Shown here piece by piece: positions 1 to 64,000 of a stretch of DNA of 64,000 nucleotides (position 1 is the first letter of the stretch; each line of letters opens with the position of its first letter). The stretch spans positions 1 to 64,000 of the forward strand of contig DATAIT010000098.1 in the NCBI GenBank assembly GCA_036262515.1, in the 5' to 3' direction. The notes below the pieces were generated by a model that saw nothing but the letters and a program-made list of their open reading frames with translations, was not told where the DNA came from and did no database searches. Made by a program: the position numbers and the translations under genes. The stretch is from Acidimicrobiales bacterium (lineage in GTDB: Bacteria > Actinomycetota > Acidimicrobiia > Acidimicrobiales > GCA-2861595).

Positions 1-459
1 GGCGACGGCGGGATCGTCGTAGACGCAGAACCCGCTGGCCCGTTCGGGCATGGCGTGGTGCAGGCCACCGGCCGGGTTGAACGCGTGCTCGGCCCTGCCC
101 GTCCACACCGCCTCGGCGGCGACCAGGGAGGCGCCGGTCGCGCGCGCCGACGCCTCGTGCATCTGCGGGAACACCGGGTTGTCGCCGGGGCCGAAGCCGA
201 ACTCCCACCACGGGCCCTTCTCGCCGTGGCCCGCTCGGCGTACGGCGTCGATGTAGCGCTCCCCGTGCACGAGCAGGAGCTCGTCGTCGGTGGCGCTGCG
301 CGCCGGCGTCTCCACCACGCGCTCGCCGTCCACCAGGCCGAAGGCGAGGATCAGATCGCGCGTGAGCACGACGCGCGGGAACCGCAGCGGGTGCTGCGGC
401 CCGAGGTCGTAGCGAGGCGCGTCGTCGCCGTACCACACGAGCTCCACGCGCGCGCTCAC
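1..459 (-). CDS. acuC: Histone deacetylase/AcuC-like amidohydrolase (N-terminal part)
   Basis: The gene runs off the left edge of the window, so only the first 153 codons are visible. The product resembles the AcuC/class I histone deacetylase family, zinc-dependent cytoplasmic enzymes that remove acetyl groups from lysines of metabolic enzymes or from small acetylated amines. The visible part holds the family N-terminus (HPLRFPRV near residue 24) and, near the cut end, the paired active-site histidines in GGLHHAMPER followed by FCVYDDPAVA. The zinc ligands further on are outside the window. I chose the GTG start because it lies just downstream of the corA stop (4-base gap) and fits the family N-terminus. 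It is probably co-transcribed with corA. The family is fairly certain; the substrate is not known. Confidence 0.82.
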   Translation of the reverse strand, partial: MSARVELVWYGDDAPRYDLGPQHPLRFPRVVLTRDLILAFGLVDGERVVETPARSATDDELLLVHGERYIDAVRRAGHGEKGPWWEFGFGPGDNPVFPQMHEASARATGASLVAAEAVWTGRAEHAFNPAGGLHHAMPERASGFCVYDDPAVA

Positions 460-463
460 GACG

Positions 464-1417
464 TCAGAGCCAGTCCTTGCGCTTGAAGAAGCGGTAGCCG
501 ACGAAGGTGATGACCACCATCAACGACAGGGCGAACGGGTAGCCGAAACGCCACTTCAGCTCGGGCATGTGCGTGAAGTTCATGCCGTAGATACCCGCCA
601 CGAGCGTGGAACCCAGCAGGATGGCGCCCCACGACGTCATCCGCTTCATGACCTCGTTCATGCGGTTGGACATCATGGCCAGGTTGGCGTCGACGGCGTT
701 GCCGATCAGCTCGCGGTGGGCGTCGAGCTGGTCGACCACCCGCAGCACGTGGTCGTACACGTCCTGCAGGTGGACGCGGGCCTTCTCGTCGACCGAGTCC
801 ACCTCGCCTCGCAGGAGTGCGGAGACGACGTCGCGCAGCGGGACCACCACTCGGCGGAACGCCACCAGGCGCCGGCGCACGTTGAAGAGGCGCTGGTGGA
901 CCTCGCCGGAGTGGGCGCCGAACTCCAGGAAGATCGTGTCCTCGATCTCGTCGAGCACGTCCTCCGTCTCGTCCGCCACGGCGAAGTACCCGTCGACCAG
1001 GTCGTCGAGAAGCACGTAGAGCAGGAACCCGACGCTCGCCACGTCGGGTGTGAGGCGCTCGAAATGGGCACGCGCGGCGGCGTCGTCCCAGGCGCTCCCG
1101 TCGTCGTCGTGCTCCCGGACCGTGACGAGCCAGTGGTCGCCGACGAAGAAATCGACCTCCTGGAGATCACCGCTGTAGGCGACCACGAAGGCGTGCGTGG
1201 GGTAATGGTCGATCTTGGGTCGCTGGTGGTGCTTGCGCACGTCCTCCATGGCCAGCGGGTGGAGCCCGAACTGCTGCTCGAGGCAGGCGAGGTCGTCCTC
1301 GTCGGGCTCCACCAGATCGACCCACAGAAGGCCATCGCCACCGCCGGCGAGCCGGGAGATCTCCTTCGAGTCGTGCTCCTGGGGCTTTCCGCCCCGGTAC
1401 GTCCGGACGGCGATCAC
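464..1417 (-). CDS. corA: CorA-family magnesium/cobalt transporter
   Basis: 317 aa, a normal CorA length. CorA forms a pentameric inner-membrane channel that takes up Mg2+ (also Co2+ or Ni2+). The signature GMN occurs at residues 278-280 in YGMNF, at the end of the first of two C-terminal membrane helices. The protein ends with a short basic tail (RFFKRKDWL). The N-terminal two thirds is the soluble funnel domain, rich in acidic and helical sequence. The GTG start lies five bases after a TAGCGT hexamer, suggesting a leaderless transcript. The acuC-like gene follows after 4 bases. Whether it is an importer or a ZntB-like exporter cannot be told from sequence alone. Confidence 0.93.
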   Translation of the reverse strand: MIAVRTYRGGKPQEHDSKEISRLAGGGDGLLWVDLVEPDEDDLACLEQQFGLHPLAMEDVRKHHQRPKIDHYPTHAFVVAYSGDLQEVDFFVGDHWLVTVREHDDDGSAWDDAAARAHFERLTPDVASVGFLLYVLLDDLVDGYFAVADETEDVLDEIEDTIFLEFGAHSGEVHQRLFNVRRRLVAFRRVVVPLRDVVSALLRGEVDSVDEKARVHLQDVYDHVLRVVDQLDAHRELIGNAVDANLAMMSNRMNEVMKRMTSWGAILLGSTLVAGIYGMNFTHMPELKWRFGYPFALSLMVVITFVGYRFFKRKDWL

Positions 1418-1428
1418 CCTGCACGCTA
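1418..1428 (-). promoter_or_regulatory. Leaderless -10 element for corA
   Basis: TAGCGT on the minus strand (1428-1423) lies five bases before the corA GTG at 1417. No ribosome binding site fits between them. This is the TANNNT arrangement seen at many other unit heads in this window. No convincing -35 box was found. Confidence 0.5.
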
Positions 1429-1451
1429 ACCCGCCTCTTTCCGCCCGCCCG

Positions 1452-2285
1452 TCACCGCACCGAGGAGGCGGCGATGCACACGACGGCCACGCCGGCTGCC
1501 ACCCGGTAGACGATGAAGGGTGTGAACGAGCGCGTCCGCACCAGCCGCAGCAGCCCCCAGACGGCGACGAACCCGGTGACGGCAGAGGCGATCATGCCCC
1601 AGGCGAATGCCGGCCCGAAGCCCGCCGGGATCCCCCCCTCGGCGAACACCTTGGCGCCCTTGTAGACGCCCACACCGCCGATCAGCGGCAAGGCCATGAG
1701 GAACGAGAGGCGCGCCGCCGCGTCCCGCGTGAACCGCAACCAGCGAGCCATGGAGATCGTCGCCCCCGACCGGGACACGCCCGGCTGCAGCGCGCACGCC
1801 TGGGCCACCCCCATGAGCAGGGCCTCGCGGACCCCGAAGGCGTCGCTCTCACGCTCGGCCTTCAGGCGGTCGGCGGCGAAGAGGACGGCGCCGAACACCA
1901 CCAGCATCACGCCGATGAGCCACTCGACGCTGAGGTGCTCCTCCACGGTCGAGTCGAGCACGACGCCGACGAGGGCGGCCGGCACCGACGAGAGCAGCAG
2001 CAGCCACGCCAGCCGCTCATCCGGATGATCCACCGACCGTCGCCGGAGGGACCGCCAGGCGGCGACCGTGTACCGGGCGATGTCGTGGCGGAAGTAGGCC
2101 ACGGCGCCCACGAAGGTCCCGATGTGGAGGGCGACGTCGAACGTGCGGTTGAGGTCGGGGTTGCGCGTCAGCTCCGTCCAGTCGAACAGCCACGGGACGA
2201 GGATGAGGTGGCCGCTCGACGACACGGGGAGGAACTCGGTCAACCCCTGGACGATCCCGAGGACGATGGCGTGGAGTAGCGGCAC
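1452..2285 (-). CDS. uppP: Undecaprenyl-diphosphatase UppP (BacA)
   Basis: 277 aa membrane enzyme that dephosphorylates undecaprenyl diphosphate to recycle the lipid carrier for peptidoglycan and other envelope polymers; its overproduction confers bacitracin resistance in other bacteria. The first signature, EFLPVSSSGHL, is at residues 17-27, and the second, PGVSRSGATI, falls near residue 170. Several hydrophobic helices span the rest, as in the BacA family. The GTG start has a TACCGT hexamer ten bases upstream, and no Shine-Dalgarno sequence is evident. corA follows 34 bases downstream on the same strand and also has its own apparent promoter. Confidence 0.95.
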   Translation of the reverse strand: MPLLHAIVLGIVQGLTEFLPVSSSGHLILVPWLFDWTELTRNPDLNRTFDVALHIGTFVGAVAYFRHDIARYTVAAWRSLRRRSVDHPDERLAWLLLLSSVPAALVGVVLDSTVEEHLSVEWLIGVMLVVFGAVLFAADRLKAERESDAFGVREALLMGVAQACALQPGVSRSGATISMARWLRFTRDAAARLSFLMALPLIGGVGVYKGAKVFAEGGIPAGFGPAFAWGMIASAVTGFVAVWGLLRLVRTRSFTPFIVYRVAAGVAVVCIAASSVR

Positions 2286-2328
2286 GGGTCAGGCGACGGT
2301 AGTAGCGGGCGGGCGCCTTCGGCGCGCG

Positions 2329-3672
2329 CTACGCGCCGCTCATGCTCATGCCGGCGATGGCCAGTGTGACGCCTGCGGCCGAGCCCGGCAGCCAGGTCAC
2401 GTCGTTGCCGACCGCCACCACGTCGCGCAGCATGCGCTGGATCGTGGACGCCACCGTGATCTCCCGCACTGGTTCGGCCAGCTCGCCGTCGCGGATCATG
2501 AGGCCCTCGGCGCCGACCGAGAAGTCGCCGCTCACCGGGTTGACCCCCGAGTGGACGCCGCTGACGCCTTGCACGAGCAGGCCCTCCCCGATCCTCGCCA
2601 TGATCTCCGCCTGGCTCTCCGTGCCCGGGGCCAGGCTCAGCGCACGGCACCCGACACCGGGCGCCGACTTGAACCCGGCACGCACGGCCGAGCCGGTGGA
2701 TGGCACGCCCGCCCGCCGCCCGGCGTGCGTGTTGTAGACGAAGCCCTGCAGCACGCCATCGCTGATGAGGACGACCGGCCGGCACGCGAGGCCCTCGGCG
2801 TCGTAGGCGGACGCGCCGTAGGCATCGGGGTTGGTCGGGTCCTCGACGAGGGAGACGGCGCCGGCCGCCACCTCCTCGCCGACGCGGTTGGCGAAGAGGG
2901 ACCGGCCCTTCAGGACCGACTCGCCGTTGAGCGTGCCGGCCAGGACCGCGAGCAGGGTGGTGGCGACACGGTTGTCGAGCACGACGGTGACCCGGGCCGA
3001 AGGCGGCTTGCGGGCACCGAGCAGGCGGGTCGACCGTTCCACCGCGTCGGTGGCCGCCTCCCCGATGTCGAGGTCGGCGGGGCTGCGGCCGACGGAGTAC
3101 CCGCCGCCCGTCTGGGTCTCGTCACCCTCTCCCGCCAGTGCGTACGCCGACACGTGGCATCCGGTTCGCCGGGTCGTGGCCGCGATGCCGGTGCTGGAGG
3201 CCACGGCCGACTCCGACGCCCCGTCGCCGTAGTTCGACGACTCGACGGCGCTGATACGGGGGTCACCGGCGCGGACCCTTCGCTCGAGTTCCAGTGCCAG
3301 GTCGATCTTGGCCTGGGTCGGGAACGAGGCCAGATCGTCCCGCCAAAGGTCGAGCTCGGCGGCGGCGACGCCCTCCGGCCCGGCCAACCCGAGATGCTCG
3401 TCGGGCGTTCCGAAGCCGGCGTTGTCGCGTGCCTCGGCCAACGTCTCCTCGACCACCGACGGGTCCAGCGACCCGGCGTAGGCGAAGCCCTGCCGGCCGC
3501 TGGCGAGGACCCGAACGCCCACACCCTCCGACGTCGCCGACGACAGCGATTCGATCTCGCCGCCGTAGATGACCACGTCGGTGTCCGACCGCCGGCTGAC
3601 GTACGCCTCCACCTGTTCGCCGTCGCGAGCCCATCCGGCGACGCGACTGGCCAGCTCGAGGAGCTCGGTCAA
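2329..3672 (-). CDS. tldE: TldE/PmbA-family metalloprotease subunit
   Basis: Partner of TldD. In E. coli, TldD and TldE form a heterodimeric protease that degrades unfolded peptides, matures microcin B17 and breaks down the CcdA antitoxin; TldE itself lacks the zinc site. The chain has the family layout, including VYNTHAGRRAG-type and GDFSVGAEGLMI segments in the C-terminal domain. The open frame reaches back to 3780, but that part overlaps tldD by about 100 bases and looks non-coding. I place the start at a TTG (3670-3672), which lies 10 bases after the tldD stop and gives 447 aa, the usual length. A CTG at 3693 is another option. It is co-transcribed with tldD. Confidence 0.85.
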   Translation of the reverse strand: MTELLELASRVAGWARDGEQVEAYVSRRSDTDVVIYGGEIESLSSATSEGVGVRVLASGRQGFAYAGSLDPSVVEETLAEARDNAGFGTPDEHLGLAGPEGVAAAELDLWRDDLASFPTQAKIDLALELERRVRAGDPRISAVESSNYGDGASESAVASSTGIAATTRRTGCHVSAYALAGEGDETQTGGGYSVGRSPADLDIGEAATDAVERSTRLLGARKPPSARVTVVLDNRVATTLLAVLAGTLNGESVLKGRSLFANRVGEEVAAGAVSLVEDPTNPDAYGASAYDAEGLACRPVVLISDGVLQGFVYNTHAGRRAGVPSTGSAVRAGFKSAPGVGCRALSLAPGTESQAEIMARIGEGLLVQGVSGVHSGVNPVSGDFSVGAEGLMIRDGELAEPVREITVASTIQRMLRDVVAVGNDVTWLPGSAAGVTLAIAGMSMSGA

Positions 3673-3682
3673 CGGGGCGCGC

Positions 3683-5134
3683 TCAACGGGCAGTGCCGCC
3701 GACGGTGACGCCGGTGATGCGCAACGTCGGCTGGCCCATGCCGACGGGCACGCTCTGGCCGTTCTTGCCGCACATGCCACCGCTCGACGCCATGGCGAAG
3801 TCGCCGGCCACGGCGTCGATGTTGCGCAGGACCGCGGGGCCGTTGCCGATGAGGTTGGCGTCGCGCAGCGGATGGGTGATCTCGCCGTCCTCGATGAGGT
3901 ACGCCTCGGTCATCCCGAACACGAAGTCGCCGGTGGCCGGCGTCACCTGACCGCCGCCCATCGACGCCACGTAGACCCCGTGCGGGGTCTGGCGCACGAT
4001 CTCGTCGGCATCCTCGGTGCCGCCGAGCAGGTACGTGTTGGTCATGCGCACCATCGGCAGGTCCTGGTAGCTCTGCCGGCGGCCGTTGCCGGACGAGGGG
4101 CGGGCCGCCTTGCGGGACCGGAGGAAGTCCCACATGTAGTCGGTGAGCATGCCGTTCTCGATGAGCACGTTGCGCTGGGCCGGGCGACCCTCGTCGTCGA
4201 TGGCGAACGCACCCCACTCGCTGCCCATGGTGCCGTCGTCGACGAGCGTGACGTGCGGGCTCGCCACCATCTCGCCGACCCGGCCGTGGTACACGGACGA
4301 CCGCTTCTCGATGTGGTCCGCCTCCAGCCCGTGGCCGCAGGCCTCGTGGAACAGCACCGCGCCCCGGCCGGCGGCGATGACGACGGGAACCTTCCCGCTC
4401 GGGGCTGGCCGGGCGGCGAGCTTTGCCAGCGCCCGCGCCGTCGCCTTGGCCGCCACCTCGTCGACGTCGACGTCGTCGAAGATCTCGAACCCCATGCTCC
4501 GGGCGACCGCCTCGTAGCCGGTCTGCATCCCGGTGTCGCCCACGGCCACGGCGGTCACGCCGAAGCGGGTACGGACGACGTCGTCGGCCGCCAGCAGCCC
4601 GTCGGAGTTGGCGACCTGGATGCGCCGGTGGGCATCCACGTACGCCGCGCTCACCTGCTTGACCGCGCCGGCTCCCGAGGCCGAGCGGGCGGCGTGGTCC
4701 GCCCGCAGGAGGAGGTCGACCTTCCGGGGCTTGGCCACGTCCTCCGGGGCGATCCGCGGCTCGTAGGGACGCCGGGCCGACGTAGGGGTGAGCGCCACGG
4801 TGCGCACACCGCCGCCGCCGCTGCGAGCGGCGGCCGCCGCCGCCCCTGCGGCCTGCTCCAGTCCCTGCTCGCTCAGGTCGCTGGTGTGGGCGAAACCGGT
4901 GGTGTCGCCCACGACGACGCGGATGCCTGCTCCCCGATCGCGGCCCGACGTGAGCTCCTCGACCCTGCCGTCGTCGAGACGAGCCGACGACGTGCGCTTG
5001 TCCTCCACGAACACCTCTGCGAACTCGCCCCCCGTGCGCAGGGCGGTGGAGAGCGTGCGCCGGAGCACCGCTGGATCGAGCACCTTCCGATGGTACCGCC
5101 GGGCCCCGTCGTGGCCGCCAGCGCCACTGGCCAC
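3683..5134 (-). CDS. tldD: TldD-family metalloprotease
   Basis: 483 aa catalytic subunit of the TldD/TldE peptidase. The zinc-binding motif HEACGH (HExxxH) is at residues 263-268, inside the conserved context VLFHEACGHGLEADHI. The C-terminal portion carries GGGQVTPATGDFVFG and ends RITGVTVGGTAR, typical of TldD. The start is a GTG seven bases after the upstream lipoprotein stop codon; a later GTG at 5083 (protein beginning VLDPAVL) is also possible because the first 17 residues look low in conservation. The order lipoprotein-tldD-tldE on one strand with tiny gaps indicates one operon. There is no obvious peptide substrate gene (RiPP precursor) beside it, so a general proteolytic role is the simplest reading. 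Confidence 0.93.
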   Translation of the reverse strand: MASGAGGHDGARRYHRKVLDPAVLRRTLSTALRTGGEFAEVFVEDKRTSSARLDDGRVEELTSGRDRGAGIRVVVGDTTGFAHTSDLSEQGLEQAAGAAAAAARSGGGGVRTVALTPTSARRPYEPRIAPEDVAKPRKVDLLLRADHAARSASGAGAVKQVSAAYVDAHRRIQVANSDGLLAADDVVRTRFGVTAVAVGDTGMQTGYEAVARSMGFEIFDDVDVDEVAAKATARALAKLAARPAPSGKVPVVIAAGRGAVLFHEACGHGLEADHIEKRSSVYHGRVGEMVASPHVTLVDDGTMGSEWGAFAIDDEGRPAQRNVLIENGMLTDYMWDFLRSRKAARPSSGNGRRQSYQDLPMVRMTNTYLLGGTEDADEIVRQTPHGVYVASMGGGQVTPATGDFVFGMTEAYLIEDGEITHPLRDANLIGNGPAVLRNIDAVAGDFAMASSGGMCGKNGQSVPVGMGQPTLRITGVTVGGTAR

Positions 5135-5141
5135 CCGCTGG

Positions 5142-5738
5142 TCAGCCGCTGAAGTCGAAGAAGTCGACCGTGATCAGGCGGGGCAGCACCGTGGAACGGT
5201 CGGGCGGGCGCTCGGTGGTCTTCTCCACGGGCACCTGGACCCTGCGCAGCCGGCCGTCGCCGTCGATCCAGACGTCGGCGTAGAACGCCGGCGCCCCGAT
5301 CGCCTTGGCGAACGCCTCCACTCGGGCCCGGTGGTCAGGCGGCGTCTCGGCCACCGCCCGTTCCACGTTGATCACCGTCTCGTACCGGAACGTCGAGGTG
5401 CCACGCACGGCCGCTCCTCCGTAGGACACCGCGGCAAGGGCGCCGCGCACGAGGTCGACCACCGAGGCCGGATCCTGCAGCTCCGGGTGGACCGTCGCCT
5501 TGCGGCCGTCCACCGCTGCGGAGACGGAGCCCCTCGCGTCGAAATCGACCGATCCGTCGCGTTCGGCGTCCGGCGCGGTGGCATCGAAGGAGGCGGCACC
5601 CGCCGCCAAGGTGCGGTCCGGAGAGGCGTCCACGACCGCCTGCGGCTCCCCGCGGGGTCCGCCGGTGCGGTCGGAACCGCACGCCACACCGCCCACACCC
5701 AGCGCCAGGACGACGAAAAGGGAATCCCAACGGGGCAT
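5142..5738 (-). CDS. Predicted lipoprotein, LppX/LprG-like
   Basis: 198 aa. The first 20 residues form a lipoprotein signal peptide with a lipobox GVAC; Cys20 would be diacylated and anchor the protein outside the membrane. The mature part alternates beta-rich segments, with VDFDARGSVSAAV and a late VWIDGDGRLRRVQVPV segment. This pattern is reminiscent of the LppX/LprAFG family, which binds lipids in mycobacteria, but the match is weak. The promoter is apparent: TAGATT on the minus strand ends ten bases before the ATG. It overlaps, back to back, the -10 of the divergent membrane protein gene. tldD follows seven bases later. Function unknown; a role in lipid or cell-envelope handling is only an inference. 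Confidence 0.7.
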   Translation of the reverse strand: MPRWDSLFVVLALGVGGVACGSDRTGGPRGEPQAVVDASPDRTLAAGAASFDATAPDAERDGSVDFDARGSVSAAVDGRKATVHPELQDPASVVDLVRGALAAVSYGGAAVRGTSTFRYETVINVERAVAETPPDHRARVEAFAKAIGAPAFYADVWIDGDGRLRRVQVPVEKTTERPPDRSTVLPRLITVDFFDFSG

Positions 5739-5747
5739 CGAGAGTTC

Positions 5748-5754
5748 TAATCTA
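5748..5754. promoter_or_regulatory. Back-to-back overlapping -10 elements
   Basis: On the plus strand TAATCT (5748-5753) can serve the gene starting at 5780. On the minus strand TAGATT (5754-5749) can serve the lipoprotein gene starting at 5738. The two hexamers share five base pairs, so RNA polymerase could occupy only one direction at a time. Confidence 0.45.
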
Positions 5755-5779
5755 GGTGCGGTTGATCAGGGGGAGGCAC

Positions 5780-6736
5780 GTGGACATCCGGAAGGTTGCA
5801 GCGCCCGCCGTCCGACTGACGGCGACCGTCGTCATGGTCGCATGGCTGTCGCAGCACGTGCACCTTTCCCGCCTGCATACGCCCCCGTGGCGCACCACGA
5901 CGCTCCTGTGGCTCTCCGCCGCCCTCGCCGTCACCTTCGTCGGGGTTGTGCTCTCGGCCCTGCGGTGGCAGCGCGTGCTGGAGGCCCTCGACCTGGCCGT
6001 CTCGGTCCCCACGCTGGTCCGCCACTACCTGGCCGGCCAGTTCGTCGGGAACTTCCTGCCCACCACGATCGGCGGCGACGTGCTGCGGGTGACCAGACTG
6101 TCGGCCGCCAACGGCGAGACCCCGCGCACCGTGGCGTCGGTGATGCTCGAGCGCCTCACCGGCTGGCTCGTGCTTCCCGTGCTCACCCTGTTCGCCATCG
6201 GCGTGAACCCGGGCCTGCGCCGGGTGGCGCCGGGCCCCGTGTCCACCGCCATGTGGATCGCGTCCACCACGCTGGTGGCGCTGGCCGTGCTGCTCGTCGT
6301 CGCCGCCAGCCCGCGGCTGGGCGGGCGCCTCACCAGCAACGAGGGGTGGCGCCGCTTCACCGGGGCCGTGCACCTCGGCCTCGACCGGGTCGTGCACCGC
6401 CCGGGCCTCGCCTTCGAGGTGCTCACCGTCGGGTTCGCCTACCAGCTGGCGGTCATGCTCGCCGCCTTCCTGTCGGCCAAGGCGCTGGGCCTGCCCGTGG
6501 GGTGGACGGCGGTCCTGGCCTTCTTCCCCGTGGTGGCCATCGTGCAGGTGCTCCCGCTGACGGTGGGCGGCCTCGGCACCCGGGAAGCGGCCCTGGTGTT
6601 CTTCCTGCACCCGCTGGGCGTCCCCCAGGCGGATGCCGTGGCCCTCGGCCTCCTCGTGTTCTTCGTGAACCTGGGCGTCAGCCTCCTCGGCGCTCCGGCC
6701 TTCGCCTTCGGCAACCGGGCCCGCGTCGTCGCGTGA
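5780..6736 (+). CDS. YbhN/UPF0104-family (LPG synthetase TM-like) membrane protein
   Basis: About 318 aa with seven to eight hydrophobic helices. It belongs to the lysylphosphatidylglycerol-synthase transmembrane-region family (UPF0104, YbhN/AglD-like), which is often linked to flipping or transferring lipid-linked groups. The signature is visible: YLAGQFVGNFLPTTIGGDVLR and later TVGGLGTREAALVFF. I start at GTG 5780 because AGGGGGAGG stands just before it and the -10 at 5748 would give a short leader; a GTG at 5756 adds eight residues. The next gene overlaps the stop by three bases (GTGA), so the two are translationally coupled. A lipid flippase or transferase role is inferred from family only. 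Confidence 0.82.
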   Translation: MDIRKVAAPAVRLTATVVMVAWLSQHVHLSRLHTPPWRTTTLLWLSAALAVTFVGVVLSALRWQRVLEALDLAVSVPTLVRHYLAGQFVGNFLPTTIGGDVLRVTRLSAANGETPRTVASVMLERLTGWLVLPVLTLFAIGVNPGLRRVAPGPVSTAMWIASTTLVALAVLLVVAASPRLGGRLTSNEGWRRFTGAVHLGLDRVVHRPGLAFEVLTVGFAYQLAVMLAAFLSAKALGLPVGWTAVLAFFPVVAIVQVLPLTVGGLGTREAALVFFLHPLGVPQADAVALGLLVFFVNLGVSLLGAPAFAFGNRARVVA

Positions 6737-7593
6737 CGGGGTCGCCGGCCGGTGACCTCGAACCCGCCGCCCAGGCCCCTCCTGCTCCCCCGGCGGTCGA
6801 CCAGCCGGCTCCGGCCGGCGCCCCGGTCAGGGCGTCGCGGCTGCGCTGGTGGCGCGAAGTGCTGTACGTCCTGGCCTTCTACTCGGTCTACAGCTTCATC
6901 CGGAACAAGGGCGTGGCCCCCGACTCGGTGGGACTGGCTCGCAGGAACGCGGTCGACGTCATCGCCCTGGAACGCCGGCTGGGCGCCTTCCGCGAGCGGT
7001 CCATCCAGCACTGGTTCCTGCGGTGGCCCGACTTCGTCCGGTTCTGGAACGTGTTCTACGGCACGGCCCACTTCGTGGTCACGGTGGTGGCGCTGGTGTA
7101 CATGTTCCGGCGCATGAGCGCCCGGTACCCCCTGTGGCGGAACACGCTGGCGTGCACCACCGGCCTGGCCCTGATCGGCTTCGCGTTCTACCCGCTGATG
7201 CCCCCCCGGCTGCTCCCGGCGTACGGCTTCGTCGACACGCTGAAGGAGCTGGGCGGCCTGTGGTCGTTCGACTCCGGCGCGGTGGCCAAGGTCTCCAACC
7301 AGTACGCGGCGATGCCGAGCCTCCACTTCGCCTGGTCGTCGTGGTGCACCTTCGTCCTCTACCCCGCCCTCCGCCGTCGCTGGGCCCGGGTCCTGATGGT
7401 CGCCTACCCGTTCATCACCCTCTTCGCCATCGTCGTCACCGCCAACCACTACTGGCTAGACGCCGCCGGCGGGGCGGCCACGCTGGCCACCGGCTTCGTC
7501 CTCGGCCGCGCCCTGACCGGATTCCTCGCCGCTCGCGGCCGCCAACCTGTGCCCGCTCCCAGCCCCCAACCGGCCGTCGACAGCGGCGCCTGA
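6733..7593 (+). CDS. PAP2-superfamily membrane protein (inositol phosphotransferase/AUR1-like)
   Basis: 286 aa, starting with GTG inside the stop codon region of the previous gene. It has six or so membrane helices and the PAP2-type active-site blocks: YPLMPPRLLP, AMPSLHFAWSSW (containing SLH) and TANHYWLDAAGG (containing H...D). This arrangement matches the PAP2_3 group, which includes inositol-phosphoceramide-synthase-like and dolichyl-phosphatase-like proteins. It probably cleaves or transfers a phospho-head group on a membrane lipid at the outer face. The N-terminal 40 residues are Pro/Ala-rich and cytoplasmic. Coupling with the YbhN-like flippase gene suggests a joint lipid task, which is an inference. 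Confidence 0.8.
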   Translation: MTGSPAGDLEPAAQAPPAPPAVDQPAPAGAPVRASRLRWWREVLYVLAFYSVYSFIRNKGVAPDSVGLARRNAVDVIALERRLGAFRERSIQHWFLRWPDFVRFWNVFYGTAHFVVTVVALVYMFRRMSARYPLWRNTLACTTGLALIGFAFYPLMPPRLLPAYGFVDTLKELGGLWSFDSGAVAKVSNQYAAMPSLHFAWSSWCTFVLYPALRRRWARVLMVAYPFITLFAIVVTANHYWLDAAGGAATLATGFVLGRALTGFLAARGRQPVPAPSPQPAVDSGA

Positions 7594-7619
7594 GGCCGCG
7601 ACCACGAGGGGCGCCTCAG
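7590..7619. terminator. Hairpin between convergent genes
   Basis: CTGAGGC (7590-7596) pairs with GCCTCAG (7613-7619) around a 16-base loop. The left arm contains the TGA stop of the PAP2 gene. There is no T-tract, but the position between convergent genes suits a two-way terminator. Confidence 0.4.
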
Positions 7620-7643
7620 CGGAGGGTGCCGGCGGGCGACCGG

Positions 7644-8012
7644 TCAGCGGCGGGCGGCCGCCCACGTGGCGGCTGCCTCCCGGGCCTCCCGCTCGGCGGG
7701 GATGGCCAGGTAGGCGGGACGGTGGCGGCGGAGGCGGCGGAGGTTTCGCAGATACGCCGCCAGGTAGCGCCAGAGGAACAGCGGCACGCCCTGCTCGGCG
7801 TACTGGACGGCGTGGACCAGCTCGTGGGCCAGCAGCTCACGCTCTCCGGTCCGGTCGGCGGGGCCGTCCCGGCGCAGGAGGACGAAGCGGCCGAAGGTCA
7901 TGCCGTCGGCGCCGGGGGCCAGCACGGGACTGCGGAGGACCCGGATCCGGGCCGCCACCGCCGGCGGGATGTGGTCGAAGGCCCGCCGCTCGGCCTCGGT
8001 CAGGCTCCGCAT
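7644..8012 (-). CDS. Small HExxH protein, DUF4157-like
   Basis: 122 aa, starting at an ATG. The central HELVHAVQYAEQG segment is a zinc-protease HExxH motif in the form found in DUF4157 proteins. It is followed by a basic, tyrosine-containing segment (YLAAYLRNLRRLRRHRPAY) and AEREAREAA near the C-terminus. No signal peptide is visible, so it is probably cytoplasmic or part of something larger. DUF4157 domains often sit in polymorphic-toxin or secreted proteins, but here the domain stands alone with housekeeping neighbours. Whether it has protease activity is unproven. It faces divergently from the polyprenyl synthase gene. Confidence 0.72.
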   Translation of the reverse strand: MRSLTEAERRAFDHIPPAVAARIRVLRSPVLAPGADGMTFGRFVLLRRDGPADRTGERELLAHELVHAVQYAEQGVPLFLWRYLAAYLRNLRRLRRHRPAYLAIPAEREAREAAATWAAARR

Positions 8013-8053
8013 CCCGGCCAGCTTGCCAGGTCGCCCTCATCCGCACCGGCCCG

Positions 8054-8068
8054 TAGGCTCGAAGGGTG
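8054..8068 (+). promoter_or_regulatory. Leaderless -10 element for the polyprenyl synthase gene
   Basis: TAGGCT (8054-8059) ends six bases before the GTG at 8066. No Shine-Dalgarno sequence can fit, so the mRNA is probably leaderless. Confidence 0.5.
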
Positions 8069-9136
8069 GCTGTGCACTCTGCGCCTCCCGCGCCCGAGTC
8101 CCTGTCGCGGATCGCGCAGCGGGTCGACGTCCGCATCGAGCGACTGCTCCGGGACGAGCTGGCCCGGTGGAGCCGGCTCGACGCCGACCTGTTCGAGCCG
8201 GTGGAGGCCATCCGCGAGCTGGTGATGGCCGGCGGCAAGCGCCTGCGCCCCGCGTTCTGCCAGTGGGCGTACGTCGCCGCCGGCGGTGACGCCGACGACG
8301 AGCTCGTCGTCGATGCGGGCGCCGCCCTCGAGCTGCTCCACACCTTCGCCCTCATCCACGACGACATCATGGACGGGTCCACGATGCGCCGGGGGATGCA
8401 CACCGTCCACCGCTCCTTCGAGGCGCGCCATGCGCTGGCGGACTGGCGGGGCGAGGGGCGCCGATTCGGCGAGGGGGTCGCCATCCTCGTCGGCGATCTG
8501 GCCTTCGTGTACGCCGACCTCCTGCTTGCAGGTGCACCCCGACCCGCCCTCGACGTGTTCACGGAGCTCCGCCTCGAGGTCAACATCGGCCAGTACCTGG
8601 ACCTGCTCGGCACCGTCCGCGGCGGCGTCGGCGTGGACCAGGCCCGCCGCATCTGCCTCTACAAGTCGGGGAAGTACACCATCGAGCGGCCGCTCCACCT
8701 GGGCGCGGCGCTGGCCGGTCGTCTCGACGAGCTCGGCCCCGTGCTCTCCCGGTACGGCGGTCCCCTGGGGGAGGCGTTCCAGCTGCGGGACGACCTGCTG
8801 GGCGCGTTCGGCGACTCGGTGCTCACGGGCAAGCCCGTGGGCGAGGACCTGCGGGAGGGCAAGCCCACGGCGCTCTACGCCTTCGCGGTGGCCGCCGCCG
8901 ACGGAGCGGCAGCCAAGCTGCTGGCCGACCGCTTCGGCGCCACCGACCTCAGCCGTGCCGAGATCAGCGAGCTCCAGGCGATCCTGGAGGGTACGGGTGC
9001 CCGTCGCCAGGTGGAGGCCTGCATCGACCGGCGCGTGGCAGAGTCGCTGGACGCCCTCGAAGGGGCGATGCTCGACGGCGAGGCCCATGCCCGCCTGGTC
9101 GAGCTGGCCCACTTCGTGGCCGGTCGCGACTACTGA
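8066..9136 (+). CDS. Polyprenyl diphosphate synthase (GGPP synthase-like)
   Basis: 356 aa trans-isoprenyl diphosphate synthase. These enzymes condense IPP with allylic diphosphates to give C15-C50 prenyl diphosphates. The first Asp-rich motif, DDIMD (residues 99-103), is followed by RRGMHTVH. The second region reads FQLRDDLLGAFGD, near residue 240, with Gly in place of the last Asp of the usual DDxxD. The KRLRP substrate motif is near residue 62. The length and the IdsA-like sequence fit a geranylgeranyl diphosphate synthase that could feed the carotenoid genes 2.4 kb downstream; menaquinone side-chain synthesis is the alternative. Chain length cannot be fixed by reading alone. Confidence 0.88.
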   Translation: MAVHSAPPAPESLSRIAQRVDVRIERLLRDELARWSRLDADLFEPVEAIRELVMAGGKRLRPAFCQWAYVAAGGDADDELVVDAGAALELLHTFALIHDDIMDGSTMRRGMHTVHRSFEARHALADWRGEGRRFGEGVAILVGDLAFVYADLLLAGAPRPALDVFTELRLEVNIGQYLDLLGTVRGGVGVDQARRICLYKSGKYTIERPLHLGAALAGRLDELGPVLSRYGGPLGEAFQLRDDLLGAFGDSVLTGKPVGEDLREGKPTALYAFAVAAADGAAAKLLADRFGATDLSRAEISELQAILEGTGARRQVEACIDRRVAESLDALEGAMLDGEAHARLVELAHFVAGRDY

Positions 9137-9186
9137 CGGACACCGGCCCGCGGGCAGGCCTCCCGCTCAGGAGGGAGGATGGTCGC

Positions 9187-10209
9187 ATGGGCGGCAACGG
9201 CTCCGACGTGACCCTCGACCTCGACGGTCACGAGGTCAGCGTGACGAGCCCCGACAAGGTGTTCTTCGCCGAGCGCGGTGAGACCAAGCTGGACCTGATC
9301 CGGTTCTACCAGGCCGTCCGTGGGCCGCTGCTGGCCGCCATGGGCGGGCGACCGGTGCTGCTCCAGCGGTTCCCGGACGGCGCCGGGGGCAGCTCGTTCT
9401 TCCAGAAGCGCGTCCCCTCGTCGCGGCCGCCGTGGCTCCAGACGGTCGAGGTCAGCACGCCCAACGGCACCACCTCCAACGCGCTCGTGGCCGCCGACGT
9501 GGCCCACGTGGCCTGGGCCGTGAACATCGGCTGCCTCGGGTTCCACGTCTGGCCGGCCCGGGCCGATCGGCCCGACGTCGCCGACGAACTGCGCATCGAC
9601 CTCGATCCCACTCCGGGCGTCGACTTCGCCATGGTGCGCGACGCCGCGCTCCTCGTCCGTGACCTCCTGGCCGAGCTCGGGCTCACCGGGTGGCCCAAGA
9701 CGACGGGGAACCGCGGCATCCACGTGTACCTCCGCCTGGAGCCCCGGTGGGACAGCTACCGGGTGCGGGCCGCCGCCGTCGCCCTGGCGCGCGAGCTGGA
9801 GCGCAGGCACGCCGACCTCGTCACCGCCGCATGGTGGAAGGAGGAGCGGGGCCGGAGGGTGTTCGTCGACTTCAACCAGAACGCCCCGCACAAGACCGTC
9901 TTCGGCGCATGGTGCGTCCGGGCCCGCCCCGGGGCCCAGGTGTCGACGCCGTTCTCGTGGGACGAGCTCGACGCCTCGTTCCACCCGGACCAGCTCACGA
10001 TGGCGGTCGTCGCCGATCGGGTGGCCGCGGGCGGCGACCCGTGGGCGGGCATGTACGAGCGGCCGCAGTCCATCGAGCCCCTGCTCGCCATGTACGACCG
10101 CGACATCGCCGGGGGCCTCATGGACGCACCGTGGCCGCCCGTGTACCCGAAGCAGCCGAACGAGCCGCCGCGCGTGGCCCCCAGCCGGGCCAGAAAACCC
10201 AACGGCTGA
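9187..10209 (+). CDS. Stand-alone LigD-type primase-polymerase (first copy)
   Basis: 340 aa polymerase-domain protein of the archaeo-eukaryotic primase superfamily, like the PolDom of LigD that fills gaps and adds ribonucleotides during Ku-dependent end joining. The metal-binding region reads LRIDLDPTPGVDF (DxD near residue 138); KTTGNRGIHVY and RRVFVDFNQN carry the other conserved catalytic and nucleotide-binding residues. A clear AGGAGGGAGG ribosome binding site precedes the ATG. There is no ligase or nuclease domain. A second PolDom gene lies beside ku at 53649, and the two proteins are clearly different in sequence. This copy stands alone, so its role may differ (replication stress, primer synthesis), as proposed for actinobacterial Prim-PolC proteins. 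Confidence 0.88.
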   Translation: MGGNGSDVTLDLDGHEVSVTSPDKVFFAERGETKLDLIRFYQAVRGPLLAAMGGRPVLLQRFPDGAGGSSFFQKRVPSSRPPWLQTVEVSTPNGTTSNALVAADVAHVAWAVNIGCLGFHVWPARADRPDVADELRIDLDPTPGVDFAMVRDAALLVRDLLAELGLTGWPKTTGNRGIHVYLRLEPRWDSYRVRAAAVALARELERRHADLVTAAWWKEERGRRVFVDFNQNAPHKTVFGAWCVRARPGAQVSTPFSWDELDASFHPDQLTMAVVADRVAAGGDPWAGMYERPQSIEPLLAMYDRDIAGGLMDAPWPPVYPKQPNEPPRVAPSRARKPNG

Positions 10210-10260
10210 CGGCGGACGGCGGACGGCGGCCGGCTGCGGACCGACCTCGGACGTCAGCCG
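10203..10260. terminator. Inverted repeat spanning both stop codons
   Basis: CGGCTGACG (10203-10211) and CGTCAGCCG (10252-10260) are perfect inverted repeats. Each arm holds the TGA of one of the two convergent genes. The loop contains three tandem GGCGGAC-like units (10211-10230). It is a plausible two-way terminator with a long loop; partly it may reflect both proteins ending in Gly before TGA. Confidence 0.35.
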
Positions 10261-11429
10261 CAGGTGCGCAGGGAGGTGCCGGTGGCGGTGGCCGCCCCCT
10301 TGCGCTCGGCCGCCCAGTCGGCCAAGGCGTCGGTCAGCTCGGCGGTGTCGGTGGGCGTGTCCATCACGAAGTCCATGCGGACGCACGTGCGCGCCCCGTC
10401 CCTCCACGCCACGTAGTGGTCGCCGCCCCATCCGACCGCGGCGGTGCGGGCGACGCTGTCCTTCAGCTCCGAACGCAGCATCAGGGCGAGGAACAGCTGC
10501 CCGATCTCGCCGTCGTCGAAGGCCTTGCCGTCCGCCGCCGGCGTCGGGACGGCCTTGGGCGCGTCGCCGCCCAGATAGCGGTCGGGACTGATCACCTGCT
10601 CAGAGCTGGCCGGCGGATCGCCGTACGCGCCGTCGAGGCGGGCCTGGCCGCCGGCGCGGACGATGGCGTCCACCAGGCCGGGCCCGTAGGCGTACGGGAA
10701 CCCGAACAGCACCTCGACGACCTCGGGGACGTCGGGAACGCTGCCGCCCTGGGCTCGCTCCTCGCGGTCGGCTGCCCTCCGGTCGGCCCGCGAGAGCGAC
10801 TGCCGGTACCGGTCCTCGATGCGGACGGCACTTCCCTCCGTGAGGGCCTGGAACCCGAGGAAGGCCTCGTCGCCGAGGTCGTCACGGTTGAGGCCGAAAT
10901 GCTGGTCCTCCAGCGCGTGGAGCAGCTCGTGGGCCAGCACGGCTCGCACGAACGGCGTCGGGCGGGTCCCCCGCACGACCAGCTCCTTGGTGTCGGGATC
11001 GTAGAACCCCACCACGGCGCCGGCGGTGAAGCTGCGGACGATGGCACCCAGGTCGACGTCGTGGCCGAGAAGGCCCATGGCCTGGAGCACGGACTGGGCG
11101 TGCTCGATCTCCTCCTTGTCCTCCTCGTCGCTCTCGTTGACCCGCGCCTCGAAGCGCTCGTCGTCGAGCAGGGTCACGTTGACCGGGTTCTTGAACGCCA
11201 GGCCCCGCTCGTCGGCCACGAACGCCTCGATGGAGGGGACGACGTCGGCGACCGAGCCCGCCGCCGGCGTGGTCGTGGTCGAGGAACCGCCGGGTGCCGG
11301 CGCCGTGGTCGTGGTGGTGGCCGGCGACGGTGACCCGTCCTCCGGCTCGACCGTCGCCGCGCCCACGAGACCGGCGGCCAGCAGGGCGGCCACGACGGCC
11401 GCCACGACGGGAACGGTCCGACGCGGCAT
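10254..11429 (-). CDS. Membrane-anchored putative zinc metalloprotease (HExxH)
   Basis: 391 aa starting at ATG 11429; an upstream ATG would overlap the divergent crtI start, so I reject it. An N-terminal hydrophobic segment (residues 5-24) ends in AAG, giving a signal anchor or signal peptide. A Thr/Pro-rich linker follows. The zinc motif HELLH is at residues 167-171 in VLAHELLHALEDQHFG, and 35 residues later TEGSAVRIEDRY offers a third ligand glutamate, as in gluzincin-type peptidases. The C-terminal part (WGGDHYVAWRDGARTC) looks like a substrate or structural module. I know no characterised homologue. It probably acts outside the membrane; activity is inferred. Confidence 0.7.
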   Translation of the reverse strand: MPRRTVPVVAAVVAALLAAGLVGAATVEPEDGSPSPATTTTTAPAPGGSSTTTTPAAGSVADVVPSIEAFVADERGLAFKNPVNVTLLDDERFEARVNESDEEDKEEIEHAQSVLQAMGLLGHDVDLGAIVRSFTAGAVVGFYDPDTKELVVRGTRPTPFVRAVLAHELLHALEDQHFGLNRDDLGDEAFLGFQALTEGSAVRIEDRYRQSLSRADRRAADREERAQGGSVPDVPEVVEVLFGFPYAYGPGLVDAIVRAGGQARLDGAYGDPPASSEQVISPDRYLGGDAPKAVPTPAADGKAFDDGEIGQLFLALMLRSELKDSVARTAAVGWGGDHYVAWRDGARTCVRMDFVMDTPTDTAELTDALADWAAERKGAATATGTSLRTCG

Positions 11430-11493
11430 CCGTCCACCATGCCCGACTTCGGCGGTGCCTTGCGAAGCGGGCGGCGGGCGGGGAGCATGGGCC

Positions 11494-12966
11494 ATGCGCG
11501 TCGTGGTGGTGGGAGCCGGCCTGGGTGGACTGTCGGCTGCGTGCCACCTGGCCGGCCGCGGTCATGAGGTCGTCGTCGTCGAGCGGGCCGACGGTCCCGG
11601 TGGGCGGGCCGGCCTGCTCGAACAGGGCGGCTACCGCTTCGACACCGGCCCGTCGGTCATGACGATGACGGGGATCTTGAGCGACGTGTTCGCCGCCGCC
11701 GGCGCCGACATGGCCGACCACCTCACCCTCGCCCCCGTCGACCCGATGTACCGGGCCTGCTACGCCGACGGCACAGCCATCCGGGTGCGCCACGGTCGCG
11801 ACGCCATGACCGAGGAGATCCGCCGTGAGTGCGGCGCGCAGGAGGCGGCCGCATTCGGGCGCTTCTGCGACTACCTCACCGCGCTCTACCGGCTGGAGCT
11901 GCCCAACTTCATCAACCGCAGCTTCAATTCGCCGCTCGACCTGGCGTGGCCCGTCGGGCCCATCGTCCAGCTGGTGCGCATGGGGGGGTTCCGCCGGCTC
12001 AACCCGGTGGTCGAGGACTACTTCTCCGACCAGCGGCTCGTGAAGCTCTTCTCATTCCAGTCCATGTACGCCGGCCTCTCGCCGTTCGAGGCGCTGGCCG
12101 TGTACTGCGTGATCACCTACATGGACACCGTGGAAGGCGTGTACTTCCCGACCGGCGGCATGCACGCCATTCCCAGGGCCCTGGCGGCGGCGGCAGAGAA
12201 GGCGGGGGCCACCTTCCAGTACGGGCAGGCCGTGGAACGGGTCGTGCGGCGGGCCGGCACCAGCGGCCCCGTCACCGGCGTGCGCCTCGACACGGGCGAA
12301 GTCGTCACCGCGGATGCGGTCGTCCTCAACCCCGACCTGCCGGTCGCCTACCGCTCGATGGTGCCCGAGGTCGACATGCCCCGCACGGCCCGGAAGGGGC
12401 ATTACTCGCCGTCGGCCGCCGTCTGGCTGGCGGGGGTGAAGGGGGGGTGGCCGGCAGACGCCGCGCACCACAACATCCACTTCGGCGCGGCGTGGAAGGG
12501 TGCGTTCAAGGCGCTCCTCGACGACGGTACGCTGATGCCCGACCCGTCGATCCTGGTGAGCGCCCCGTCGTCGTCCGACCCGTCCCTCGCGCCCGCGGGT
12601 TGCACGTCGATGTACGTGCTCGAGCCGGTGCCCAACCTCGACGGGCGCGTCGACTGGGTCTACGAGCGCCAGCGCCTCAAGGACGACCTGGCCGGGCGCG
12701 TGGCCGCCCTCGGCTACCCGTCGGAGGTGGACGTCGAGTACTTCTTCGATCCCACCGACTGGGAGCGCCAGGGAATGGAGCGGGGAACGCCGTTCGCCCT
12801 GAGCCACAAGTTCTTCCAGAGCGGTCCGTTCCGACCCAACAACGTGAGCCGGAAGGTGCCGGGCCTCGTCTTCGTCGGCTCCGGCACGGTGCCCGGCGTG
12901 GGCGTTCCGATGGTGCTCCTGTCGGGTCGCCTGGCCGCCGACCGGGTGGAGGAAGTCGGGCGGTGA
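11494..12966 (+). CDS. crtI: Phytoene desaturase (CrtI family)
   Basis: 490 aa FAD-dependent desaturase that converts phytoene stepwise to lycopene (or the C30 equivalent). The dinucleotide-binding motif GAGLGGL occupies residues 7-13, followed by RADGPGGRAG. The C-terminal FAD signature reads VGSGTVPGVGVPMVLLSGRL, typical of CrtI. The start is the ATG at 11494; it lies 64 bases from the start of the divergent protease gene. crtB begins inside the crtI stop codon (GTGA), so the two are coupled. CrtI and CrtN (C30) enzymes look alike; the presence of lycopene cyclase genes nearby favours a C40 substrate. Confidence 0.93.
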   Translation: MRVVVVGAGLGGLSAACHLAGRGHEVVVVERADGPGGRAGLLEQGGYRFDTGPSVMTMTGILSDVFAAAGADMADHLTLAPVDPMYRACYADGTAIRVRHGRDAMTEEIRRECGAQEAAAFGRFCDYLTALYRLELPNFINRSFNSPLDLAWPVGPIVQLVRMGGFRRLNPVVEDYFSDQRLVKLFSFQSMYAGLSPFEALAVYCVITYMDTVEGVYFPTGGMHAIPRALAAAAEKAGATFQYGQAVERVVRRAGTSGPVTGVRLDTGEVVTADAVVLNPDLPVAYRSMVPEVDMPRTARKGHYSPSAAVWLAGVKGGWPADAAHHNIHFGAAWKGAFKALLDDGTLMPDPSILVSAPSSSDPSLAPAGCTSMYVLEPVPNLDGRVDWVYERQRLKDDLAGRVAALGYPSEVDVEYFFDPTDWERQGMERGTPFALSHKFFQSGPFRPNNVSRKVPGLVFVGSGTVPGVGVPMVLLSGRLAADRVEEVGR

Positions 12967-13880
12967 CGCCGGTGGCGGCCCGCCGGCGAGGCACCCTTCC
13001 GGTGTCGCTGGAGGCGTCGTACGAGAACTGCCGGAAGCTCAACAAGCGCTACGGCACCACGTACTACTGGTCCACGTCGCTGCTCCCCAGGGTCAAGCGC
13101 CACCACGTGCACGCGCTCTACGGGCTGTGCCGCTATGCCGACGACATCGTCGACGACCTCGGGCCCGCACCGCTCGCTGCACGGGAGCGGGCCCTGGCCG
13201 AGTTCGGTGAGGCCTTCTTCGCCGGCGTCGCGGCCGGTCGGTCGGACCACCCCGTGCTCAAGGCGGTCGTGCACACCGTGCGGGCATTCGACATCGACCC
13301 GGACTGCGTGCGCCGATTTCTCCGGTCGATGACGATGGACCTGTCCGTCGAGACGTACGAGACCTTCGACGACCTCCTCGACTACATGGACGGGTCGGCG
13401 GCGGTGATCGGCGAGATGATGCTGCCCATCCTCGAGCCGCTGGAGGGCGCCGCGCTGGGGCATGCCCGCGACCTCGGCGTCGCCTTCCAGCTCAGCAACT
13501 TCTGGCGCGACGTCGGCGAGGATCTCCGGCGCCGGCGCGTCTACATACCCCAGGAGGACATCCGGAAGTTCGGCGCCGAGCAGGCCCTGGCCGAGCGGCG
13601 GGTGACCCCCGAGTGGGTGGAGCTGATGCGCTTCGAGATCGATCGCACCCGTGCGTACTACGCGTCCGCCGATCTCGGCATCCCCATGCTCCCTCCGGTG
13701 GGCGCCCGGTGCATCGCCGGCGCCCGACGCCTGTACTCGGGGATCCTCGAGCGCATCGAGGCCGCCGGCTACGACGTCTTCACGGCTCGGGTGCGGGTGC
13801 CCACGTGGCAGAAGCTGGCCGTCGCCGGCCGCCTCGCCCGGCCCGGTGCCGGCTCCGCCTCCGCCTGGCGCGCACGCTGA
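12963..13880 (+). CDS. crtB: Phytoene synthase (CrtB family)
   Basis: 305 aa head-to-head prenyl synthase joining two GGPP molecules into phytoene. The two Asp-rich motifs are visible: YADDIVDD at residues 58-65 and FWRDVGEDLRR from about residue 180. RRVYIPQED follows, as in bacterial CrtB. The GTG start overlaps the crtI stop by three bases. Squalene synthases share the fold, but the pairing with crtI settles the call. It is followed by a 133-base gap holding a long palindrome and then by the glycosyltransferase gene. Confidence 0.93.
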   Translation: MTPVAARRRGTLPVSLEASYENCRKLNKRYGTTYYWSTSLLPRVKRHHVHALYGLCRYADDIVDDLGPAPLAARERALAEFGEAFFAGVAAGRSDHPVLKAVVHTVRAFDIDPDCVRRFLRSMTMDLSVETYETFDDLLDYMDGSAAVIGEMMLPILEPLEGAALGHARDLGVAFQLSNFWRDVGEDLRRRRVYIPQEDIRKFGAEQALAERRVTPEWVELMRFEIDRTRAYYASADLGIPMLPPVGARCIAGARRLYSGILERIEAAGYDVFTARVRVPTWQKLAVAGRLARPGAGSASAWRAR

Positions 13881-13957
13881 CCACGTCGCCGCGCACCGCC
13901 CGCCGTGGCAGCCCCGCGGCCGTGCCCTGCGCCGGCCGGGAGCACGCAGTTGTGGGC

Positions 13958-14004
13958 TTCTTTTCCCGCGAGGCGACACCGGGTGTCGTGTTCCGGGAAA
14001 AGAA
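13958..14004. repeat. 47-bp interrupted palindrome upstream of crtQ-like gene
   Basis: The outer arms TTCTTTTCCCG (13958-13968) and CGGGAAAAGAA (13994-14004) and the inner arms GACACC (13975-13980) and GGTGTC (13982-13987) are all centred exactly on 13981. It ends nine bases before the ATG of the glycosyltransferase gene and is AT-richer than its surroundings. It could be an operator, a translation-controlling RNA hairpin, or a remnant of a small mobile element. Confidence 0.75.
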
Positions 14005-14013
14005 CGGTGGCGG

Positions 14014-15174
14014 ATGAGCGCCACCCGCCTCGCCTTCGAGTCGCTGCGCTGGCTCACTGGCGTGTGGCTGCTGTGGCGGATCCCCCGCTGCCGGCCCGGA
14101 CGCGGTGACCCGGAGGCGGCGGCGGGCACGAGCGTGATCGTCCCGGCCAGAGACGAGGAGGCCACGCTTCCCCGGCTGCTGGCGTCGTTGGCCGAGCAGG
14201 AGCCGCCGCCGGGCGAGATCCTCGTCGTCGACGACCACTCGGCCGACGCCACGCCCACGGTGGCGCGTCGCGCCGGCGCCACGGTGGTAACCGCGCCGCC
14301 GCTTCCTGCCGGGTGGACGGGCAAGGCGTGGGCGTGCTGGACGGGCGCCCGGAGCGCCGGCGGTCGCACCCTGGTCTTCCTGGACGCGGACACGACGCTC
14401 GATCCCGGCGGCCTGGCCGCACTCCTGGATGAGCACCAGCGGCGGGGCGGGCTGGTCTCGGCGGCGCCGGACCACGTGACCGAGCGCCCCTACGAGCAGC
14501 TCTCGGCCTTCTTCAACGTGGTGGCCATGATGGGGCTCGACGCCTTCGACCCCCTGCGCCGGCGGCGGGCCCCGCGGGGGGCGTTCGGGCCGTGCCTGGT
14601 GACCACGGTGGACGACTACACGGCGGTCGGCGGCCACCGAGCGGTCCGCGGCAAGGTCGTCGAGGACGTCGCCCTCGCCCGCCGCTACACGGCCGCAGGA
14701 CGCCGGCTGACGTGCCTTGGCGGGCGCGGCGCCGTGCGCATCCGGATGTACCCGGCCGGTCCCTCGCAGCTGGTCGAGGGGTGGACGAAGAACTTCGCCG
14801 GCGGGGCCGGCGCCGCCCGCCCGACGACCTTCCTGCTCGTCTCCATCTGGCTCTCGGGGTGCATCTCGGCGCCGTGGTACCTGGCCATGGCCGGCTCCGG
14901 CCGGGGGGCGCTGGCCGGGCCGGCCGCCGGCGGCCTGTACGCGGCCTACGCGATCCAACTGGCCTGGATGCTGGGCCGGATCGGGCGGTTCCGGCGGGCC
15001 ACCGCCGCCGCCTACCCGGTCCCTCTGGCCTTCTTCCTCGCCGTCTTCGCCGGTTCGCTCGTCCTCACCCACGTCCGGGGCATGGTCACCTGGCGGGGCC
15101 GGTCCATCGCCACGCGGCCTCCCCCGACCACGCGGCCCGAGCCGGCGCCCGAGGAGCAGGGGGCGACCGGGTGA
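14014..15174 (+). CDS. Family 2 glycosyltransferase, CrtQ-like (carotenoid glycosylation)
   Basis: 386 aa. The N-terminal GT-A domain begins TSVIVPARDEEATLPRLL and has the metal-binding LVFLDADTT; the C-terminal third has three to four membrane helices. This layout, and the segment GWTGKAWACWTGA, match CrtQ, the 4,4'-diaponeurosporenoate glycosyltransferase of staphyloxanthin synthesis (about 375 aa). It would attach a sugar to a carboxylated or hydroxylated carotenoid end group at the membrane. The next gene is a CrtO-like acyltransferase and overlaps its stop codon (GTGA), which strengthens the assignment. The actual aglycone here is unknown, since C40 cyclase genes are nearby and no CrtP-type oxidase is seen. 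Confidence 0.82.
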   Translation: MSATRLAFESLRWLTGVWLLWRIPRCRPGRGDPEAAAGTSVIVPARDEEATLPRLLASLAEQEPPPGEILVVDDHSADATPTVARRAGATVVTAPPLPAGWTGKAWACWTGARSAGGRTLVFLDADTTLDPGGLAALLDEHQRRGGLVSAAPDHVTERPYEQLSAFFNVVAMMGLDAFDPLRRRRAPRGAFGPCLVTTVDDYTAVGGHRAVRGKVVEDVALARRYTAAGRRLTCLGGRGAVRIRMYPAGPSQLVEGWTKNFAGGAGAARPTTFLLVSIWLSGCISAPWYLAMAGSGRGALAGPAAGGLYAAYAIQLAWMLGRIGRFRRATAAAYPVPLAFFLAVFAGSLVLTHVRGMVTWRGRSIATRPPPTTRPEPAPEEQGATG

Positions 15175-15668
15175 GCCTTCGCCGGCTGCTGCCGGTGGTG
15201 GGTGCCGACGCCGCCGCCTGGGCGTGCGTGCAGGTCGGCTCGGGATACCTCGCCCACCGCCTGCCCGATCGGGTCCTCGACCACGACGGGTGGCTGCTCC
15301 GCGAGCGACGGTGGGAGCGCGACGGCCGCTTCTACGTCGAGACGGCGCGCATCCGCCGGTGGAAGGCGCTGCTGCCGGAGGCGGGGGACGTCTTCGCAGG
15401 CGGCCTCAGCAAGCGTGCGCTGCCGGGACGGGCGGAGGCCGACCTGACCGCGCTCCTGCGCGAGACGCGCAGGGCCGAGCTGGCCCACTGGCTCATGGTG
15501 GCGCCCACCCCGTTGTTCGTGATCGCCAACCCGGCCGTGCTGGCGCCGTGCATGGCCGTCTACGCCCTGGCCGTCAACCTCCCGTGCATCGCCGCCCAGC
15601 GCTACAACCGCATCCGCCTTCGGCGAACCCTCGCACGGGCCGGCCGCGCCGGCGGCCGGGTGGCCTGA
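15171..15668 (+). CDS. crtO: Glycosyl-carotenoid acyltransferase, CrtO-like
   Basis: 165 aa, starting at GTG inside the stop of the glycosyltransferase gene. It resembles staphylococcal CrtO, the glycosyl-4,4'-diaponeurosporenoate acyltransferase that esterifies the sugar with a fatty acid in the last step of staphyloxanthin synthesis. Conserved blocks are RRWERDGRFYVETARIRRWK, LPEAGDVFAGGLSKRAL, RAELAHWLMV and a C-terminal NLPCIAAQRYNRIRL. Two to three hydrophobic segments place it in the membrane. The gene order crtI-crtB-GT-acyltransferase suggests the pigment is a glycosylated, acylated carotenoid. It should not be confused with the unrelated ketolase that is also named CrtO. Confidence 0.85.
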   Translation: MSLRRLLPVVGADAAAWACVQVGSGYLAHRLPDRVLDHDGWLLRERRWERDGRFYVETARIRRWKALLPEAGDVFAGGLSKRALPGRAEADLTALLRETRRAELAHWLMVAPTPLFVIANPAVLAPCMAVYALAVNLPCIAAQRYNRIRLRRTLARAGRAGGRVA

Positions 15669-15693
15669 CGCCGGGCCGGCCGCCTGCCCAGCG

Positions 15694-15743
15694 GTTCTGG
15701 GTATGGAAATTGACCGCCAGCGGTCGATTTCCGCTGCCAGAAC
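15694..15743. terminator. 50-bp interrupted palindrome between convergent carotenoid genes
   Basis: Three arm pairs share one centre (15718.5): GTTCTGG/CCAGAAC, GGAAAT/ATTTCC and GACCG/CGGTC, with a four-base loop. It lies between the crtO-like and crtZ-like stop codons, so a two-way terminator is likely, although there is no T-tract. It is AT-richer than the flanks, like the palindrome at 13958. Confidence 0.65.
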
Positions 15744-15769
15744 GGCACGAGGCGAGGCGGCGAGGGGTC

Positions 15770-16267
15770 TCAGGCCGCGGACGTGACCCCGTCGCCGCGG
15801 CCGGACGGCGTCGCGAAGGGGTCCCAGGTGGCGGTGGCCGCCTTGGCCCGCAACGCCTTGGGCACGAGGGGGACGAGCATCCCGAACGGCTCGCCGCCGT
15901 AGAGGTGATGGATGCGGTGGGACGCCTTCATCCACTCGAGCAGGCGGTAGCGGCCCTGCACCAGGGGCAGGCGGCGGTGGATGTAGATCTCGTGGACGAA
16001 CAGATACGAGATGCCGTACAGGGTGATCCCTGCGCCCACGAGCACGAGCTCGCCGATCGAGCGGAGGGTGCCGACGGCGAAGGCGGCGATGGCGACGGAC
16101 GAGAACATCAGCGGGTACAGGTCGTTCAGCTCGAACCCGCCCTCGCTCGTGTCGTGATGGCTGCGGTGCAGCCCGATGCCGAAGCCGTGCATCACGAAGC
16201 GGTGGGTGAGGTAGCTCACACCCTCCATGGCGCACAGGGCGGCGGCGACGATGAAGGCGCCGGTCAT
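15770..16267 (-). CDS. crtZ: Beta-carotene hydroxylase-like (CrtZ) membrane di-iron enzyme
   Basis: 165 aa membrane protein of the fatty-acid hydroxylase/CrtZ group. The histidine boxes that bind two irons are clear: HRFVMHG, HRSHHD, HEIYIHRR and HRIHHLYGG. CrtZ adds hydroxyls at C3 of beta-ionone rings to give zeaxanthin. The ATG at 16267 overlaps the crtYd stop (ATGA); longer upstream frames are not coding. The operon crtYc-crtYd-crtZ would first cyclise lycopene and then hydroxylate the rings, creating an OH that could accept the sugar added by the GT2 enzyme. This order of steps is inference. Confidence 0.9.
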   Translation of the reverse strand: MTGAFIVAAALCAMEGVSYLTHRFVMHGFGIGLHRSHHDTSEGGFELNDLYPLMFSSVAIAAFAVGTLRSIGELVLVGAGITLYGISYLFVHEIYIHRRLPLVQGRYRLLEWMKASHRIHHLYGGEPFGMLVPLVPKALRAKAATATWDPFATPSGRGDGVTSAA

Positions 16268-16623
16268 AACCGTCCCAGGATACCGGCCCTGGCCCGCTCC
16301 TCCGCCGTGACGGGGCCCGTGCGCCGGCCCGCCCGGTCCCAGAGGACCATGACGAGGGTCAGCATGGCCCAGGCGTAGACGAACTCCTCGGTGGGGATGT
16401 CGAGCGGCCACCGCCAACCGCTCAGCACCGAGTCGTTGTACCGGATGATGGGAGCCGACAGCTTCGTCATCCATCCGTCCACCGGGATCTGGAAGGCGAA
16501 GACGACGGCCATGGCGATCCAGTAGGCCTTCTGGCGGAACAGCCCGGTGCGCAGCACGCGCAGTTCGAGGACGACCACGGCGACGGCGGCCAGGATCGAG
16601 AAGCCCGGGTAGGCAGGGATCAC
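16264..16623 (-). CDS. crtYd: Lycopene cyclase subunit CrtYd
   Basis: 119 aa with three membrane helices, the second subunit of the heterodimeric lycopene cyclase found in actinobacteria. The sequence carries the typical FAFQIPVDGWMTKL and IPTEEFVYAW segments; the acidic PTEE pair is part of the expected active region. It starts at GTG 16623, overlapping the crtYc stop (GTGA). As in other actinobacteria it works with CrtYc to turn lycopene into a monocyclic or bicyclic carotene (beta or epsilon rings). The product cannot be predicted from sequence here. Confidence 0.9.
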   Translation of the reverse strand: MIPAYPGFSILAAVAVVVLELRVLRTGLFRQKAYWIAMAVVFAFQIPVDGWMTKLSAPIIRYNDSVLSGWRWPLDIPTEEFVYAWAMLTLVMVLWDRAGRRTGPVTAEERARAGILGRL

Positions 16624-16949
16624 CGGTCGGCCCTGCCGAAGCGGGCGAGCACGTTGCGCACGGCCTCGAGCGTCAGGAGGCCGCATACCGGCACCGCCAC
16701 GAAGAACACGACCTCGTCGAGCGGGATGCCCGGCAACACGTTCCACCCGGTGGTGTAGCGCGGGTTGAACCCCCAGTGGTCGCGGGCCACCGCGACCATG
16801 TCCCAGACCAGCAGCACGGCGGCGACGGGGAGGACGGCGGCGAGCAGGCGGCGGGGCTGGCGCCACACCCGCGCGCCGAGGAGGATCTCCAACGGAAGCG
16901 TCAGGAATAGGCACAGGGCCATGAGGATGAGGTACTGATAGCGGTTCAT
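16620..16949 (-). CDS. crtYc: Lycopene cyclase subunit CrtYc
   Basis: 109 aa with three membrane helices, first gene of the minus-strand crtYc-crtYd-crtZ operon. The signature GIPLDEVVFFVAVPVCGLL near residue 75 matches the CrtYc family (PLDE...FF). The start ATG lies at the CATG that also gives the first ATG of the divergent yjbQ-like gene, so the two start codons overlap by two bases. It acts with CrtYd in the membrane on lycopene made by CrtI. Confidence 0.9.
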   Translation of the reverse strand: MNRYQYLILMALCLFLTLPLEILLGARVWRQPRRLLAAVLPVAAVLLVWDMVAVARDHWGFNPRYTTGWNVLPGIPLDEVVFFVAVPVCGLLTLEAVRNVLARFGRADR

Positions 16950-17457
16950 GACGATCGATCCGGTTGTGACGGCGGGGACGGCGGCACCCGTGGTGCTGGG
17001 CGCGGGCGAACGCCTCATGCTACGTACCGAGTCCCCATTGCAGATGGTCGACATCACGGCCGAGGTGGCGGCCGCCGTGCTGCGCGCGGGGTTGGCCGAG
17101 GGCGTGGCCAGCGTCTTCTGCCCCCACACCTCGTGCGGGCTCGCCGTCACCGAGGCCGAGGACGGCCACCACCGCGATCTCGCCGCCGTGCTCGAGGAGC
17201 TTGCGCCGCAAGGCCGGGCATGGGACCACGACGACCTGACCACCCGTTGGCAGAACCTCGAACCCGACGAGCGGCGGAACGGCTGGAGCCATATCCGCCA
17301 CCTCCTGGCCACGTCGCCGTCGCTGGTGCTGCCCGTGCTCGACGGCGCCCTCGCCCTCGGGCGGTGGCAGGCCCTCTTCCTGGTGGAGCTCGACGGCCCG
17401 CGCGCCCAGCGCACCGTCGTCGTCCAGGCGTGGGGGCGGCCCGCCGGGTCCCTCTGA
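16948..17457 (+). CDS. yjbQ: YjbQ/UPF0047-family protein
   Basis: 169 aa in the frame from ATG 16948; most family members are about 135-140 aa, so the true start may be later (an ATG at 17017 would begin MLRTESPLQ). The conserved core is present: VDITAEVAAAV, FCPHTSCGLAVTEAED with the conserved HTS, a central WSHIRHLL and the C-terminal LDGP...VVVQAWG. The family forms trimers with a metal-like His cluster. Thiamine-phosphate-synthase-like activity has been reported for an E. coli member, though its role is unclear. The first ATG overlaps the divergent crtYc start. It is followed after 100 bases by dxs. Confidence 0.8.
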   Translation: MTIDPVVTAGTAAPVVLGAGERLMLRTESPLQMVDITAEVAAAVLRAGLAEGVASVFCPHTSCGLAVTEAEDGHHRDLAAVLEELAPQGRAWDHDDLTTRWQNLEPDERRNGWSHIRHLLATSPSLVLPVLDGALALGRWQALFLVELDGPRAQRTVVVQAWGRPAGSL

Positions 17458-17543
17458 CGACATCGGGACGGCGCGTGTGCACGCTTTCTCCACACGGCCT
17501 GCACGGGTCCTCCACCGAGTGCATGTACATCCGGGACCGGCAC

Positions 17544-17561
17544 TACGTTGGATTGCACATG
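17544..17561 (+). promoter_or_regulatory. Possible leaderless -10 for dxs
   Basis: TACGTT (17544-17549) ends nine bases before the dxs ATG at 17559, with no Shine-Dalgarno sequence between them. It fits the TANNNT pattern of other unit heads here, at the long end of the spacing. Confidence 0.35.
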
Positions 17562-19442
17562 GTGCTCGAGCGAGTCAACAGTCCGGCCGACCTCCGCCCG
17601 CTCAGCGCCGACGAGCTCACGATCCTGGCCGGGGAGATCCGCGAGTTCATCGTCCAGGCGGTGGCGGTCACGGGTGGCCACCTCGGCTCGAACCTGGGCG
17701 CCGTCGAGCTGACCCTCGCGTTGCACCGCGTGTTCGAGTCGCCGCGCGACGTCATCCTCTGGGACACGGGCCACCAGGCCTACGTCCACAAGATCGTCAC
17801 GGGCCGTCGGGACGCCTTCGCCACGCTGCGCCAGGCGCAGGGCCTGTCGGGGTATCCGTCACGCGCCGAGTCCGAGCACGACTGGGTCGAGAACAGCCAC
17901 GCCTCCACCATCTTGAGCTACGCGCACGGCATGGCCACCGCCGTTCACGACGCCGGCTCGAACCGCCGGGTGGTCGCGGTGATCGGCGACGGCTCGATGA
18001 CGGGCGGCATGGCGTTCGAGGGCCTCAACAACCTCGGGCACAGCGGCAGCCGGGTCGTCATCCTCCTCAACGACAACGGCCGCAGCTACGCCCCGACCGC
18101 CTCGCGCCTGGGCGAGAGCCTCACCAGGCTGCGGCTGCGCCCCGGATGGGTGCACCTGCGCGAGCGCATGGAGCAGCTGGTCCTGGAGATGCCGGCATTC
18201 GGCGGGCTGGCCTGGTCGAGCCTGAACGGCGCACGGGCCGCCGTGCGCGAGATGTTCGAGCCGTCGGTCTTCTTCGAGGACCTGGGTGTGCGGTACACCG
18301 GCCCCATCGACGGCCACGACATCGCGGGCGTGGAGGATGCCCTGCGCAAGGCGGCCGCCTACGACGGTCCCATCGTCGTGCACGTGCTCACCCAGAAGGG
18401 GCGGGGCTACCCGCCCGCCGAGGACGACACCGAGAAGTGCCTGCACGACACCCCCGTCTTCGACACGGCCACGGGACCGCCCAAGTGGGCACCCGCCGGC
18501 TACACCGAGGCGTTCGCCCGGGCCATGGTCGAGATCGGCGAGAGACACCCCCAGGTGCACGCGATCACCGCCGCCATGCCCGGGCCCACCGGGCTGATCC
18601 CGTTCCAGGAGCGCTTCCCGGACCGCTTCCACGACGTGGGCATCGCCGAGCAGCACGCCGTCACCGCTGCCGCCGGCATGGCCATGGGCGGCCTGCGCCC
18701 GGTGGTGGCCGTGTACTCGACGTTCTTCACCCGGGCCTTCGACCAGGCCAATCTCGACGTCGGCCTGCACCAGCTGCCCGTGGTCTTCGCCCTCGACCGG
18801 GCCGGCGTCACCGGCGACGACGGGCCCTCCCACCACGGCCTGCTCGACCTGGCCCTGTGCCTGCAGATCCCCGGCATGGCCGTGTTCGCTCCCTCCACCG
18901 CCCACGACGTGGGCGTGATGCTCCGCCTGGCCCTGGAGTCGGACGGCCCGGCCGTGGTCCGCTACCCCAAGGGCAAGGCCCGGCGGGTGGCCGCCGAACC
19001 CGAGCTCGGTCTGTGCGGCCGGCACCTCCGCACGGGCGACGGCGGCCTGTGCGTGCTCGCCGTCGGCTCCATGGTGGAGCCCGCACTCGCTGCCGCGGAC
19101 GAGCTGGCCGCCGGCGGGCTCGACGCCGGTGTCTGGGACGTGCGGGTGGTGCGGCCGCTGGACCCCGAGCTGGTTGCCGACGCCGCGTCGCACCGCGTGG
19201 TGGTCACGGTCGAGGACGGAACCCGGATCGGCGGCGCCGGCGCGTTCATCGCCGACGCCATCGCCGCCCACTGTGCCGACACCGGCGCGCCGGCTCCCCG
19301 GGTCGTGGTGCTCGGCACACCAGTGGCCTTCATCCCCCAGTCGCCGGCCGGCTGCATCCACGCCGCACTGGGCCTCGACGGCCCTGGCATCGCCCGCACG
19401 GCCCGAGCGGCGGTGGCTGCGCCGGCCGTCCCCTCCACCTGA
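17559..19442 (+). CDS. dxs: 1-deoxy-D-xylulose-5-phosphate synthase
   Basis: 627 aa thiamine-diphosphate enzyme that makes DXP from pyruvate and glyceraldehyde-3-phosphate, the first step of the MEP isoprenoid pathway. The N-terminal VTGGHLGSNLGAVELTLALH, the TPP-binding GDGSMTGG...NDNG pair near residues 142-172, and the GIAEQHAVTAAAGMA segment of the pyrimidine domain are all present. The C-terminal transketolase domain follows. The ATG at 17559 gives the normal family length. It supplies isoprenoid precursors for the nearby carotenoid and prenyl synthase genes. Other family transketolases are excluded by the full-length DXS pattern. Confidence 0.95.
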   Translation: MVLERVNSPADLRPLSADELTILAGEIREFIVQAVAVTGGHLGSNLGAVELTLALHRVFESPRDVILWDTGHQAYVHKIVTGRRDAFATLRQAQGLSGYPSRAESEHDWVENSHASTILSYAHGMATAVHDAGSNRRVVAVIGDGSMTGGMAFEGLNNLGHSGSRVVILLNDNGRSYAPTASRLGESLTRLRLRPGWVHLRERMEQLVLEMPAFGGLAWSSLNGARAAVREMFEPSVFFEDLGVRYTGPIDGHDIAGVEDALRKAAAYDGPIVVHVLTQKGRGYPPAEDDTEKCLHDTPVFDTATGPPKWAPAGYTEAFARAMVEIGERHPQVHAITAAMPGPTGLIPFQERFPDRFHDVGIAEQHAVTAAAGMAMGGLRPVVAVYSTFFTRAFDQANLDVGLHQLPVVFALDRAGVTGDDGPSHHGLLDLALCLQIPGMAVFAPSTAHDVGVMLRLALESDGPAVVRYPKGKARRVAAEPELGLCGRHLRTGDGGLCVLAVGSMVEPALAAADELAAGGLDAGVWDVRVVRPLDPELVADAASHRVVVTVEDGTRIGGAGAFIADAIAAHCADTGAPAPRVVVLGTPVAFIPQSPAGCIHAALGLDGPGIARTARAAVAAPAVPST

Positions 19443-19494
19443 GGGACCGCCACGGGGTGGTCGGCGCTCGGCCAGCGAGCCGACCGGCCCTCAG
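19439..19494. terminator. Nested hairpins between dxs and the subtilase gene
   Basis: CTGAGGG (19439-19445, containing the dxs TGA) pairs with CCCTCAG (19488-19494, containing the protease stop). Inside lies GGTCGGC (19459-19465) pairing with GCCGACC (19479-19485). It is a likely two-way terminator for convergent genes. Confidence 0.5.
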
Positions 19495-22034
19495 CTTGCG
19501 AAGCGACCGATCCCCAGGGTGACGCCCGAGTCGGCGTAGGCGCCGCCCAAGAACAGGCGCATCGTGGCCGTGTAGGCGCCGGAGAAGCGCAGACGCAGCC
19601 GAAGCGTCGACCCGTCGACCACGGTCGTCGGGGGCACGTCGAAGGTGTACTCGGCACGGGTCGGCTCCGCGCCGACCTCGTCGTGACCGTCGATCAGTCG
19701 CTCGACCTGGCCCGACGCCACCGGGACCGTCCGCCCGGCCCCGTCGACCGCCTCCAGCGTGTAGCTGATCCGCGACGCAGCCACAGCCGACCAGACGGCC
19801 GCCGCCGGGTCCGCCAGCCACAGGGTCATCGAGGCGGGGCCGCCGAGCGTCACTGCGTGCGGCAGCGGCGGCGAGGTGAACTCGGCGGGGGTGTCGGCCA
19901 CGTGGGTCACCGGATAGCCGACCAGTCCGGTGGAACAGCCCTCGACCGTCTTGGCGGGACCCATGAGACCGACCGGCGCGCCGGGCGCCAGCGTGCACCC
20001 CTCGGGTGACGGCACGGCCAGCGGGATCGGGAGCGGCACGGGCAGTGCACCGGCCAGCGGGGCTGACGCCGAGTCGTCCAATGTCTGGAAGTACAGCGTC
20101 TGCTCGGATTCGCGGACGAAGCGCGGCTCGGAGGGCGTCCGGGCGGCGGCCGCGTTGGGCACGACCTGGGCGACGGCCACGGTCACCGTGTTGCCGATGA
20201 GGGCGTCGGTGTCGGCCGCCCCGACGACGCCCTTCACCGTCGCCGTCCACCGGCCGAACGCCACATCGCCCGCCGCGGCCACGTCGACGAACACCGAGGA
20301 GACCCCGGCCGCCGGCGACGCCGTGCTGGTACCCAGCACGCGGCCGCTGGCGTCGGAGAGTGTGATCTGCCAGTCGAACGGGTTGGCGCCCACCAGCCCG
20401 AGGCTCGGGTAGGTGGCCACCGCCTTCACCCCGCTCGTGCCCGGGGGGACGTTGAGCTCGAAGGAGCGGGTGTCCGACCCGCCCACGGTCACCGGCAGCG
20501 GGTTGAACGACCACAGGTCGGTCGAGCGGACGCCGAACGGGCGGGCGCCGAGCACCCGTGCATCGGCCTCGCCCTGCAACCGGTCGAGCAGGGCCTGGGT
20601 GAAGTCAGCCCTGCGGACCAGGGCCACCGCCGCCGCCCCGTCGATGAAGCCGTAGCCGTTCTGCCAGAACGCGGCATCGCCGACGGGCCCGGCCGTCACC
20701 TGGAGCACCTGTTGCACCTGGTCGGGCGTGAGCGAGGGCCGGGCCTGGAGCAGCACGGCGGCCATGCCGGACACGTGGGGCGACGACATGCTGGTGCCCG
20801 ACAAGGTGGCGGTGCCGCCGGGGAGGGCCGGTGAGAGAACCCCGATCCCGGTCGGCGTTCCGGACGAGACGATGTCGGACCCCGGGGCGGTCACGTCGGG
20901 GTGGTAGATGCCGATGCGGTCGCCGTCGAAGTGCAGGTGGCGATCCGTCGGGACGTCGGCGGGCAGCGAGTTGTCGTTCTCGTAGCCGCCCGACGTGAAC
21001 GGGGATCGCTCCTTCGACGTCGTCGCCGATGCCGCCGAGATGACCCACGGGGCGACCGAGTACGGGTTGATGGTGCCCTCCTCCCCGTCGTTGCCGGCCG
21101 AGAAGACCACCACGATGCCGGCGTCGTGGAGGGCCCGGCTGGCCACGTTGATCGGGTGGCGGGGATCGAACATGCGGCCCGCCGAGCCCCAGGAGTTGTT
21201 GACGACCCGGATGCCCCAGGCGTCCTTGTGGGCGAGGATGTCGTCGAAGGCGGCCAGCACCGTGAATATCGAGATCGCCTCGCCCGAGCCGTACCCGATG
21301 ATGCTGGCGTCGGGCGCCACCCCGACCTGGTCGGGGCTCGTGTGGGCATCGGCTGCGACGATCCCCGACACGTGGGTGCCGTGGCCGGACGTGGTGTCAC
21401 TGTTGTTGTACGGCAGGGTGTCCACCGGTACCACCAGGGTGCCAGGCGGCTCGGACGGCAGGTGCTTGCCGCCCAGGACGTCGAGGTGTTCCGGGCCGAT
21501 CAGCTTGAGGTTGTGGGTCACGTGGTCGGCCAGGTCGGGATGCGTTGCGTCCACGCCGGTGTCGACGATGGCCACGCCGACGCCCTTGCCGGTGAGACCC
21601 TCCGTCCGGAGTGCGTCGACCCGGATGGCCGCCGTCGACCCGGCCGAGAAGTACGACAACCGCTGGTCCGGGTAGACGTCTGCGGCCAGACCCTTGCCGA
21701 CCGCCGCCTGCAGCTGCGCCCTGGTGCCCGACACGAGCGCGAGAGGGAGGTTGTGGAGCGGGACGACGTCCAACCCCAGGGCGCCGAGCGGGCCCTGCGA
21801 CCGGGCGGCTCGAGCGGCACCCGAGCGGCCGAAGGTGGCGACGGCGAACAGCTGGTCGGTGGCGGCGGCGGGCACGGCGGCCAGCGCCGCCAGTCCGCGG
21901 TGCACGTCGACGGTCGGCGTCGACGGCGCCGGCGCGGCGGCCCGGCGCACGCCCACCGTGGCCACCGCGGTGCCGAGGGTGCACGAGATGAGCGCGGCAA
22001 GGACCGCGATGATCACACGTTGAGCACGACGCAT
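19491..22034 (-). CDS. Secreted subtilisin-like serine peptidase (S8)
   Basis: 847 aa. A signal peptide covers about residues 1-32 (hydrophobic VIIAVLAALISCTLGTAVA). A prodomain-like region follows, and then the S8 catalytic domain with Asp158 (IVDTGVDATHPDL), His218 (SGHGTHVSGIVA) and Ser415 (GTSMSSPHVSGMA); the oxyanion Asn lies in VVFSAGNDG. The last 350 residues form beta-rich accessory domains, with no sortase signal or C-terminal membrane helix seen. I start at ATG 22034, with AGGTGG just upstream; a GTG five codons earlier is less well placed. It is an exported general or specific protease; the substrate is unknown. Confidence 0.92.
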   Translation of the reverse strand: MRRAQRVIIAVLAALISCTLGTAVATVGVRRAAAPAPSTPTVDVHRGLAALAAVPAAATDQLFAVATFGRSGAARAARSQGPLGALGLDVVPLHNLPLALVSGTRAQLQAAVGKGLAADVYPDQRLSYFSAGSTAAIRVDALRTEGLTGKGVGVAIVDTGVDATHPDLADHVTHNLKLIGPEHLDVLGGKHLPSEPPGTLVVPVDTLPYNNSDTTSGHGTHVSGIVAADAHTSPDQVGVAPDASIIGYGSGEAISIFTVLAAFDDILAHKDAWGIRVVNNSWGSAGRMFDPRHPINVASRALHDAGIVVVFSAGNDGEEGTINPYSVAPWVISAASATTSKERSPFTSGGYENDNSLPADVPTDRHLHFDGDRIGIYHPDVTAPGSDIVSSGTPTGIGVLSPALPGGTATLSGTSMSSPHVSGMAAVLLQARPSLTPDQVQQVLQVTAGPVGDAAFWQNGYGFIDGAAAVALVRRADFTQALLDRLQGEADARVLGARPFGVRSTDLWSFNPLPVTVGGSDTRSFELNVPPGTSGVKAVATYPSLGLVGANPFDWQITLSDASGRVLGTSTASPAAGVSSVFVDVAAAGDVAFGRWTATVKGVVGAADTDALIGNTVTVAVAQVVPNAAAARTPSEPRFVRESEQTLYFQTLDDSASAPLAGALPVPLPIPLAVPSPEGCTLAPGAPVGLMGPAKTVEGCSTGLVGYPVTHVADTPAEFTSPPLPHAVTLGGPASMTLWLADPAAAVWSAVAASRISYTLEAVDGAGRTVPVASGQVERLIDGHDEVGAEPTRAEYTFDVPPTTVVDGSTLRLRLRFSGAYTATMRLFLGGAYADSGVTLGIGRFAS

Positions 22035-22095
22035 CCATCCACCTTCCACCTGGGGCCAGCGAGGGCCCTGTGGCGGAGGGTACCTGAGGTCCGCG

Positions 22096-22833
22096 TTACG
22101 GCAAAGGGGGGCTTTCGTCCCACATGGGGACCATCCGGACGGCCGGCTCGACCGATTCCACCAGCTCGGGACCGTCGTTGCGGACGCTGTTGACCGCCGG
22201 CCCCACCGGCACGACCTCGAGGAGCTCGTCCGCGCACGGGCGCAGGAGGGCGCTCAGGGCGTCCACGTCGGTGACGGACGGATCCAGCCAGCGATCCCAC
22301 GCCTGCGGTGGGAGCACCACCGGCATCCGGTCGTGCAGCGCCGCCATGACCCGGTTCGGCGCGGTCGTGAGCACGGTGCACGTTCGCAGGCGCTCGGCTC
22401 CGGCGTCCCGCCGGTCCATCCACACGTCCCACAGCCCCGCCATGGCCAGCGGCGCGCCGTCCCGGGAGCGGATCAGGTAGGGCTGCTTGGGGCCGTTCGC
22501 CCCGCTAGCCCGCCACTCGTAGAAGCCGTCGGCGGGCACGATGCACCGGCGTTGCTGAAGCATCCGCCGGAACCCCGGTCGCTCGACGAGCGTCTCCGAC
22601 CGCAGGTTCACCATGCGCCGTCCCGGCGACGGGGTGTCGGCCCAGCTCGGCACGAGACCCCACGACAGCGTCCGGAGGCGCCGGGTCCGCCCGACGCCGG
22701 CGATGGCGACGACCGGGTCGCTCGGCGCCACGTTGAAGCGGGGTGCCTGCTCCTCGTCCAGCCGCACGTCGGCGGCGAGGAACCGCTCGGCCAGCACCGA
22801 CACGGGCGTCGACGAGACGAAACGACCGCACAT
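22096..22833 (-). CDS. yedK: YedK/HMCES-family abasic-site DNA-protein crosslinker
   Basis: 245 aa SRAP-domain protein. The family uses Cys2, exposed after Met removal, to form a thiazolidine crosslink with abasic sites in single-stranded DNA, protecting replication forks. The protein begins MCGRF with Cys2 present, and the Asn (RFNVAPSD), Glu (ADGFYEW) and His (LHDRMPVVL) active-site residues are all visible. MVNLRSET replaces the more common INARAET. The ATG has TACCGT ending seven bases upstream, so the transcript is probably leaderless, which fits the need for an exact MCG N-terminus. Confidence 0.95.
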   Translation of the reverse strand: MCGRFVSSTPVSVLAERFLAADVRLDEEQAPRFNVAPSDPVVAIAGVGRTRRLRTLSWGLVPSWADTPSPGRRMVNLRSETLVERPGFRRMLQQRRCIVPADGFYEWRASGANGPKQPYLIRSRDGAPLAMAGLWDVWMDRRDAGAERLRTCTVLTTAPNRVMAALHDRMPVVLPPQAWDRWLDPSVTDVDALSALLRPCADELLEVVPVGPAVNSVRNDGPELVESVEPAVRMVPMWDESPPLP

Positions 22834-22846
22834 CGTCCCGACGGTA
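22834..22846 (-). promoter_or_regulatory. Leaderless -10 element for yedK
   Basis: Minus-strand TACCGT (22846-22841) ends seven bases before the ATG at 22833. No ribosome binding site is present. Confidence 0.5.
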
Positions 22847-22892
22847 TCCGCCCCTGGGCGACCAGCGCATGGACCGGGGCTCCTGGGAGCGT

Positions 22893-22910
22893 TAACCTGC
22901 CGGACACTTG
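22893..22910 (+). promoter_or_regulatory. Leaderless -10 element for the ABC1 kinase gene
   Basis: TAACCT (22893-22898) ends nine bases before the TTG at 22908. This supports the unusual TTG start. Confidence 0.4.
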
Positions 22911-24461
22911 AGCGGCACCCCCCGAGCCCGGAGCAGCCCGATCGAACGCAACCTCCCTCCCGACCCTGTCGCGGCGACGGTGAACCAGAAGTCGGTCCGC
23001 CGCCTCGGACCTCGGGAGTTCATCCGACTCCAGCGGATGACGTACGTGCTCGTCCGCCACCTCCTCCCCGGGCTGCTCCGGAAGAAGAACCGCACGGCGG
23101 AGATGCTGGCGCCCCGGCTGTACCGGGTCGTCACCTCGCTGGGCCCTCCCCTGGTGAAGCTCAGCCAGGTGGTGTCCTCGAGCCCCGGGCTGTTCCCCGC
23201 GCCCATCTCCCACCAGTTGCGCGACCTGCTGGACGCCGCCCCACCCGAGAAGTGGGAGCACATGGAGAACGTCCTCGAGAAGGGGCTGGGCGGGTCCTCC
23301 GACCAGTTCTTCTCGAAGATCGACCCCGATCCGCTGGCTGCTGCGTCCATCGCCCAGGTGCACGCCGCCACCCTCCGGGACGGGACCGAGGTGGTGGTCA
23401 AGATCCGCCGGCCCGGCGTGGAGAAGAAGTTCCTCCGCGATCTGCGGCTGCTGCGGGTCACCGCCCGGCTGGCCCAGCGCTTCTCGAAGTCGGCGAGGGT
23501 GCTCAACCCCGTGGCCATCGTCGACGACGTGGTCACCACCTTGGGCCAGGAGCTCGACTTCGGTCGTGAGGCGGCCTCGATGGAGCGATTCGAGGCGAAC
23601 CTGCGCTCCTTCGGGTCCAACGACGCCATCCGGGTGCCGGCCGTCCACCATGCGTACTGCGGCCACGGCGTGCTCACCATGGAGCGCATCGACGGCATCA
23701 AGGTCGACGACCTGCCCAGCCTCCTGGAGACCGGCTTCGACCTGTTCAACCTGCTGCGGGCAGGTGTCCGGGCGTGGATCGAGGCGGCCTGCGAGCACGG
23801 GTTCTTCCACGGCGACGTGCACGCCGGCAACCTCATGGTCGACCGCGACGGCAAGGTCGTCTTCCTCGACTTCGGCATCATGGGCCAGCTGGACGACGTC
23901 ACCCGCGACCTGGTGCGACGGGGCGTCGTGGCCATGCTGCACCGGCAGGACTTCGGCGAGGTCACCCGCTGCCTGGCCGAGCTGGGCTGCCACCTCGGGC
24001 ACCGCACCGACCACGAGCGGGCGGCGGCTGCCATCTCCCGCCTGGTGACACCCTGGCTGTCCAAGCCCATCGCCGAGATCGACTACCTCGAGATCTTCGG
24101 CCAGGCCGTGCGGGCGGCGAGGCCCAAGGGCGTGCAGCTGCCCCGCTCGCTGGTGCTGCTCGGCAAGCAGGTCCTGTACTTCGAGCGCTACGCCGTGCTG
24201 GTGGCGCCCGACTACGACATCCTCGCCGACACGTGGCTCATCGAGTTCATGATCGACGGCTACCAGCCGCCGTCGAGCGGCGGGCCGGATGCCGGGTCCG
24301 CCTCGAGCGCCGTTGACGTGCCCAACGGCACCGGGGCCGGGGTTCCCGTCGCCGAGGGCGGGCCGCGCCCGGCGGATGACCCGTCGCCTTCCCGTCGTGG
24401 CGGCGTCGCCGTGGGCGCCAACGGCACGCGCCGGCGGAGGAAGCGACCCGCCGTCGACTGA
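22908..24461 (+). CDS. ABC1/UbiB-family atypical kinase
   Basis: 517 aa. UbiB/ADCK proteins are atypical kinase-like ATPases linked to isoprenoid quinone and lipid homeostasis. Seen here: the alanine-rich loop AAASIAQVHAA, the VVVKIRRPGV lysine segment, and catalytic blocks FFHGDVHAGNL and VVFLDFGIMG. The family's N-terminal KxGQ motif reads KLSQ (LVKLSQVVSSSPGLF), so its Gly is Ser. The C-terminal 60 residues are low-complexity and basic (RRRRKRPAV). No C-terminal membrane helix is evident. The TTG start is supported by a -10 hexamer at 22893; later in-frame GTGs are possible. It may support quinone function for the respiratory chain encoded downstream (inference). Confidence 0.87.
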   Translation: MSGTPRARSSPIERNLPPDPVAATVNQKSVRRLGPREFIRLQRMTYVLVRHLLPGLLRKKNRTAEMLAPRLYRVVTSLGPPLVKLSQVVSSSPGLFPAPISHQLRDLLDAAPPEKWEHMENVLEKGLGGSSDQFFSKIDPDPLAAASIAQVHAATLRDGTEVVVKIRRPGVEKKFLRDLRLLRVTARLAQRFSKSARVLNPVAIVDDVVTTLGQELDFGREAASMERFEANLRSFGSNDAIRVPAVHHAYCGHGVLTMERIDGIKVDDLPSLLETGFDLFNLLRAGVRAWIEAACEHGFFHGDVHAGNLMVDRDGKVVFLDFGIMGQLDDVTRDLVRRGVVAMLHRQDFGEVTRCLAELGCHLGHRTDHERAAAAISRLVTPWLSKPIAEIDYLEIFGQAVRAARPKGVQLPRSLVLLGKQVLYFERYAVLVAPDYDILADTWLIEFMIDGYQPPSSGGPDAGSASSAVDVPNGTGAGVPVAEGGPRPADDPSPSRRGGVAVGANGTRRRRKRPAVD

Positions 24462-24512
24462 GACGGCGACGCGTACAGACGTGCAGCACAGGCCCGTAAC
24501 CGGAGGTGGGAC

Positions 24513-25475
24513 GTGAGGGACAAGCAGGTGACAATCCAGCGCGAGTTCGGCGTCGGCAACGGCCAGCGGCCGATCATGCTGGCGATCGCGGGCGACAGCG
24601 GCACCGGGAAGACCACCATCACGGCCGGCCTGGTGAAGGCGCTGGGCGCCGAGCGGATGACGTCGGTGGGGGCCGACGACTACCACCGCTACGACCGCGA
24701 GGAGCGCAAGGAGCTCCCGTTCACGCCGTTGCACCCGGACTGCAACTACATCGACATCATGGAGCAGCACCTCCACCACCTGTCGCTCGGCCACCCCATC
24801 CTCAAGCCCGTGTACAACCACGACACCGGCACGCTCGACCGTCCCGAGTACGTCGAGCCGCGCGAGTTCGTCATCGTCGAAGGCCTCCTCCCGCTGCACA
24901 CCAAGGTGTCCCGGGCCTGCTTCGACATCACCGTCTTCCTCGAGCCGCCCGAGGACATACGCATCAAGTGGAAGCTCGACCGGGACACCAAGAAGCGGGG
25001 CTACACCGAGGATCAGGTCCGCAAGGAGCTGGAGAAGCGTGAGCCGGAGTCGTCGGAGTTCATCCGCCCGCAGCGGACCAACGCCGACATCGTGGTTCGC
25101 TTCTCGCCCATCGAGGAGCGGGGCGAGACACCCGACGACCCGCTCAGCGCGTACCTCCTCCTGCGGCCCACGATCAGCCACCCCGACCTGTCCTCGATCC
25201 TGAGCGACGACGTGCGCAGCGCCATGCACCTCAAGCTCCGGCGGGATGCCGACGGCAAGCCCGTCGACTCCGTGCACATCCACTCCTACGCCAAGCGTGA
25301 GGAGACCCGACAGGTGGAGGAGGCCATCTGGGCGGAGCTCGGCGTGGACGAGCCGGTCCCCGAGGCGCTCGGCATGATCGACCCCGAGACGCGCGACGAA
25401 CCCCTCGCCCTCACCCAGCTGATCCTGCTCTACCACCTGATCCAGGCGAGGACGGCCGTCGACGCCAAGGGCTGA
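24513..25475 (+). CDS. Phosphoribulokinase/uridine kinase-family protein
   Basis: 320 aa P-loop kinase. Walker A reads GDSGTGKTT near residue 30, and the conserved DDYHRYDREERK follows, as in phosphoribulokinases; NYIDIMEQHL, PVYNHDTGTLD and the VIVEGLLPLH Walker B-like segment fit the PRK family. A strong GGAGG lies 6 bases before the GTG start. True phosphoribulokinase makes ribulose-1,5-bisphosphate for the Calvin cycle, but no RuBisCO gene lies in this window, and PRK-like proteins of unknown substrate are common in actinobacteria. It lies 51 bases downstream of the ABC1 gene, possibly in one operon. Confidence 0.85.
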   Translation: MRDKQVTIQREFGVGNGQRPIMLAIAGDSGTGKTTITAGLVKALGAERMTSVGADDYHRYDREERKELPFTPLHPDCNYIDIMEQHLHHLSLGHPILKPVYNHDTGTLDRPEYVEPREFVIVEGLLPLHTKVSRACFDITVFLEPPEDIRIKWKLDRDTKKRGYTEDQVRKELEKREPESSEFIRPQRTNADIVVRFSPIEERGETPDDPLSAYLLLRPTISHPDLSSILSDDVRSAMHLKLRRDADGKPVDSVHIHSYAKREETRQVEEAIWAELGVDEPVPEALGMIDPETRDEPLALTQLILLYHLIQARTAVDAKG

Positions 25476-25489
25476 CCGGCCACCCAGCT

Positions 25490-25520
25490 CCGCTGACGTC
25501 TCCGCCGGCGACGTCAGCGG
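25490..25520. terminator. Strong two-way hairpin
   Basis: CCGCTGACGTC (25490-25500) and GACGTCAGCGG (25510-25520) form a perfect 11-bp stem with a nine-base loop. The right arm includes the stop codon of the minus-strand MerR gene. There is no T-tract. Confidence 0.6.
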
Positions 25521-25960
25521 GGAGGGCGCCTCGAGATGGTGATGAGGCCGCCCCCGCAGGTGCACAGGGTCTCCTCGCACCGGTGCTGGCCCTCGGTGGC
25601 CTCCAACCGGTCGAGCACCCCTCGCAACGTCTCCCCGAGCGAGCGCAGCTCCTCGATCCGTCGCTCCGTCTCAGCCAGCTTGCCCTGCACGAGGGCGGCC
25701 AACTGGGGGTGGTTCTCGCCGCAGCAACCCTCGGCCACGTGGATGAACTCGTTGGCTTCGGCCAGGCTCAGCCCGAGGACCTTCGCTCGGTTCACCAGTT
25801 CGATGCGGCGCAGACTCTCCCGGTCGTACAGGCGGTATCCGGCGTCGGTGCGGGCGGCCGGCTCGACCAGGCCCAGGGCCTCGTAATGACGGAGCGCCTT
25901 GCGGGTCAGCCCGGTCCTGCGCCCGACTTCGGCCACGCTCAGCAGCGCATCGTCTCCCAC
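25514..25960 (-). CDS. MerR-family metal-responsive regulator
   Basis: 148 aa. The N-terminal winged helix-turn-helix is typical of MerR (LSVAEVGRRTGLTRKALRHY, then GYRLYDRESLRRIELV). A dimerisation helix follows. Cysteines are placed as in metal sensors: Cys79-Cys80 before the helix, and Cys128, Cys133 and Cys135 near the C-terminus (HRCEETLCTCGG), resembling the three-cysteine mercury site of MerR. It may sense Hg2+ or another soft metal, but no mer or efflux gene is adjacent. The GTG start follows TAGAAT by six bases, so it is probably leaderless. Confidence 0.85.
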   Translation of the reverse strand: MGDDALLSVAEVGRRTGLTRKALRHYEALGLVEPAARTDAGYRLYDRESLRRIELVNRAKVLGLSLAEANEFIHVAEGCCGENHPQLAALVQGKLAETERRIEELRSLGETLRGVLDRLEATEGQHRCEETLCTCGGGLITISRRPPR

Positions 25961-25972
25961 GACCCCATTCTA
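25961..25972 (-). promoter_or_regulatory. Leaderless -10 element for merR-like gene
   Basis: Minus-strand TAGAAT (25972-25967) ends six bases before the GTG at 25960. It is among the closest matches to a consensus -10 in this window. Confidence 0.5.
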
Positions 25973-26599
25973 CGGCCCGCCCGCCCCTTTCCCGGGCCCG
26001 CCGGCGAGGCGATGGACCGACACGGCGTACTCCGCCGCCTCGTCCCAGGGCCGGTGGTCCCACGTGGCCCAGCGCCCGACCGGATCGAGCCCGGCTCGCC
26101 GGCAGTGGTCGTCGTAGGTGTCGATCGGGAGGCGCCCGTCCAGCTGGAAGCCGGCGACCAGCGCTCCGCCCGGCGCCAGCAGACAGGCCAGGTTGGCGAC
26201 GACGGCACCCTCGGTGCCGGGCTCGAGGAAGATCATCACGTTGCCGGCCGCCACGATCGTGTCGAACCGCCGGCCGGGCTCGAGCAGCAGCGCCTCCTCC
26301 AGGCCGGCGCCGGCCAGGTCGGCCTCCCGCCACACGAGGTCGGGCGCCTTGGCCCGGGCCGCCGCCAGCATGCCTGCGTCCAGGTCCGCCCCCACCACGT
26401 CGAAGCCGCGACGGGCCAGCTCGATGGCCACCCGGCCGGTGCCGCACCCGGCGTCGAACACGGAGCCGCCCGATGCGGTGAGGGCGGCGACGAAGGTGGC
26501 CTCGCCGTGCATGTCGCGACCCGCGCGTTCGCCCTCGGCGAACCTGCGGTCGTACTCCTCGGCATCGGGCCGCTCCGATCGGGACCAGCGGCTCACCAC
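25970..26599 (-). CDS. Class I SAM-dependent methyltransferase
   Basis: 209 aa. The SAM-binding motif I is VFDAGCGTGRVAIELARRG, near residue 47. An acidic loop follows (VVGADLDAGM), then TIVAAGNVMIFLEPG and LLAPGGALVAGFQ as motifs III-IV. It is a free-standing cytoplasmic methyltransferase with unknown substrate. Its stop lies beside the promoter of the MerR gene, and it follows the GH15 gene by 36 bases on the same strand. The GTG start is accepted because the protein begins close to the family domain. Confidence 0.85.
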   Translation of the reverse strand: MVSRWSRSERPDAEEYDRRFAEGERAGRDMHGEATFVAALTASGGSVFDAGCGTGRVAIELARRGFDVVGADLDAGMLAAARAKAPDLVWREADLAGAGLEEALLLEPGRRFDTIVAAGNVMIFLEPGTEGAVVANLACLLAPGGALVAGFQLDGRLPIDTYDDHCRRAGLDPVGRWATWDHRPWDEAAEYAVSVHRLAGGPGKGAGGP

Positions 26600-26635
26600 G
26601 CCCTCACACCGCGACGTTAGGCGCCTGGCGGCGCC

Positions 26636-28651
26636 TCATCCGTCGGACCCACCGGCGCCCGACGGGGTCCATCCCCACCCGGGCCCCCGGCCGGGAGCCG
26701 ACCCGTCCGCCCGGATGACGTGCACGAGCGCGTTGATGAGGGCGAGGTGGGTGAACGCCTGCGGGAAGTTGCCCAGGTGCCGCCCGGTGCACGGGTCGAT
26801 CTCCTCGGCGTAGAGGCCGAGCGGGCTGGCGTAGTTCAGCAGCTTCTCGCACATCTGGCGCGCCCGGGCGATCTCGCCGATCTCGGTCATGGCCGACACC
26901 AGCCAGAACGAGCAGATGGCGAACGCCCCCTCCTCGCCGCCGACGCCGTCGTCGGTCTGGTCCACGTGGTAGCGGTGCACCAGCCCGTCGACGGTCAGCT
27001 CGTCGGCGACGGCCAGCACGGTGGCCCGGATGCGCTCGTCGCCGGCCGGGAGGAAGCGCACGAGGGGCAGGAGGAGGAGCGACGCGTCGAGCGCCTCGCT
27101 CCCGTAGTGCTGGGTGAAGGTCCCCCGGTCCCCCACGCCGTTCGTGCACACGTCGTCGCGGATCTCCGCCGCCGCCTCCGCCCACCGCGTCTCGGTGTCG
27201 GCGTCGTCCCGCAGCCGGGCGAGCCGCGCCCCGCGGTCGGCCGCCACCCAGCACATCACCTTCGAGGAGGTGAAGTGCTGCGGCGCGCCGCGCACCTCCC
27301 AGATGCCGCGGTCGGGCTCGCGCCAGTGGGCCAGGGCCGCCTCCACCTGGCGCACGAGCAGCGGCCACACCCGCTCGGGGAGGTGGTCCCGGGAGCGGGT
27401 GTGCAGGTACACCGAGTCGAGCATGGTGCCCCAGATGTCGTGCTGGTCCTGGCCGTAGGCCCCGTTGCCGACCCGCACGGGCCGGGCGCCGTCGTAGCCG
27501 CCCAGGTGCCCGAGCTCCCGCTCCTCCAGGGTGCGCTCGCCGCCCACGCCGTACAGGACCTGGAGCGGCGATCCGTCGTCGACGGCGTCGGCGACGAACG
27601 CGAAGAAGTCGTTGGCCTCGGCGTCGAAGCCGAGCGTGTACAACCCCCACAGCATGAACGTGGAGTCGCGCACCCAGCTGTACCGGTAGTCCCAGTTGCG
27701 AGTGCCACCGGGCGTCTCGGGCAACGAGGTCGTGGCGGCGGCGAGCATGGCGCCCGTCGGGGCGTAGGTGAGGCCCTTGAGGGTGAGGGCGCTGCGCTGG
27801 AGGTGGGCGCGCCACGGGTGGTCCGGGAAGTCACCGTGGTTCAGCCACTCGCGCCAGAAGTCGGCCGTCACCTCCATCCGGTCGAACGACTCCTCATAGG
27901 TCGTCGGCGCGGCCCGGTCGCCCCACGACAGGGCCACGAACACGTTGTCCCCTTCGTGCAGGGTGCTGCGGACCGAGGCGCGGCGCCCCTCGAAGCCGAC
28001 CCGGAGATCGGTGACGAGGCGCAGCTCGACGCCGACACCGTCGCCGGCGACACCTTCGGCCGCCTCCGCCGCCCCGTCCCCGTCGCCCGAGCGGCCTCCC
28101 GGGCGGGCCACCGCCTGGCCGAATCCTTCGCCGGCGTACTCCCAGGCGGCGCCGTACAGGCCGTACCCGAAGACGGGCTCACAGTCGACGGCGATCTCGA
28201 CGGAGCCGTTGACGCACTTCACCGTCCGCAGCAGGACGCCCTCCGCCTCGTGGTCCGTGGGTGGGCGGCGCTGGGCCCGCAGTCGTTCGCGCCCGTGGTA
28301 CCACGGCCCCACGAGGAGCGCGTCGCGCACGATGACCCAGCCCGTCCGCGTCTGCCACGTCGTCTCCAGCACCATGGTCCCCGGGAGGTAGCGGCGGCCC
28401 GCCGGCACCGAGACGTCGACGGGCGCCAACCGGAAGCCGCCCGCCGCCCGGTCGAGCATCGAGCCGAACACGCTGGGCCCGTCGGGGCGGGGGAGGCACA
28501 GCCACTCGACGTTGCCGCTGGACGCCACCAGCGCCGAGCACTCGCAGTCGGAGAGGAACGCGTAGTCCGCGATGGCGGGAAAGGGGCTCGGTGCCGCGCC
28601 CGCCAGGCCCGGCGCAGCGGCGCCCCGGAACCGGAGCTCGGCGTCGCTCAT
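26636..28651 (-). CDS. Glycoside hydrolase family 15 (glucoamylase/trehalase-like)
   Basis: 671 aa, ATG start at 28651 after rejecting a longer N-terminal extension. The N-terminal beta-sandwich domain begins AIADYAFLSDCECSALV, typical of GH15 proteins of actinobacteria. The (alpha/alpha)6 barrel holds TPGGTRNWDYRYSWVRDS, the hallmark of the family, and the catalytic-base region QAFTHLALINALVHV with the preceding EEIDPCTGRHLGNFP. No signal peptide is present, so it is cytoplasmic and may cleave trehalose or short alpha-glucans; the group includes mycobacterial trehalase-type enzymes. It faces divergently from ctaC. Confidence 0.9.
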   Translation of the reverse strand: MSDAELRFRGAAAPGLAGAAPSPFPAIADYAFLSDCECSALVASSGNVEWLCLPRPDGPSVFGSMLDRAAGGFRLAPVDVSVPAGRRYLPGTMVLETTWQTRTGWVIVRDALLVGPWYHGRERLRAQRRPPTDHEAEGVLLRTVKCVNGSVEIAVDCEPVFGYGLYGAAWEYAGEGFGQAVARPGGRSGDGDGAAEAAEGVAGDGVGVELRLVTDLRVGFEGRRASVRSTLHEGDNVFVALSWGDRAAPTTYEESFDRMEVTADFWREWLNHGDFPDHPWRAHLQRSALTLKGLTYAPTGAMLAAATTSLPETPGGTRNWDYRYSWVRDSTFMLWGLYTLGFDAEANDFFAFVADAVDDGSPLQVLYGVGGERTLEERELGHLGGYDGARPVRVGNGAYGQDQHDIWGTMLDSVYLHTRSRDHLPERVWPLLVRQVEAALAHWREPDRGIWEVRGAPQHFTSSKVMCWVAADRGARLARLRDDADTETRWAEAAAEIRDDVCTNGVGDRGTFTQHYGSEALDASLLLLPLVRFLPAGDERIRATVLAVADELTVDGLVHRYHVDQTDDGVGGEEGAFAICSFWLVSAMTEIGEIARARQMCEKLLNYASPLGLYAEEIDPCTGRHLGNFPQAFTHLALINALVHVIRADGSAPGRGPGWGWTPSGAGGSDG

Positions 28652-28758
28652 GGCCGTGCAGTCTTCCACCCGCGCGACCCGACGCCGCCCCACGCCGGCC
28701 GTCCCCGGCAGGACCCTCGATCACCGCCGGGCCGGACCGGGACCGCGTAGCGCCCGAG

Positions 28759-28773
28759 TAGCGTTCGCCCGTG
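28759..28773 (+). promoter_or_regulatory. Leaderless -10 element for ctaC
   Basis: TAGCGT (28759-28764) ends six bases before the ctaC GTG at 28771. It would drive the ctaC-ctaD-ctaF operon. Confidence 0.5.
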
Positions 28774-29529
28774 CGCCGCCCCGGCCGGAAGCTGGCACCG
28801 CTCGTACTGGCCTGCGCACTCTTGAGCTCCTGCGGGGACGACGGGCCGACGTTCGGCGCGCCGCGGGGTGCGACCCAGCAGGGCAGGGACATCTTCCACC
28901 TGTGGCAAGGCTCGATCTGGACGGCGCTGGCCGTCGGCGCGTTCGTGTGGGCGCTGATCGGCTACTGCGTGATCCGGTTCCGGCGGCGCAGCGACGACCT
29001 GCCCGAGCAGACCCATGCCAACGTGCCCCTCGAGATCGCGTACACCGTCACGCCGCTCGTGATCGTCGCCGTGCTCTTCGCCGTCAACCTGCGGACACTC
29101 GACCGGGTGGACCATCTGACCGCCCGCCCCGCGCTGACGGTGGAGGTGACCGGGTTCCAGTGGCAGTGGCGCTTCCGGTACCGGGAGGCGGGCGTCGAGG
29201 TGGTCGGCACGGACAAGAAGGTGCCGGTCCTGATGCTGCCCACCGGCGGTACGGTGCGCCTCGTCCTGAGGTCGGCCGACGTCCAGCACTCGTTCTACGT
29301 GCCTGCGTTCCTGTTCAAGCGCGACACGGTCCCGGGCATCACCAACGAGGTGGATCTCGACGTGGTGAAGGAGGGCCGCTACGACGGGCGCTGCGCCGAG
29401 TTCTGCGGCCTGCTGCACGACCGCATGGGCTTCGTCGTCGAAGCCGTCAGCAGGACGGAGTTCGACCATTGGCTCACGCGGGAGCGCACGCTGGCGGCCA
29501 ACGCCCGAGCCGGAGCGTTCACCCCGTGA
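28771..29529 (+). CDS. ctaC: Cytochrome c oxidase subunit II
   Basis: 252 aa. A lipobox LSSC near residue 21 marks a lipoprotein signal. Two membrane helices follow, and then the extracellular cupredoxin domain with the binuclear CuA site: QHSFYVPAF gives the His, and [12 protein letters not shown] supplies both Cys, the His and the Met. FQWQWRF is the conserved electron-entry tryptophan region. There is no fused cytochrome c domain, so electrons are expected from the di-heme QcrC, as in actinobacterial bcc-aa3 supercomplexes. ctaD follows after 22 bases. Confidence 0.95.
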
Positions 29530-29551
29530 CCGCGGACGAGCGCGGCACCCG

Positions 29552-31249
29552 GTGACCGTCCTCGATCGGCCGCGCCCGGCCACTCCCCCACCGCCCGAGC
29601 ACCCGCAACCGACGGGGGTGCTGCGCTGGCTCACCACCACCGACCACAAGATCATCGGGCTCAGCTACATCTGGACCGGCTTCGCCTTCTTTCTCCTGGC
29701 CGGACTGCTCGCCATGGTCATGCGGACCGAGCTGGCCCAGCCCGGCCTCCAGGTGGTCAACCGGGGCGAGTACAACCAGCTGTTCACCATGCACGGGACG
29801 ATGATGATGTTCCTGTTCGCCACGCCGGTGGCCTTCGGGTTGGCGAACTACCTGGTGCCCCTGCACGTCGGCGCGCCCGACATGGCCTTCCCCCGCCTCA
29901 ACGCCCTGTCCTACTGGCTGTTCCTCGGCGGCGGGCTGACGCTCACCGCGAGCTTCCTCACCGCCGGCGGCGCCGCCGACATCGGCTGGACCGGGTTCGC
30001 CCCGCTGTCGAACGCCGTCCACGCTCCCGGCGCCGGCGTCGACCTGTGGATCGCAGGGCTGCTCCTCACCGGCCTGTCGGGCATCGCCACGGCCGTGAAC
30101 GTCATCACCACCGCCTTCTGCCTGCGGGCGCCGGGGATGACGATGTTCCGCATGCCCATCTTCACCTGGAACATGCTCGTCACGTCGATGCTGGTCCTGC
30201 TGGCGTTCCCGATCTTCACCAGCGCGCTGGCCATGCTGTTCGCCGACCGCCACATGGGGACGCACATCTTCAGCGTGGACGGCGGCGGGGTGCCGATCCT
30301 GTGGCAGCACCTCTTCTGGTTCTTCGGGCACCCGGAGGTGTACATCATCGTCCTGCCGTTCTTCGGCGTGGTCACCGAGATCATCCCCGTCTTCTCGCGC
30401 AAGCCCGTGTTCGGCTACAAGGGGATCGTCCTGGCCACGCTGTCCATCGCCGGGCTGTCGGTCGGCGTGTGGGCGCACCACATGTTCGCCACGGGCGCCG
30501 TGCTGCTCCCGTTCTTCAGCGGCTTCTCGTTCCTCATCGCCGTTCCCACGGGGGTGAAGTTCTTCAACTGGATCGGCACCATGTGGCGGGGCCAGATCAG
30601 CTTCGCCCCACCGATGCTCTTCGTCATCGGGTTCCTGACGGTGTTCCTGCTGGGGGGGCTCAGCGGGGTGCTCCTCGCCTCGGCGCCGATCGACTTCCAT
30701 GCCCACGACACCTACTTCGTGGTGGCCCACATGCACTACGTGCTGTTCGGCAGCGCAGTGTTCGCCGGCTTCGGCGGCGTCTACTACTGGTTCCCGAAGT
30801 GGACCGGGAAGCTGATGCGGACCGGGCTCGCCAACCTCCACTTCGCCCTGCTGTTCGCCGGGTTCAACCTCACGTTCTTCCCCCAGCACCTCCTCGGTCT
30901 CCGGGGCATGGTGCGACGGGTCGCGGACTACAGGCCCGAGGACGGCTTCACGTTCCTGAACATGCTCTCCAGCACCGGCGCCGGGCTCCTCGCCCTCTCC
31001 ACCCTGCCGTTCCTGTGGAACCTCTGGGTCTCGATCCGCCACGGAGAGCCCTCGGGCGACGACCCGTGGGGCGGGCACACGCTCGAGTGGGCCACCGCGT
31101 CACCCCCGCCCGACCACAACTTCACATCGCTCCCTCCGATCAGATCCGACCGGCCGGTGTTCGACGCCCGGCTGGCGGCCATGGAACGGGCGCGAGCCGA
31201 TGGGGACGGCGGTGGTCCCGGAACCGAATCCGTGGTGACGGCGCAATGA
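29552..31249 (+). CDS. ctaD: Cytochrome c oxidase subunit I (aa3 type)
   Basis: 565 aa with twelve membrane helices, the catalytic subunit reducing O2 at heme a3-CuB. The heme a ligand region is [11 protein letters not shown], the CuB His-Tyr pair sits in [17 protein letters not shown], and the heme a3/heme a histidines are in [16 protein letters not shown]. Residues [15 protein letters not shown] mark the K-channel side. It starts at GTG 29552. ctaF overlaps its stop (ATGA). It faces the qcrB operon convergently, so genes for complexes III and IV lie together but on opposite strands. Confidence 0.97.
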
Positions 31250-31632
31250 AGGTCGAAGGGCTCGTCTTCGCCGGCACGGCGGCTTTCTTCACCGTCCTCA
31301 CCGCCGTCTACTGGTTCACCAGCTACGAGGAAGCCGGCTCCACCATGTTGCTCCTCACCGTCGGGCTGGGGCTCATGCCCGGGCTGTGGCTGCTGTGGTG
31401 GTCCCGGCGCATGGCGCCCCGACCCGAAGACCTTCCGGACGCCGACATCAGCGACGGCGCCGGTGCGGTCGGCGCCTTTCCCGGACCCACCGCCTGGCCC
31501 TTCACCCTCGCCGTCGGAGCCGTGCTGGCCGCGAACGGCATCGCCTTCGGCATCTGGCCGGCCGTCCCCGGCTTCGTCCTCATCGTGCTGGCCGCCTGCG
31601 GGGCCATCATGTCCGGCCGCCCCCGCCGGTAG
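31246..31632 (+). CDS. ctaF: Cytochrome c oxidase subunit IV (actinobacterial CtaF)
   Basis: 128 aa with four hydrophobic helices arranged in two pairs around a short acidic loop ([14 protein letters not shown]). The N-terminal MKVEGLVF and the conserved [11 protein letters not shown] fit the small subunit IV of actinobacterial aa3 oxidase. The ATG overlaps the ctaD stop. It probably stabilises the oxidase and its contact with the bcc complex. It has no catalytic residues. Confidence 0.88.
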
Positions 31633-31654
31633 GCCGATGCTGCGCGCCGGCGGG
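31622..31654. terminator. Hairpin between ctaF and qcrB
   Basis: CCCGCCGG (31622-31629) and CCGGCGGG (31647-31654) form an 8-bp stem with a 17-base loop. It spans the ctaF TAG stop. It is a plausible terminator for the convergent oxidase operons; no T-tract is seen. Confidence 0.4.
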
Positions 31655-31686
31655 TGGCGGTGAGGGGCTCGGCCGCGGCCGCGCCG

Positions 31687-33135
31687 TCAGGCGCCCGGGC
31701 TCGGCTCGGGGGCCGGCGTGTCTGCGTGGTCGACGCCGTCGGCCCGGGAGGCGCCGTTGCTGCCGTTGCCTCCGCCGTGGTCGTCGAGCACGTATGCGCC
31801 GCTCGGGGTGCGTGACACGACCGGGGCGGTGCCCTCCTCGTCGGGCAGCGCGTTGGCCTCCTTGCACAACCGGTAGGTGACGGAGGCGGCCACCGGTGGC
31901 AGGGCGATGAGCACGGCCCGGAAGGTGACGAGCAGGCCGGTGACCGACACGTCGAACACGGTGGCCAGCACGTCGGTGGCGGCGGCGAAGAACAGCACGA
32001 CGTAGAACGAGATCACCCCGACGCCGATCCCCGTCCGCAACGGCCGCTCGCGGGGCCGGTCGAGCAGGTGGTACTCCCGCTCGTTCTCCTTGGTGAAGCG
32101 GGCCTCGATGAACGGCCAGCCGAACAGCAGGCCGAAGCTGACGGTGGGCAGGAGTACCCCGGGGAAGAAGACGGCGGGAATGGTGTGCCCGAAGGCCCTG
32201 ATCTCCCAGCCGGGGAACAGGCGCAACGCCCCGTCGAGCCAGCCGACGTACCAGTCGGGCTGGGACGCGGCGCTCACGTCGGCGGCCCGGAACGGTCCGT
32301 ACAGCCAGATCGGGTTGACCTGGGCCACGCCGCCGAGGAGGGCCACGACCGCCGACACGATGAAGAAGAAGCCCACGCTCTTGAGCGCGTAGCTCGGCCA
32401 CAGGCGCGAGCCGACGACGTTGTCCTCGGTCTTGCCCTTTCCCCGGAACTGCGTGTGCTTCTGGCGCCACAGGATGGCCATGTGGGCGCCGAGCAGTCCC
32501 AGGATGAGCAACGGCAGGAACAGCACGTGGATGACGAAGAGCCTGGAGATGATCGACTCCGAGGGGAACTCCCCGCCGAAGAGGAGGTACGCCACCCAGG
32601 TCCCGCCGAGGGGTATGGACAGCGCGATCGAGTAGGCGATGCGCAGGCCGGTTCCGGACAGCTGGTCGTCGGGAAGGGAGTATCCGGCGAACCCGTTGGC
32701 CATGGCCAGCACCAGCAGGCTGCACCCGACGACCCAGTTGATCTCGCGGGGCCGGCGGAAAGCACCCGTGAAGAAGACGCGCCCGACGTGCACGACGATG
32801 GCGGCGAGGAAGACGATGGCGGCCCAGTGGTGCATCTGCCGCATCACCATGCCGGCCCGGACCTCGAAGCTGAGGTGCAGCGTGGACTCGTACGCCTGCG
32901 ACATCTCGACGCCCTTGAGCGGGGCGTAGGACCCGTGGTACATGACCTCCTTCAAGCTCGGCTCGAAGAAGAAGGTGAGGTACACGCCCGTCAGCAGCAG
33001 GAGCAGGAACGAGTAGAGGGCGATCTCGCCCAGCATGAACGACCAGTGGTCGGGAAACACCTTGTTCAAGGCGGTCCGGACGAACCCCGAAGCGCCGAGG
33101 CGGTCGTCGAACCAGCGGTTGAAGCGCTTGATCAC
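31687..33135 (-). CDS. qcrB: Cytochrome bc1/bcc complex subunit b
   Basis: 482 aa. The heme b ligands are visible in RQMHHWAAIVFLAAIVVHVGR and in LFVIHVLFLPLLILGLLGAH. The PDWY of SQPDWYVGWLDG replaces the usual PEWY of the quinol-oxidation site, as is common in this phylum. Eight or more helices are present, with a 60-residue hydrophilic C-terminal tail. The GTG start overlaps the qcrA stop (GTGA). It is the last gene of the minus-strand ctaE-qcrC-qcrA-qcrB operon. It oxidises menaquinol and passes electrons to the Rieske protein and to QcrC. Confidence 0.95.
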   Translation of the reverse strand: MIKRFNRWFDDRLGASGFVRTALNKVFPDHWSFMLGEIALYSFLLLLLTGVYLTFFFEPSLKEVMYHGSYAPLKGVEMSQAYESTLHLSFEVRAGMVMRQMHHWAAIVFLAAIVVHVGRVFFTGAFRRPREINWVVGCSLLVLAMANGFAGYSLPDDQLSGTGLRIAYSIALSIPLGGTWVAYLLFGGEFPSESIISRLFVIHVLFLPLLILGLLGAHMAILWRQKHTQFRGKGKTEDNVVGSRLWPSYALKSVGFFFIVSAVVALLGGVAQVNPIWLYGPFRAADVSAASQPDWYVGWLDGALRLFPGWEIRAFGHTIPAVFFPGVLLPTVSFGLLFGWPFIEARFTKENEREYHLLDRPRERPLRTGIGVGVISFYVVLFFAAATDVLATVFDVSVTGLLVTFRAVLIALPPVAASVTYRLCKEANALPDEEGTAPVVSRTPSGAYVLDDHGGGNGSNGASRADGVDHADTPAPEPSPGA

Positions 33136-34034
33136 GGCCGTTCCCAGAAGCCGGGCCCGATGGCCTCCTCGAAGTCGCCCTGGGCGACGAGGAACCCGTC
33201 GTCGTCCACCTCCAGGGCCAGCTGCGGGAGCGAGCGGGTGGCGGGCCCGAACACCGGCCTCGCACCGTCGATGACGTCGAACAGCGACTGGTGGCACGGG
33301 CACAGCAGCTCGCGCGTGGCCACCTGGTAGAGCCCGACGGGGCAGCCGGCGTGCGTGCACACCTTCGAGTAGGCCACCTGCCCGCCTGGGGCCCAGCTCT
33401 CGCGGCCGGGACGGGTGCGCAGGTCGTGCTCGGTGGCGCGGATGAGCAGGGTCTGGGCGTCGGCCTCGCCGACGTGGCCTTCGGGGAACACCGTGAGCAC
33501 GCTGCCGACCTCGAGCTCGCCGGCGCGGACGAGCCTGCCCTCTTCGGTGACGAGCCGGGACCCGGCCCGCCAGGAGGTCCGGAACAGGCTGCTCCCGGGG
33601 TTGGGACCGAGGGACCGGATGGGGAACAACGCCGCCACACCGAGGGCGCCGGCCGCTCCGACCAGGAGCTTGACGAGGAACGAGCGGCGCCCGACCGCTT
33701 CCGGGCCGCCGGTGTCCGTTCCGCTGCCCGGCGCGGCGGCCGCCTCGCCGGTGCCCTCGTCGAACAGGCGGGAGACGGGCTCCTGGTCGGGGTCGGCCTC
33801 GGCCAGGCCGTGGCGCTGCTGCACGAACGGACCGGGGGGCAGAAGGTGCTTGCCCCACGCGGCGAGCGCCCAGCCCATCGACCCGAGCGACCCGGCCAGC
33901 AGGACGCCCTCGAGCTGGGCCTGGCCCCCCAGGGCGTAGGTGATGGCCAGGCCGAGCGCGCTGACGGCGCTCAGCACCAGGGCGACGGCGATGGCCCGCT
34001 CGGTGCGGCGCTCGTTCGTGCTCGTGGTGGTCAC
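33132..34034 (-). CDS. qcrA: Rieske iron-sulfur subunit of the bcc complex
   Basis: 300 aa. Two N-terminal helices (residues 14-60) precede a third helix near residue 125 (RRSFLVKLLVGAAGALGVAAL) with a paired Arg that resembles a Tat signal, as in actinobacterial QcrA with three helices. The 2Fe-2S cluster motifs are CTHAGC and CPCHQS. I place the start at GTG 34034, which overlaps the qcrC stop (GTGA); a longer start eight codons upstream is less likely. It carries electrons from menaquinol to cytochrome cc. Confidence 0.95.
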   Translation of the reverse strand: MTTTSTNERRTERAIAVALVLSAVSALGLAITYALGGQAQLEGVLLAGSLGSMGWALAAWGKHLLPPGPFVQQRHGLAEADPDQEPVSRLFDEGTGEAAAAPGSGTDTGGPEAVGRRSFLVKLLVGAAGALGVAALFPIRSLGPNPGSSLFRTSWRAGSRLVTEEGRLVRAGELEVGSVLTVFPEGHVGEADAQTLLIRATEHDLRTRPGRESWAPGGQVAYSKVCTHAGCPVGLYQVATRELLCPCHQSLFDVIDGARPVFGPATRSLPQLALEVDDDGFLVAQGDFEEAIGPGFWERP

Positions 34035-34777
34035 TCGCGCTCGCCGATCCAGAAGCACGCCAGCAGGAGCGCTCCCAACCCGACCAGCCAGCCCACGAAG
34101 CCCTCCGGGATCGGGCCGGCATGGCCCAGGCCCGAGCCGCCGGGGTCGTCGGGGTGGTCGAGGGACTCCACGTACCGCACGACCGCCTCCAGCTGGTCGT
34201 GGGCGAAGGTGTCGGGTCCGACGCTGGGCATGGCGCCGGGGCCGATCCGGATGGCCTCGGCCGCCTGGACGGCCGAGGCGGGACGCAGCGGCGGCGCCTG
34301 GCGGCCCGATGCCAGGGCACCGCCGATGGCGACCGCCCCATGGCAGGCCGCGCAGTTCGACCGGAACAGCTCGCCTCCTTCGACGAGGTCCGCCCGGGCC
34401 AGATCCAGCTCGGGCACGGGCGGGCCGCCGGGGTCGAGGGAGGTGACGTAGGCGATCAGGTCGTCAATCTGCTTCCGGTCGTACTCGGGCGGCTTCCGCA
34501 CGGCCTGGCGGCCGCCGGTCTTGAGCGGCATGCGACCTGAGGACACCCAGAAGTCCACCGACGCGGCGCCGACCCCGAGAAGCGGCGGCGCTCGCCGCGT
34601 GCCCTCGGCATGGAGGCCGTGGCAGCTCGAGCACCCGGGCGTGTACAGCTCGTGCCCACGCTGGATGTCGCCGTCGGTGCCTGGCGCCTCGATGGCGGCC
34701 GCCGGGTGCAGGGCGGTGACCAGGACGGAGATCAGCCCGGCGACGACCAGCAGAACTGTCCCGCCGCGCCGAGCCAC
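34031..34777 (-). CDS. qcrC: Di-heme cytochrome c subunit of the bcc complex
   Basis: 248 aa with an N-terminal hydrophobic signal-anchor (LLVVAGLISVLVTAL), two CxxCH heme sites (CSSCHGLH and CAACHGAV) each with a downstream Met ligand region (GRMPLK, GAMPSV), and a C-terminal helix near FVGWLVGLGALLLACFW. The di-heme cc layout replaces a soluble cytochrome c in actinobacteria. The GTG start shares one base with the ctaE TAG stop (TAGTG). It transfers electrons to CuA of CtaC. Confidence 0.95.
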   Translation of the reverse strand: MARRGGTVLLVVAGLISVLVTALHPAAAIEAPGTDGDIQRGHELYTPGCSSCHGLHAEGTRRAPPLLGVGAASVDFWVSSGRMPLKTGGRQAVRKPPEYDRKQIDDLIAYVTSLDPGGPPVPELDLARADLVEGGELFRSNCAACHGAVAIGGALASGRQAPPLRPASAVQAAEAIRIGPGAMPSVGPDTFAHDQLEAVVRYVESLDHPDDPGGSGLGHAGPIPEGFVGWLVGLGALLLACFWIGERE

Positions 34778-35352
34778 TATCGCACCAGGAACACGGTCGC
34801 GAACACGGCGAGCCAGACGACGTCGACGAAGTGCCAGTAGTACCCGATCACCTGCGTCACCGGGACGGCGCCGGGGTCGTCCGCCGTGGTGGCCAGCCGC
34901 CCCAGGAGGGCACCCATGGCGACGACCCCGCCGAGCACGTGGAGGCCGTGGAAGCCCGTCAGGAGGTAGAACACCGATCCGTAGGCGTGGGTCGACGGCG
35001 TGAAGTCGAGCGAAAGCCACTCCGAGGCCTGGTTGGCGATGAACACCAATGCCATCGCGGCCGTGACCAGGATCCAGCGCCGGGCGCGGGAACGATCTCC
35101 CCGCTCGGCCGCCCACACGGCGAGCTGCATCGTGCCGCTCGACGCCACCAGCACGACGGTGAACAGCCCGCCCCGGAGGGCGTTGAGCTCCACCCCCTCA
35201 GGCGGCCAGGTCGAGGCCGCCGACCGGAGGGCGAAGTAGGCCGCGAACAGACCACTGAAGAACATCAGCTCGGACGCCAGCCACACCATCGTGCCGACCG
35301 CCAGCATGGACGGTCGGGAGGCGTCGTGGCGGACGCCTACGGGCTGCAACAC
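34777..35352 (-). CDS. ctaE: Cytochrome c oxidase subunit III
   Basis: 191 aa with five membrane helices. Family blocks include ASELMFFSGLFAAYFALR, FYLLTGFHGLHVLGG and the C-terminal GYYWHFVDVVWLAVF. It is a short actinobacterial-type CtaE lacking the first two helices of mitochondrial COX3. It heads the ctaE-qcrCAB operon, and the GTG follows a TAAGGT hexamer by six bases. That element overlaps the divergent ctaG promoter. Confidence 0.95.
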   Translation of the reverse strand: MLQPVGVRHDASRPSMLAVGTMVWLASELMFFSGLFAAYFALRSAASTWPPEGVELNALRGGLFTVVLVASSGTMQLAVWAAERGDRSRARRWILVTAAMALVFIANQASEWLSLDFTPSTHAYGSVFYLLTGFHGLHVLGGVVAMGALLGRLATTADDPGAVPVTQVIGYYWHFVDVVWLAVFATVFLVR

Positions 35353-35358
35353 GGCGAG

Positions 35359-35368
35359 ACCTTACAGT
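35359..35368. promoter_or_regulatory. Overlapping divergent -10 elements (ctaE/ctaG)
   Basis: Plus-strand TACAGT (35363-35368) ends eight bases before the ctaG ATG at 35377. Minus-strand TAAGGT (35364-35359) ends six bases before the ctaE GTG at 35352. The hexamers overlap by two bases, so the two leaderless promoters must compete. Confidence 0.5.
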
Positions 35369-35376
35369 GACGACCG

Positions 35377-36150
35377 ATGGCCGCCAGCCCATTGGTCGCA
35401 ATGGTGCTCGGCGTGTATCTCGGGGGCGCGGCGCGGGTCCGGCGGCGCTGGCCTCCGGCCCGCACCGTGGCGTTCGCCTCGGGGGCCGTCGTCGTCGCCG
35501 CCGCCCTGCTGATCGACGGACGCCGGAGCTTCACCGCCCACGCCGGCCAGCACCTCCTGCTGGGCATGGCTGCACCCGCCCTGTTCGCCCTCGGCGCCCC
35601 CGTCACGCTGGCGCTGCAGGCGACCAGAGGTGCAGGCCGCCGCCGCCTGCTGCGGGTCCTCCACAGCCGTCCTGCGGCGGTGCTGTGCAGCCCCCTCGTG
35701 GTGTGGGCCCTGTTCGGCGGGTCGATGATGGCCGTGTATCTCACGCCCCTGTACCGCCTGTCCCTCGACGACTCCCTCGTCCACGAGCTGCTCCACGTCC
35801 ACTTCCTCGTGGTCGGCGCCCTGTTCTTCTGGCCCGTGCTCGGCGTGGACCCGCTGCCCAGGCGGCTACCCCATGGCGCCCGGCTGCTGATGGTCTTCCT
35901 CACGATCCCCTTCCACGCCGTGCTCGGGATCGCCCTCCTCGGGGCCAGCCCGCTGGCACCGGGACACACGGTCGCCGACCACCGGGCGGGCACGGGCCTG
36001 CTGTGGGCGGCCGGCGACCTGCTCGGCCTGGTCGCCGTGCTCATCGTGGCCTTCCAGTGGATGGGCCACGAGGAGCGGCAGGCCGCACGGGAGGACCGCC
36101 GGGCGGACGAGGCGGCCCGGGCCGCCACCGGTTCGGGCCCCGCACCCTGA
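35377..36150 (+). CDS. ctaG: Cytochrome c oxidase assembly protein CtaG (caa3-type)
   Basis: 257 aa with six to seven helices. Family features: an N-terminal helix, FTAHAGQHLLLGMAAPALF, VHELLHVHFLVVGALFFWP and PHGARLLMVFLTIPFHAVLG. The histidine-rich VHELLHVHF segment is the likely copper- or heme-facing site. It belongs to the caa3_CtaG family that aids oxidase copper insertion in Bacillus and actinobacteria. The ATG is preceded by a -10 hexamer eight bases upstream. A hydrophilic C-terminal tail of 30 residues follows the last helix. Confidence 0.9.
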   Translation: MAASPLVAMVLGVYLGGAARVRRRWPPARTVAFASGAVVVAAALLIDGRRSFTAHAGQHLLLGMAAPALFALGAPVTLALQATRGAGRRRLLRVLHSRPAAVLCSPLVVWALFGGSMMAVYLTPLYRLSLDDSLVHELLHVHFLVVGALFFWPVLGVDPLPRRLPHGARLLMVFLTIPFHAVLGIALLGASPLAPGHTVADHRAGTGLLWAAGDLLGLVAVLIVAFQWMGHEERQAAREDRRADEAARAATGSGPAP

Positions 36151-36240
36151 CGACTGGCCGGCGGCGAGCGTGGGAAGGGTTCCGTGCGGGGACTTCCTCG
36201 ACGCGCCGGCGCCCGCCGGCGACAGCACACTGGAGACGGC

Positions 36241-36870
36241 ATGATCCACAGGCGCTCAGCGGAGGACGACATGATGGCGCGCCTGGTCGGCAGGGGCGGG
36301 CGCAAGGGCAAGACCCGCTTCGGGCGCGTGGGCGACGTCATGCAACGTCCGCCGTCGTGGGCGGTGGTTGCCGGTCTCCTCAGCGCCACCGGTCCCCGCG
36401 GTCGGCGCGCCGCGCTCCGGGGAGGCGTGTGCTACCTGTCGGCCGCACTCCTGCACCTGCCGCTCAAGGCACTCGTAGGGCGTCGCCATCCTCCGGGATC
36501 GGCACTCCACCAGGTCGGCCCCTTCACCTCGTCGTTCCCGTCGGGCCACGCCGCCAGCGACCTGGCGTTCGTGCTCGGCGCGTCCCAGGAGTTGCCCCTC
36601 GCCTTCCTCCCGCTCTCGGCCGCCAGCATGGCTGTCCACTGGTCGCTGGTCCGCAAGCGCGCCCACTACGTCACCGACGTGCTGGCCGGCGGCGTCCTGG
36701 GCGCGGCAGTGGCCTTGGCGGCATGGAAGCTGTGGCCGCCCTCCGACGACAGCGGGCGGGCCGGTCCGGAGGACGCCGTGGCCGCACCGGGCGGGGCGCC
36801 CAGCGGCGACACCGGACCGGAGCCGTCCGTGTCCGTGCCCGTCGCCCGAGCGTCGGGCGCAGGGGCGTAG
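36241..36870 (+). CDS. PAP2-family phosphatase
   Basis: 209 aa. The PAP2 phosphatase triad is visible: KALVGRRHPPG (motif KxxxxxxRP-like), FPSGHAASDLAF (PSGH) and KRAHYVTDVLAGG (SR-x5-H-x3-D-like). Three to four membrane helices span residues 60-165. I use ATG 36241, with GGAG eight bases upstream, rather than an earlier GTG. The last 50 residues are low-complexity Gly/Ala/Pro. It probably dephosphorylates a lipid phosphate such as phosphatidic acid or a prenyl phosphate. It is distinct in type from the PAP2 protein at 6733. Confidence 0.83.
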   Translation: MIHRRSAEDDMMARLVGRGGRKGKTRFGRVGDVMQRPPSWAVVAGLLSATGPRGRRAALRGGVCYLSAALLHLPLKALVGRRHPPGSALHQVGPFTSSFPSGHAASDLAFVLGASQELPLAFLPLSAASMAVHWSLVRKRAHYVTDVLAGGVLGAAVALAAWKLWPPSDDSGRAGPEDAVAAPGGAPSGDTGPEPSVSVPVARASGAGA

Positions 36871-36895
36871 AGGAGTAAGGGACGTAGGGGAACGC

Positions 36896-36916
36896 CGGGC
36901 CCCGATGGGGGGCCCG
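36896..36916. terminator. GC-rich hairpin terminator
   Basis: CGGGCCCC (36896-36903) and GGGGCCCG (36909-36916) form an 8-bp stem with a five-base loop between the convergent PAP2 and rhodanese genes. Confidence 0.5.
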
Positions 36917-36975
36917 CACCCCGGGCGGTCGTAGGGCGTCGACGGCTCCGGCGCCGAGACGGCTGCCGGAGGACC

Positions 36976-37311
36976 TCAGGCCTCGCCGGCGAGCACGGGA
37001 CGGCCCTCCGCCTGCCAGGCCTTCGTGCCGCCCCGCACGGACACGGTGTCCCATCCGGCCTTGTTGAGCGCCGCCGCCGCGGCCAGGCTGCGGCCGCCCA
37101 CGGCGCAGATGACGAAGACCCGCTCGCCCTTCGGCACCTCGTCGGTCCGTTGGCCCAGCTCCGGGAGCGGGATCAGGACGGCGCCCGGAACGTGCGCCTC
37201 CACGTACTCGTCGGGCATGCGGACGTCTATCAGCGTGGCGCCCTGCTCGAGAGCGTCGGCCAGCCGGGCGGTGTCGATCTCCGGGGCCTGAGGGCGGGGC
37301 GAGAAGCTCAC
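36976..37311 (-). CDS. Rhodanese-like sulfurtransferase domain protein
   Basis: 111 aa single rhodanese domain. LIDVRMPDEYVEAHVPGAV is the CH2A-type block, and the active-site loop is CAVGGRS with Cys69. It ends VRGGTKAWQAEGRPV, as in small GlpE-like proteins. It would transfer sulfane sulfur or serve as a redox or persulfide carrier in the cytoplasm. The GTG start at 37311 lies ten bases after the FlgN-like gene, implying one minus-strand operon with the regulator gene. Confidence 0.88.
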   Translation of the reverse strand: MSFSPRPQAPEIDTARLADALEQGATLIDVRMPDEYVEAHVPGAVLIPLPELGQRTDEVPKGERVFVICAVGGRSLAAAAALNKAGWDTVSVRGGTKAWQAEGRPVLAGEA

Positions 37312-37321
37312 TTCCCCAACC

Positions 37322-37864
37322 CTAGGAGGTGCGCCGCTCGCCCCTGACCGCGTCGACGACCGACGGCTGGAGGACCCGGTCGTTGGCGGCGATGGCCGAG
37401 TGGTACGCGGCCGCGTCCACCAGCATCCGGGTGGAGGGCCGGCGGCCACGGGCGCCCATGGCCGTGCGCACCCGCTCGAGGCCGTTCTCGAGGAGGTCGC
37501 GGTTGCCGGCCGCCAGCGTCACGATCTCGCCGGCCAGCCGCACCAGGGCGCTCACGTGACGCTCGATCACCGACGGCCAGGGCGGCGGTGCGGCGGCGGC
37601 CAAGTCGTGCAGGCTCGCGTCCTCGGGGACCCGCAGCTCGTCGGCCGCCGTGGTCGAGGCGATGGCGCGCGTGAGCTCCATCGCGCCCAGCTGGTCGAGC
37701 ACGGCCTCGAGCTCGCGGCTGGCGTGGCACACCCACCGGTCCTGCCCGTCGAGCAGCAGCAACCGCTGCTCCTCCAGCTTGAACAGCACCAGCTCCAGCG
37801 TCTCCCGCTCCCGCCACAGGACCTGGGACAGGTCGCTCAGACCTGAGGGCGAGCCCGGAGCCAT
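37322..37864 (-). CDS. FlgN-like flagellar chaperone family protein
   Basis: 180 aa, mostly helical. The N-terminal half LSQVLWRERETLELVLFKLE has the heptad-rich look of FlgN, the export chaperone for hook-associated proteins, and HASRELEAVLDQL fits too. The C-terminal part ends with a segment like those of hook-associated or FlgN-type actinobacterial proteins (ARGRRPSTRMLVDAAA). The ATG at 37864 is preferred; a GTG six codons upstream is possible. Its neighbours are a LuxR-type regulator and a FliA/WhiG-like sigma factor, which supports the motility link, but no structural flagellar gene lies in this window. Confidence 0.6.
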   Translation of the reverse strand: MAPGSPSGLSDLSQVLWRERETLELVLFKLEEQRLLLLDGQDRWVCHASRELEAVLDQLGAMELTRAIASTTAADELRVPEDASLHDLAAAAPPPWPSVIERHVSALVRLAGEIVTLAAGNRDLLENGLERVRTAMGARGRRPSTRMLVDAAAYHSAIAANDRVLQPSVVDAVRGERRTS

Positions 37865-37903
37865 GCCTGGAGAATCGACCACTTCGGACGGGCCATGAGC
37901 GGA

Positions 37904-38581
37904 TCAGCCGAGAAGTCCGAGCGCCACCGCCCGGGCCATGGCGGCCTGGCGCCCGGGCACGCCGAGCTTCACGTAGATGTGCGCGAGGTGGGACTTCACG
38001 GTGGCCTGGGTGACGAAGAGGGCGTCGGCGATCTCCCGGTTCGAGCGGCCCTCGGCCAGGCGGGCCAGCACCTCGAGCTCCTTGCGCGTCAGTGGCTCGG
38101 CCTGGCCCGGGGACCGGCGGCCCGGAGACGCCTCGTCGTCCTTGGGCTCGGCGGCAGGGCCGAGGGCGCCGACCAGCAGCGAGAGCAGGGCGGGGGCCAC
38201 CACCCGCTCGCCCTCGGCCACCCGCCGGATGGCGGCCCCCAGCTCGACGGCGCCGACGGATCGCGGCAGCAGCGCGTCGATGCCGACGCCGCGCAGAGCC
38301 AGCAGGTCCTCCCGACCGATGGACTCGACGAGCACGAGCACCTTCGGCGGCGACGGCAGCGCCTTGGCCCGCCGGGCCGACTCCGCGAGCGACAGGTCGC
38401 GATGCAGGCCGAGGAGCAGGTACCCGGCGCCAGATGCCTCCACGGCGCGCACGGCCTCGTCGGCAAAGGCCACGTCGGCGACCACGTTCATGCCGACCAC
38501 ACGGAGCGCCTGGGTCACGCCGAGCCGGACGAGCGGCCACTCGTCGACCACCACCGCGGTCGGCGGGCCCTGTTGGTCCAC
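37904..38581 (-). CDS. LuxR/NarL-type response regulator with degenerate receiver
   Basis: 225 aa. The N-terminal receiver keeps the acidic pair (VVVDEW) but the phosphoacceptor position reads LLLGLHRD: the usual Asp is Gly58, so it is unlikely to be phosphorylated in the normal way. The C-terminal LuxR helix-turn-helix is intact (LTRKELEVLARLAEGRSNRE and later VTQATVKSHLAHIY). The GTG at 38581 is chosen because minus-strand TAGAGT ends seven bases before it; the open frame extends three codons more. It is followed by the FlgN-like and rhodanese genes and is divergent from the sigma factor gene. Confidence 0.85.
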   Translation of the reverse strand: MDQQGPPTAVVVDEWPLVRLGVTQALRVVGMNVVADVAFADEAVRAVEASGAGYLLLGLHRDLSLAESARRAKALPSPPKVLVLVESIGREDLLALRGVGIDALLPRSVGAVELGAAIRRVAEGERVVAPALLSLLVGALGPAAEPKDDEASPGRRSPGQAEPLTRKELEVLARLAEGRSNREIADALFVTQATVKSHLAHIYVKLGVPGRQAAMARAVALGLLG

Positions 38582-38594
38582 GCCCGTCACTCTA
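38582..38594 (-). promoter_or_regulatory. Leaderless -10 element for the LuxR-type regulator
   Basis: Minus-strand TAGAGT (38594-38589) ends seven bases before the GTG at 38581, which moves the start three codons downstream of the longest frame. Confidence 0.45.
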
Positions 38595-38611
38595 CTGTCG
38601 CCGATCCACTC

Positions 38612-38659
38612 CGAACGGCGTGACTAGTCCGTTCGAGAACGCTGCAATGGCACGAACGG
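38612..38659. promoter_or_regulatory. Three CGAACGG repeats between divergent regulators
   Basis: CGAACGG occurs at 38612-38618, as its inverse CCGTTCG at 38629-38635, and again at 38653-38659. The first two form a 7-bp inverted repeat with a ten-base spacer. They lie between the regulator and sigma genes and look like operator sites, perhaps for the LuxR-type protein. Confidence 0.5.
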
Positions 38660-38693
38660 ATCAGGGCGGCGGACAGGTTCAACCTTCCGGCCG

Positions 38694-39623
38694 ATGCGGA
38701 GGGATGCCCCTTTCGAAGACCTTGTACCCATGCCTACAACAGCGGTGGAGTCGACACGGCTCGAACTCGAAGAACGGCTGGTCCGTGAGAACCTTGCCCT
38801 CGTCGACTACGCGGTGAACCACCTGCTGGCGAGGCTCCCGAGGCACGTCTCGAGGGACGAGCTCGTGAGCGCGGCGATGGCCGGGCTGGCCCAGGCGGCC
38901 CGTTCGTTCGATCCAGACCGCGACACCAGCTTCGACCACTACGCGCCGGCTCGAATCCGCGGTGCGCTCCTCGACGAGCTGCGCAGCCGGGACTGGGCCA
39001 GCCGCTCGGTGCGTACCAAGGCCCGCCGCATGCTCGCCGCCACCGACGATCTCACCGCCTCGCTGGGCCGCCTGCCCACCACCCCCGAGCTGGCCGAGAA
39101 GCTCGGCATGGCCGCCAATGCCGTCACCACGTTGAACGGGGACGTGCACCGCTCGGTCGTCCTCAACTACGAGTCGATCCTGGCCGACGGGAGCGGCGAG
39201 TGGACGCTGCCCGCCGATGACCGCAGCCCCGACATGGTGCTGCTGGAGCGCGAGCGCCGGGCCTACCTGCTCGACGCCGTCGCCGCCTTGCCCGAGCGTC
39301 TCCGCCACGTCGTCGTGGGCTACTTCTTCGAAGAGCAGTCGATGCAGGAACTGGCCGACGAGCTCGGCGTCAGCGCCTCGCGCGTCTCGCAGATGCGGTC
39401 CAAGGCAATGGCCCTGCTGAAGGACGGCATCACCTCGCAGCTCGACCCCGACGAGATGCCCGACACCGGCGACAGCCCCCGGGTGGCCCGTCGCAAGGCC
39501 GCGTATGTCGAGGCGGTGGCGGCGGCGTCGACGTTCCGTGAGCGCGTCAGCCCGGCCACGCCCATCCGGCGCAGAATTTGCTCGCCGCAGGTCGCCGCCG
39601 CTCCCACGGCCATCGCCGTCTGA
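38694..39623 (+). CDS. FliA/WhiG-type RNA polymerase sigma factor
   Basis: 309 aa sigma-70 group 3 factor. Region 2 is present (LVDYAVNHLLARLPRHVSRD ... RIRGALLDELRSRDW), as is region 3 (TTPELAEKLGMA). Region 4 has SMQELADELGVSASRVSQM as its helix-turn-helix. RGALLDELR in particular is characteristic of FliA/SigD/WhiG. It would direct flagellar or, in Streptomyces, sporulation genes. The ATG at 38694 has a near -10 (CAACCT) eight bases upstream; an in-frame ATG at 38730 is an alternative. The C-terminal 60 residues extend beyond the usual end. No anti-sigma gene (FlgM/RsiG) is adjacent. Confidence 0.88.
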   Translation: MRRDAPFEDLVPMPTTAVESTRLELEERLVRENLALVDYAVNHLLARLPRHVSRDELVSAAMAGLAQAARSFDPDRDTSFDHYAPARIRGALLDELRSRDWASRSVRTKARRMLAATDDLTASLGRLPTTPELAEKLGMAANAVTTLNGDVHRSVVLNYESILADGSGEWTLPADDRSPDMVLLERERRAYLLDAVAALPERLRHVVVGYFFEEQSMQELADELGVSASRVSQMRSKAMALLKDGITSQLDPDEMPDTGDSPRVARRKAAYVEAVAAASTFRERVSPATPIRRRICSPQVAAAPTAIAV

Positions 39624-39670
39624 CCCCGGGCACCCCCCCGGCGGCGCTCCGGCGCCCGGCGGCCGTGACA

Positions 39671-39684
39671 TAGCGTCGAGCATG
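39671..39684 (+). promoter_or_regulatory. Leaderless -10 element for ridA
   Basis: TAGCGT (39671-39676) ends five bases before the ATG at 39682. There is no ribosome binding site. Confidence 0.5.
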
Positions 39685-40068
39685 AGCACCCGCCGGGTGT
39701 CCTCCGGATCGCCCTACGAGGCCATGCTCGGATTCTGCCGCGCCCTGCGCATCGGCGACCGGGTGGAGGTCGCGGGAACGGCGCCCATCTGGCCCGACGG
39801 GTCGGTGCACCCCGACCCGGAGGAACAGGCCCGCCGGTGCCTGGAGATCATCCTCGCCGCGCTTGCCGAGCTCGGATCGGGGCCCGAACACGTGGTGCGG
39901 ACCCGCATGTACATCACCAGCGGCGGGGTGGCCGAGTCGGTCGGCCGGGCCCACGCCAAGGTGTTCGGCGCCGAGCCGCCAGTGTCAACCATCGTGGTGG
40001 TGGCCGGTCTCCTGGACCCGCGGTGGCGTGTGGAGATCGAGGCCGAAGCGGTCCTCGGCGATCCCTGA
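39682..40068 (+). CDS. ridA: RidA/YjgF-family protein
   Basis: 128 aa Rid-family protein. RidA hydrolyses reactive enamine/imine intermediates from PLP enzymes; relatives have other roles. Family blocks VEVAGTAPIWPDG, VVRTRMYI and the C-terminal VEIEAEAVL are visible. The Arg of VRTRMYI corresponds to the catalytic Arg105 of the RidA subfamily, though assignment to RidA versus Rid4-7 is unsure. The ATG is preceded by a -10 hexamer five bases upstream. Confidence 0.85.
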   Translation: MSTRRVSSGSPYEAMLGFCRALRIGDRVEVAGTAPIWPDGSVHPDPEEQARRCLEIILAALAELGSGPEHVVRTRMYITSGGVAESVGRAHAKVFGAEPPVSTIVVVAGLLDPRWRVEIEAEAVLGDP

Positions 40069-40107
40069 CCGGCGCTCCCGGGTGCACGGCCGGCGAGGGG
40101 CGGGATC

Positions 40108-42330
40108 TCAGCCCGCAGTGGCGAGCATCTCCGGCAGGGGCTCGGCGTGCACGAGGCTGAGGCGGCGGGTCGCCCGGGTCAGGGCCACGTACAGCGCCCG
40201 AAGTCCCTGCGGTGACTCGGCCACGATGCGCGCTGGCTCCACCACGATGACGGAGTCGAACTCGAGGCCCTTCACCATCCCGACCGGGATGACGGTGATG
40301 GTGGCGTCGATGCCGTCCCGCTCGGCCGACCCGAAGGCTGTGCCGGCGCCGGCCAGGGCGTCCTCGACGGGACCCACCAACGTCGGCGGCACCACCAGCG
40401 CCACCGTCCCGGGGTGGATCGTGCGGGCCTCCCCGGCCGCCAGCTCGGCCGCCCGTTCCGCCACGCCGTCGGGCGGCGCGGCCACGAACACCGGCTGGTC
40501 GCCCGTGCTGCGCACCGACAGCGGAGGCTGCAGGTCGGGGGCGGTGACGGCGAGCACCCGCCCGGCCAGCGCCATCACCTCCGAAGGGGTGCGGTAGTTC
40601 ACGCTCAGCTCGACGACGCGGGCCGGGCGCAGCGACGGCAGGAATGAGGTGACCTCCTCCCATCGGGACAGGGCCCGGGGACCCGTGGCCTGGGCGATGT
40701 CGCCGGCCACGGTCATGGAGCCGGACAAGGAGCGACGGGCGAGCATGCGCAACTGCATGGGCGTGAGGTCCTGCGCCTCGTCCACGACGATGTGCCCGTA
40801 CTGGCGGATCTCACCGCTCCGCTTGGCCCCGGGCCGGCGCGGGCCGAGCAGGACCCGGGCCTCGTCCAGCAGGGGCAGGTCGCCGGCCGTCCACGGGATC
40901 TCGTCGAGCGTCTCGCTCCGGGGGCGCACCAGCGCAGCCCGCTCCTCGTCGTCGAGGAGCCCTCGGGCGGCCAGCCGCACCAGGGCGGGCGCACCGAACA
41001 GGTCGTGCACGAGCTCCTCCGGCGTGAGCACCGGCCAGATCCGGTCAAGGGTGGAGGCGACGGCGGGGAGCTCGCGCACGAGGCCCCAGAGATCCGTCTC
41101 GCTCACCTCGCCGGATGCCAGCTCCTCCCCCCGTTCGTCGCCGCCGTCCTCGCCGTCGAGCTCGTCGAGGTCGAGGATGCGGCCGAAGCCGGCCCGCATC
41201 CGGCGCTCGGCGGCGTGACGGTACTGCTGGTGCAGCAGCCGCGACAGCAGGCCCTCGACCTGGCGGCGCCGGGCGTTGTGGGAGCCCGGACGGCGGCGGG
41301 CGGCCGACACGATCCGCTCAGTGGCATCCGGGGTGATCCGGAGGAGGAAGCCCTCGAAACCCACCTCGACGGTGCGCGACAGCGGGCGCTGGCGGTCGGC
41401 CACCGCGTTCGCCACGAGCCGGGCCATGCGCGGGTCCGACTTCACCGAGGCGGCAAGAGGCGGGTCCACAGCCCGCACCCGTGCGTCGGGCACCAGCCCG
41501 GCGATGGTGCTGAGCACGACGCCGTTCTCGCCGAGCGAGGGCAGGACCTGCTCGATGTAGCGCAGGAACAGCGGGTTGGGACCGACGACCAGCACGCCCT
41601 GTCGCTCCAGGGGGAAGCGGTGGGTGTAGAGCAGGTAGGCGGCCCGGTGCAGGGCCACCGCCGTCTTGCCCGTGCCGGGCCCGCCCTGGACGACGAGCAC
41701 GCCTCCGAGGTCGGCCCGGATGACCTCGTCCTGCTCCTTCTGGACGGTGGCGACGATGTCGCGCATGCGACCCGAACGGGCCCGTTCGAGGGCGCTGAGG
41801 AGCGTCCCTGTGCCGCCCGTCGTGGCGAGCTCCCCCGAACCCCGCCCGTCCCCGTCCGATCCGTCCCCGTCGATGGCGCCGTAGGCGGCGCCATCGAGGA
41901 CGCCGAACACCTCGTCCTCGATCCCGATCAGGCGCCTTCCCTCGCTGGCGAAGTGGCGGCGCCGGACGAGGCCCATCGTGTCGACCCCGGTGGCGCGGTA
42001 GAACGGCTCGGCGACGGGGGCGCGCCAGTCCACGACCAGCGGCTCCTGGTCCTCACCGGAGACGGCCAGGCGACCGATGTGGAACGTGTCCCCGTCGGCG
42101 CGGTCGATGCGGCCGAAGCACAGCGACTCGCGACCGACGTCGAGCTGCTCCAGGCGCTGGAGCGTCGTGCGCACCACCACGTCGCGCTCGGCGAACGACC
42201 CGGGCGTCCCGCCGCGCTGGCGCAGGACGGTCTCCAGGAGCTCGTTGGCGGCTGCCCGCAGCGCCTCGACACGGTCGTAGGCACGGTCGATGTGCGCCTG
42301 CTCGGCCTGCAGATCGGGGTGAGCGGCCAC
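40108..42330 (-). CDS. helD: HelD/UvrD-like superfamily 1 helicase (RNAP-associated type)
   Basis: 740 aa. An N-terminal coiled-coil (residues 5-40, AHIDRAYDRVEALRAAANEL) precedes Walker A GGPGTGKTAVALHR (about residues 214-227) and the Walker B-like VDEAQDL near residue 520. It matches HelD of actinobacteria and Firmicutes (HelR), which pushes into RNA polymerase channels to release nucleic acids and recycle stalled enzyme, and can protect against rifampicin. The GTG start has GAGGAG two to seven bases upstream. DNA helicase IV is the alternative name, but the N-terminal arm favours the RNAP role. Confidence 0.88.
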   Translation of the reverse strand: MAAHPDLQAEQAHIDRAYDRVEALRAAANELLETVLRQRGGTPGSFAERDVVVRTTLQRLEQLDVGRESLCFGRIDRADGDTFHIGRLAVSGEDQEPLVVDWRAPVAEPFYRATGVDTMGLVRRRHFASEGRRLIGIEDEVFGVLDGAAYGAIDGDGSDGDGRGSGELATTGGTGTLLSALERARSGRMRDIVATVQKEQDEVIRADLGGVLVVQGGPGTGKTAVALHRAAYLLYTHRFPLERQGVLVVGPNPLFLRYIEQVLPSLGENGVVLSTIAGLVPDARVRAVDPPLAASVKSDPRMARLVANAVADRQRPLSRTVEVGFEGFLLRITPDATERIVSAARRRPGSHNARRRQVEGLLSRLLHQQYRHAAERRMRAGFGRILDLDELDGEDGGDERGEELASGEVSETDLWGLVRELPAVASTLDRIWPVLTPEELVHDLFGAPALVRLAARGLLDDEERAALVRPRSETLDEIPWTAGDLPLLDEARVLLGPRRPGAKRSGEIRQYGHIVVDEAQDLTPMQLRMLARRSLSGSMTVAGDIAQATGPRALSRWEEVTSFLPSLRPARVVELSVNYRTPSEVMALAGRVLAVTAPDLQPPLSVRSTGDQPVFVAAPPDGVAERAAELAAGEARTIHPGTVALVVPPTLVGPVEDALAGAGTAFGSAERDGIDATITVIPVGMVKGLEFDSVIVVEPARIVAESPQGLRALYVALTRATRRLSLVHAEPLPEMLATAG

Positions 42331-42444
42331 GGCTCCTCTCGGACCAGAGCCCGCGCAACTGCGCGCGGGGGGCCTAGCAGTGTACTGGCCGGTCGGCCGG
42401 CCGAGCGCCCGCGCTGCCGCCTGTCGAAGCTCCGCGGCGGGACG

Positions 42445-42461
42445 TAACGTCGCCTGCGATG
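42445..42461 (+). promoter_or_regulatory. Leaderless -10 element for hemE
   Basis: TAACGT (42445-42450) ends eight bases before the ATG at 42459. It would drive hemE-hemH-hemY. Confidence 0.45.
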
Positions 42462-43511
42462 CCGGTGCCCGCCGACGCCCCTTTCCTCCTCGCCTGCCGC
42501 CGGCGGCCGGCGCCCCGCGTCCCCGTGTGGTTCATGCGCCAGGCCGGGAGGTCGCTGCCGGAGTACCGCGCCGTCCGCGGCGTCGGCAGCATCCTCGACG
42601 TCATCCGCCGGCCCGACCTGGCCGCCGAGATCACCCTGCAACCGGTGCGTCGCTACGGGGTCGACGCCGCCATCCTGTACTCCGACATCGTCGTTCCGGT
42701 CCAGGCGGTGGGGTTCGGCGTCGACGTGGTCCCCGGCGTGGGACCGGTGGTGGGCGAGCCGTTCTCGGGCAAGGACGACCTCGCCCGGTTGCGCCCGCTG
42801 GAGCCCGAAGCCGACATTCCCTACGTGCTCGAGGCCGTTCGCCTGGTGGCGGCCGAGTCGGACGTGCCGCTCATCGGCTTCGCCGGCGCGCCCTTCACCG
42901 TCGCCAGCTACCTCATCGAGGGTGGCCCGTCGCGCACCTACGCCCGCACCAAGGCCCTCATGCACGCCGACCCCTCCACGTGGTCCGCCCTCCTCGAGGC
43001 CCTGGCCGACATGGCGCTGGCCTCGCTGCGGGCCCAGGTGGCCGCCGGCGCCTCTGCCGTGCAGCTGTTCGACAGCTGGGCCGGCGCGCTGGCCCCCGAC
43101 GACTACGCCACGCTCGTGCTGCCCGCCAGCCGGCGCATCTTCGCCGGCCTCGAGGACCTCGGCGTCCCCCGCATCCACTTCGGGGTGGGCACGGGCGAGC
43201 TGCTCGGGCTCATGAGCGAGGCCGGGCCGGACGTGGTGGGCGTCGACTGGCGGGTGCCGCTGTCGGCGGCGCGCCGGCGGGTGGCACCCACCCAGGCGGT
43301 GCAGGGCAACCTCGATCCGGCCCTGTGCCTGGCGCCGTGGGAGGTGGTCGAGGCGGCCACCCGCAAGGTGCTGGCCGAGGGCGCCGGCCCCGGCCACGTG
43401 TTCAACCTCGGCCACGGCGTGATGCCGGACACCGATCCCGCCGTGCTCGAGCGAGTGGTTGAGGTCGTCCACGCCGCCCCTCCCCCAGGCGGTCCGGGCG
43501 GCGATGGCTGA
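42459..43511 (+). CDS. hemE: Uroporphyrinogen decarboxylase
   Basis: 350 aa enzyme that removes four carboxyls from uroporphyrinogen III to give coproporphyrinogen III. The signature [14 protein letters not shown] is near the N-terminus, followed by [14 protein letters not shown]. Asp of the YSDI region and the later [14 protein letters not shown] residues form the active site. hemH begins inside its stop region (ATGGCTGA), so the genes are coupled. The order hemE-hemH-hemY suits the coproporphyrin-dependent heme route of Gram-positive bacteria. Confidence 0.95.
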
Positions 43512-44442
43512 GGCGGCTCCGACGGGCGCCGGGCCGCCCGTCGGCGTGCTCCTCATGGCGTACGGGACACCGGCATCGCCGGACGACATCGAGGCGTACT
43601 ACACCCACATCCGCCGGGGCCGGGCCCCGACGCCCGAGCTCCTGGCCGACCTCCGCCGCCGGTACGACGCCATCGGCGGCACCTCGCCGCTGGCCGCCCG
43701 CACTCGAGCCCAGGCCGACGGGGTGGCCCACGCCCTGGGTGACGGCTTCGTGGTGGCCCTCGGGCAGAAGCACGCGGCGCCGTTCGTGGAGGACGGCTTG
43801 GCCGAACTGGCTGCGGCCGGCGTGGCGGCGATCGTCGGGCTCGTCCTGGCTCCCCACTACTCCGCCCTCAGCGTGGGCCAGTACCACGAGCGGGCGTCGG
43901 CGGCGGCGGCCGCCGTCGGGGCGTCCTACATCGGCATCCGCTCCTGGCACCGCCACCCCCTGCTCGTCGACCTCCTCGCCGAGCGGGTGGCGGCCGCCCG
44001 GCAGCGGCTGCCCATCGCCGAGGGCCACGTCGTGGAGACGCTGTTCACCGCCCACTCGCTCCCCGAGCGGGCCCGTACCCTCGACGACCCGTCGTACCCC
44101 GCGCAGCTCCAGCAGACGGCCGAGGCGGTGGCCGCCGTCGCCGGGGTCCACCGGTGGGGGATCGCCTGGCAGAGCGCCGGTCGCACCGCCGACCCCTGGA
44201 TCGGCCCCGACATCCTCGAGGTCCTCCGGACCCTGGCCGCCGAGGGCGCCGAGGGCGTCGTCGTGTGCCCCGCCGGGTTCGTGTCGGACCACCTGGAGGT
44301 GCTCTTCGACGTCGACGTCGAGGCGAAGGGCGTCGCCGAGAGGGTGGGCGTACGGCTGGAGCGCACCGAGTCGTTCAACGACGACCCCCGCTTCGTGGCC
44401 CTGCTGGCCGGGCTCGTGCGCGACGCGGCGGCCGGGGGGTGA
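43504..44442 (+). CDS. hemH: Ferrochelatase (coproporphyrin type)
   Basis: 312 aa. The N-terminal [20 protein letters not shown] resembles B. subtilis HemH (CpfC), which inserts iron into coproporphyrin III rather than protoporphyrin IX. The catalytic His is in [10 protein letters not shown] and the Glu in [11 protein letters not shown]. There is no C-terminal Fe-S cysteine cluster. ATG 43504 overlaps the hemE stop; the open frame extends 15 codons further upstream inside hemE. HemQ (ChdC), the last enzyme of the coproporphyrin route, is not in the window. Confidence 0.93.
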
Positions 44443-44464
44443 CCCGGGGCGGACCGGGATCGCC

Positions 44465-45847
44465 ATGACGCGCGTCGCCGTCGTGGGCGGCGGCATCACT
44501 GGTCTGGCCGCGGCGTGGGAGCTTCTCGCGTCGGGCGCCGAGGTGGCCGTGCTGGAGGCCGGCAGCCGACTGGGCGGCCGGATCCTCACGGAGGAGGTGG
44601 CCGGGAGGCGCATCGACCTCGGGCCCGACGCCTTCCTGGCCCGGGTGCCCCACGCACTGGACCTGTGCCGGGAGCTCGGCCTGGAAGGCGAGATCGTCCA
44701 CCCTGCCGCCGACGGCGCGTCGATCTGGTCCGGCAACCGCTTGCGGCCGCTGCCAAGCGGTCTCGTGCTCGGGGCGCCCACCGGCATTCCCGACCTGGCT
44801 GCGCTGGTCAGGGCCGGCCTGGTGTCGCGCACGGGAGCGGCCAGGGCCGCCCTCGACCTGGTGCGGCCGGCCACGTCGTTCGGTCCCGACCCCTCGGTGG
44901 GCGAGGTCGTCGGCCGCCGGCTGGGCCGGGAGGTGTTCAGGGCCGTCGTCGATCCCCTCGTCGGCGGGATCCACGCCGGGTCCTCGGTCCGGCTCAGCGC
45001 CCGTGCGGCGGCGCCGCAGCTTGCCGACGGGGCACGGTCCCGAAGCCTCATGCTCGGGCTCCGTGCCGCGCCGCGGGCGGCCCGGGAGGTGTCCCTCACG
45101 GGCACCGGAGCGGCCGGCGCCGCCCCCGCACCGGCTCCCCTGTTCGCCTCCGTCGGCGGCGGCCTCGGCCGGCTGGTGGAGGCGTTGGAGGTGCGACTCC
45201 GCGACGGCGGCGCGGCGCTGTCGACGGGGGTGGCGGTCGACACGGTGCCGGTGCCCGGGTACGACGCCTCCGTCGTCGCCACCCCGGCCCCGGTCACCGC
45301 CCGCCTGGTCGGCGCCGCGTCGCCCGACGCGGCCGCCGATCTTCGGGCCATCGAGTACTCCTCGGTGGCCCTCGCCGTGCTCGTGTACCCGACGACCGCC
45401 CTTGGCCGGGCACTGGAGGGCACCGGCTTCCTGGTCCCGGCCGCCGAGGGCCGCCTGTTGACCGCGTGCTCGTTCGGCTCCGCCAAGTGGCCCCACTGGG
45501 CGGCGCCCGGCGACCTCGTGCTGCGAGCCTCGGCGGGGCGCTCGGGCGACGAACGTGCCCTGAACCTGGGCGACACCGAGCTCGTCGAGCGCCTCCACGA
45601 CGAGCTGGCCGCCGCGCTGGGCCTGCTCCGTGGCCCTCGGGCCACGCGGGTGACGCGCTGGGAGCAGGCCTTCCCGCAGTACCGGCCCGGGCACCTGGAC
45701 CGGGTGGCCCGGGCCGAGACGGCCGTGGCCCGGGACATCCCGGGCGTGACCATCGCCGGGGCCGGCTACCGCGGCGTGGGCATCGCCGCGTGCATCGCCC
45801 AGGGACGCAGCGCCGCCCGGCAGGCCCTGGCGGTCGCCCGGCCCTGA
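44465..45847 (+). CDS. hemY: Coproporphyrinogen III/protoporphyrinogen oxidase (HemY/CgoX)
   Basis: 460 aa FAD flavoprotein. The dinucleotide fold VGGGITGLAAAWELL is at residues 6-20, and SRLGGRILTEEVAG follows. The C-terminal FAD block reads GVTIAGAGYRGVGIAACIAQG. In the Gram-positive pathway this enzyme oxidises coproporphyrinogen III to coproporphyrin III before iron insertion. It follows hemH by 22 bases. The ATG at 44465 places the FAD motif at the very N-terminus, as expected. Confidence 0.92.
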   Translation: MTRVAVVGGGITGLAAAWELLASGAEVAVLEAGSRLGGRILTEEVAGRRIDLGPDAFLARVPHALDLCRELGLEGEIVHPAADGASIWSGNRLRPLPSGLVLGAPTGIPDLAALVRAGLVSRTGAARAALDLVRPATSFGPDPSVGEVVGRRLGREVFRAVVDPLVGGIHAGSSVRLSARAAAPQLADGARSRSLMLGLRAAPRAAREVSLTGTGAAGAAPAPAPLFASVGGGLGRLVEALEVRLRDGGAALSTGVAVDTVPVPGYDASVVATPAPVTARLVGAASPDAAADLRAIEYSSVALAVLVYPTTALGRALEGTGFLVPAAEGRLLTACSFGSAKWPHWAAPGDLVLRASAGRSGDERALNLGDTELVERLHDELAAALGLLRGPRATRVTRWEQAFPQYRPGHLDRVARAETAVARDIPGVTIAGAGYRGVGIAACIAQGRSAARQALAVARP

Positions 45848-45927
45848 TCTCCCGGTCGGGTCCAGCCGGGCACATCTCCCCGCGCAAACCGCTTCAATCG
45901 GGCCGCTCATGAGCCGAAGAGGACGGA

Positions 45928-47256
45928 GTGTTGCATCGACCTGCGCGCCGCCGCCCGGTCGCCGGCCGTGGCCGCGTCCCGTTGGCGTCCGAGGCGCGTC
46001 GAGGCGGCTTCCTGCGCCGGCGTCCGGCCATCGCGGGGTCGCTGCCGGGTGAGACGCCGGACCGCCGCGTGCTGGACGACGCCGAGCTCCGGGACTGGTT
46101 CTCCTACGACACGCTGACGGCGCACGACGACGTCATCCCTCGTGAGGCCGGCGACGCCCTGGCGGATGGTGACGCCGACGACGCCCTCGTGGATGGGGCC
46201 GACGCCGACGCCGACGCCGACGACGCCCTGGCGGATGGTGCTGACGCCGACGCCGAGGACGCCCTCGTGGATGGTGCCGACGCCGACGCCGAGCCGGTCG
46301 TGGCCGCGGAGTACGGGCCCGCCACCGAAGCCCGCTCCGCCGCCGGTGCCACCCCCGCCGCCGAATCCCGCTCCGCCGCCGGTGGCCGCCCGGCTGCCGG
46401 CAAGGCGCCCCGGAGGTTCGTCTTCCTCGCCGCCGCCACGCGCTACGCCATCGACTTCCTCCCGGAGGACGAGCTCACGAACTGGGACCCCGGGGATCCC
46501 GAGGACGTGGCCGCCGATCCGGCCGGCCAGGGCGCAGGCCTGCCGGGCGACGATCCGGGCCACGACCAAGCGGGGGCGGGAGGGGACGCGTCGCCGGACG
46601 CCGAGACAGAGCACGACCGGTCGGACGACGTCGCCCGGCCGGCGGCGTCGCCGTCGCCCCGGTACCGCCGGCGCCGTCCCGGCCGGCGACCGGCCCACTC
46701 GGCACGGACGCGTCGGACGCACCGGTCTCGCCAGGGGGCCGCTCCACCTCGCAGGTCCGTGCGCCGGTTGGCCGCGGCCGCCGTCGTCGGCATCGTCGGG
46801 GTCCTCGCCGTCGCGCAGGCGGCGCGCCAACCCAACCGGCCGGCGGACGACGTCGTCGCCGGCGCCCCCACCACCACCAGTGGCCCGACTGCCGGCCCGC
46901 TGCCCGCGTTGTCGACGTTCACGCCGCTCGCGGACCTTCCCCAGGGCGGAGAGGTCGTGGCCACCACCGCTCCTTCGCCGACGACCACCCCCGCACCGAC
47001 GGTCACGTCCACCACCCGGTTCAACCAGCCCTCGACCACCCAGCCCCGGGCGACCACCACCGCCCCGGCCACGACCGTGCCGGCCAGCGCGCCCACCACC
47101 ACCGTGCCGTTCTGGAGCACCACCACCACGCCGGGCACCACCACGACCACCACGCAGGCACCCACGACCACGACGACCACGACGGCGCCGACCACCACCA
47201 CGACCACGACGGCGACCACCACCACCACGTCGACGACCACGACCACCGCTCCCTGA
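45928..47256 (+). CDS. Repeat-rich single-pass membrane protein (Asp/Ala repeats, Thr-rich tail)
   Basis: 442 aa, no recognised domain. The N-terminal part has repeats of the type DALADGDAD / DALVDGADADA at residues 76-120, encoded by four DNA units starting near 46153, 46180, 46222 and 46258. A basic stretch (residues 245-280) leads into one membrane helix (about 281-297, LAAAAVVGIVGVLAVAQ). The last 135 residues are outside the cell if the topology is N-in, and are almost all Thr, Pro and Ala, with runs of six or more Thr, like a rigid wall-spanning stalk. It is not clearly in an operon with the two-component genes 107 bases downstream. Function unknown. Confidence 0.7.
   Translation: MLHRPARRRPVAGRGRVPLASEARRGGFLRRRPAIAGSLPGETPDRRVLDDAELRDWFSYDTLTAHDDVIPREAGDALADGDADDALVDGADADADADDALADGADADAEDALVDGADADAEPVVAAEYGPATEARSAAGATPAAESRSAAGGRPAAGKAPRRFVFLAAATRYAIDFLPEDELTNWDPGDPEDVAADPAGQGAGLPGDDPGHDQAGAGGDASPDAETEHDRSDDVARPAASPSPRYRRRRPGRRPAHSARTRRTHRSRQGAAPPRRSVRRLAAAAVVGIVGVLAVAQAARQPNRPADDVVAGAPTTTSGPTAGPLPALSTFTPLADLPQGGEVVATTAPSPTTTPAPTVTSTTRFNQPSTTQPRATTTAPATTVPASAPTTTVPFWSTTTTPGTTTTTTQAPTTTTTTTAPTTTTTTTATTTTTSTTTTTAP
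46153..46299 (+). repeat. Imperfect in-frame tandem repeats
   Basis: Four units each begin GACGCCCT(G/C)G(C/T)GGATGG, at 46153, 46180, 46222 and 46258. The spacings are 27, 42 and 36 bases, all multiples of three, so the reading frame is kept. They encode the Asp/Ala-rich acidic region of the membrane protein. Confidence 0.7.
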
Positions 47257-47349
47257 GGGCGGTCGAAGGGCCGGGCGAGCGGGCGACGAGGGCGCACGAC
47301 CTGCACGGGATCTCCATGATCCGATCGGGACTTCTCGACATGCCCTCCG

Positions 47350-47365
47350 TATCCTCGACGGTGTG
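47350..47365 (+). promoter_or_regulatory. Leaderless -10 element for the OmpR-type regulator
   Basis: TATCCT (47350-47355) ends seven bases before the GTG at 47363. It would drive the regulator-kinase-DUF4173 operon. Confidence 0.45.
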
Positions 47366-48040
47366 GCCCGGCCGACGGTGGTGGTCGTGGAGGACGAAGA
47401 GCCCATCGCCGCCGCCGTCGCGGCGCGCCTGCGCAGCGAGGGCTTCGACGCCGAGGTCGCCACGGACGGGCCGAGCGGCGTGGCGCTGGTCGAACGGGTC
47501 AGGCCGGCCCTCGTCGTGCTCGACCTGATGCTGCCCGGGATGGACGGGCTCGAGGTGTGCCGGCGCATCCAGCGCGACCGGCCCGTCCCCGTGCTCATGC
47601 TGACGGCGCGTGGCTCCGAGACAGATCTCCTCGTCGGCCTCGCCGTCGGGGCGGACGACTACATGACCAAGCCGTTCAGTCCGCGGGAGCTCGTCGCCCG
47701 GGTACGCACGATCCTGCGCCGGGTGGAGCGGTCGGAGACGGCCGGTGCGCCGCTGCGGCTCGGCGACGTCGAGGTGGAGGCGGCCACCCGCAAGGTGCGC
47801 GTCAAGGGCGAGGCGGTGCACGTCACGCCCACCGAGTTCGACCTGCTCACCCTCCTGGCCCGGCGCCCCGGCGTCGTGTTCACCCGCGAGCAGCTGCTCG
47901 GCGAGGTCTGGGGGTACCGCGACGGCTCGGGCGCCCGCACGGTGGACTCCCACATCCGGTCGCTGCGCCGCAAGCTCGGCCACGACGTGGTTCGCACCGT
48001 CCACGGCGTCGGGTACGCGGCCGACGCCGACACCACATGA
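47363..48040 (+). CDS. OmpR-family response regulator
   Basis: 225 aa. The receiver domain has the acidic pair (VVVVEDEE), phosphoacceptor Asp54 (VVLDLMLPGMDG), Thr (LMLTARGSE) and Lys (YMTKPFSP), all intact. The winged helix output domain is typical of OmpR/PhoB (LTLLARRPGVVFTREQLLG and GARTVDSHIRSLRRKLG). The kinase gene overlaps its stop (ATGA). It likely controls envelope or stress genes, but no target is known. Confidence 0.95.
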   Translation: MARPTVVVVEDEEPIAAAVAARLRSEGFDAEVATDGPSGVALVERVRPALVVLDLMLPGMDGLEVCRRIQRDRPVPVLMLTARGSETDLLVGLAVGADDYMTKPFSPRELVARVRTILRRVERSETAGAPLRLGDVEVEAATRKVRVKGEAVHVTPTEFDLLTLLARRPGVVFTREQLLGEVWGYRDGSGARTVDSHIRSLRRKLGHDVVRTVHGVGYAADADTT

Positions 48041-49047
48041 GCCTTCGCCCGCTCGACCGTCTCGCCTCCATCAAGCTGAAGCTGGGCGTGGCGATCGTCG
48101 TGGCCGTGGCGGTCAGCACCCTGGTGAGCTCGATTGGGTTCCACCTCGGCGTCCCACTGCTGCTGCGGCCGCTCATCTCGGCGGCCATCGCCCTCGCCAT
48201 GGTGCAGCTCCTGGCGCGGGGGATGACGTCGCCACTGCGCGAGATGTCCGTCGCCGCCCGCTCCATGGCGTCGGGGAACTACGGCATGCGGGTGACCGCC
48301 ACGTCGCAGGACGAGGTCGGCGAGCTGGCGCGGGCGTTCAACGCCATGGCGGCCGAGCTGGCCGAGGTGGACCGGGCCCGGCGGGACCTGGTGGCCAACG
48401 CCTCGCACGAGCTTCGCACGCCCATCACCGCCCTCCAGGCCGTTCTCGAGAACGTGGTCGACGGGGTGGAGCCGCCCGATCCCGAGACGCTGCGGACGAT
48501 GCTCCGCCAGGTGGAGCGCCTGAGCCGGTTGGTGGGCCAGCTGCTGGACCTGTCCCGGCTGGAGTCGGGGGCGGCCACCCTGGAGCGCCGTCCGTTCATC
48601 CTCGCCGAGGTGCTCGGCGACGCCGCCGACGAGTGCCGTCTCCATGCGCCCGACGTCGACCTCCACGTGGACGTGCAGCCACCCACGCTTTCCGTCAACG
48701 GGGACCCCGACCGGGTCCACCAGGTGGTGGCCAACCTGCTGGAGAACGCCGTCCGCCACTCGCCGGACGGCGGGCGGGTGGAGCTGCGGGCGTCGTCGTC
48801 GGGGCGGAACCGAGTCACGATCGAGGTGAGCGACGAGGGGCCGGGCATCCCCGAGGCCGAGGCCGTCCGGGTGTTCGAGCGGTTCTACCGGTCGGACGCG
48901 GCCCGCTCGTCACGGCGGGGCGGGGCCGGCCTCGGACTGGCCATAGCCCGGTGGATCGTCGATCTCCACGGCGGGGAGATCCGCCCCGAACGGCGACAGC
49001 CGCACGGCTGCCGCATGGTCATCGTCCTGCCAGGAGGGACACCGTGA
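48037..49047 (+). CDS. Sensor histidine kinase
   Basis: 336 aa. Two close membrane helices (residues 15-55) have almost no extracellular loop, so it is probably an intramembrane-sensing type. A HAMP domain follows (SPLREMSVAARSMASGNYG). The H box has His124 (NASHELRTPITALQ), and the N, G1 and G2 boxes read NLLENAVRHSPDGG, DEGPGIPE and GGAGLGLAIARWIVD. It pairs with the upstream OmpR-type regulator. The missing sensor domain suggests it reads a signal in the membrane, possibly via the next gene's product. Confidence 0.95.
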   Translation: MSLRPLDRLASIKLKLGVAIVVAVAVSTLVSSIGFHLGVPLLLRPLISAAIALAMVQLLARGMTSPLREMSVAARSMASGNYGMRVTATSQDEVGELARAFNAMAAELAEVDRARRDLVANASHELRTPITALQAVLENVVDGVEPPDPETLRTMLRQVERLSRLVGQLLDLSRLESGAATLERRPFILAEVLGDAADECRLHAPDVDLHVDVQPPTLSVNGDPDRVHQVVANLLENAVRHSPDGGRVELRASSSGRNRVTIEVSDEGPGIPEAEAVRVFERFYRSDAARSSRRGGAGLGLAIARWIVDLHGGEIRPERRQPHGCRMVIVLPGGTP

Positions 49048-50534
49048 GCACTGCCGCCCACCCGGACCTCGACCTCACGCTCCTCGTTCCCGATCTCACC
49101 GTCGTCCGCACGGTCGACCGGCGGACGTGGGCGGCCACCGCCGCCATGGCGGCGGGCACCGACCTCGCCGTCCGCCGAGGACCCGGCCTCTCGGCCGCTG
49201 TGTTCATCCTCATGGTGACGGCCGCCCTGGTGGCCAGTGGTCGCCTCGTCAACCCTGCCGCCCGGGCGCTGGCCCTGGCCGCTCCCGTATTCGGCTCGTG
49301 CCTCGCCGTCTACCTGAGCCCGCCCATGGTGCTGCTGAACGGGATGGCCGCGGCCGGATTGCTGGCGCTGGCTGCATCGCTGGCGCGCGACGGTGATCCG
49401 CTCGACGTCACCCTTCCCGACCTCGTCCGCCGGGCCGTGGTGGCCGTCGCCCACGGCGCAGCTGCGCCCGGATTCCTCCTGGGCCGCGAACACTCACGGG
49501 TGGCGCGCCGGCGGGCGGGCGGCACCAGCCCGTGGCCGGCGATCGGGCGCGGCGTGCTCCTGGCCACGCCCGTGGTCCTCGTCGTCGGCGTCCTGCTCGG
49601 GACAGCCGACCCGGTCTTCGCCTCGTTGTTCCGGGTCGAGGACGCCGGTGACCTCGTCCTCCACGTGGCCCTCCTGGGAATCGGTGCGTGGGCCGGAGGC
49701 GGCCTTCTGCGCATGGCGTCCTCGGTGGCACCCGGACCGTTGCCGCAGACCGCCCGCCGGCTCGGTTTCGTGGAGGCGATGACCGTCGTCGGATCGCTCG
49801 TCGCCCTGTACGCCGCCTTCGCCGTGGCCCAGCTGGTGGCCGTGGCCGGCGGCGCCCGCACGGTGCTCGACACCGCCGGCCTCACGTACGCCGAGTACGC
49901 CCGGTCGGGCTTCTTCCAGCTGCTGGCCGTCGCCACGCTGACCCTCGCCGTGCTCCTCGCCGTCCGGGCTGTGGTCGACGTGTCCACGGCTGCCCGGCGA
50001 CGCACCTTCCTCGTCCTCTCGGAGGCGGCGGTCGCGCTCACCGTCGCCATCGTGGTCGTCGCCCTCCGCCGCCTCCACCTCTACGAGCAGGCGTACGGGC
50101 TCACCGTGGCGCGCCTGTTCGCCTCGGTGTTCGCCCTGTGGGTCGGTGGGGTGTTCGTCCTGCTGGCCCTCTCCCTCGCTGGCGTCCACCGGCGCCGGCG
50201 CTGGCTCGTCCCTGCGGCCGTCGCCCTCGGCCTGCTCGGTGTCGTGGCGCTCGACGTGGTGAACCCCGAGCGGGTCGTCGTCGTCCGGAACATGGATCAC
50301 TATGCCCGGACGGGCAAGCTCGACGTCGCCCACCTCGCCGGGCTCTCCGACGACGCCGTGCCCGCACTCACCGCCGCCCTGCCGCGGCTCGACCCGGTCA
50401 CGCGCGCCGCACTGGCCCAGCAACTCTGTGGCGACCGTGCCCCGCCCCGCCGCGACTGGCTGGCGAGGTCGCGCTCGGACGACCTGGCCGAGCGGGCGCG
50501 CTCGGCGGCGTGCGGCGGACGCGCCCGCCCCTAG
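49044..50534 (+). CDS. DUF4153/DUF4173-family polytopic membrane protein
   Basis: 496 aa with ten or more membrane helices. GLTYAEYARSGFFQLLAVAT is characteristic of the DUF4173 (formerly DUF4153) family, as is ADPVFASLF. The GTG overlaps the kinase stop (GTGA) with AGGAGGG a few bases upstream, so the three genes are one operon. The C-terminal 80 residues are hydrophilic and cytoplasmic. The family's function is unknown; close linkage with two-component systems is common in actinobacteria, which suggests it helps sense or respond to the same stimulus. Confidence 0.85.
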   Translation: MSTAAHPDLDLTLLVPDLTVVRTVDRRTWAATAAMAAGTDLAVRRGPGLSAAVFILMVTAALVASGRLVNPAARALALAAPVFGSCLAVYLSPPMVLLNGMAAAGLLALAASLARDGDPLDVTLPDLVRRAVVAVAHGAAAPGFLLGREHSRVARRRAGGTSPWPAIGRGVLLATPVVLVVGVLLGTADPVFASLFRVEDAGDLVLHVALLGIGAWAGGGLLRMASSVAPGPLPQTARRLGFVEAMTVVGSLVALYAAFAVAQLVAVAGGARTVLDTAGLTYAEYARSGFFQLLAVATLTLAVLLAVRAVVDVSTAARRRTFLVLSEAAVALTVAIVVVALRRLHLYEQAYGLTVARLFASVFALWVGGVFVLLALSLAGVHRRRRWLVPAAVALGLLGVVALDVVNPERVVVVRNMDHYARTGKLDVAHLAGLSDDAVPALTAALPRLDPVTRAALAQQLCGDRAPPRRDWLARSRSDDLAERARSAACGGRARP

Positions 50535-50602
50535 CTGCCCGCCCGCCGTCGACCCGCGTGCGATCGCCCATCGCCACCGGCGCCCGGCGGTCGGTCGGCT
50601 GC

Positions 50603-51571
50603 TCACGACCGGTGCGCGTTCCGGTACGCGGCCCACACCTCGGACGGCACCCGGCCCTTGGCACCGACCACCATCCCGCTGCGCAGCGCCCAGGCCCGGA
50701 CCTCCGCCGGCGTCGGGTCCGGAGGCGGGACGTCGTCGGCGGCGACGAGCCGGCCGGCCAGCTCGTCGGCGGGGGCGAAGGTGGACAGCTCGTGGAAGGC
50801 GGCGCCGAGGAACCGGTAGGCCCACTCCTCGGCGAGGGGGCGGGTCTCGCAGAACACGAGCGGGACCGACGGGTAGCGAACCTGGGCCTCGGCCAGGCCG
50901 TCGGCCACCAGGGCAGGGCGCACGCGGTCGAGCCGAAACACCGACGAGTACCGGTCCTCGACCACCACGGCGGCACGCGGGAGGCAGGCGAGATCGGCCA
51001 GCAGGTATCGCAGCCGGCCGGTGAGCAGCGTGGCGACCAGGTCCGGGAGGCTCTTGCGCTCCACGGCCGCCCCGATCCGCCCGTCGACCTCCACCGCGTA
51101 GTCGCCGGCCGGCAGCGCCCGCCGGGTGGTGTCGGCCTGCTGCTTGACGAAGCGCCACGGGTAGGTCTCGTGGGCGTCCACCACGATGCTGAGGCGGCCC
51201 CCGGCGCTGATGGCGCTGGGGACACCGACGTTGGGGCGGGCCTGCTTCGCCGTCCTCGGCGTCTGCCAGAAGATCGCCTCCCGACCTCCGCGGATGCGGG
51301 TGAACACGATCTGCGAGCGGTTCTCACGGCTGCGGTCGAGGACGAGGTCGACGGCGGCGCCCCGCCGCACGCACGACCGCACGGGCACCCGCTCGACGAT
51401 CTCCGGCGTGGCCGGCCATTCGTCTGCCCGGTGGCAGTACACCTTCGCCGTGCGGGGCCACGTGTCCTTGGCCTTGAGCACGACGCCGCCGCCGGGGAGC
51501 GGAAGCCGGATGAGGTAGGGCAGCGTCGACGCGGGATCCGGGTTCCTGGCCACGACGAACTCCGGACGCAT
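50603..51571 (-). CDS. ERCC4-nuclease/Lsr2 DNA-binding fusion protein
   Basis: 322 aa. Residues about 130-225 form an ERCC4 (XPF/Mus81-like) nuclease domain: a first Asp in SIVVDAHETYPWRF, GDYAVEV, then AAVERKSLPDLVATL with the full ERKxxxD motif (E171, R172, K173, D177) and GRLRYLLADLACLPRAAVVV. The last 35 residues, VRAWALRSGMVVGAKGRVPS and the following EVWAAYRNAH, match the C-terminal DNA-binding domain of Lsr2, which favours AT-rich minor grooves. The first 120 residues are unassigned. It is divergent from an ATP-dependent ligase with Ku and PolDom genes after it. A structure-specific nuclease for repair, or for foreign AT-rich DNA, is possible but not shown. Confidence 0.8.
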   Translation of the reverse strand: MRPEFVVARNPDPASTLPYLIRLPLPGGGVVLKAKDTWPRTAKVYCHRADEWPATPEIVERVPVRSCVRRGAAVDLVLDRSRENRSQIVFTRIRGGREAIFWQTPRTAKQARPNVGVPSAISAGGRLSIVVDAHETYPWRFVKQQADTTRRALPAGDYAVEVDGRIGAAVERKSLPDLVATLLTGRLRYLLADLACLPRAAVVVEDRYSSVFRLDRVRPALVADGLAEAQVRYPSVPLVFCETRPLAEEWAYRFLGAAFHELSTFAPADELAGRLVAADDVPPPDPTPAEVRAWALRSGMVVGAKGRVPSEVWAAYRNAHRS

Positions 51572-51674
51572 CGGCGCCAGTCTGGCCGCCGCGACAGCGG
51601 GCGACGTGGACACCGACGGCGATGCGGGGCAGATGCTCCGCCGTGTCCCGCCTCGCTCCCGGCGCACCGCCCCT

Positions 51675-51689
51675 TAGCCTCGGTGCGTG
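51675..51689 (+). promoter_or_regulatory. Leaderless -10 element for the DNA ligase gene
   Basis: TAGCCT (51675-51680) ends six bases before the GTG at 51687, with no ribosome binding site between. Confidence 0.5.
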
Positions 51690-52706
51690 CAGCCGCCCGC
51701 CATCGCGCCGATGCTGGCCAGCGCGACCACGCCGCCGCGCGACATGAGCGGCTTCCTCGTCGAGCCGAAGTGGGACGGCGTGCGCCTCGTCGTCACCGTG
51801 CACGGTGGGACGGTGACCATGATCACGCGCAACGGGCGGGAGGTGAGCTCGCACTACCCGGAGGTGGCCGCCATCGCCACCGGGCTCGACGGCCGGTCCG
51901 CCGTCCTCGACGGTGAGGTCGTCACCTTCGACGAGAAGGGCAGCACCAGCTTCCAGCGGCTGCAGCAGCGGATGCACGTGGCTCGGCCGTCGGCCGACCT
52001 GCTGGCCGAGGTGCCCGTGGTGCTCATGCTGTTCGACCTGCTGTGGCTCGACGGCGAGGACCTCACGGGACTCACCCAGGCGGAGCGGCGGCGGCGGCTC
52101 GAGGTGCTGGCACCCGACGGCCCGTTCTGGCACGTCACCCCACTGCTGCCGGTCGCGCCCCTCGACGAGCTGATGCAGGCCTGCTCGGAGGTGGGCATGG
52201 AGGGATTCGTCCTCAAGCGGGCCGACGCGACCTATCAGCCGGGGAAGCGGTCGTCCGCCTGGATCAAGCTGAAGTGCATCCAGCGGCGCGAGCTGGTCGT
52301 CGGCGGGTGGGCGTCGGGTCGGGGAGGGCGCACCGGGTCGATCGGATCTCTGGCGGTGGGCCTGTACGGCCTCGACCGCACCACCGGTGAGAGCGACGGG
52401 CGACTCCACTTCGTCGGTATGGCCGGGTCGGGCCTCACCCAGGACTGGATCCGCCAGCTGACGACCGTGGCCGAGAGGCTGGGCACCGACGAGAGCCCCT
52501 TCGCCGAGCAGATCGTGGGTGTCCGCTTCGTCGAGCCCCGGCTGATTGCGGAGGTCGCCTACTCGCAGGTCACCGACGGCGGCACCCTCCGGCACCCTCG
52601 TGTCCAGGGCTTCCGCACCGATCTCGACCCCACGGCCGTCGTCGCCGACGAAGAGCTCCAGGCCGCCTTCGACCGCCGCCCTGCGACGCTGCGGATCCGG
52701 GTCTGA
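51687..52706 (+). CDS. ATP-dependent DNA ligase (LigD/LigC-type ligase domain)
   Basis: 339 aa with an adenylation domain and an OB-fold domain. The lysine that carries AMP is in motif I, EPKWDGVR (near residue 30); motif III reads VLMLFDLLWLDG, motif IV EGFVLKR and motif V SAWIKLKC. It is the size of the free-standing ligase domain of LigD or LigC, which seal ends in Ku-dependent non-homologous end joining. ku follows after 45 bases and a polymerase-domain gene after that, so the LigD functions are split into separate genes here. Confidence 0.92.
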   Translation: MQPPAIAPMLASATTPPRDMSGFLVEPKWDGVRLVVTVHGGTVTMITRNGREVSSHYPEVAAIATGLDGRSAVLDGEVVTFDEKGSTSFQRLQQRMHVARPSADLLAEVPVVLMLFDLLWLDGEDLTGLTQAERRRRLEVLAPDGPFWHVTPLLPVAPLDELMQACSEVGMEGFVLKRADATYQPGKRSSAWIKLKCIQRRELVVGGWASGRGGRTGSIGSLAVGLYGLDRTTGESDGRLHFVGMAGSGLTQDWIRQLTTVAERLGTDESPFAEQIVGVRFVEPRLIAEVAYSQVTDGGTLRHPRVQGFRTDLDPTAVVADEELQAAFDRRPATLRIRV

Positions 52707-52751
52707 CCTCCTCACGTGGTTTCCGGCCGCCGGTCAGGGAACAATGGGGGT

Positions 52752-53606
52752 ATGGCCAGATCGATCTGGGGTGGCGCCATCAGCTTCGGGCTGGTGAACG
52801 TGCCCGTGAAGCTCTACACCGCCGTCCGCAAGAAGGACGTCCGCTTCCACCAGCTGCATGCTGCTGACGGCGCCCGCATCAACCAGAAGCGGGTGTGCTC
52901 GGAGGACGGCGATGAGGTCGCCTACGAGGACATCGTGAAGGGCTACGAGATCGCCAAGGGCCAGTACGTGATCATCGAGCCGGACGAGCTCGACTCGCTC
53001 GATCCCGAGACCACGCACACGATCGACATCGAGGACTTCGTGCAACTGGACCAGATCGACCCGCTGTTCTTCGACGCGTCCTATTACGTGCTCCCCGACG
53101 CCCGCGGCGAGAAGGCGTACCGCCTGCTGCTGGAGGCCATGCGCGACTCCGGCAAGGTCGGCATCGCCAAGGTCGTGATGCGCTCCAAGCAGTACCTGGT
53201 GGCCGTGCGACCGGTCGGCGAGGCACTGGTGATGTCCACCATGAACTTCGCCGACGAGGTGGTGACCCAGGACGAGCTCGACGGACTGCCCGGACCCTCG
53301 GAGAACGTGAGCGACCGCGAGCTGAAGATGGCCAGCCAGCTGATCGACTCGCTGTCCACCGACTTCGACGCCGCCCGGTACGAGGACACGTACCGGGAGA
53401 AGGTCCTCGAGCTGATCGAGAAGAAGGCGGAGGGCCAGGAGATCGTGGCGCCCAAGGAAGCCAAGGCCACCACGCCGGTCGTCGACCTCATGGCCGCCCT
53501 CGAGGCGTCCCTGGCCGCAGCCAAGGGCGAGAGCACGACCAAGAGCAAGTCCGCCTCCAAGAAGGACGGCGCCGAGGAGACCAAGGCGGGCAGGAAGGCG
53601 TCATGA
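52752..53606 (+). CDS. ku: Ku, DNA double-strand-break end-binding protein
   Basis: 284 aa bacterial Ku. The N-terminal MARSIWGGAISFGLVNVPVK is the family hallmark, and the beta-barrel region that encircles DNA follows. The C-terminal 40 residues are Lys/Ser/Ala-rich (KSKSASKKDGAEETKAGRK), like the lysine-rich tails that help DNA binding and threading. The ATG at 52752 fits this N-terminus; the frame extends 12 codons further upstream without family similarity. It homodimerises on broken ends and recruits the polymerase and ligase encoded next to it. Confidence 0.96.
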   Translation: MARSIWGGAISFGLVNVPVKLYTAVRKKDVRFHQLHAADGARINQKRVCSEDGDEVAYEDIVKGYEIAKGQYVIIEPDELDSLDPETTHTIDIEDFVQLDQIDPLFFDASYYVLPDARGEKAYRLLLEAMRDSGKVGIAKVVMRSKQYLVAVRPVGEALVMSTMNFADEVVTQDELDGLPGPSENVSDRELKMASQLIDSLSTDFDAARYEDTYREKVLELIEKKAEGQEIVAPKEAKATTPVVDLMAALEASLAAAKGESTTKSKSASKKDGAEETKAGRKAS

Positions 53607-53648
53607 CGGCGGCCCCGCTCGCCGGCGCGGGGCCCTCCCGGCGGCACG

Positions 53649-54581
53649 GTGGCTGAGCGGGCGGCCAAGCCGTCCGCGCTCACCGTCGAGGTCGAGGGCC
53701 GCCGGCTCAGCCTGTCCAACCTCGACAAGGTCCTCTACCCCGAGACCGGCTTCACCAAGGGTCAGGTGATCGGGTACTACCAGCAGGTCGCGCCGTCCCT
53801 GCTGCCGCACCTGGCCGATCGCCCGCTCACCTTGAAGCGCTATCCCAACGGCGTCGACAGCAAGTTCTTCTACGAGAAGCGGTGCCCGAGCCACCGACCC
53901 GACTGGGTCGAGGTGGCGCCGGTGTGGAGCGGGCACAACCAGGACGTCGTGCCCTACTGCGTCGTGTCGGAGCTGGCCACGCTGGTGTGGGTGGCCAACC
54001 TGGCGTCGCTCGAGCTGCACACCTCGCTGTCGAGAGCCGAGCCGATCGAGCGCCCGACGATGATGGTGTTCGACCTCGATCCCGGCCCACCGGCCACCGT
54101 CGTGGAGTGCTCGAGGATCGCCCTGCGTCTCCAGGAGCTCTTCGAGCAGGTCGGCCTGCGGTGCGTGGCCAAGACGTCCGGCTCCAAGGGCATGCAGCTG
54201 TACGTGCCGCTCAACACCCCCGTCTCGTACGAGGGCGGTACCAAGGACTTCGCCCTGGCCGTGGCCCAGCTCCTCGAGAAGCGTTTCCCCGACGAGGTGA
54301 CGTCGATCATGAAGAAGGACGTCCGCCCCGGCAAGGTCTTCATCGACTGGAGCCAGAACGACCAGCACAAGACCACGGTGTGCGTGTACTCGCTGCGGGC
54401 CAGGCCCCGGCCCACGGTGTCGACGCCCGTGACGTGGGACGAGGTGGCCGCCACCGCCGAGTCGGGAGATCCCGAATCGCTCGTCTTCGAGGCGGACGCC
54501 GTCGTGGAACGGCTGGCCAGCCTGGGCGACCTGTTCGCCTGCCTCAACGAGGTCGAGCAGGCGCTGCCCAGACTCGCTTGA
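53649..54581 (+). CDS. ligD: LigD-type polymerase domain protein (second copy)
   Basis: 310 aa PolDom of the LigD family. The metal-binding MVFDLDPGPPATV region (DxD) and KTSGSKGMQLYVPL are clear, as is KVFIDWSQNDQHKTT. SNLDKVLYPETGFTKG is the typical N-terminal block. It starts at GTG 53649. It lies 42 bases after ku in the ligase-ku-polymerase gene set, so it is the likely partner for end joining. The 9187 gene is a second, more distant PolDom. The lnt-like gene starts inside its stop codon region. Confidence 0.93.
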   Translation: MAERAAKPSALTVEVEGRRLSLSNLDKVLYPETGFTKGQVIGYYQQVAPSLLPHLADRPLTLKRYPNGVDSKFFYEKRCPSHRPDWVEVAPVWSGHNQDVVPYCVVSELATLVWVANLASLELHTSLSRAEPIERPTMMVFDLDPGPPATVVECSRIALRLQELFEQVGLRCVAKTSGSKGMQLYVPLNTPVSYEGGTKDFALAVAQLLEKRFPDEVTSIMKKDVRPGKVFIDWSQNDQHKTTVCVYSLRARPRPTVSTPVTWDEVAATAESGDPESLVFEADAVVERLASLGDLFACLNEVEQALPRLA

Positions 54582-56071
54582 CCACCACGGCACCCGCAGC
54601 CGTACCGGCCTCGGCCGTTCCGATGCCGGCGCGCCCGGGGTGGCGAACGGCGACGTGTGTCGCCGCGTGCGCCGGCGTGGTGGCTGCGCTGTCCCTGCCG
54701 CCGTGGGGGTGGTGGCCTCTCGGCGTGGCGGGCGTCGCCCCGCTGCCGGCACTGCTCCAGGAGCGGCGGGCCCGGGGACGGGCCCTCGTCGGCGCCGCCT
54801 TCGGTGCCTGCTTCTTCGTCCCCGGCCTGTGGTGGCTCGGCGAGTTCAACGCCGGCGGCGCCGTGCTGGTGATGGTGCTCGAGACCACTTTCGCAACCGT
54901 GGCGTCGGTGGCCGTGCCTCCCGGGCGCGGACGCCTGCTCGGCCTCCCCGCCGCCCTCGTGCTGGCCGAGGCGGCCCGGGGCGTCACCCCGTTCGGCGGG
55001 CTCCCGATGGCGGGCCTGGCCCTGGGGCAGGCCGGCGGACCGCTGGCCGGGGTGGCCCGGATCGGCGGTCCGCTGCTCGTCCTCGCCCTCGCCACGGTCG
55101 CCGCCGTCGGCCTGGGCCAGGCCATGGCCCGTCGCCGGGCCCCTGCGCTGATCGCCTTCGGCCTGGCCGTCTCCGGCGCCGTCGCCGGCTGGGTCGCTCC
55201 CGACGGCGGTGGTGGCCACCCGCTCGACGCCGCGCTCGTGCAGGGCGGCGGGTCGAGGGGCTTCAGCGGAACGGGCGGCGACGACCCCGACGACGTGCTG
55301 GCCCGGCACCTGGCGGCCAGCGCCGACCTCGGCCCTCCGGTCGAACTGGTGGTGTGGCCGGAGGACGTGATCGACGTCGACGGCCCCATCGCACGCCAGC
55401 CCCAGGGGGAGTTGATGGCCGAGGTGGCCCGGCACTCGGGTGCCACCCTGGTGGCGGGGGTCGTCGAAGACGCAGGGCCCGACCGGTTCCGCAACGCGGC
55501 CGTGGCGTGGGCTCCGGACGGCGCCATCGTGGCCCGCTTCGAGAAGGTGCATCGGGTTCCCTTCGGCGAGTACGTCCCGGCCCGGGCGTTCTTCGACCAC
55601 CTCGCCGACCTGTCGCCGATCCCCCGCGACGCCATCGCCGGGCGGGGCCCGGGAATCCTGCGCACCCCCGCCGGGGACCTCGGCGTGATGGTGTCCTACG
55701 AAGTGTTCTTCGCCGACCGGGCCCGCGGCGCGGTGCGGGCCGGTGCCCGGGTCCTGCTCGTGCCGACCAACGCGGCGTCGTTCAGCACCAGCCAGGTGCC
55801 GGCGCAGCAACTGGCCACGGCCCGCCTGCGTGCCATCGAGACCGGGCGCGACCTGGTCCAGGCGGCCCCCACCGGCTACAGCGCCGTGATCGACAACCGG
55901 GGCCGCGTCCTGGCCCGCTCGTCCCTGGGCCACCGCCAGGTCCTCCGTCGCACCGTGACCCTCCGGTCGGGTCGCACCCTGTACGTCCGGGCGGGCGACG
56001 CGCCGGTGCTCGTGCTGGCGGCCTGCACCCTCGCCGCCGCGTGGGTGCTCGCACGTCGACGGCGGACCTGA
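54578..56071 (+). CDS. lnt: Apolipoprotein N-acyltransferase-like protein (catalytic Cys replaced by Ser)
   Basis: 497 aa. Five or six N-terminal helices precede a nitrilase-fold domain. Lnt adds the third acyl chain to lipoproteins using a Glu-Lys-Cys triad. Here Glu262 (VVWPEDVID) and Lys323 (FEKVHRVPFGEYVP) are in place, but the Cys position reads VSYEVFF: TCC, Ser373. The protein may therefore be inactive, act with Ser, or do another reaction. The TTG start overlaps the upstream stop (TTGA); an ATG at 54623 is an alternative. A single helix closes the C-terminus, as in typical Lnt. Confidence 0.83.
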   Translation: MTTTAPAAVPASAVPMPARPGWRTATCVAACAGVVAALSLPPWGWWPLGVAGVAPLPALLQERRARGRALVGAAFGACFFVPGLWWLGEFNAGGAVLVMVLETTFATVASVAVPPGRGRLLGLPAALVLAEAARGVTPFGGLPMAGLALGQAGGPLAGVARIGGPLLVLALATVAAVGLGQAMARRRAPALIAFGLAVSGAVAGWVAPDGGGGHPLDAALVQGGGSRGFSGTGGDDPDDVLARHLAASADLGPPVELVVWPEDVIDVDGPIARQPQGELMAEVARHSGATLVAGVVEDAGPDRFRNAAVAWAPDGAIVARFEKVHRVPFGEYVPARAFFDHLADLSPIPRDAIAGRGPGILRTPAGDLGVMVSYEVFFADRARGAVRAGARVLLVPTNAASFSTSQVPAQQLATARLRAIETGRDLVQAAPTGYSAVIDNRGRVLARSSLGHRQVLRRTVTLRSGRTLYVRAGDAPVLVLAACTLAAAWVLARRRRT

Positions 56072-56169
56072 GATCCCGGACCACGGCCCGTCGCGTCGGG
56101 CCGTTCGCACGAGCGGGTACGCCGGACCCTCCCCACCGGAAATCGGCGGGCCGCGCTCGCATGCGTCGG

Positions 56170-56184
56170 TACCCTCGGGGCATG
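56170..56184 (+). promoter_or_regulatory. Leaderless -10 element for the LysE-type exporter
   Basis: TACCCT (56170-56175) ends six bases before the ATG at 56182. There is no Shine-Dalgarno sequence. Confidence 0.45.
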
Positions 56185-56829
56185 CCGTCGCCCGCCACGA
56201 TGCTGCTCTTCTCGGCCGCGGCGGTGGCCCTGCTGGTGGTGCCCGGCCCCGCCGTTCTCTACATCACGACCCGCAGTGCCGCCCAGGGCCGCCGGGCCGG
56301 GCTCGTGTCGGTGCTCGGCGTCCACACGGGCACGCTGGTCCACGTGACGGCGGCGGTGGCCGGCCTGTCCACCGTGCTGGCCACGTCGGCCGCCGCCTTC
56401 AGCCTGGTCAAGTACGCCGGCGCCGGCTATCTCATCGTCCTCGGCCTGCGGGCCCTGGCCCGGGGTCGAGCGCCGTCGACGACGCGACCGGCACCGGAGC
56501 GGTCCGTGCGCCGGCTCTACGTCGACGGCTTCGTCGTGAACCTGTTGAACCCCAAGACCGCCCTGTTCTTCCTCGCCTTCCTCCCCCAGTTCGTCCAGCG
56601 CGACGGCGCGCCGGTGTGGACCCAGACGCTCGTTCTCGGCGGTCTCTTCGTCCTGCTCGGCGTCGTGAGCGACGGCGTGTACGCGCTCGCGGGTGCCCGG
56701 GCGGGACGCTGGTTGCGGGCCCACCGGCGGTCGGCGCGGCGTGGTCCGCTGGTCGAGGGTGGCCTGCTGGTCGGCCTGGGCGTGGCCGCCCTCGCCGTGC
56801 CCCACCGCACCCCCGCCTCGGGTTGCTGA
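56182..56829 (+). CDS. LysE/RhtB-family amino-acid exporter
   Basis: 215 aa with six membrane helices. The family signature VPGPAVLYITTRSAAQGRRAG begins near residue 17, and the later NLLNPKTALFFLAFLPQFV is the second hallmark. These transporters export basic or small neutral amino acids such as lysine, arginine or homoserine. The substrate cannot be predicted. The ATG with TACCCT six bases upstream gives the normal length. It stands as a single gene between the lnt-like gene and the kinase gene. Confidence 0.9.
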   Translation: MPSPATMLLFSAAAVALLVVPGPAVLYITTRSAAQGRRAGLVSVLGVHTGTLVHVTAAVAGLSTVLATSAAAFSLVKYAGAGYLIVLGLRALARGRAPSTTRPAPERSVRRLYVDGFVVNLLNPKTALFFLAFLPQFVQRDGAPVWTQTLVLGGLFVLLGVVSDGVYALAGARAGRWLRAHRRSARRGPLVEGGLLVGLGVAALAVPHRTPASGC

Positions 56830-56874
56830 CCCGCCGGTCGGTCCCCCGGCGGGTGGCGAACCCGTCACCGTGGG

Positions 56875-56889
56875 TATGACGCGACGGTG
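56875..56889 (+). promoter_or_regulatory. Possible leaderless -10 for the protein kinase
   Basis: TATGAC (56875-56880) ends six bases before the GTG at 56887. The last position is C rather than T, so the match is weaker. Confidence 0.35.
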
Positions 56890-58539
56890 CAAGGCGAGGA
56901 GACCGTCCAGCGGGTGGTGGGCGGCCGGTACCGCCTGCTCGAGACGCTCGGTCGGGGCGGCATGGGCACGGTGTGGCGCGCCGTCGACGGCCTGCTGAAG
57001 CGGGACGTGGCCGTGAAGCACGTCGCCCTGCTGCCCGGACTCGACGGCGGAGCCCGCGAGGCGGTGCGGGACCGGGTCATGCGGGAGGCTCAGGCGGCGG
57101 CCCGCCTGAGCCACCAGACGTCCGTCACCGTCTTCGACGTGCTCGAGGAGGAGGGCAGCGTCTACATCGTGATGGAGCTGGTCGACGCACCCAATCTGGC
57201 CGAGGTGGTGGAGGAGCGGGGGCCTCTGGCCGGGCCGGAGGCGGCCCGCGTGGGGCTCGAGTTGCTGGGCGCGCTCGACGCCGCCCACCGCCAGGGGATC
57301 GTCCACCGCGACGTGAAGCCGAGCAACGTCATGGTGCTGCCGACAGGTGCCGTGAAGCTCACCGACTTCGGGATCGCGTCGGTGCAGGACCACCCGAGCC
57401 TCACGAGCACCGGTCAGGTGCTCGGGTCGCCGTCCTACATGGCGCCGGAGCAGGCTCTCGGCCAGCGCAGCGGCCCCGAAGCCGACTGGTGGGGTCTCGG
57501 GGCAACGCTGTACTTCGCCGTGGAGGGGCGCCCGCCGTTCGAACGGCCGGGTGCGCTGGCCACCCTCACGGCAGTGGTGAGCGACCCGCCGGCGCCGTGC
57601 GCGAACGCCGGGGCGATGGCTCCGGTGCTGGAGCGGCTCCTGGCCAAGGAACCGTCCCAGCGGCCGGCGCCGTCGGATCTGCGGGCCCTCCTTCGCCCCC
57701 TCACGACCCCGCCGCCGGACCCACCGCCCGCCGATCACCGGACCGAGCCGCTGGCCCCGCCCACGCCGGTCCCGCCGCTCCCGGTGACGCCCGCGCCGGC
57801 CGCGCCGGTTTCGTCCCCGCCGCTCCCGGCGATGCCCGCGCCCGCCACGCCCGCTCCGGCCCCCGCCACGCCCGATGCGGCGCCGCCACCGCGGGCCACG
57901 CCCGCTCCGGCGCCGGGTGCGGTGCGCCATGGTGGCCGGAGGCGACCGGTGGTCGTGGCTGCCACCGCCCTCGTCGCCCTGGTCGTCGCCGCCGTCGCCT
58001 GGTCGGCGGTGCGCGACGGTCGCTCCGACGACGGCCCGCCAGGCACGACCGCCACATCGGCGACCACCGGCGCAGGGTCGCCGGTCGAGGGCGCCGGCGT
58101 GCCCGCCGACTGGGTCACCTACACCGACGCCAAGGTGGGGTACCGGGTGGCCCACCCGCCGGGCTGGACGGTCCGGACCCTCGACGCCACCCGGACCGAC
58201 ATCACCGACCCCGCCACCGGCAGCTACCTCCGCGTCGACTGGACGGCGACCCCGGGCCCATCACCGCAAGGCGCGTGGGAGGCCTTGTCGAAGAGCTTCG
58301 GTGCCCGCCACGAGGCGTACCAGGAGATCCGCATCGAGCCCACCACGTACAAGGGCTTCGACGCGGCCACGTGGGAGTACGCCTACACCGCCGGCGGCGC
58401 CCGCCTCCACGCCGTGAACCTGGGCATGGTCGCAGGCGACCACGGCTTCGCCCTGAACTTCCAGACCCGCGACGACCGCTGGGCATCCTCGCAGTCGCTG
58501 TTCGAGGCGTTCAAGGCCTCTTTCCGGCCTCCCAGCTGA
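56887..58539 (+). CDS. PknB-type transmembrane Ser/Thr protein kinase
   Basis: 550 aa. The kinase domain has the Gly loop GRGGMG (residues 22-27), the VAVKHV lysine, HRDVKPSNV and DFGIAS, and the APE-like MAPEQALG. A Pro/Ala/Thr-rich linker of about 75 residues contains repeats of the TPAPAP kind. One membrane helix (about residues 355-375, VVVAATALVALVVAAVAWSA) leads to an extracellular domain of about 165 residues, starting VPADWVTYTDAKVGYRVAHP. That domain lacks PASTA repeats; its beta-rich look is unlike peptidoglycan-binding kinases. The substrates and signal are unknown. Confidence 0.93.
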   Translation: MQGEETVQRVVGGRYRLLETLGRGGMGTVWRAVDGLLKRDVAVKHVALLPGLDGGAREAVRDRVMREAQAAARLSHQTSVTVFDVLEEEGSVYIVMELVDAPNLAEVVEERGPLAGPEAARVGLELLGALDAAHRQGIVHRDVKPSNVMVLPTGAVKLTDFGIASVQDHPSLTSTGQVLGSPSYMAPEQALGQRSGPEADWWGLGATLYFAVEGRPPFERPGALATLTAVVSDPPAPCANAGAMAPVLERLLAKEPSQRPAPSDLRALLRPLTTPPPDPPPADHRTEPLAPPTPVPPLPVTPAPAAPVSSPPLPAMPAPATPAPAPATPDAAPPPRATPAPAPGAVRHGGRRRPVVVAATALVALVVAAVAWSAVRDGRSDDGPPGTTATSATTGAGSPVEGAGVPADWVTYTDAKVGYRVAHPPGWTVRTLDATRTDITDPATGSYLRVDWTATPGPSPQGAWEALSKSFGARHEAYQEIRIEPTTYKGFDAATWEYAYTAGGARLHAVNLGMVAGDHGFALNFQTRDDRWASSQSLFEAFKASFRPPS

Positions 58540-58545
58540 CCCGTC

Positions 58546-58591
58546 CGCAGGCCGCCCGCCGCCGCCCGGGCAGGACCGTGCCCGACCTGCG
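58546..58591. terminator. Two-stem hairpin between convergent genes
   Basis: CGCAGG (58546-58551) pairs with CCTGCG (58586-58591). Inside it CGGGCA (58567-58572) pairs with TGCCCG (58579-58584). It lies between the kinase and GtrA genes and is a plausible two-way terminator. Confidence 0.4.
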
Positions 58592-58593
58592 CG

Positions 58594-59088
58594 TCAGGCG
58601 ACGATCTCGTCGGCGAGGGCAGCCCGCAGGTCCTCGTCCTCGACGAACAGCACCTTGTTGAAGATGAAGAACTTGGCGACCCACAGGATGCCGAAGGCGC
58701 CGATGATCGCCGACATGATGACCGCCGCCTGGAGGGTGCGGCTGTCGGTCACGTCGTGGGCCCACGACTCGGCGAAGTCGGCCGTCCAGGTGGAGATGGC
58801 CAGGCCGAGGAAGGCCAGCCCCCAGAAGGGCAGGACCTCCTTCAACAGGTGGGAGCGGCCGGTCTTGCCCCACGCCCAGGTGCGGTTCAGGTAGTACGAG
58901 GGCAGGCCGCCGGCCACGCACGCTCCGACGTTGGACCACTTGGCCGTCCAGTGGAACAGGATGTAGAACGCGGCGAAGGCGATCTGGCTCACGATCACCG
59001 TCACCACGGAGACGGCCACGTAGCGCACCGCCTTCTGGCCGCCGGGCGTCTGGGCCCGGGCTCGAAGGCTGCTCAGCGTCGACGTCAC
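58594..59088 (-). CDS. GtrA-family membrane protein
   Basis: 164 aa with four membrane helices. The family block GACVAGGLPSYYLNRTWAWG is clear, and the last helix ends KFFIFNKVLF. GtrA-like proteins help move or hold lipid-linked sugars in cell-surface polysaccharide pathways. The C-terminal VEDEDLRAALADEI tail is acidic and cytoplasmic. The GTG has TAGGAT six bases upstream. There is no adjacent glycosyltransferase gene, so its partner is unknown. Confidence 0.88.
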   Translation of the reverse strand: MTSTLSSLRARAQTPGGQKAVRYVAVSVVTVIVSQIAFAAFYILFHWTAKWSNVGACVAGGLPSYYLNRTWAWGKTGRSHLLKEVLPFWGLAFLGLAISTWTADFAESWAHDVTDSRTLQAAVIMSAIIGAFGILWVAKFFIFNKVLFVEDEDLRAALADEIVA

Positions 59089-59100
59089 CCGTCGATCCTA
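59089..59100 (-). promoter_or_regulatory. Leaderless -10 element for the GtrA gene
   Basis: Minus-strand TAGGAT (59100-59095) ends six bases before the GTG at 59088. Confidence 0.45.
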
Positions 59101-59143
59101 CCGGCGGGCCTGCGGTGCGCCCCGGCCGCTCGGACGATCACCG

Positions 59144-59911
59144 TCAGGCCCCCATGGCGTGGTAGCCGCCGTCCACGTGGACCATCTCCCCGGTGGTGGC
59201 CGGGAACCAGTCGGACAGGAGGGCGGCGCAGGCCCGGGCGACGGGCTCGGCGTCGCCCACCTCCCAGCCGAGCGGGGCCCGCGCCGACCACGCGTCCTCG
59301 AAGGTGGAGAACCCTGGGATCGAGCGGGCCGCCACCGTGCGGATCGGTCCGGCCGCCACCAGGTTCACCCGGATGCCGAGCGGTCCGAGATCGCGGGCGA
59401 GGTACCGGCACGTGGACTCGAGGGCCGCCTTGGCCACGCCCATCCAGTCGTAGCCGGGCCATGCCTGGCGGGCATCGAAGTCGAGTCCGACGATGGATCC
59501 GCCGTGCTCCTTCATCAACGGCAGGGCCGCCTCGGCCAGGGCCTTGAGCGAGTAGGTCGACACGTGGAGGGCGGTGGCCACGTCGTCCCAGCCGGCACCG
59601 AGGAAGTCGCCGCCGAGGCACGACTCCGGCGCGAATCCGATGGCGTGGACCACGCCGTCGAGGCGGCCCCAGCGCTCGCCCAGGTCGGAGGTGAGGCGCA
59701 CCAGATGGGCCGGATCGGTGACATCGAGCTCGAGCACGTCGGGCGGCTGGGGGAGGCGGCGGGCCGCCCGTTGCGTGAGCTTCATGGGTCGGCCGAACGA
59801 CGTGAGCACGACCTCGGCGCCCTGCTCCTGGGCCACGCGGGCCACGCTGAAGGCGATCGACGATTCCGTGAGCACTCCGGTGACCAGCAGGCGCTTGCCC
59901 TCGAGCAGCAT
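59144..59911 (-). CDS. fabI: Enoyl-ACP reductase (FabI/InhA type)
   Basis: 255 aa NADH-dependent enoyl reductase, the last step of each fatty-acid elongation round. The N-terminal LLVTGVLTESSIAFSVAR is the InhA/FabI glycine-poor cofactor loop. The catalytic Tyr and Lys are in GYDWMGVAKAALES (Y-x6-K). DFDARQAWPGYDW resembles mycobacterial InhA (target of isoniazid in that genus). It is the last gene of the minus-strand operon, 17 bases after accD. Confidence 0.95.
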   Translation of the reverse strand: MLLEGKRLLVTGVLTESSIAFSVARVAQEQGAEVVLTSFGRPMKLTQRAARRLPQPPDVLELDVTDPAHLVRLTSDLGERWGRLDGVVHAIGFAPESCLGGDFLGAGWDDVATALHVSTYSLKALAEAALPLMKEHGGSIVGLDFDARQAWPGYDWMGVAKAALESTCRYLARDLGPLGIRVNLVAAGPIRTVAARSIPGFSTFEDAWSARAPLGWEVGDAEPVARACAALLSDWFPATTGEMVHVDGGYHAMGA

Positions 59912-59928
59912 GAGTGGTGGTCCGATCC

Positions 59929-61398
59929 CTAGAGGGGCGTGTTGGCGTGGCGGCGGCGGGGCAGGCGCTCACGCTTGGTCCGCAGGGCGGCGAGGGCGGC
60001 GCCGACCGCCCGCCGGGTGTCACCGGGCTCGACGACGTCGTCCACGAAGCCGCGCTCGGCGGCGACCAGCGACGAGCAGTAGTTGGCCGCGTAGTCGGCC
60101 TCGAGAGCGGCGCGCTCCCGTTCGCGCTCGGCTTCGGAGTCGAGGGCGGCCAGGCGGCGGCCGTGCAAAACGCTGACGGCGCCGGCCGGGCCCATGACCG
60201 CCACCTCTGCGCCCGGCCAGGCCAGGCTGACGTCGCCGCCGAGGCCACGGGAGTCCATGACGATGTAGGCCCCGCCGTAGGCCTTCCGCAGCACCACCGA
60301 CACGCGGGGGACGGTGGCCGCCGCGTACGCGTGCACGAGCTCGGCGCCGTGGCGGATCATGCCCCGCCACTCAACCTCCTTGCCCGGCTGGAACCCGGGC
60401 GTGTCGACGAAGGTCACGAGCGGGACGTTGAACGCATCGCAGAGCTGGACGAACCGGGCCGCCTTCCGGGAGGCGTCGATGTCGATGGTGCCGGCCATCA
60501 CCGACGGCTGGTTGGCTACCACGCCGACGGGCAGCCCGGCGATGGTGGCCAGCCCGGTGACCATGCTGGGCGCGTGCAGGCGGCGGACCTCGAGGAACGA
60601 GTGCTCGTCGACGACGTCCTCGACCACCGCCCGCACGTCGTAGGAGGCCGTGGGGCGCTCCGGCACCACGGCGGCGGCGGCGGTGGTCTCCCGGTCGACG
60701 GGATCGGTCACCCATCGGGCGGGAGGTTCCTCGCTGTTGTTGGGCGGCAGGTAGGCCAGGTAGTCGAGCACGGCACCGAGGGCGTCGTCCTCGTCGCCCG
60801 CCTCCGCCCAGGCCACGCCCGTACGCACGGCGTGCACCGACGGGCCACCGAGGGCGTCGTGGGTGACGTCCTGGCCGGTGAAGCCGTGCACCACGGCGGG
60901 ACCGCTCACGTACGCGTAGGAGTCCCTGGTGACGACGACCACGTCGGCCAGCCCCAGGAGCAAGGCCGGCCCGGCGAGGCACGGCCCGCTCACGACCATG
61001 GCCACCGGGACGACGCCAGAGGCGGCCGTGAGCGCCCGCGCCACCCGGCCCCAGGCCTGGAGGGAGGCGATGCCGTGGCTCACGTCGGCGCCGGAGGTGG
61101 CGAGGAGGCCGATGACGGGCACGCCCAGCTCGGCGGCGGTGCTCACCACCCGAGCGACCGTCTCCCCCTCGGCCGGGCCGATGGCGCCCCTGTGCTCGCC
61201 GCCGCCCAGGCGGAACAGGCCCACGGGGCGACCGTCGAGCTCGGTGAGCTCGGCCAGGGCGGCGGCCGAACGCCGCCGGGCCAGCGGGACCGGGCGGCCG
61301 TGCTCGTGGGATCCGCCGGGAAGGTCCCCCGGCCCGGGCACCTCGTCGTCGGGCGCAGGCCAGCCCGTGGCCGGGCCCGCTCCGGGCGCCTGCGTCAC
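59929..61398 (-). CDS. accD: Acyl-CoA carboxylase carboxyltransferase subunit (AccD/PccB-like)
   Basis: 489 aa. The two crotonase-like halves are visible, with GLLATSGADVSHGI and SGPCLAGPALLLGLAD in the first and TFVDTPGFQPGKEVEWRGM and RKAYGGAYIVMDSRGLGGD in the second. It transfers CO2 from biotin to acetyl- or propionyl-CoA. It lies inside the fatty-acid operon, so malonyl-CoA supply is the likely role. The N-terminus is shorter than PccB/AccD5 (about 510-540 aa) and lacks the zinc finger of E. coli AccD. The GTG overlaps the fabF stop. No biotin carboxylase or BCCP gene is in the window. Confidence 0.9.
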   Translation of the reverse strand: MTQAPGAGPATGWPAPDDEVPGPGDLPGGSHEHGRPVPLARRRSAAALAELTELDGRPVGLFRLGGGEHRGAIGPAEGETVARVVSTAAELGVPVIGLLATSGADVSHGIASLQAWGRVARALTAASGVVPVAMVVSGPCLAGPALLLGLADVVVVTRDSYAYVSGPAVVHGFTGQDVTHDALGGPSVHAVRTGVAWAEAGDEDDALGAVLDYLAYLPPNNSEEPPARWVTDPVDRETTAAAAVVPERPTASYDVRAVVEDVVDEHSFLEVRRLHAPSMVTGLATIAGLPVGVVANQPSVMAGTIDIDASRKAARFVQLCDAFNVPLVTFVDTPGFQPGKEVEWRGMIRHGAELVHAYAAATVPRVSVVLRKAYGGAYIVMDSRGLGGDVSLAWPGAEVAVMGPAGAVSVLHGRRLAALDSEAERERERAALEADYAANYCSSLVAAERGFVDDVVEPGDTRRAVGAALAALRTKRERLPRRRHANTPL

Positions 61399-62645
61399 CC
61401 CTGCTCGGTCGCCCGCAGGACCAGGGTGGCGTTGTGGCCGCCGAACCCGAACGAGTTCGACAACACCGGGCCGGTGGCGGCGCGGGGGGAACCCGACACG
61501 ACGTCGACGGTGACCGCGGGGTCGGTGCGCTCGTGGTTGGCGGTGGGAGGCACCAGGCCGTCGCGCGACGCCAGGATGGCAGCCACCGCCTCGACGGCGC
61601 CGGCGGCACCGATGAGGTGGCCGGTGACGCCCTTGGTGGAGGTGACGGGCGGAGGGTTGCCGGCGAACACCTTGACGAGGGCCTCGGCCTCGGCCGCGTC
61701 GTTGAGCGGCGTCGAGGTGCCGTGGGCGTTCACGTGGCCGATGTCGACCCCGCCCACCCCCGCGTCCTCCAAAGCCAGCTCCATGCACGCCACTGCGCCG
61801 CTGCCGTCGGGCGACGGCGCGGTGATGTGGTGGGCGTCCGAGTTCCGCCCGTAGCCCAGGATCTCGCCGTAGATGCGCGCGCCGCGGGCCTCGGCCCGGT
61901 CCCAGCGCTCGAGCACCAGGAATCCGGCGCCCTCCCCCATCACGAACCCGTCGCGCTCGGGGTCGAACGGCCGCGACGCCCGGGCCGGGTCGTCGGTGCG
62001 GGAGCTGAGGGCGCCCATGCGGGCGAAGGCGGCCATGGCGATCGGCGTGACGGCGGCCTCGGCGCCGCCGGCCAGGACGACGTCGGCCGAGCCGTCTCGG
62101 ATGAAGCGGGTGGCCTCGCCCACGGCGTGGGTGCCGGCCGCGCAGGCGGTGGTGATGCAGATGTTGGGGCCTTTCCACCCATGGCGCATGGCGATGAGGC
62201 CGGCCGTGGCGTTGGCCATCATCATCGGCACGAGGAACGGGCTGACCCGGGTGGGCCCCCGCTCGAAGAGGACCTTCTCCTCCTCCTCCTGCGTCCACAG
62301 GCCGCCGACGCCGGTGCCGGCGACGACGCCGCAGCGACCGGGATCGGCGCCGATGTCACCGGCGTCGACGAGGGCGTCGGTGGCGGCGGCGAAGCCGAGC
62401 TGGGTCACGCGGTCGGCCCGGCGGGCCTCCTTGTGGCCCAGGTAGGCGCCCGGGTCGAAGTCGGGGACCTCGCAGGCGAAGCCCACCGGGAGCACGGATC
62501 CGTCGAACCTGGTGATGGGCGCGGCCGTGGGCCTGCCCTCCAGCAGGGTCGACCAGAACGTCGCCAGGTCGGACCCGGCCGGCGTCTTCACGCCCAGGCC
62601 GGTGACCGCCACCCGGGGCCGGCCGCGGTGGTCGGTCGAGCTCAT
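61395..62645 (-). CDS. fabF: 3-oxoacyl-ACP synthase II (KAS II)
   Basis: 416 aa condensing enzyme that elongates acyl-ACP with malonyl-ACP. The catalytic triad is complete: Cys168 in TTACAAGTHAVG, His in VNAHGTSTPLNDAAE and His in GVTGHLIGAAG. GFGGHNATLV at the C-terminus is the usual end block. The start ATG is preceded by the acpP stop 25 bases upstream. It sits between acpP and accD in the operon. Confidence 0.96.
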   Translation of the reverse strand: MSSTDHRGRPRVAVTGLGVKTPAGSDLATFWSTLLEGRPTAAPITRFDGSVLPVGFACEVPDFDPGAYLGHKEARRADRVTQLGFAAATDALVDAGDIGADPGRCGVVAGTGVGGLWTQEEEEKVLFERGPTRVSPFLVPMMMANATAGLIAMRHGWKGPNICITTACAAGTHAVGEATRFIRDGSADVVLAGGAEAAVTPIAMAAFARMGALSSRTDDPARASRPFDPERDGFVMGEGAGFLVLERWDRAEARGARIYGEILGYGRNSDAHHITAPSPDGSGAVACMELALEDAGVGGVDIGHVNAHGTSTPLNDAAEAEALVKVFAGNPPPVTSTKGVTGHLIGAAGAVEAVAAILASRDGLVPPTANHERTDPAVTVDVVSGSPRAATGPVLSNSFGFGGHNATLVLRATEQG

Positions 62646-62670
62646 CGGCGTCCTCCCCGTCCTCCTGCCA

Positions 62671-62922
62671 TCAGGTGCCGACGGGGAGCTTGCCCAGCAC
62701 CACGTCGACCGCCTGGCCCACGGTGGTGATGTCGCCCAGCTCCTCCTCCGGGATGGTGACCTCGAACCGCTCCTCGAGCGCCATCACCAGCTCGACCAGG
62801 TCGAGGCTGTCGGCCTCCAGGTCGTCCTTGAACCGGGACTCCTCGGCCACCGTGTCGGCATCGACTCCCAGCACCTCGACGGCGGCCTCCCGCACCGCTG
62901 CCAGCACCTCGGTTCGCTCCAT
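62671..62922 (-). CDS. acpP: Acyl carrier protein
   Basis: 83 aa four-helix carrier. Ser39 in ADSLDLVEL is the phosphopantetheine site. The acidic composition (many Glu and Asp) and the length are normal. It carries growing acyl chains between the FabH, FabG, FabF and FabI enzymes encoded around it. The ATG at 62922 has GGAGTGGAGC just upstream. Confidence 0.96.
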
Positions 62923-62998
62923 GCTCCACTCCTTCAGGTCGTGCGGCCGGTCGCCGGCCGCCAGCTCGGACTCGATCTCATCTGCATTCCATCAGGGG

Positions 62999-63784
62999 TC
63001 AGTGCCCCATGCCCAAGCCGCCGTCCACGGGCACCACGGCGCCCGTGACATAGCCCGCCGCCGGCGAGCACAAGAAGGCCACCACCGCCCCCACCTCCGC
63101 GGGCGTCCCCATTCTCCCAAGCGGGACGGCTGCCGTCATCTCCGCCCGGCGCTCGTCGCTGACGGCGTCGATCATGGCGGTGGCGATCGGGCCGGGGGCG
63201 ACGAGGTTCACCGTGATGTTGCGCGACCCCAGCTCGCGGGCCAGCGACCGCGTGAGGCCGATCAACCCGGCCTTGGTGGCGGCGTAGTTCGCCTGCCCCC
63301 CGGCGCCGGTGGAACCGACGACCGAACCCATGTTGACGATGCGGCCCCAGCGCCGGCGCACCATGCCCGGCACCGCCCGCCGGCAGACGTGAAAGGCTCC
63401 GTCGAGGTTGGTGGCGACCACCCGCGACCACTGCTCGGCGCTCATGCGCATGAGCAATCCGTCGGCCGTGACGCCGGCGTTGTTCACCAGCACCTCCACC
63501 GGCCCGAGCGTCTGCTCGACCTCCGCGAAGGCGGCCTCGACGGCGGCGGGATCCGTGACGTCGATGCGCACGGCCGTTCCCCCCACGCCCGCCGCGGTCT
63601 TCTCGGCCGCCTCCCGGTTCCCGCCGTAGCCCACGGCCACCCGATGGCCGGCGGCGGCCAGCGCCTCGGCCGTGGCATGCCCGATACCACCCGAGCCACC
63701 CGTGACCAGGGCTACCCGCCCACCCTCGTCCGCCGGTCCCTGCGCCCCCTGGGTGGAGGCCTCGGTCGCGCCCGCGTCGGTCAT
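62999..63784 (-). CDS. fabG: 3-oxoacyl-ACP reductase
   Basis: 261 aa short-chain dehydrogenase. The NADPH motif [11 protein letters not shown] begins near residue 27, and the catalytic Ser, Tyr and Lys are in GSVVGSTG and NYAATKAG (Y-x3-K). It reduces 3-ketoacyl-ACP in fatty-acid elongation. An N-terminal extension of about 20 residues ([20 protein letters not shown]) precedes the fold. The ATG at 63784 overlaps the fabH stop (ATGA). A longer frame further upstream would intrude into fabH and is rejected. Confidence 0.95.
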
Positions 63785-64000
63785 GCCGGCTCGCCGTCCC
63801 AGCGCAGCACGGCGCTGGCCCACGTCATCCCGGCGCCGAACCCCGACAGCAGGACCACCGATCCGGGCTGCAGGCGGCCCGCCTCCGCCGCTTCGGCCAG
63901 CGCCATCGGGATCGACGCGGCCGACGTGTTGCCGTAGCGGTCCAGGTTCACGACCGCCCGCTCCATGGGGATGCCCAGGCGCGAGCAGCTCGCCTCGATG
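63781..64000 (-). CDS. fabH: 3-oxoacyl-ACP synthase III (C-terminal part)
   Basis: The gene enters from beyond the right edge; the last 72 codons are visible. [20 protein letters not shown] is the typical FabH C-terminal block, with the catalytic Asn in RYGNTS. It ends [13 protein letters not shown], also typical. FabH starts fatty-acid synthesis by joining acyl-CoA with malonyl-ACP and would be an early gene of the minus-strand operon fabH-fabG-acpP-fabF-accD-fabI. The N-terminal Cys and His residues lie outside the window. Confidence 0.93.

Follow-up and report, generated by a model that had tools for sequence, protein, structure and literature searches.

The window analysed here, a stretch of 64,000 nucleotides from an Acidimicrobiales genome, carries on its reverse strand a gene, single-copy in that genome, for a protein that joins an N-terminal all-beta domain, an ERCC4/XPF-type nuclease domain and an Lsr2 DNA-binding tail, next to a gene set for non-homologous end joining (NHEJ) (Table 1). 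A reading made from the sequence only had placed this gene divergently from a ligase-Ku-polymerase set, 115 bases away, and coordinates and domain matches bear this out. The ATG start is backed by aligned relatives; the frame could be extended to a GTG at 51667, but relatives begin at the ATG instead. Ku may in truth start slightly further in, at an ATG some codons into the frame, before ARSIWGG. A second LigD-type primase-polymerase lies in the window at 9187-10209 (+), some 41 kb away from the Ku set and lacking a Ku neighbour, and the genome's own LigD 3'-phosphoesterase (PE) domain, with an intact HWD motif, is encoded on another contig (contig 5, 12758-13060), outside the Ku-ligase-PolDom set.

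Table 1. Features of the ERCC4-Lsr2 locus and the adjoining NHEJ genes in the window
Feature	Position	Strand	Basis or remark
NTD-ERCC4-Lsr2 protein ORF, 322 aa	50603..51571	-	including stop; ATG at 51571
Lsr2 DNA-binding tail, residues 286-319	50615..50716	-	Pfam PF23359, 2.7e-8
ERCC4/XPF-type nuclease domain, residues 131-254	50810..51181	-	Pfam PF02732, 1.8e-14
ERKxxxD motif, E171-R172-K173...D177	51041..51061	-	residue conservation across relatives
N-terminal all-beta domain, residues 1-105	51257..51571	-	conservation, AlphaFold, Foldseek
Divergent intergenic region, 115 bp, between ERCC4-Lsr2 gene and ligase	51572..51686	.	ORF positions
NHEJ-type ATP-dependent DNA ligase (LigD ligase domain)	51687..52706	+	TIGR02779, 233.5 bits
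Ku	52716..53606	+	TIGR02772, 335 bits
LigD primase-polymerase (PolDom)	53649..54581	+	PF21686, 293 bits

The sequence-only reading had described an ERCC4 nuclease with a complete ERKxxxD motif and an Lsr2 tail. Both Pfam matches exceed their curated cut-offs, ERCC4 and Lsr2_DNA-bd are each matched by all 42 members of the family alignment, and the motif is present in the window protein as VERKSLPD. The observation is real and under-described. A third, conserved domain at the N-terminus had been overlooked. The active-site stretch reads GDY...VERKSLPDL, and the catalytic motif of the XPF family is GDXnERKX3D (PMC6320978). D132, E135, D157, E171, R172 and K173 occur in all 114 aligned members, across all three architectures, and D177 in all 86 Lsr2-tailed members, with N at this position in some of the others. 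Among solved structures, the 42-member family profile matches the Hef nuclease 1J22 (E=2.7e-9), and a Foldseek search with the nuclease returns 1J22 (1e-7) and 2BGW, the proteins found being Hef, A. pernix XPF and Mus81. No HhH family is detected in the 42 members at E<=0.1, and the Lsr2 tail stands there instead. By domain and motif, the family belongs to the ERCC4 nucleases as a divergent branch from bacteria, with an architecture that is not that of XPF/Hef. Nuclease activity, substrate and dimerisation are presumed for the window protein.

The tail is also recovered in a search of the window's own genome (6.5e-9), and the 42-member profile matches the Lsr2 structures 2KNG/6QKP at about 3e-7. 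The AT-hook-like triplet of the tail reads RGR in 69 of 85 relatives, KGR in 7 and RGK in 7, the window copy having KGR. In Lsr2, the Q/RGR motif reads the minor groove of AT-rich DNA (PMC4466236), and the tail may give the window protein a preference for, or guidance to, AT-rich DNA. The Lsr2 oligomerisation domain has no Pfam match in the 42 members, where the N-domain and the nuclease occupy that part of the protein, so filament-type silencing by the fusion seems unlikely; judged by its domains, the window protein is not an Lsr2 nucleoid protein. No other Lsr2 domain was found in the window's genome, which is about 98% complete. In PADLOC, the type II methyltransferase model PDLC03328 has at its end a stretch that matches the Lsr2 tail, which suggests that other DNA-modifying enzymes have also acquired this domain as a tail.

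In a tree of 114 rows built from the N-domain and nuclease only, a single branch (support 94) sets off the 86 Lsr2-tailed proteins, which lie within the tailless ones. Acidimicrobiia and Actinomycetes thus probably owe the Lsr2 tail to a single gain, after which it was retained in 86 of 86 descendants. The tailless core is found in many actinobacteria (25 of 36 members in an unbiased sample lack the tail), and because it retains the same active site unchanged, the tail is regarded as an add-on. Five distant members form a separate clade with a winged-helix-like C-terminus (L136-L140; genomes G297, G161, G322, G266 and G219); they show about 35% identity and belong to genomes of 1.5-2 Mb.

The N-terminal domain is as conserved as the nuclease, with a mean column conservation of 0.74 for each. 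Within the Lsr2 clade W38, W52, R70, R80, R85 and W102 are invariant, and C46 and C67 are nearly so. AlphaFold predicts an all-beta fold (pLDDT 90.9 for the full-length protein and 89.9 for the domain alone), and in Foldseek this model has just two strong matches among solved structures, 3P43 (probability 1.00, TM 0.68, E=3e-3) and 3P4H (probability 0.98, TM 0.61, E=0.28), both with weak E-values and both archaeal LigD-type 3'-phosphoesterases. Homology to PE was rejected at the sequence level: the domain has no Pfam match, hmmsearch against PDB sequences was negative, and so was hhalign against LigD_N, with small alignments as with large ones. An initial hhalign run had reached P=0.049 in a register that looked plausible, which was not upheld by the larger test, where the score of 9.3-9.5 fell under the shuffled-column mean of about 11.5; the link to PE is therefore taken as a resemblance of fold. 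The LigD 3'-phosphoesterase has a His/His/Asp metal site (His42, His48 and Asp50) together with His84 and Tyr88 (PMC8656161). His42, His48, Asp50 and His84 have no counterpart in the N-domain, which lacks a conserved His at the expected places; in a hand-made register their likely equivalents are N10, P18, L20 and W52. If related to PE, the domain would be a non-catalytic PE-like module. A viral structure library gave one good match to the N-domain, an unnamed protein of 827 residues, and a PE tblastn against phages gave none.

The main form of the family is present in 32 of 396 sampled actinobacterial genomes, and with five distant carriers the family is found in 37 of 397. Its occurrence follows that of the end-joining machinery. 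Ku is found in 31 of the 32 main-form carriers, as against 176 of the 364 other genomes. The overlap expected is 24.1 when genomes are stratified by size (p=0.00015) and 27.5 when they are stratified by family (p=0.009), the latter a modest signal because some families are uniformly Ku-positive. LigD PolDom is present in all 32 carriers, including the sole Ku-negative one (G386), and in 192 of the 364 others (p=5e-9). The Mrr restriction nuclease, a control matched on size alone and not on family, occurs in 112 genomes, 70 of which are Ku-positive; among genomes of 2-5 Mb, Ku accompanies Mrr in 32 of 61 and the ERCC4-Lsr2 family in 23 of 24 (p=1e-4). On the other hand, the distant winged-helix-tailed members, five in all, include three whose genomes lack Ku. 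The majority of Ku-positive genomes lack the ERCC4-Lsr2 family gene, which is thus dispensable for NHEJ.

The gene usually stands alone among mostly random neighbours. Of 120 loci, 6 have parts of LigD in their flanks, against an expectation of about one, most loci being unlinked, and the immediate-neighbour tally gives PIN 5 and LigD Prim-Pol 2, with the others scattered. A conserved operon partner was sought and rejected, as even the commonest neighbour families reach no more than 12 of the 120 loci and look promiscuous. Direct head-to-head pairing with LigD is seen in three lineages: the window's genus, Tessaracoccus (78 bp) and Ornithinimicrobium sediminis (26 bp). The sequence-only reading had counted random gene neighbours as evidence against itself, and they are found in most relatives. 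A defence island is likewise rejected, with no defence family recurring among 115 immediate neighbours. The copy on a contig labelled Acidobacteria (L087) sits deep in the Ornithinimicrobiaceae branch, and the label is probably a binning error. Homologues in some close relatives (L007 and L013 of G004, and L004 of G017) have in-frame stops or frame changes, hinting at decay of the gene in the window's order.

Plasmids carry the gene as well. It was found in 23 plasmid records; its carriers include plasmids of mycobacteria, Rhodococcus, Pseudonocardia and Streptomyces, among them 21-kb plasmids of M. intracellulare and M. lentiflavum, and the M. lentiflavum plasmid with the gene also encodes a MobF relaxase and ParA. 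These copies often adjoin recombinases, transposases or partition genes, and in the tree they are scattered tips inside the Lsr2 clade. A phage origin was rejected: no relative was found in IMG/VR or in actinobacterial phages, and phage records gave a single weak match, to the ERCC4 domain of a haloarchaeal virus at 30%.

The reading we tentatively prefer, at nearly an even chance, is that the window protein is an XPF/Hef-type nuclease, competent in catalysis, that trims ends or flaps as an accessory of actinobacterial Ku-LigD end joining. The link of the family to NHEJ is drawn from its genome-wide co-occurrence and the three recurrent head-to-head pairings. Archaeal NHEJ polymerases displace strands and leave unligatable intermediates in need of resection (PMC4797286), and the non-complementary 3' flaps of microhomology end joining are removed in eukaryotes by XPF-ERCC1 (PMC6320978). 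In the proposed scheme, Ku and the LigD parts would bring broken ends into alignment or anneal them, and non-complementary 3' flaps or blocked ends would result from gap filling or strand displacement. The ERCC4-Lsr2 protein would bind near the junction, where its beta-barrel N-domain, PE-like without PE catalysis, may aid end recognition and the Lsr2 tail, at the position of the (HhH)2 of XPF, may anchor the protein in the minor groove. The ERCC4 site would then cut the flap and leave a break that the ligase can seal. Both end recognition and physical contact with Ku/LigD are assumed in this scheme. Against a role in NHEJ speak the random neighbours in most relatives, and carriage on plasmids is equally compatible with an accessory or mobile gene.

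The sequence-only reading had proposed two functions, targeted repair and simple defence; the former is favoured and the latter unsupported. The protein most likely serves repair rather than defence, because the family tracks Ku/LigD whereas the Mrr control does not, and defence neighbours are not enriched. Within repair, the main alternative is a structure-specific repair or recombination nuclease acting at forks, at crosslinks or in excision, with no special tie to NHEJ; its association with Ku would then reflect the lifestyle of free-living bacteria with larger, damage-prone genomes. We consider this unlikely. Nucleases of the ERCC4 family are almost without exception repair proteins (PMC11377751), the neighbours are mostly random, and the uniformly Ku-positive families leave a modest family-stratified signal, all of which agree with general repair; even so, the association with Ku withstands stratification by size and by family and is not shown by Mrr, and the immediate pairing with LigD recurs.

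A stand-alone defence nuclease whose Lsr2 tail finds AT-rich incoming DNA has a slim chance. Its appeal lies in the AT-rich minor-groove reading of Q/RGR in Lsr2 (PMC4466236), of which the family retains RGR/KGR/RGK, in the patchy distribution, single-gene loci and plasmid spread typical of defence genes, and in the similar tail on the PADLOC type II methyltransferase model. However, that methyltransferase model matched the tail alone, the nuclease itself going unmatched in PADLOC, and neighbours show no recurrent defence family; many members are tailless with the same active site, the family tracks Ku unlike Mrr, and there is no obvious partner to spare the AT-rich DNA of the host. Least probable is an accessory nuclease of mobile elements, serving plasmid maintenance, resolution or competition and repeatedly captured by chromosomes: the plasmid records, including the 21-kb mycobacterial ones, and their recombinase, transposase and partition neighbours are in its favour, although most copies are found on contigs without mobile neighbours, the scattered plasmid tips point to a gene moving onto plasmids no less than off them, and the link to Ku/LigD would be left unexplained.

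Public annotation names such genes 'ERCC4 domain-containing protein' or 'histone-like nucleoid-structuring protein Lsr2', so the domains are already known to databases. A literature search found no paper combining an ERCC4 domain with Lsr2 and no study of the ERCC4-Lsr2 family, and the protein is probably a helper in DNA-break repair that has yet to be described. Published accounts attribute bacterial end joining to Ku and the multi-tool LigD, and XPF-type nucleases to eukaryotes and archaea (PMC8656161, PMC6320978); for XPF, bacteria are said to lack a direct ortholog (PMC6320978). That bacterial NHEJ has an unrecognised flap and end nuclease of the XPF type, made of a degenerate PE-like end-recognition domain, an active ERCC4 domain and interchangeable tails, is possible though on balance doubtful; under that reading the protein would play in bacteria the part that XPF-ERCC1 plays in removing flaps during end joining. 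If the end-joining role is true, the Ku/LigD pathway gains a dedicated flap-removing step through a widespread bacterial ERCC4 nuclease, and the Lsr2 DNA-binding module has been co-opted as the tail of a DNA-processing enzyme.

Among known systems, the window protein shares with XPF/Hef the ERCC4 domain and a complete GDXnERKX3D site. Unlike archaeal Hef/XPF and eukaryotic XPF/Mus81, it is bacterial and has neither a helicase nor (HhH)2; its family has an N-terminal beta domain of its own, and a tail that is of the Lsr2 type, winged-helix-like or absent. The N-domain is similar to LigD PE in predicted fold, whereas the catalytic residues and any profile similarity are missing. With Lsr2 and other xenogeneic silencers it has in common the C-terminal DNA-binding domain with its AT-hook-like KGR/RGR, although here this domain is a tail on an enzyme and, unlike that of Lsr2 nucleoid proteins, comes without the oligomerisation domain. 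Finally, while the ERCC4-Lsr2 protein is not a described component of Ku-LigD NHEJ and is missing from most Ku-positive genomes, its gene is adjacent to that system in the window's genus, is recurrently paired with LigD elsewhere, and co-occurs with Ku and PolDom.
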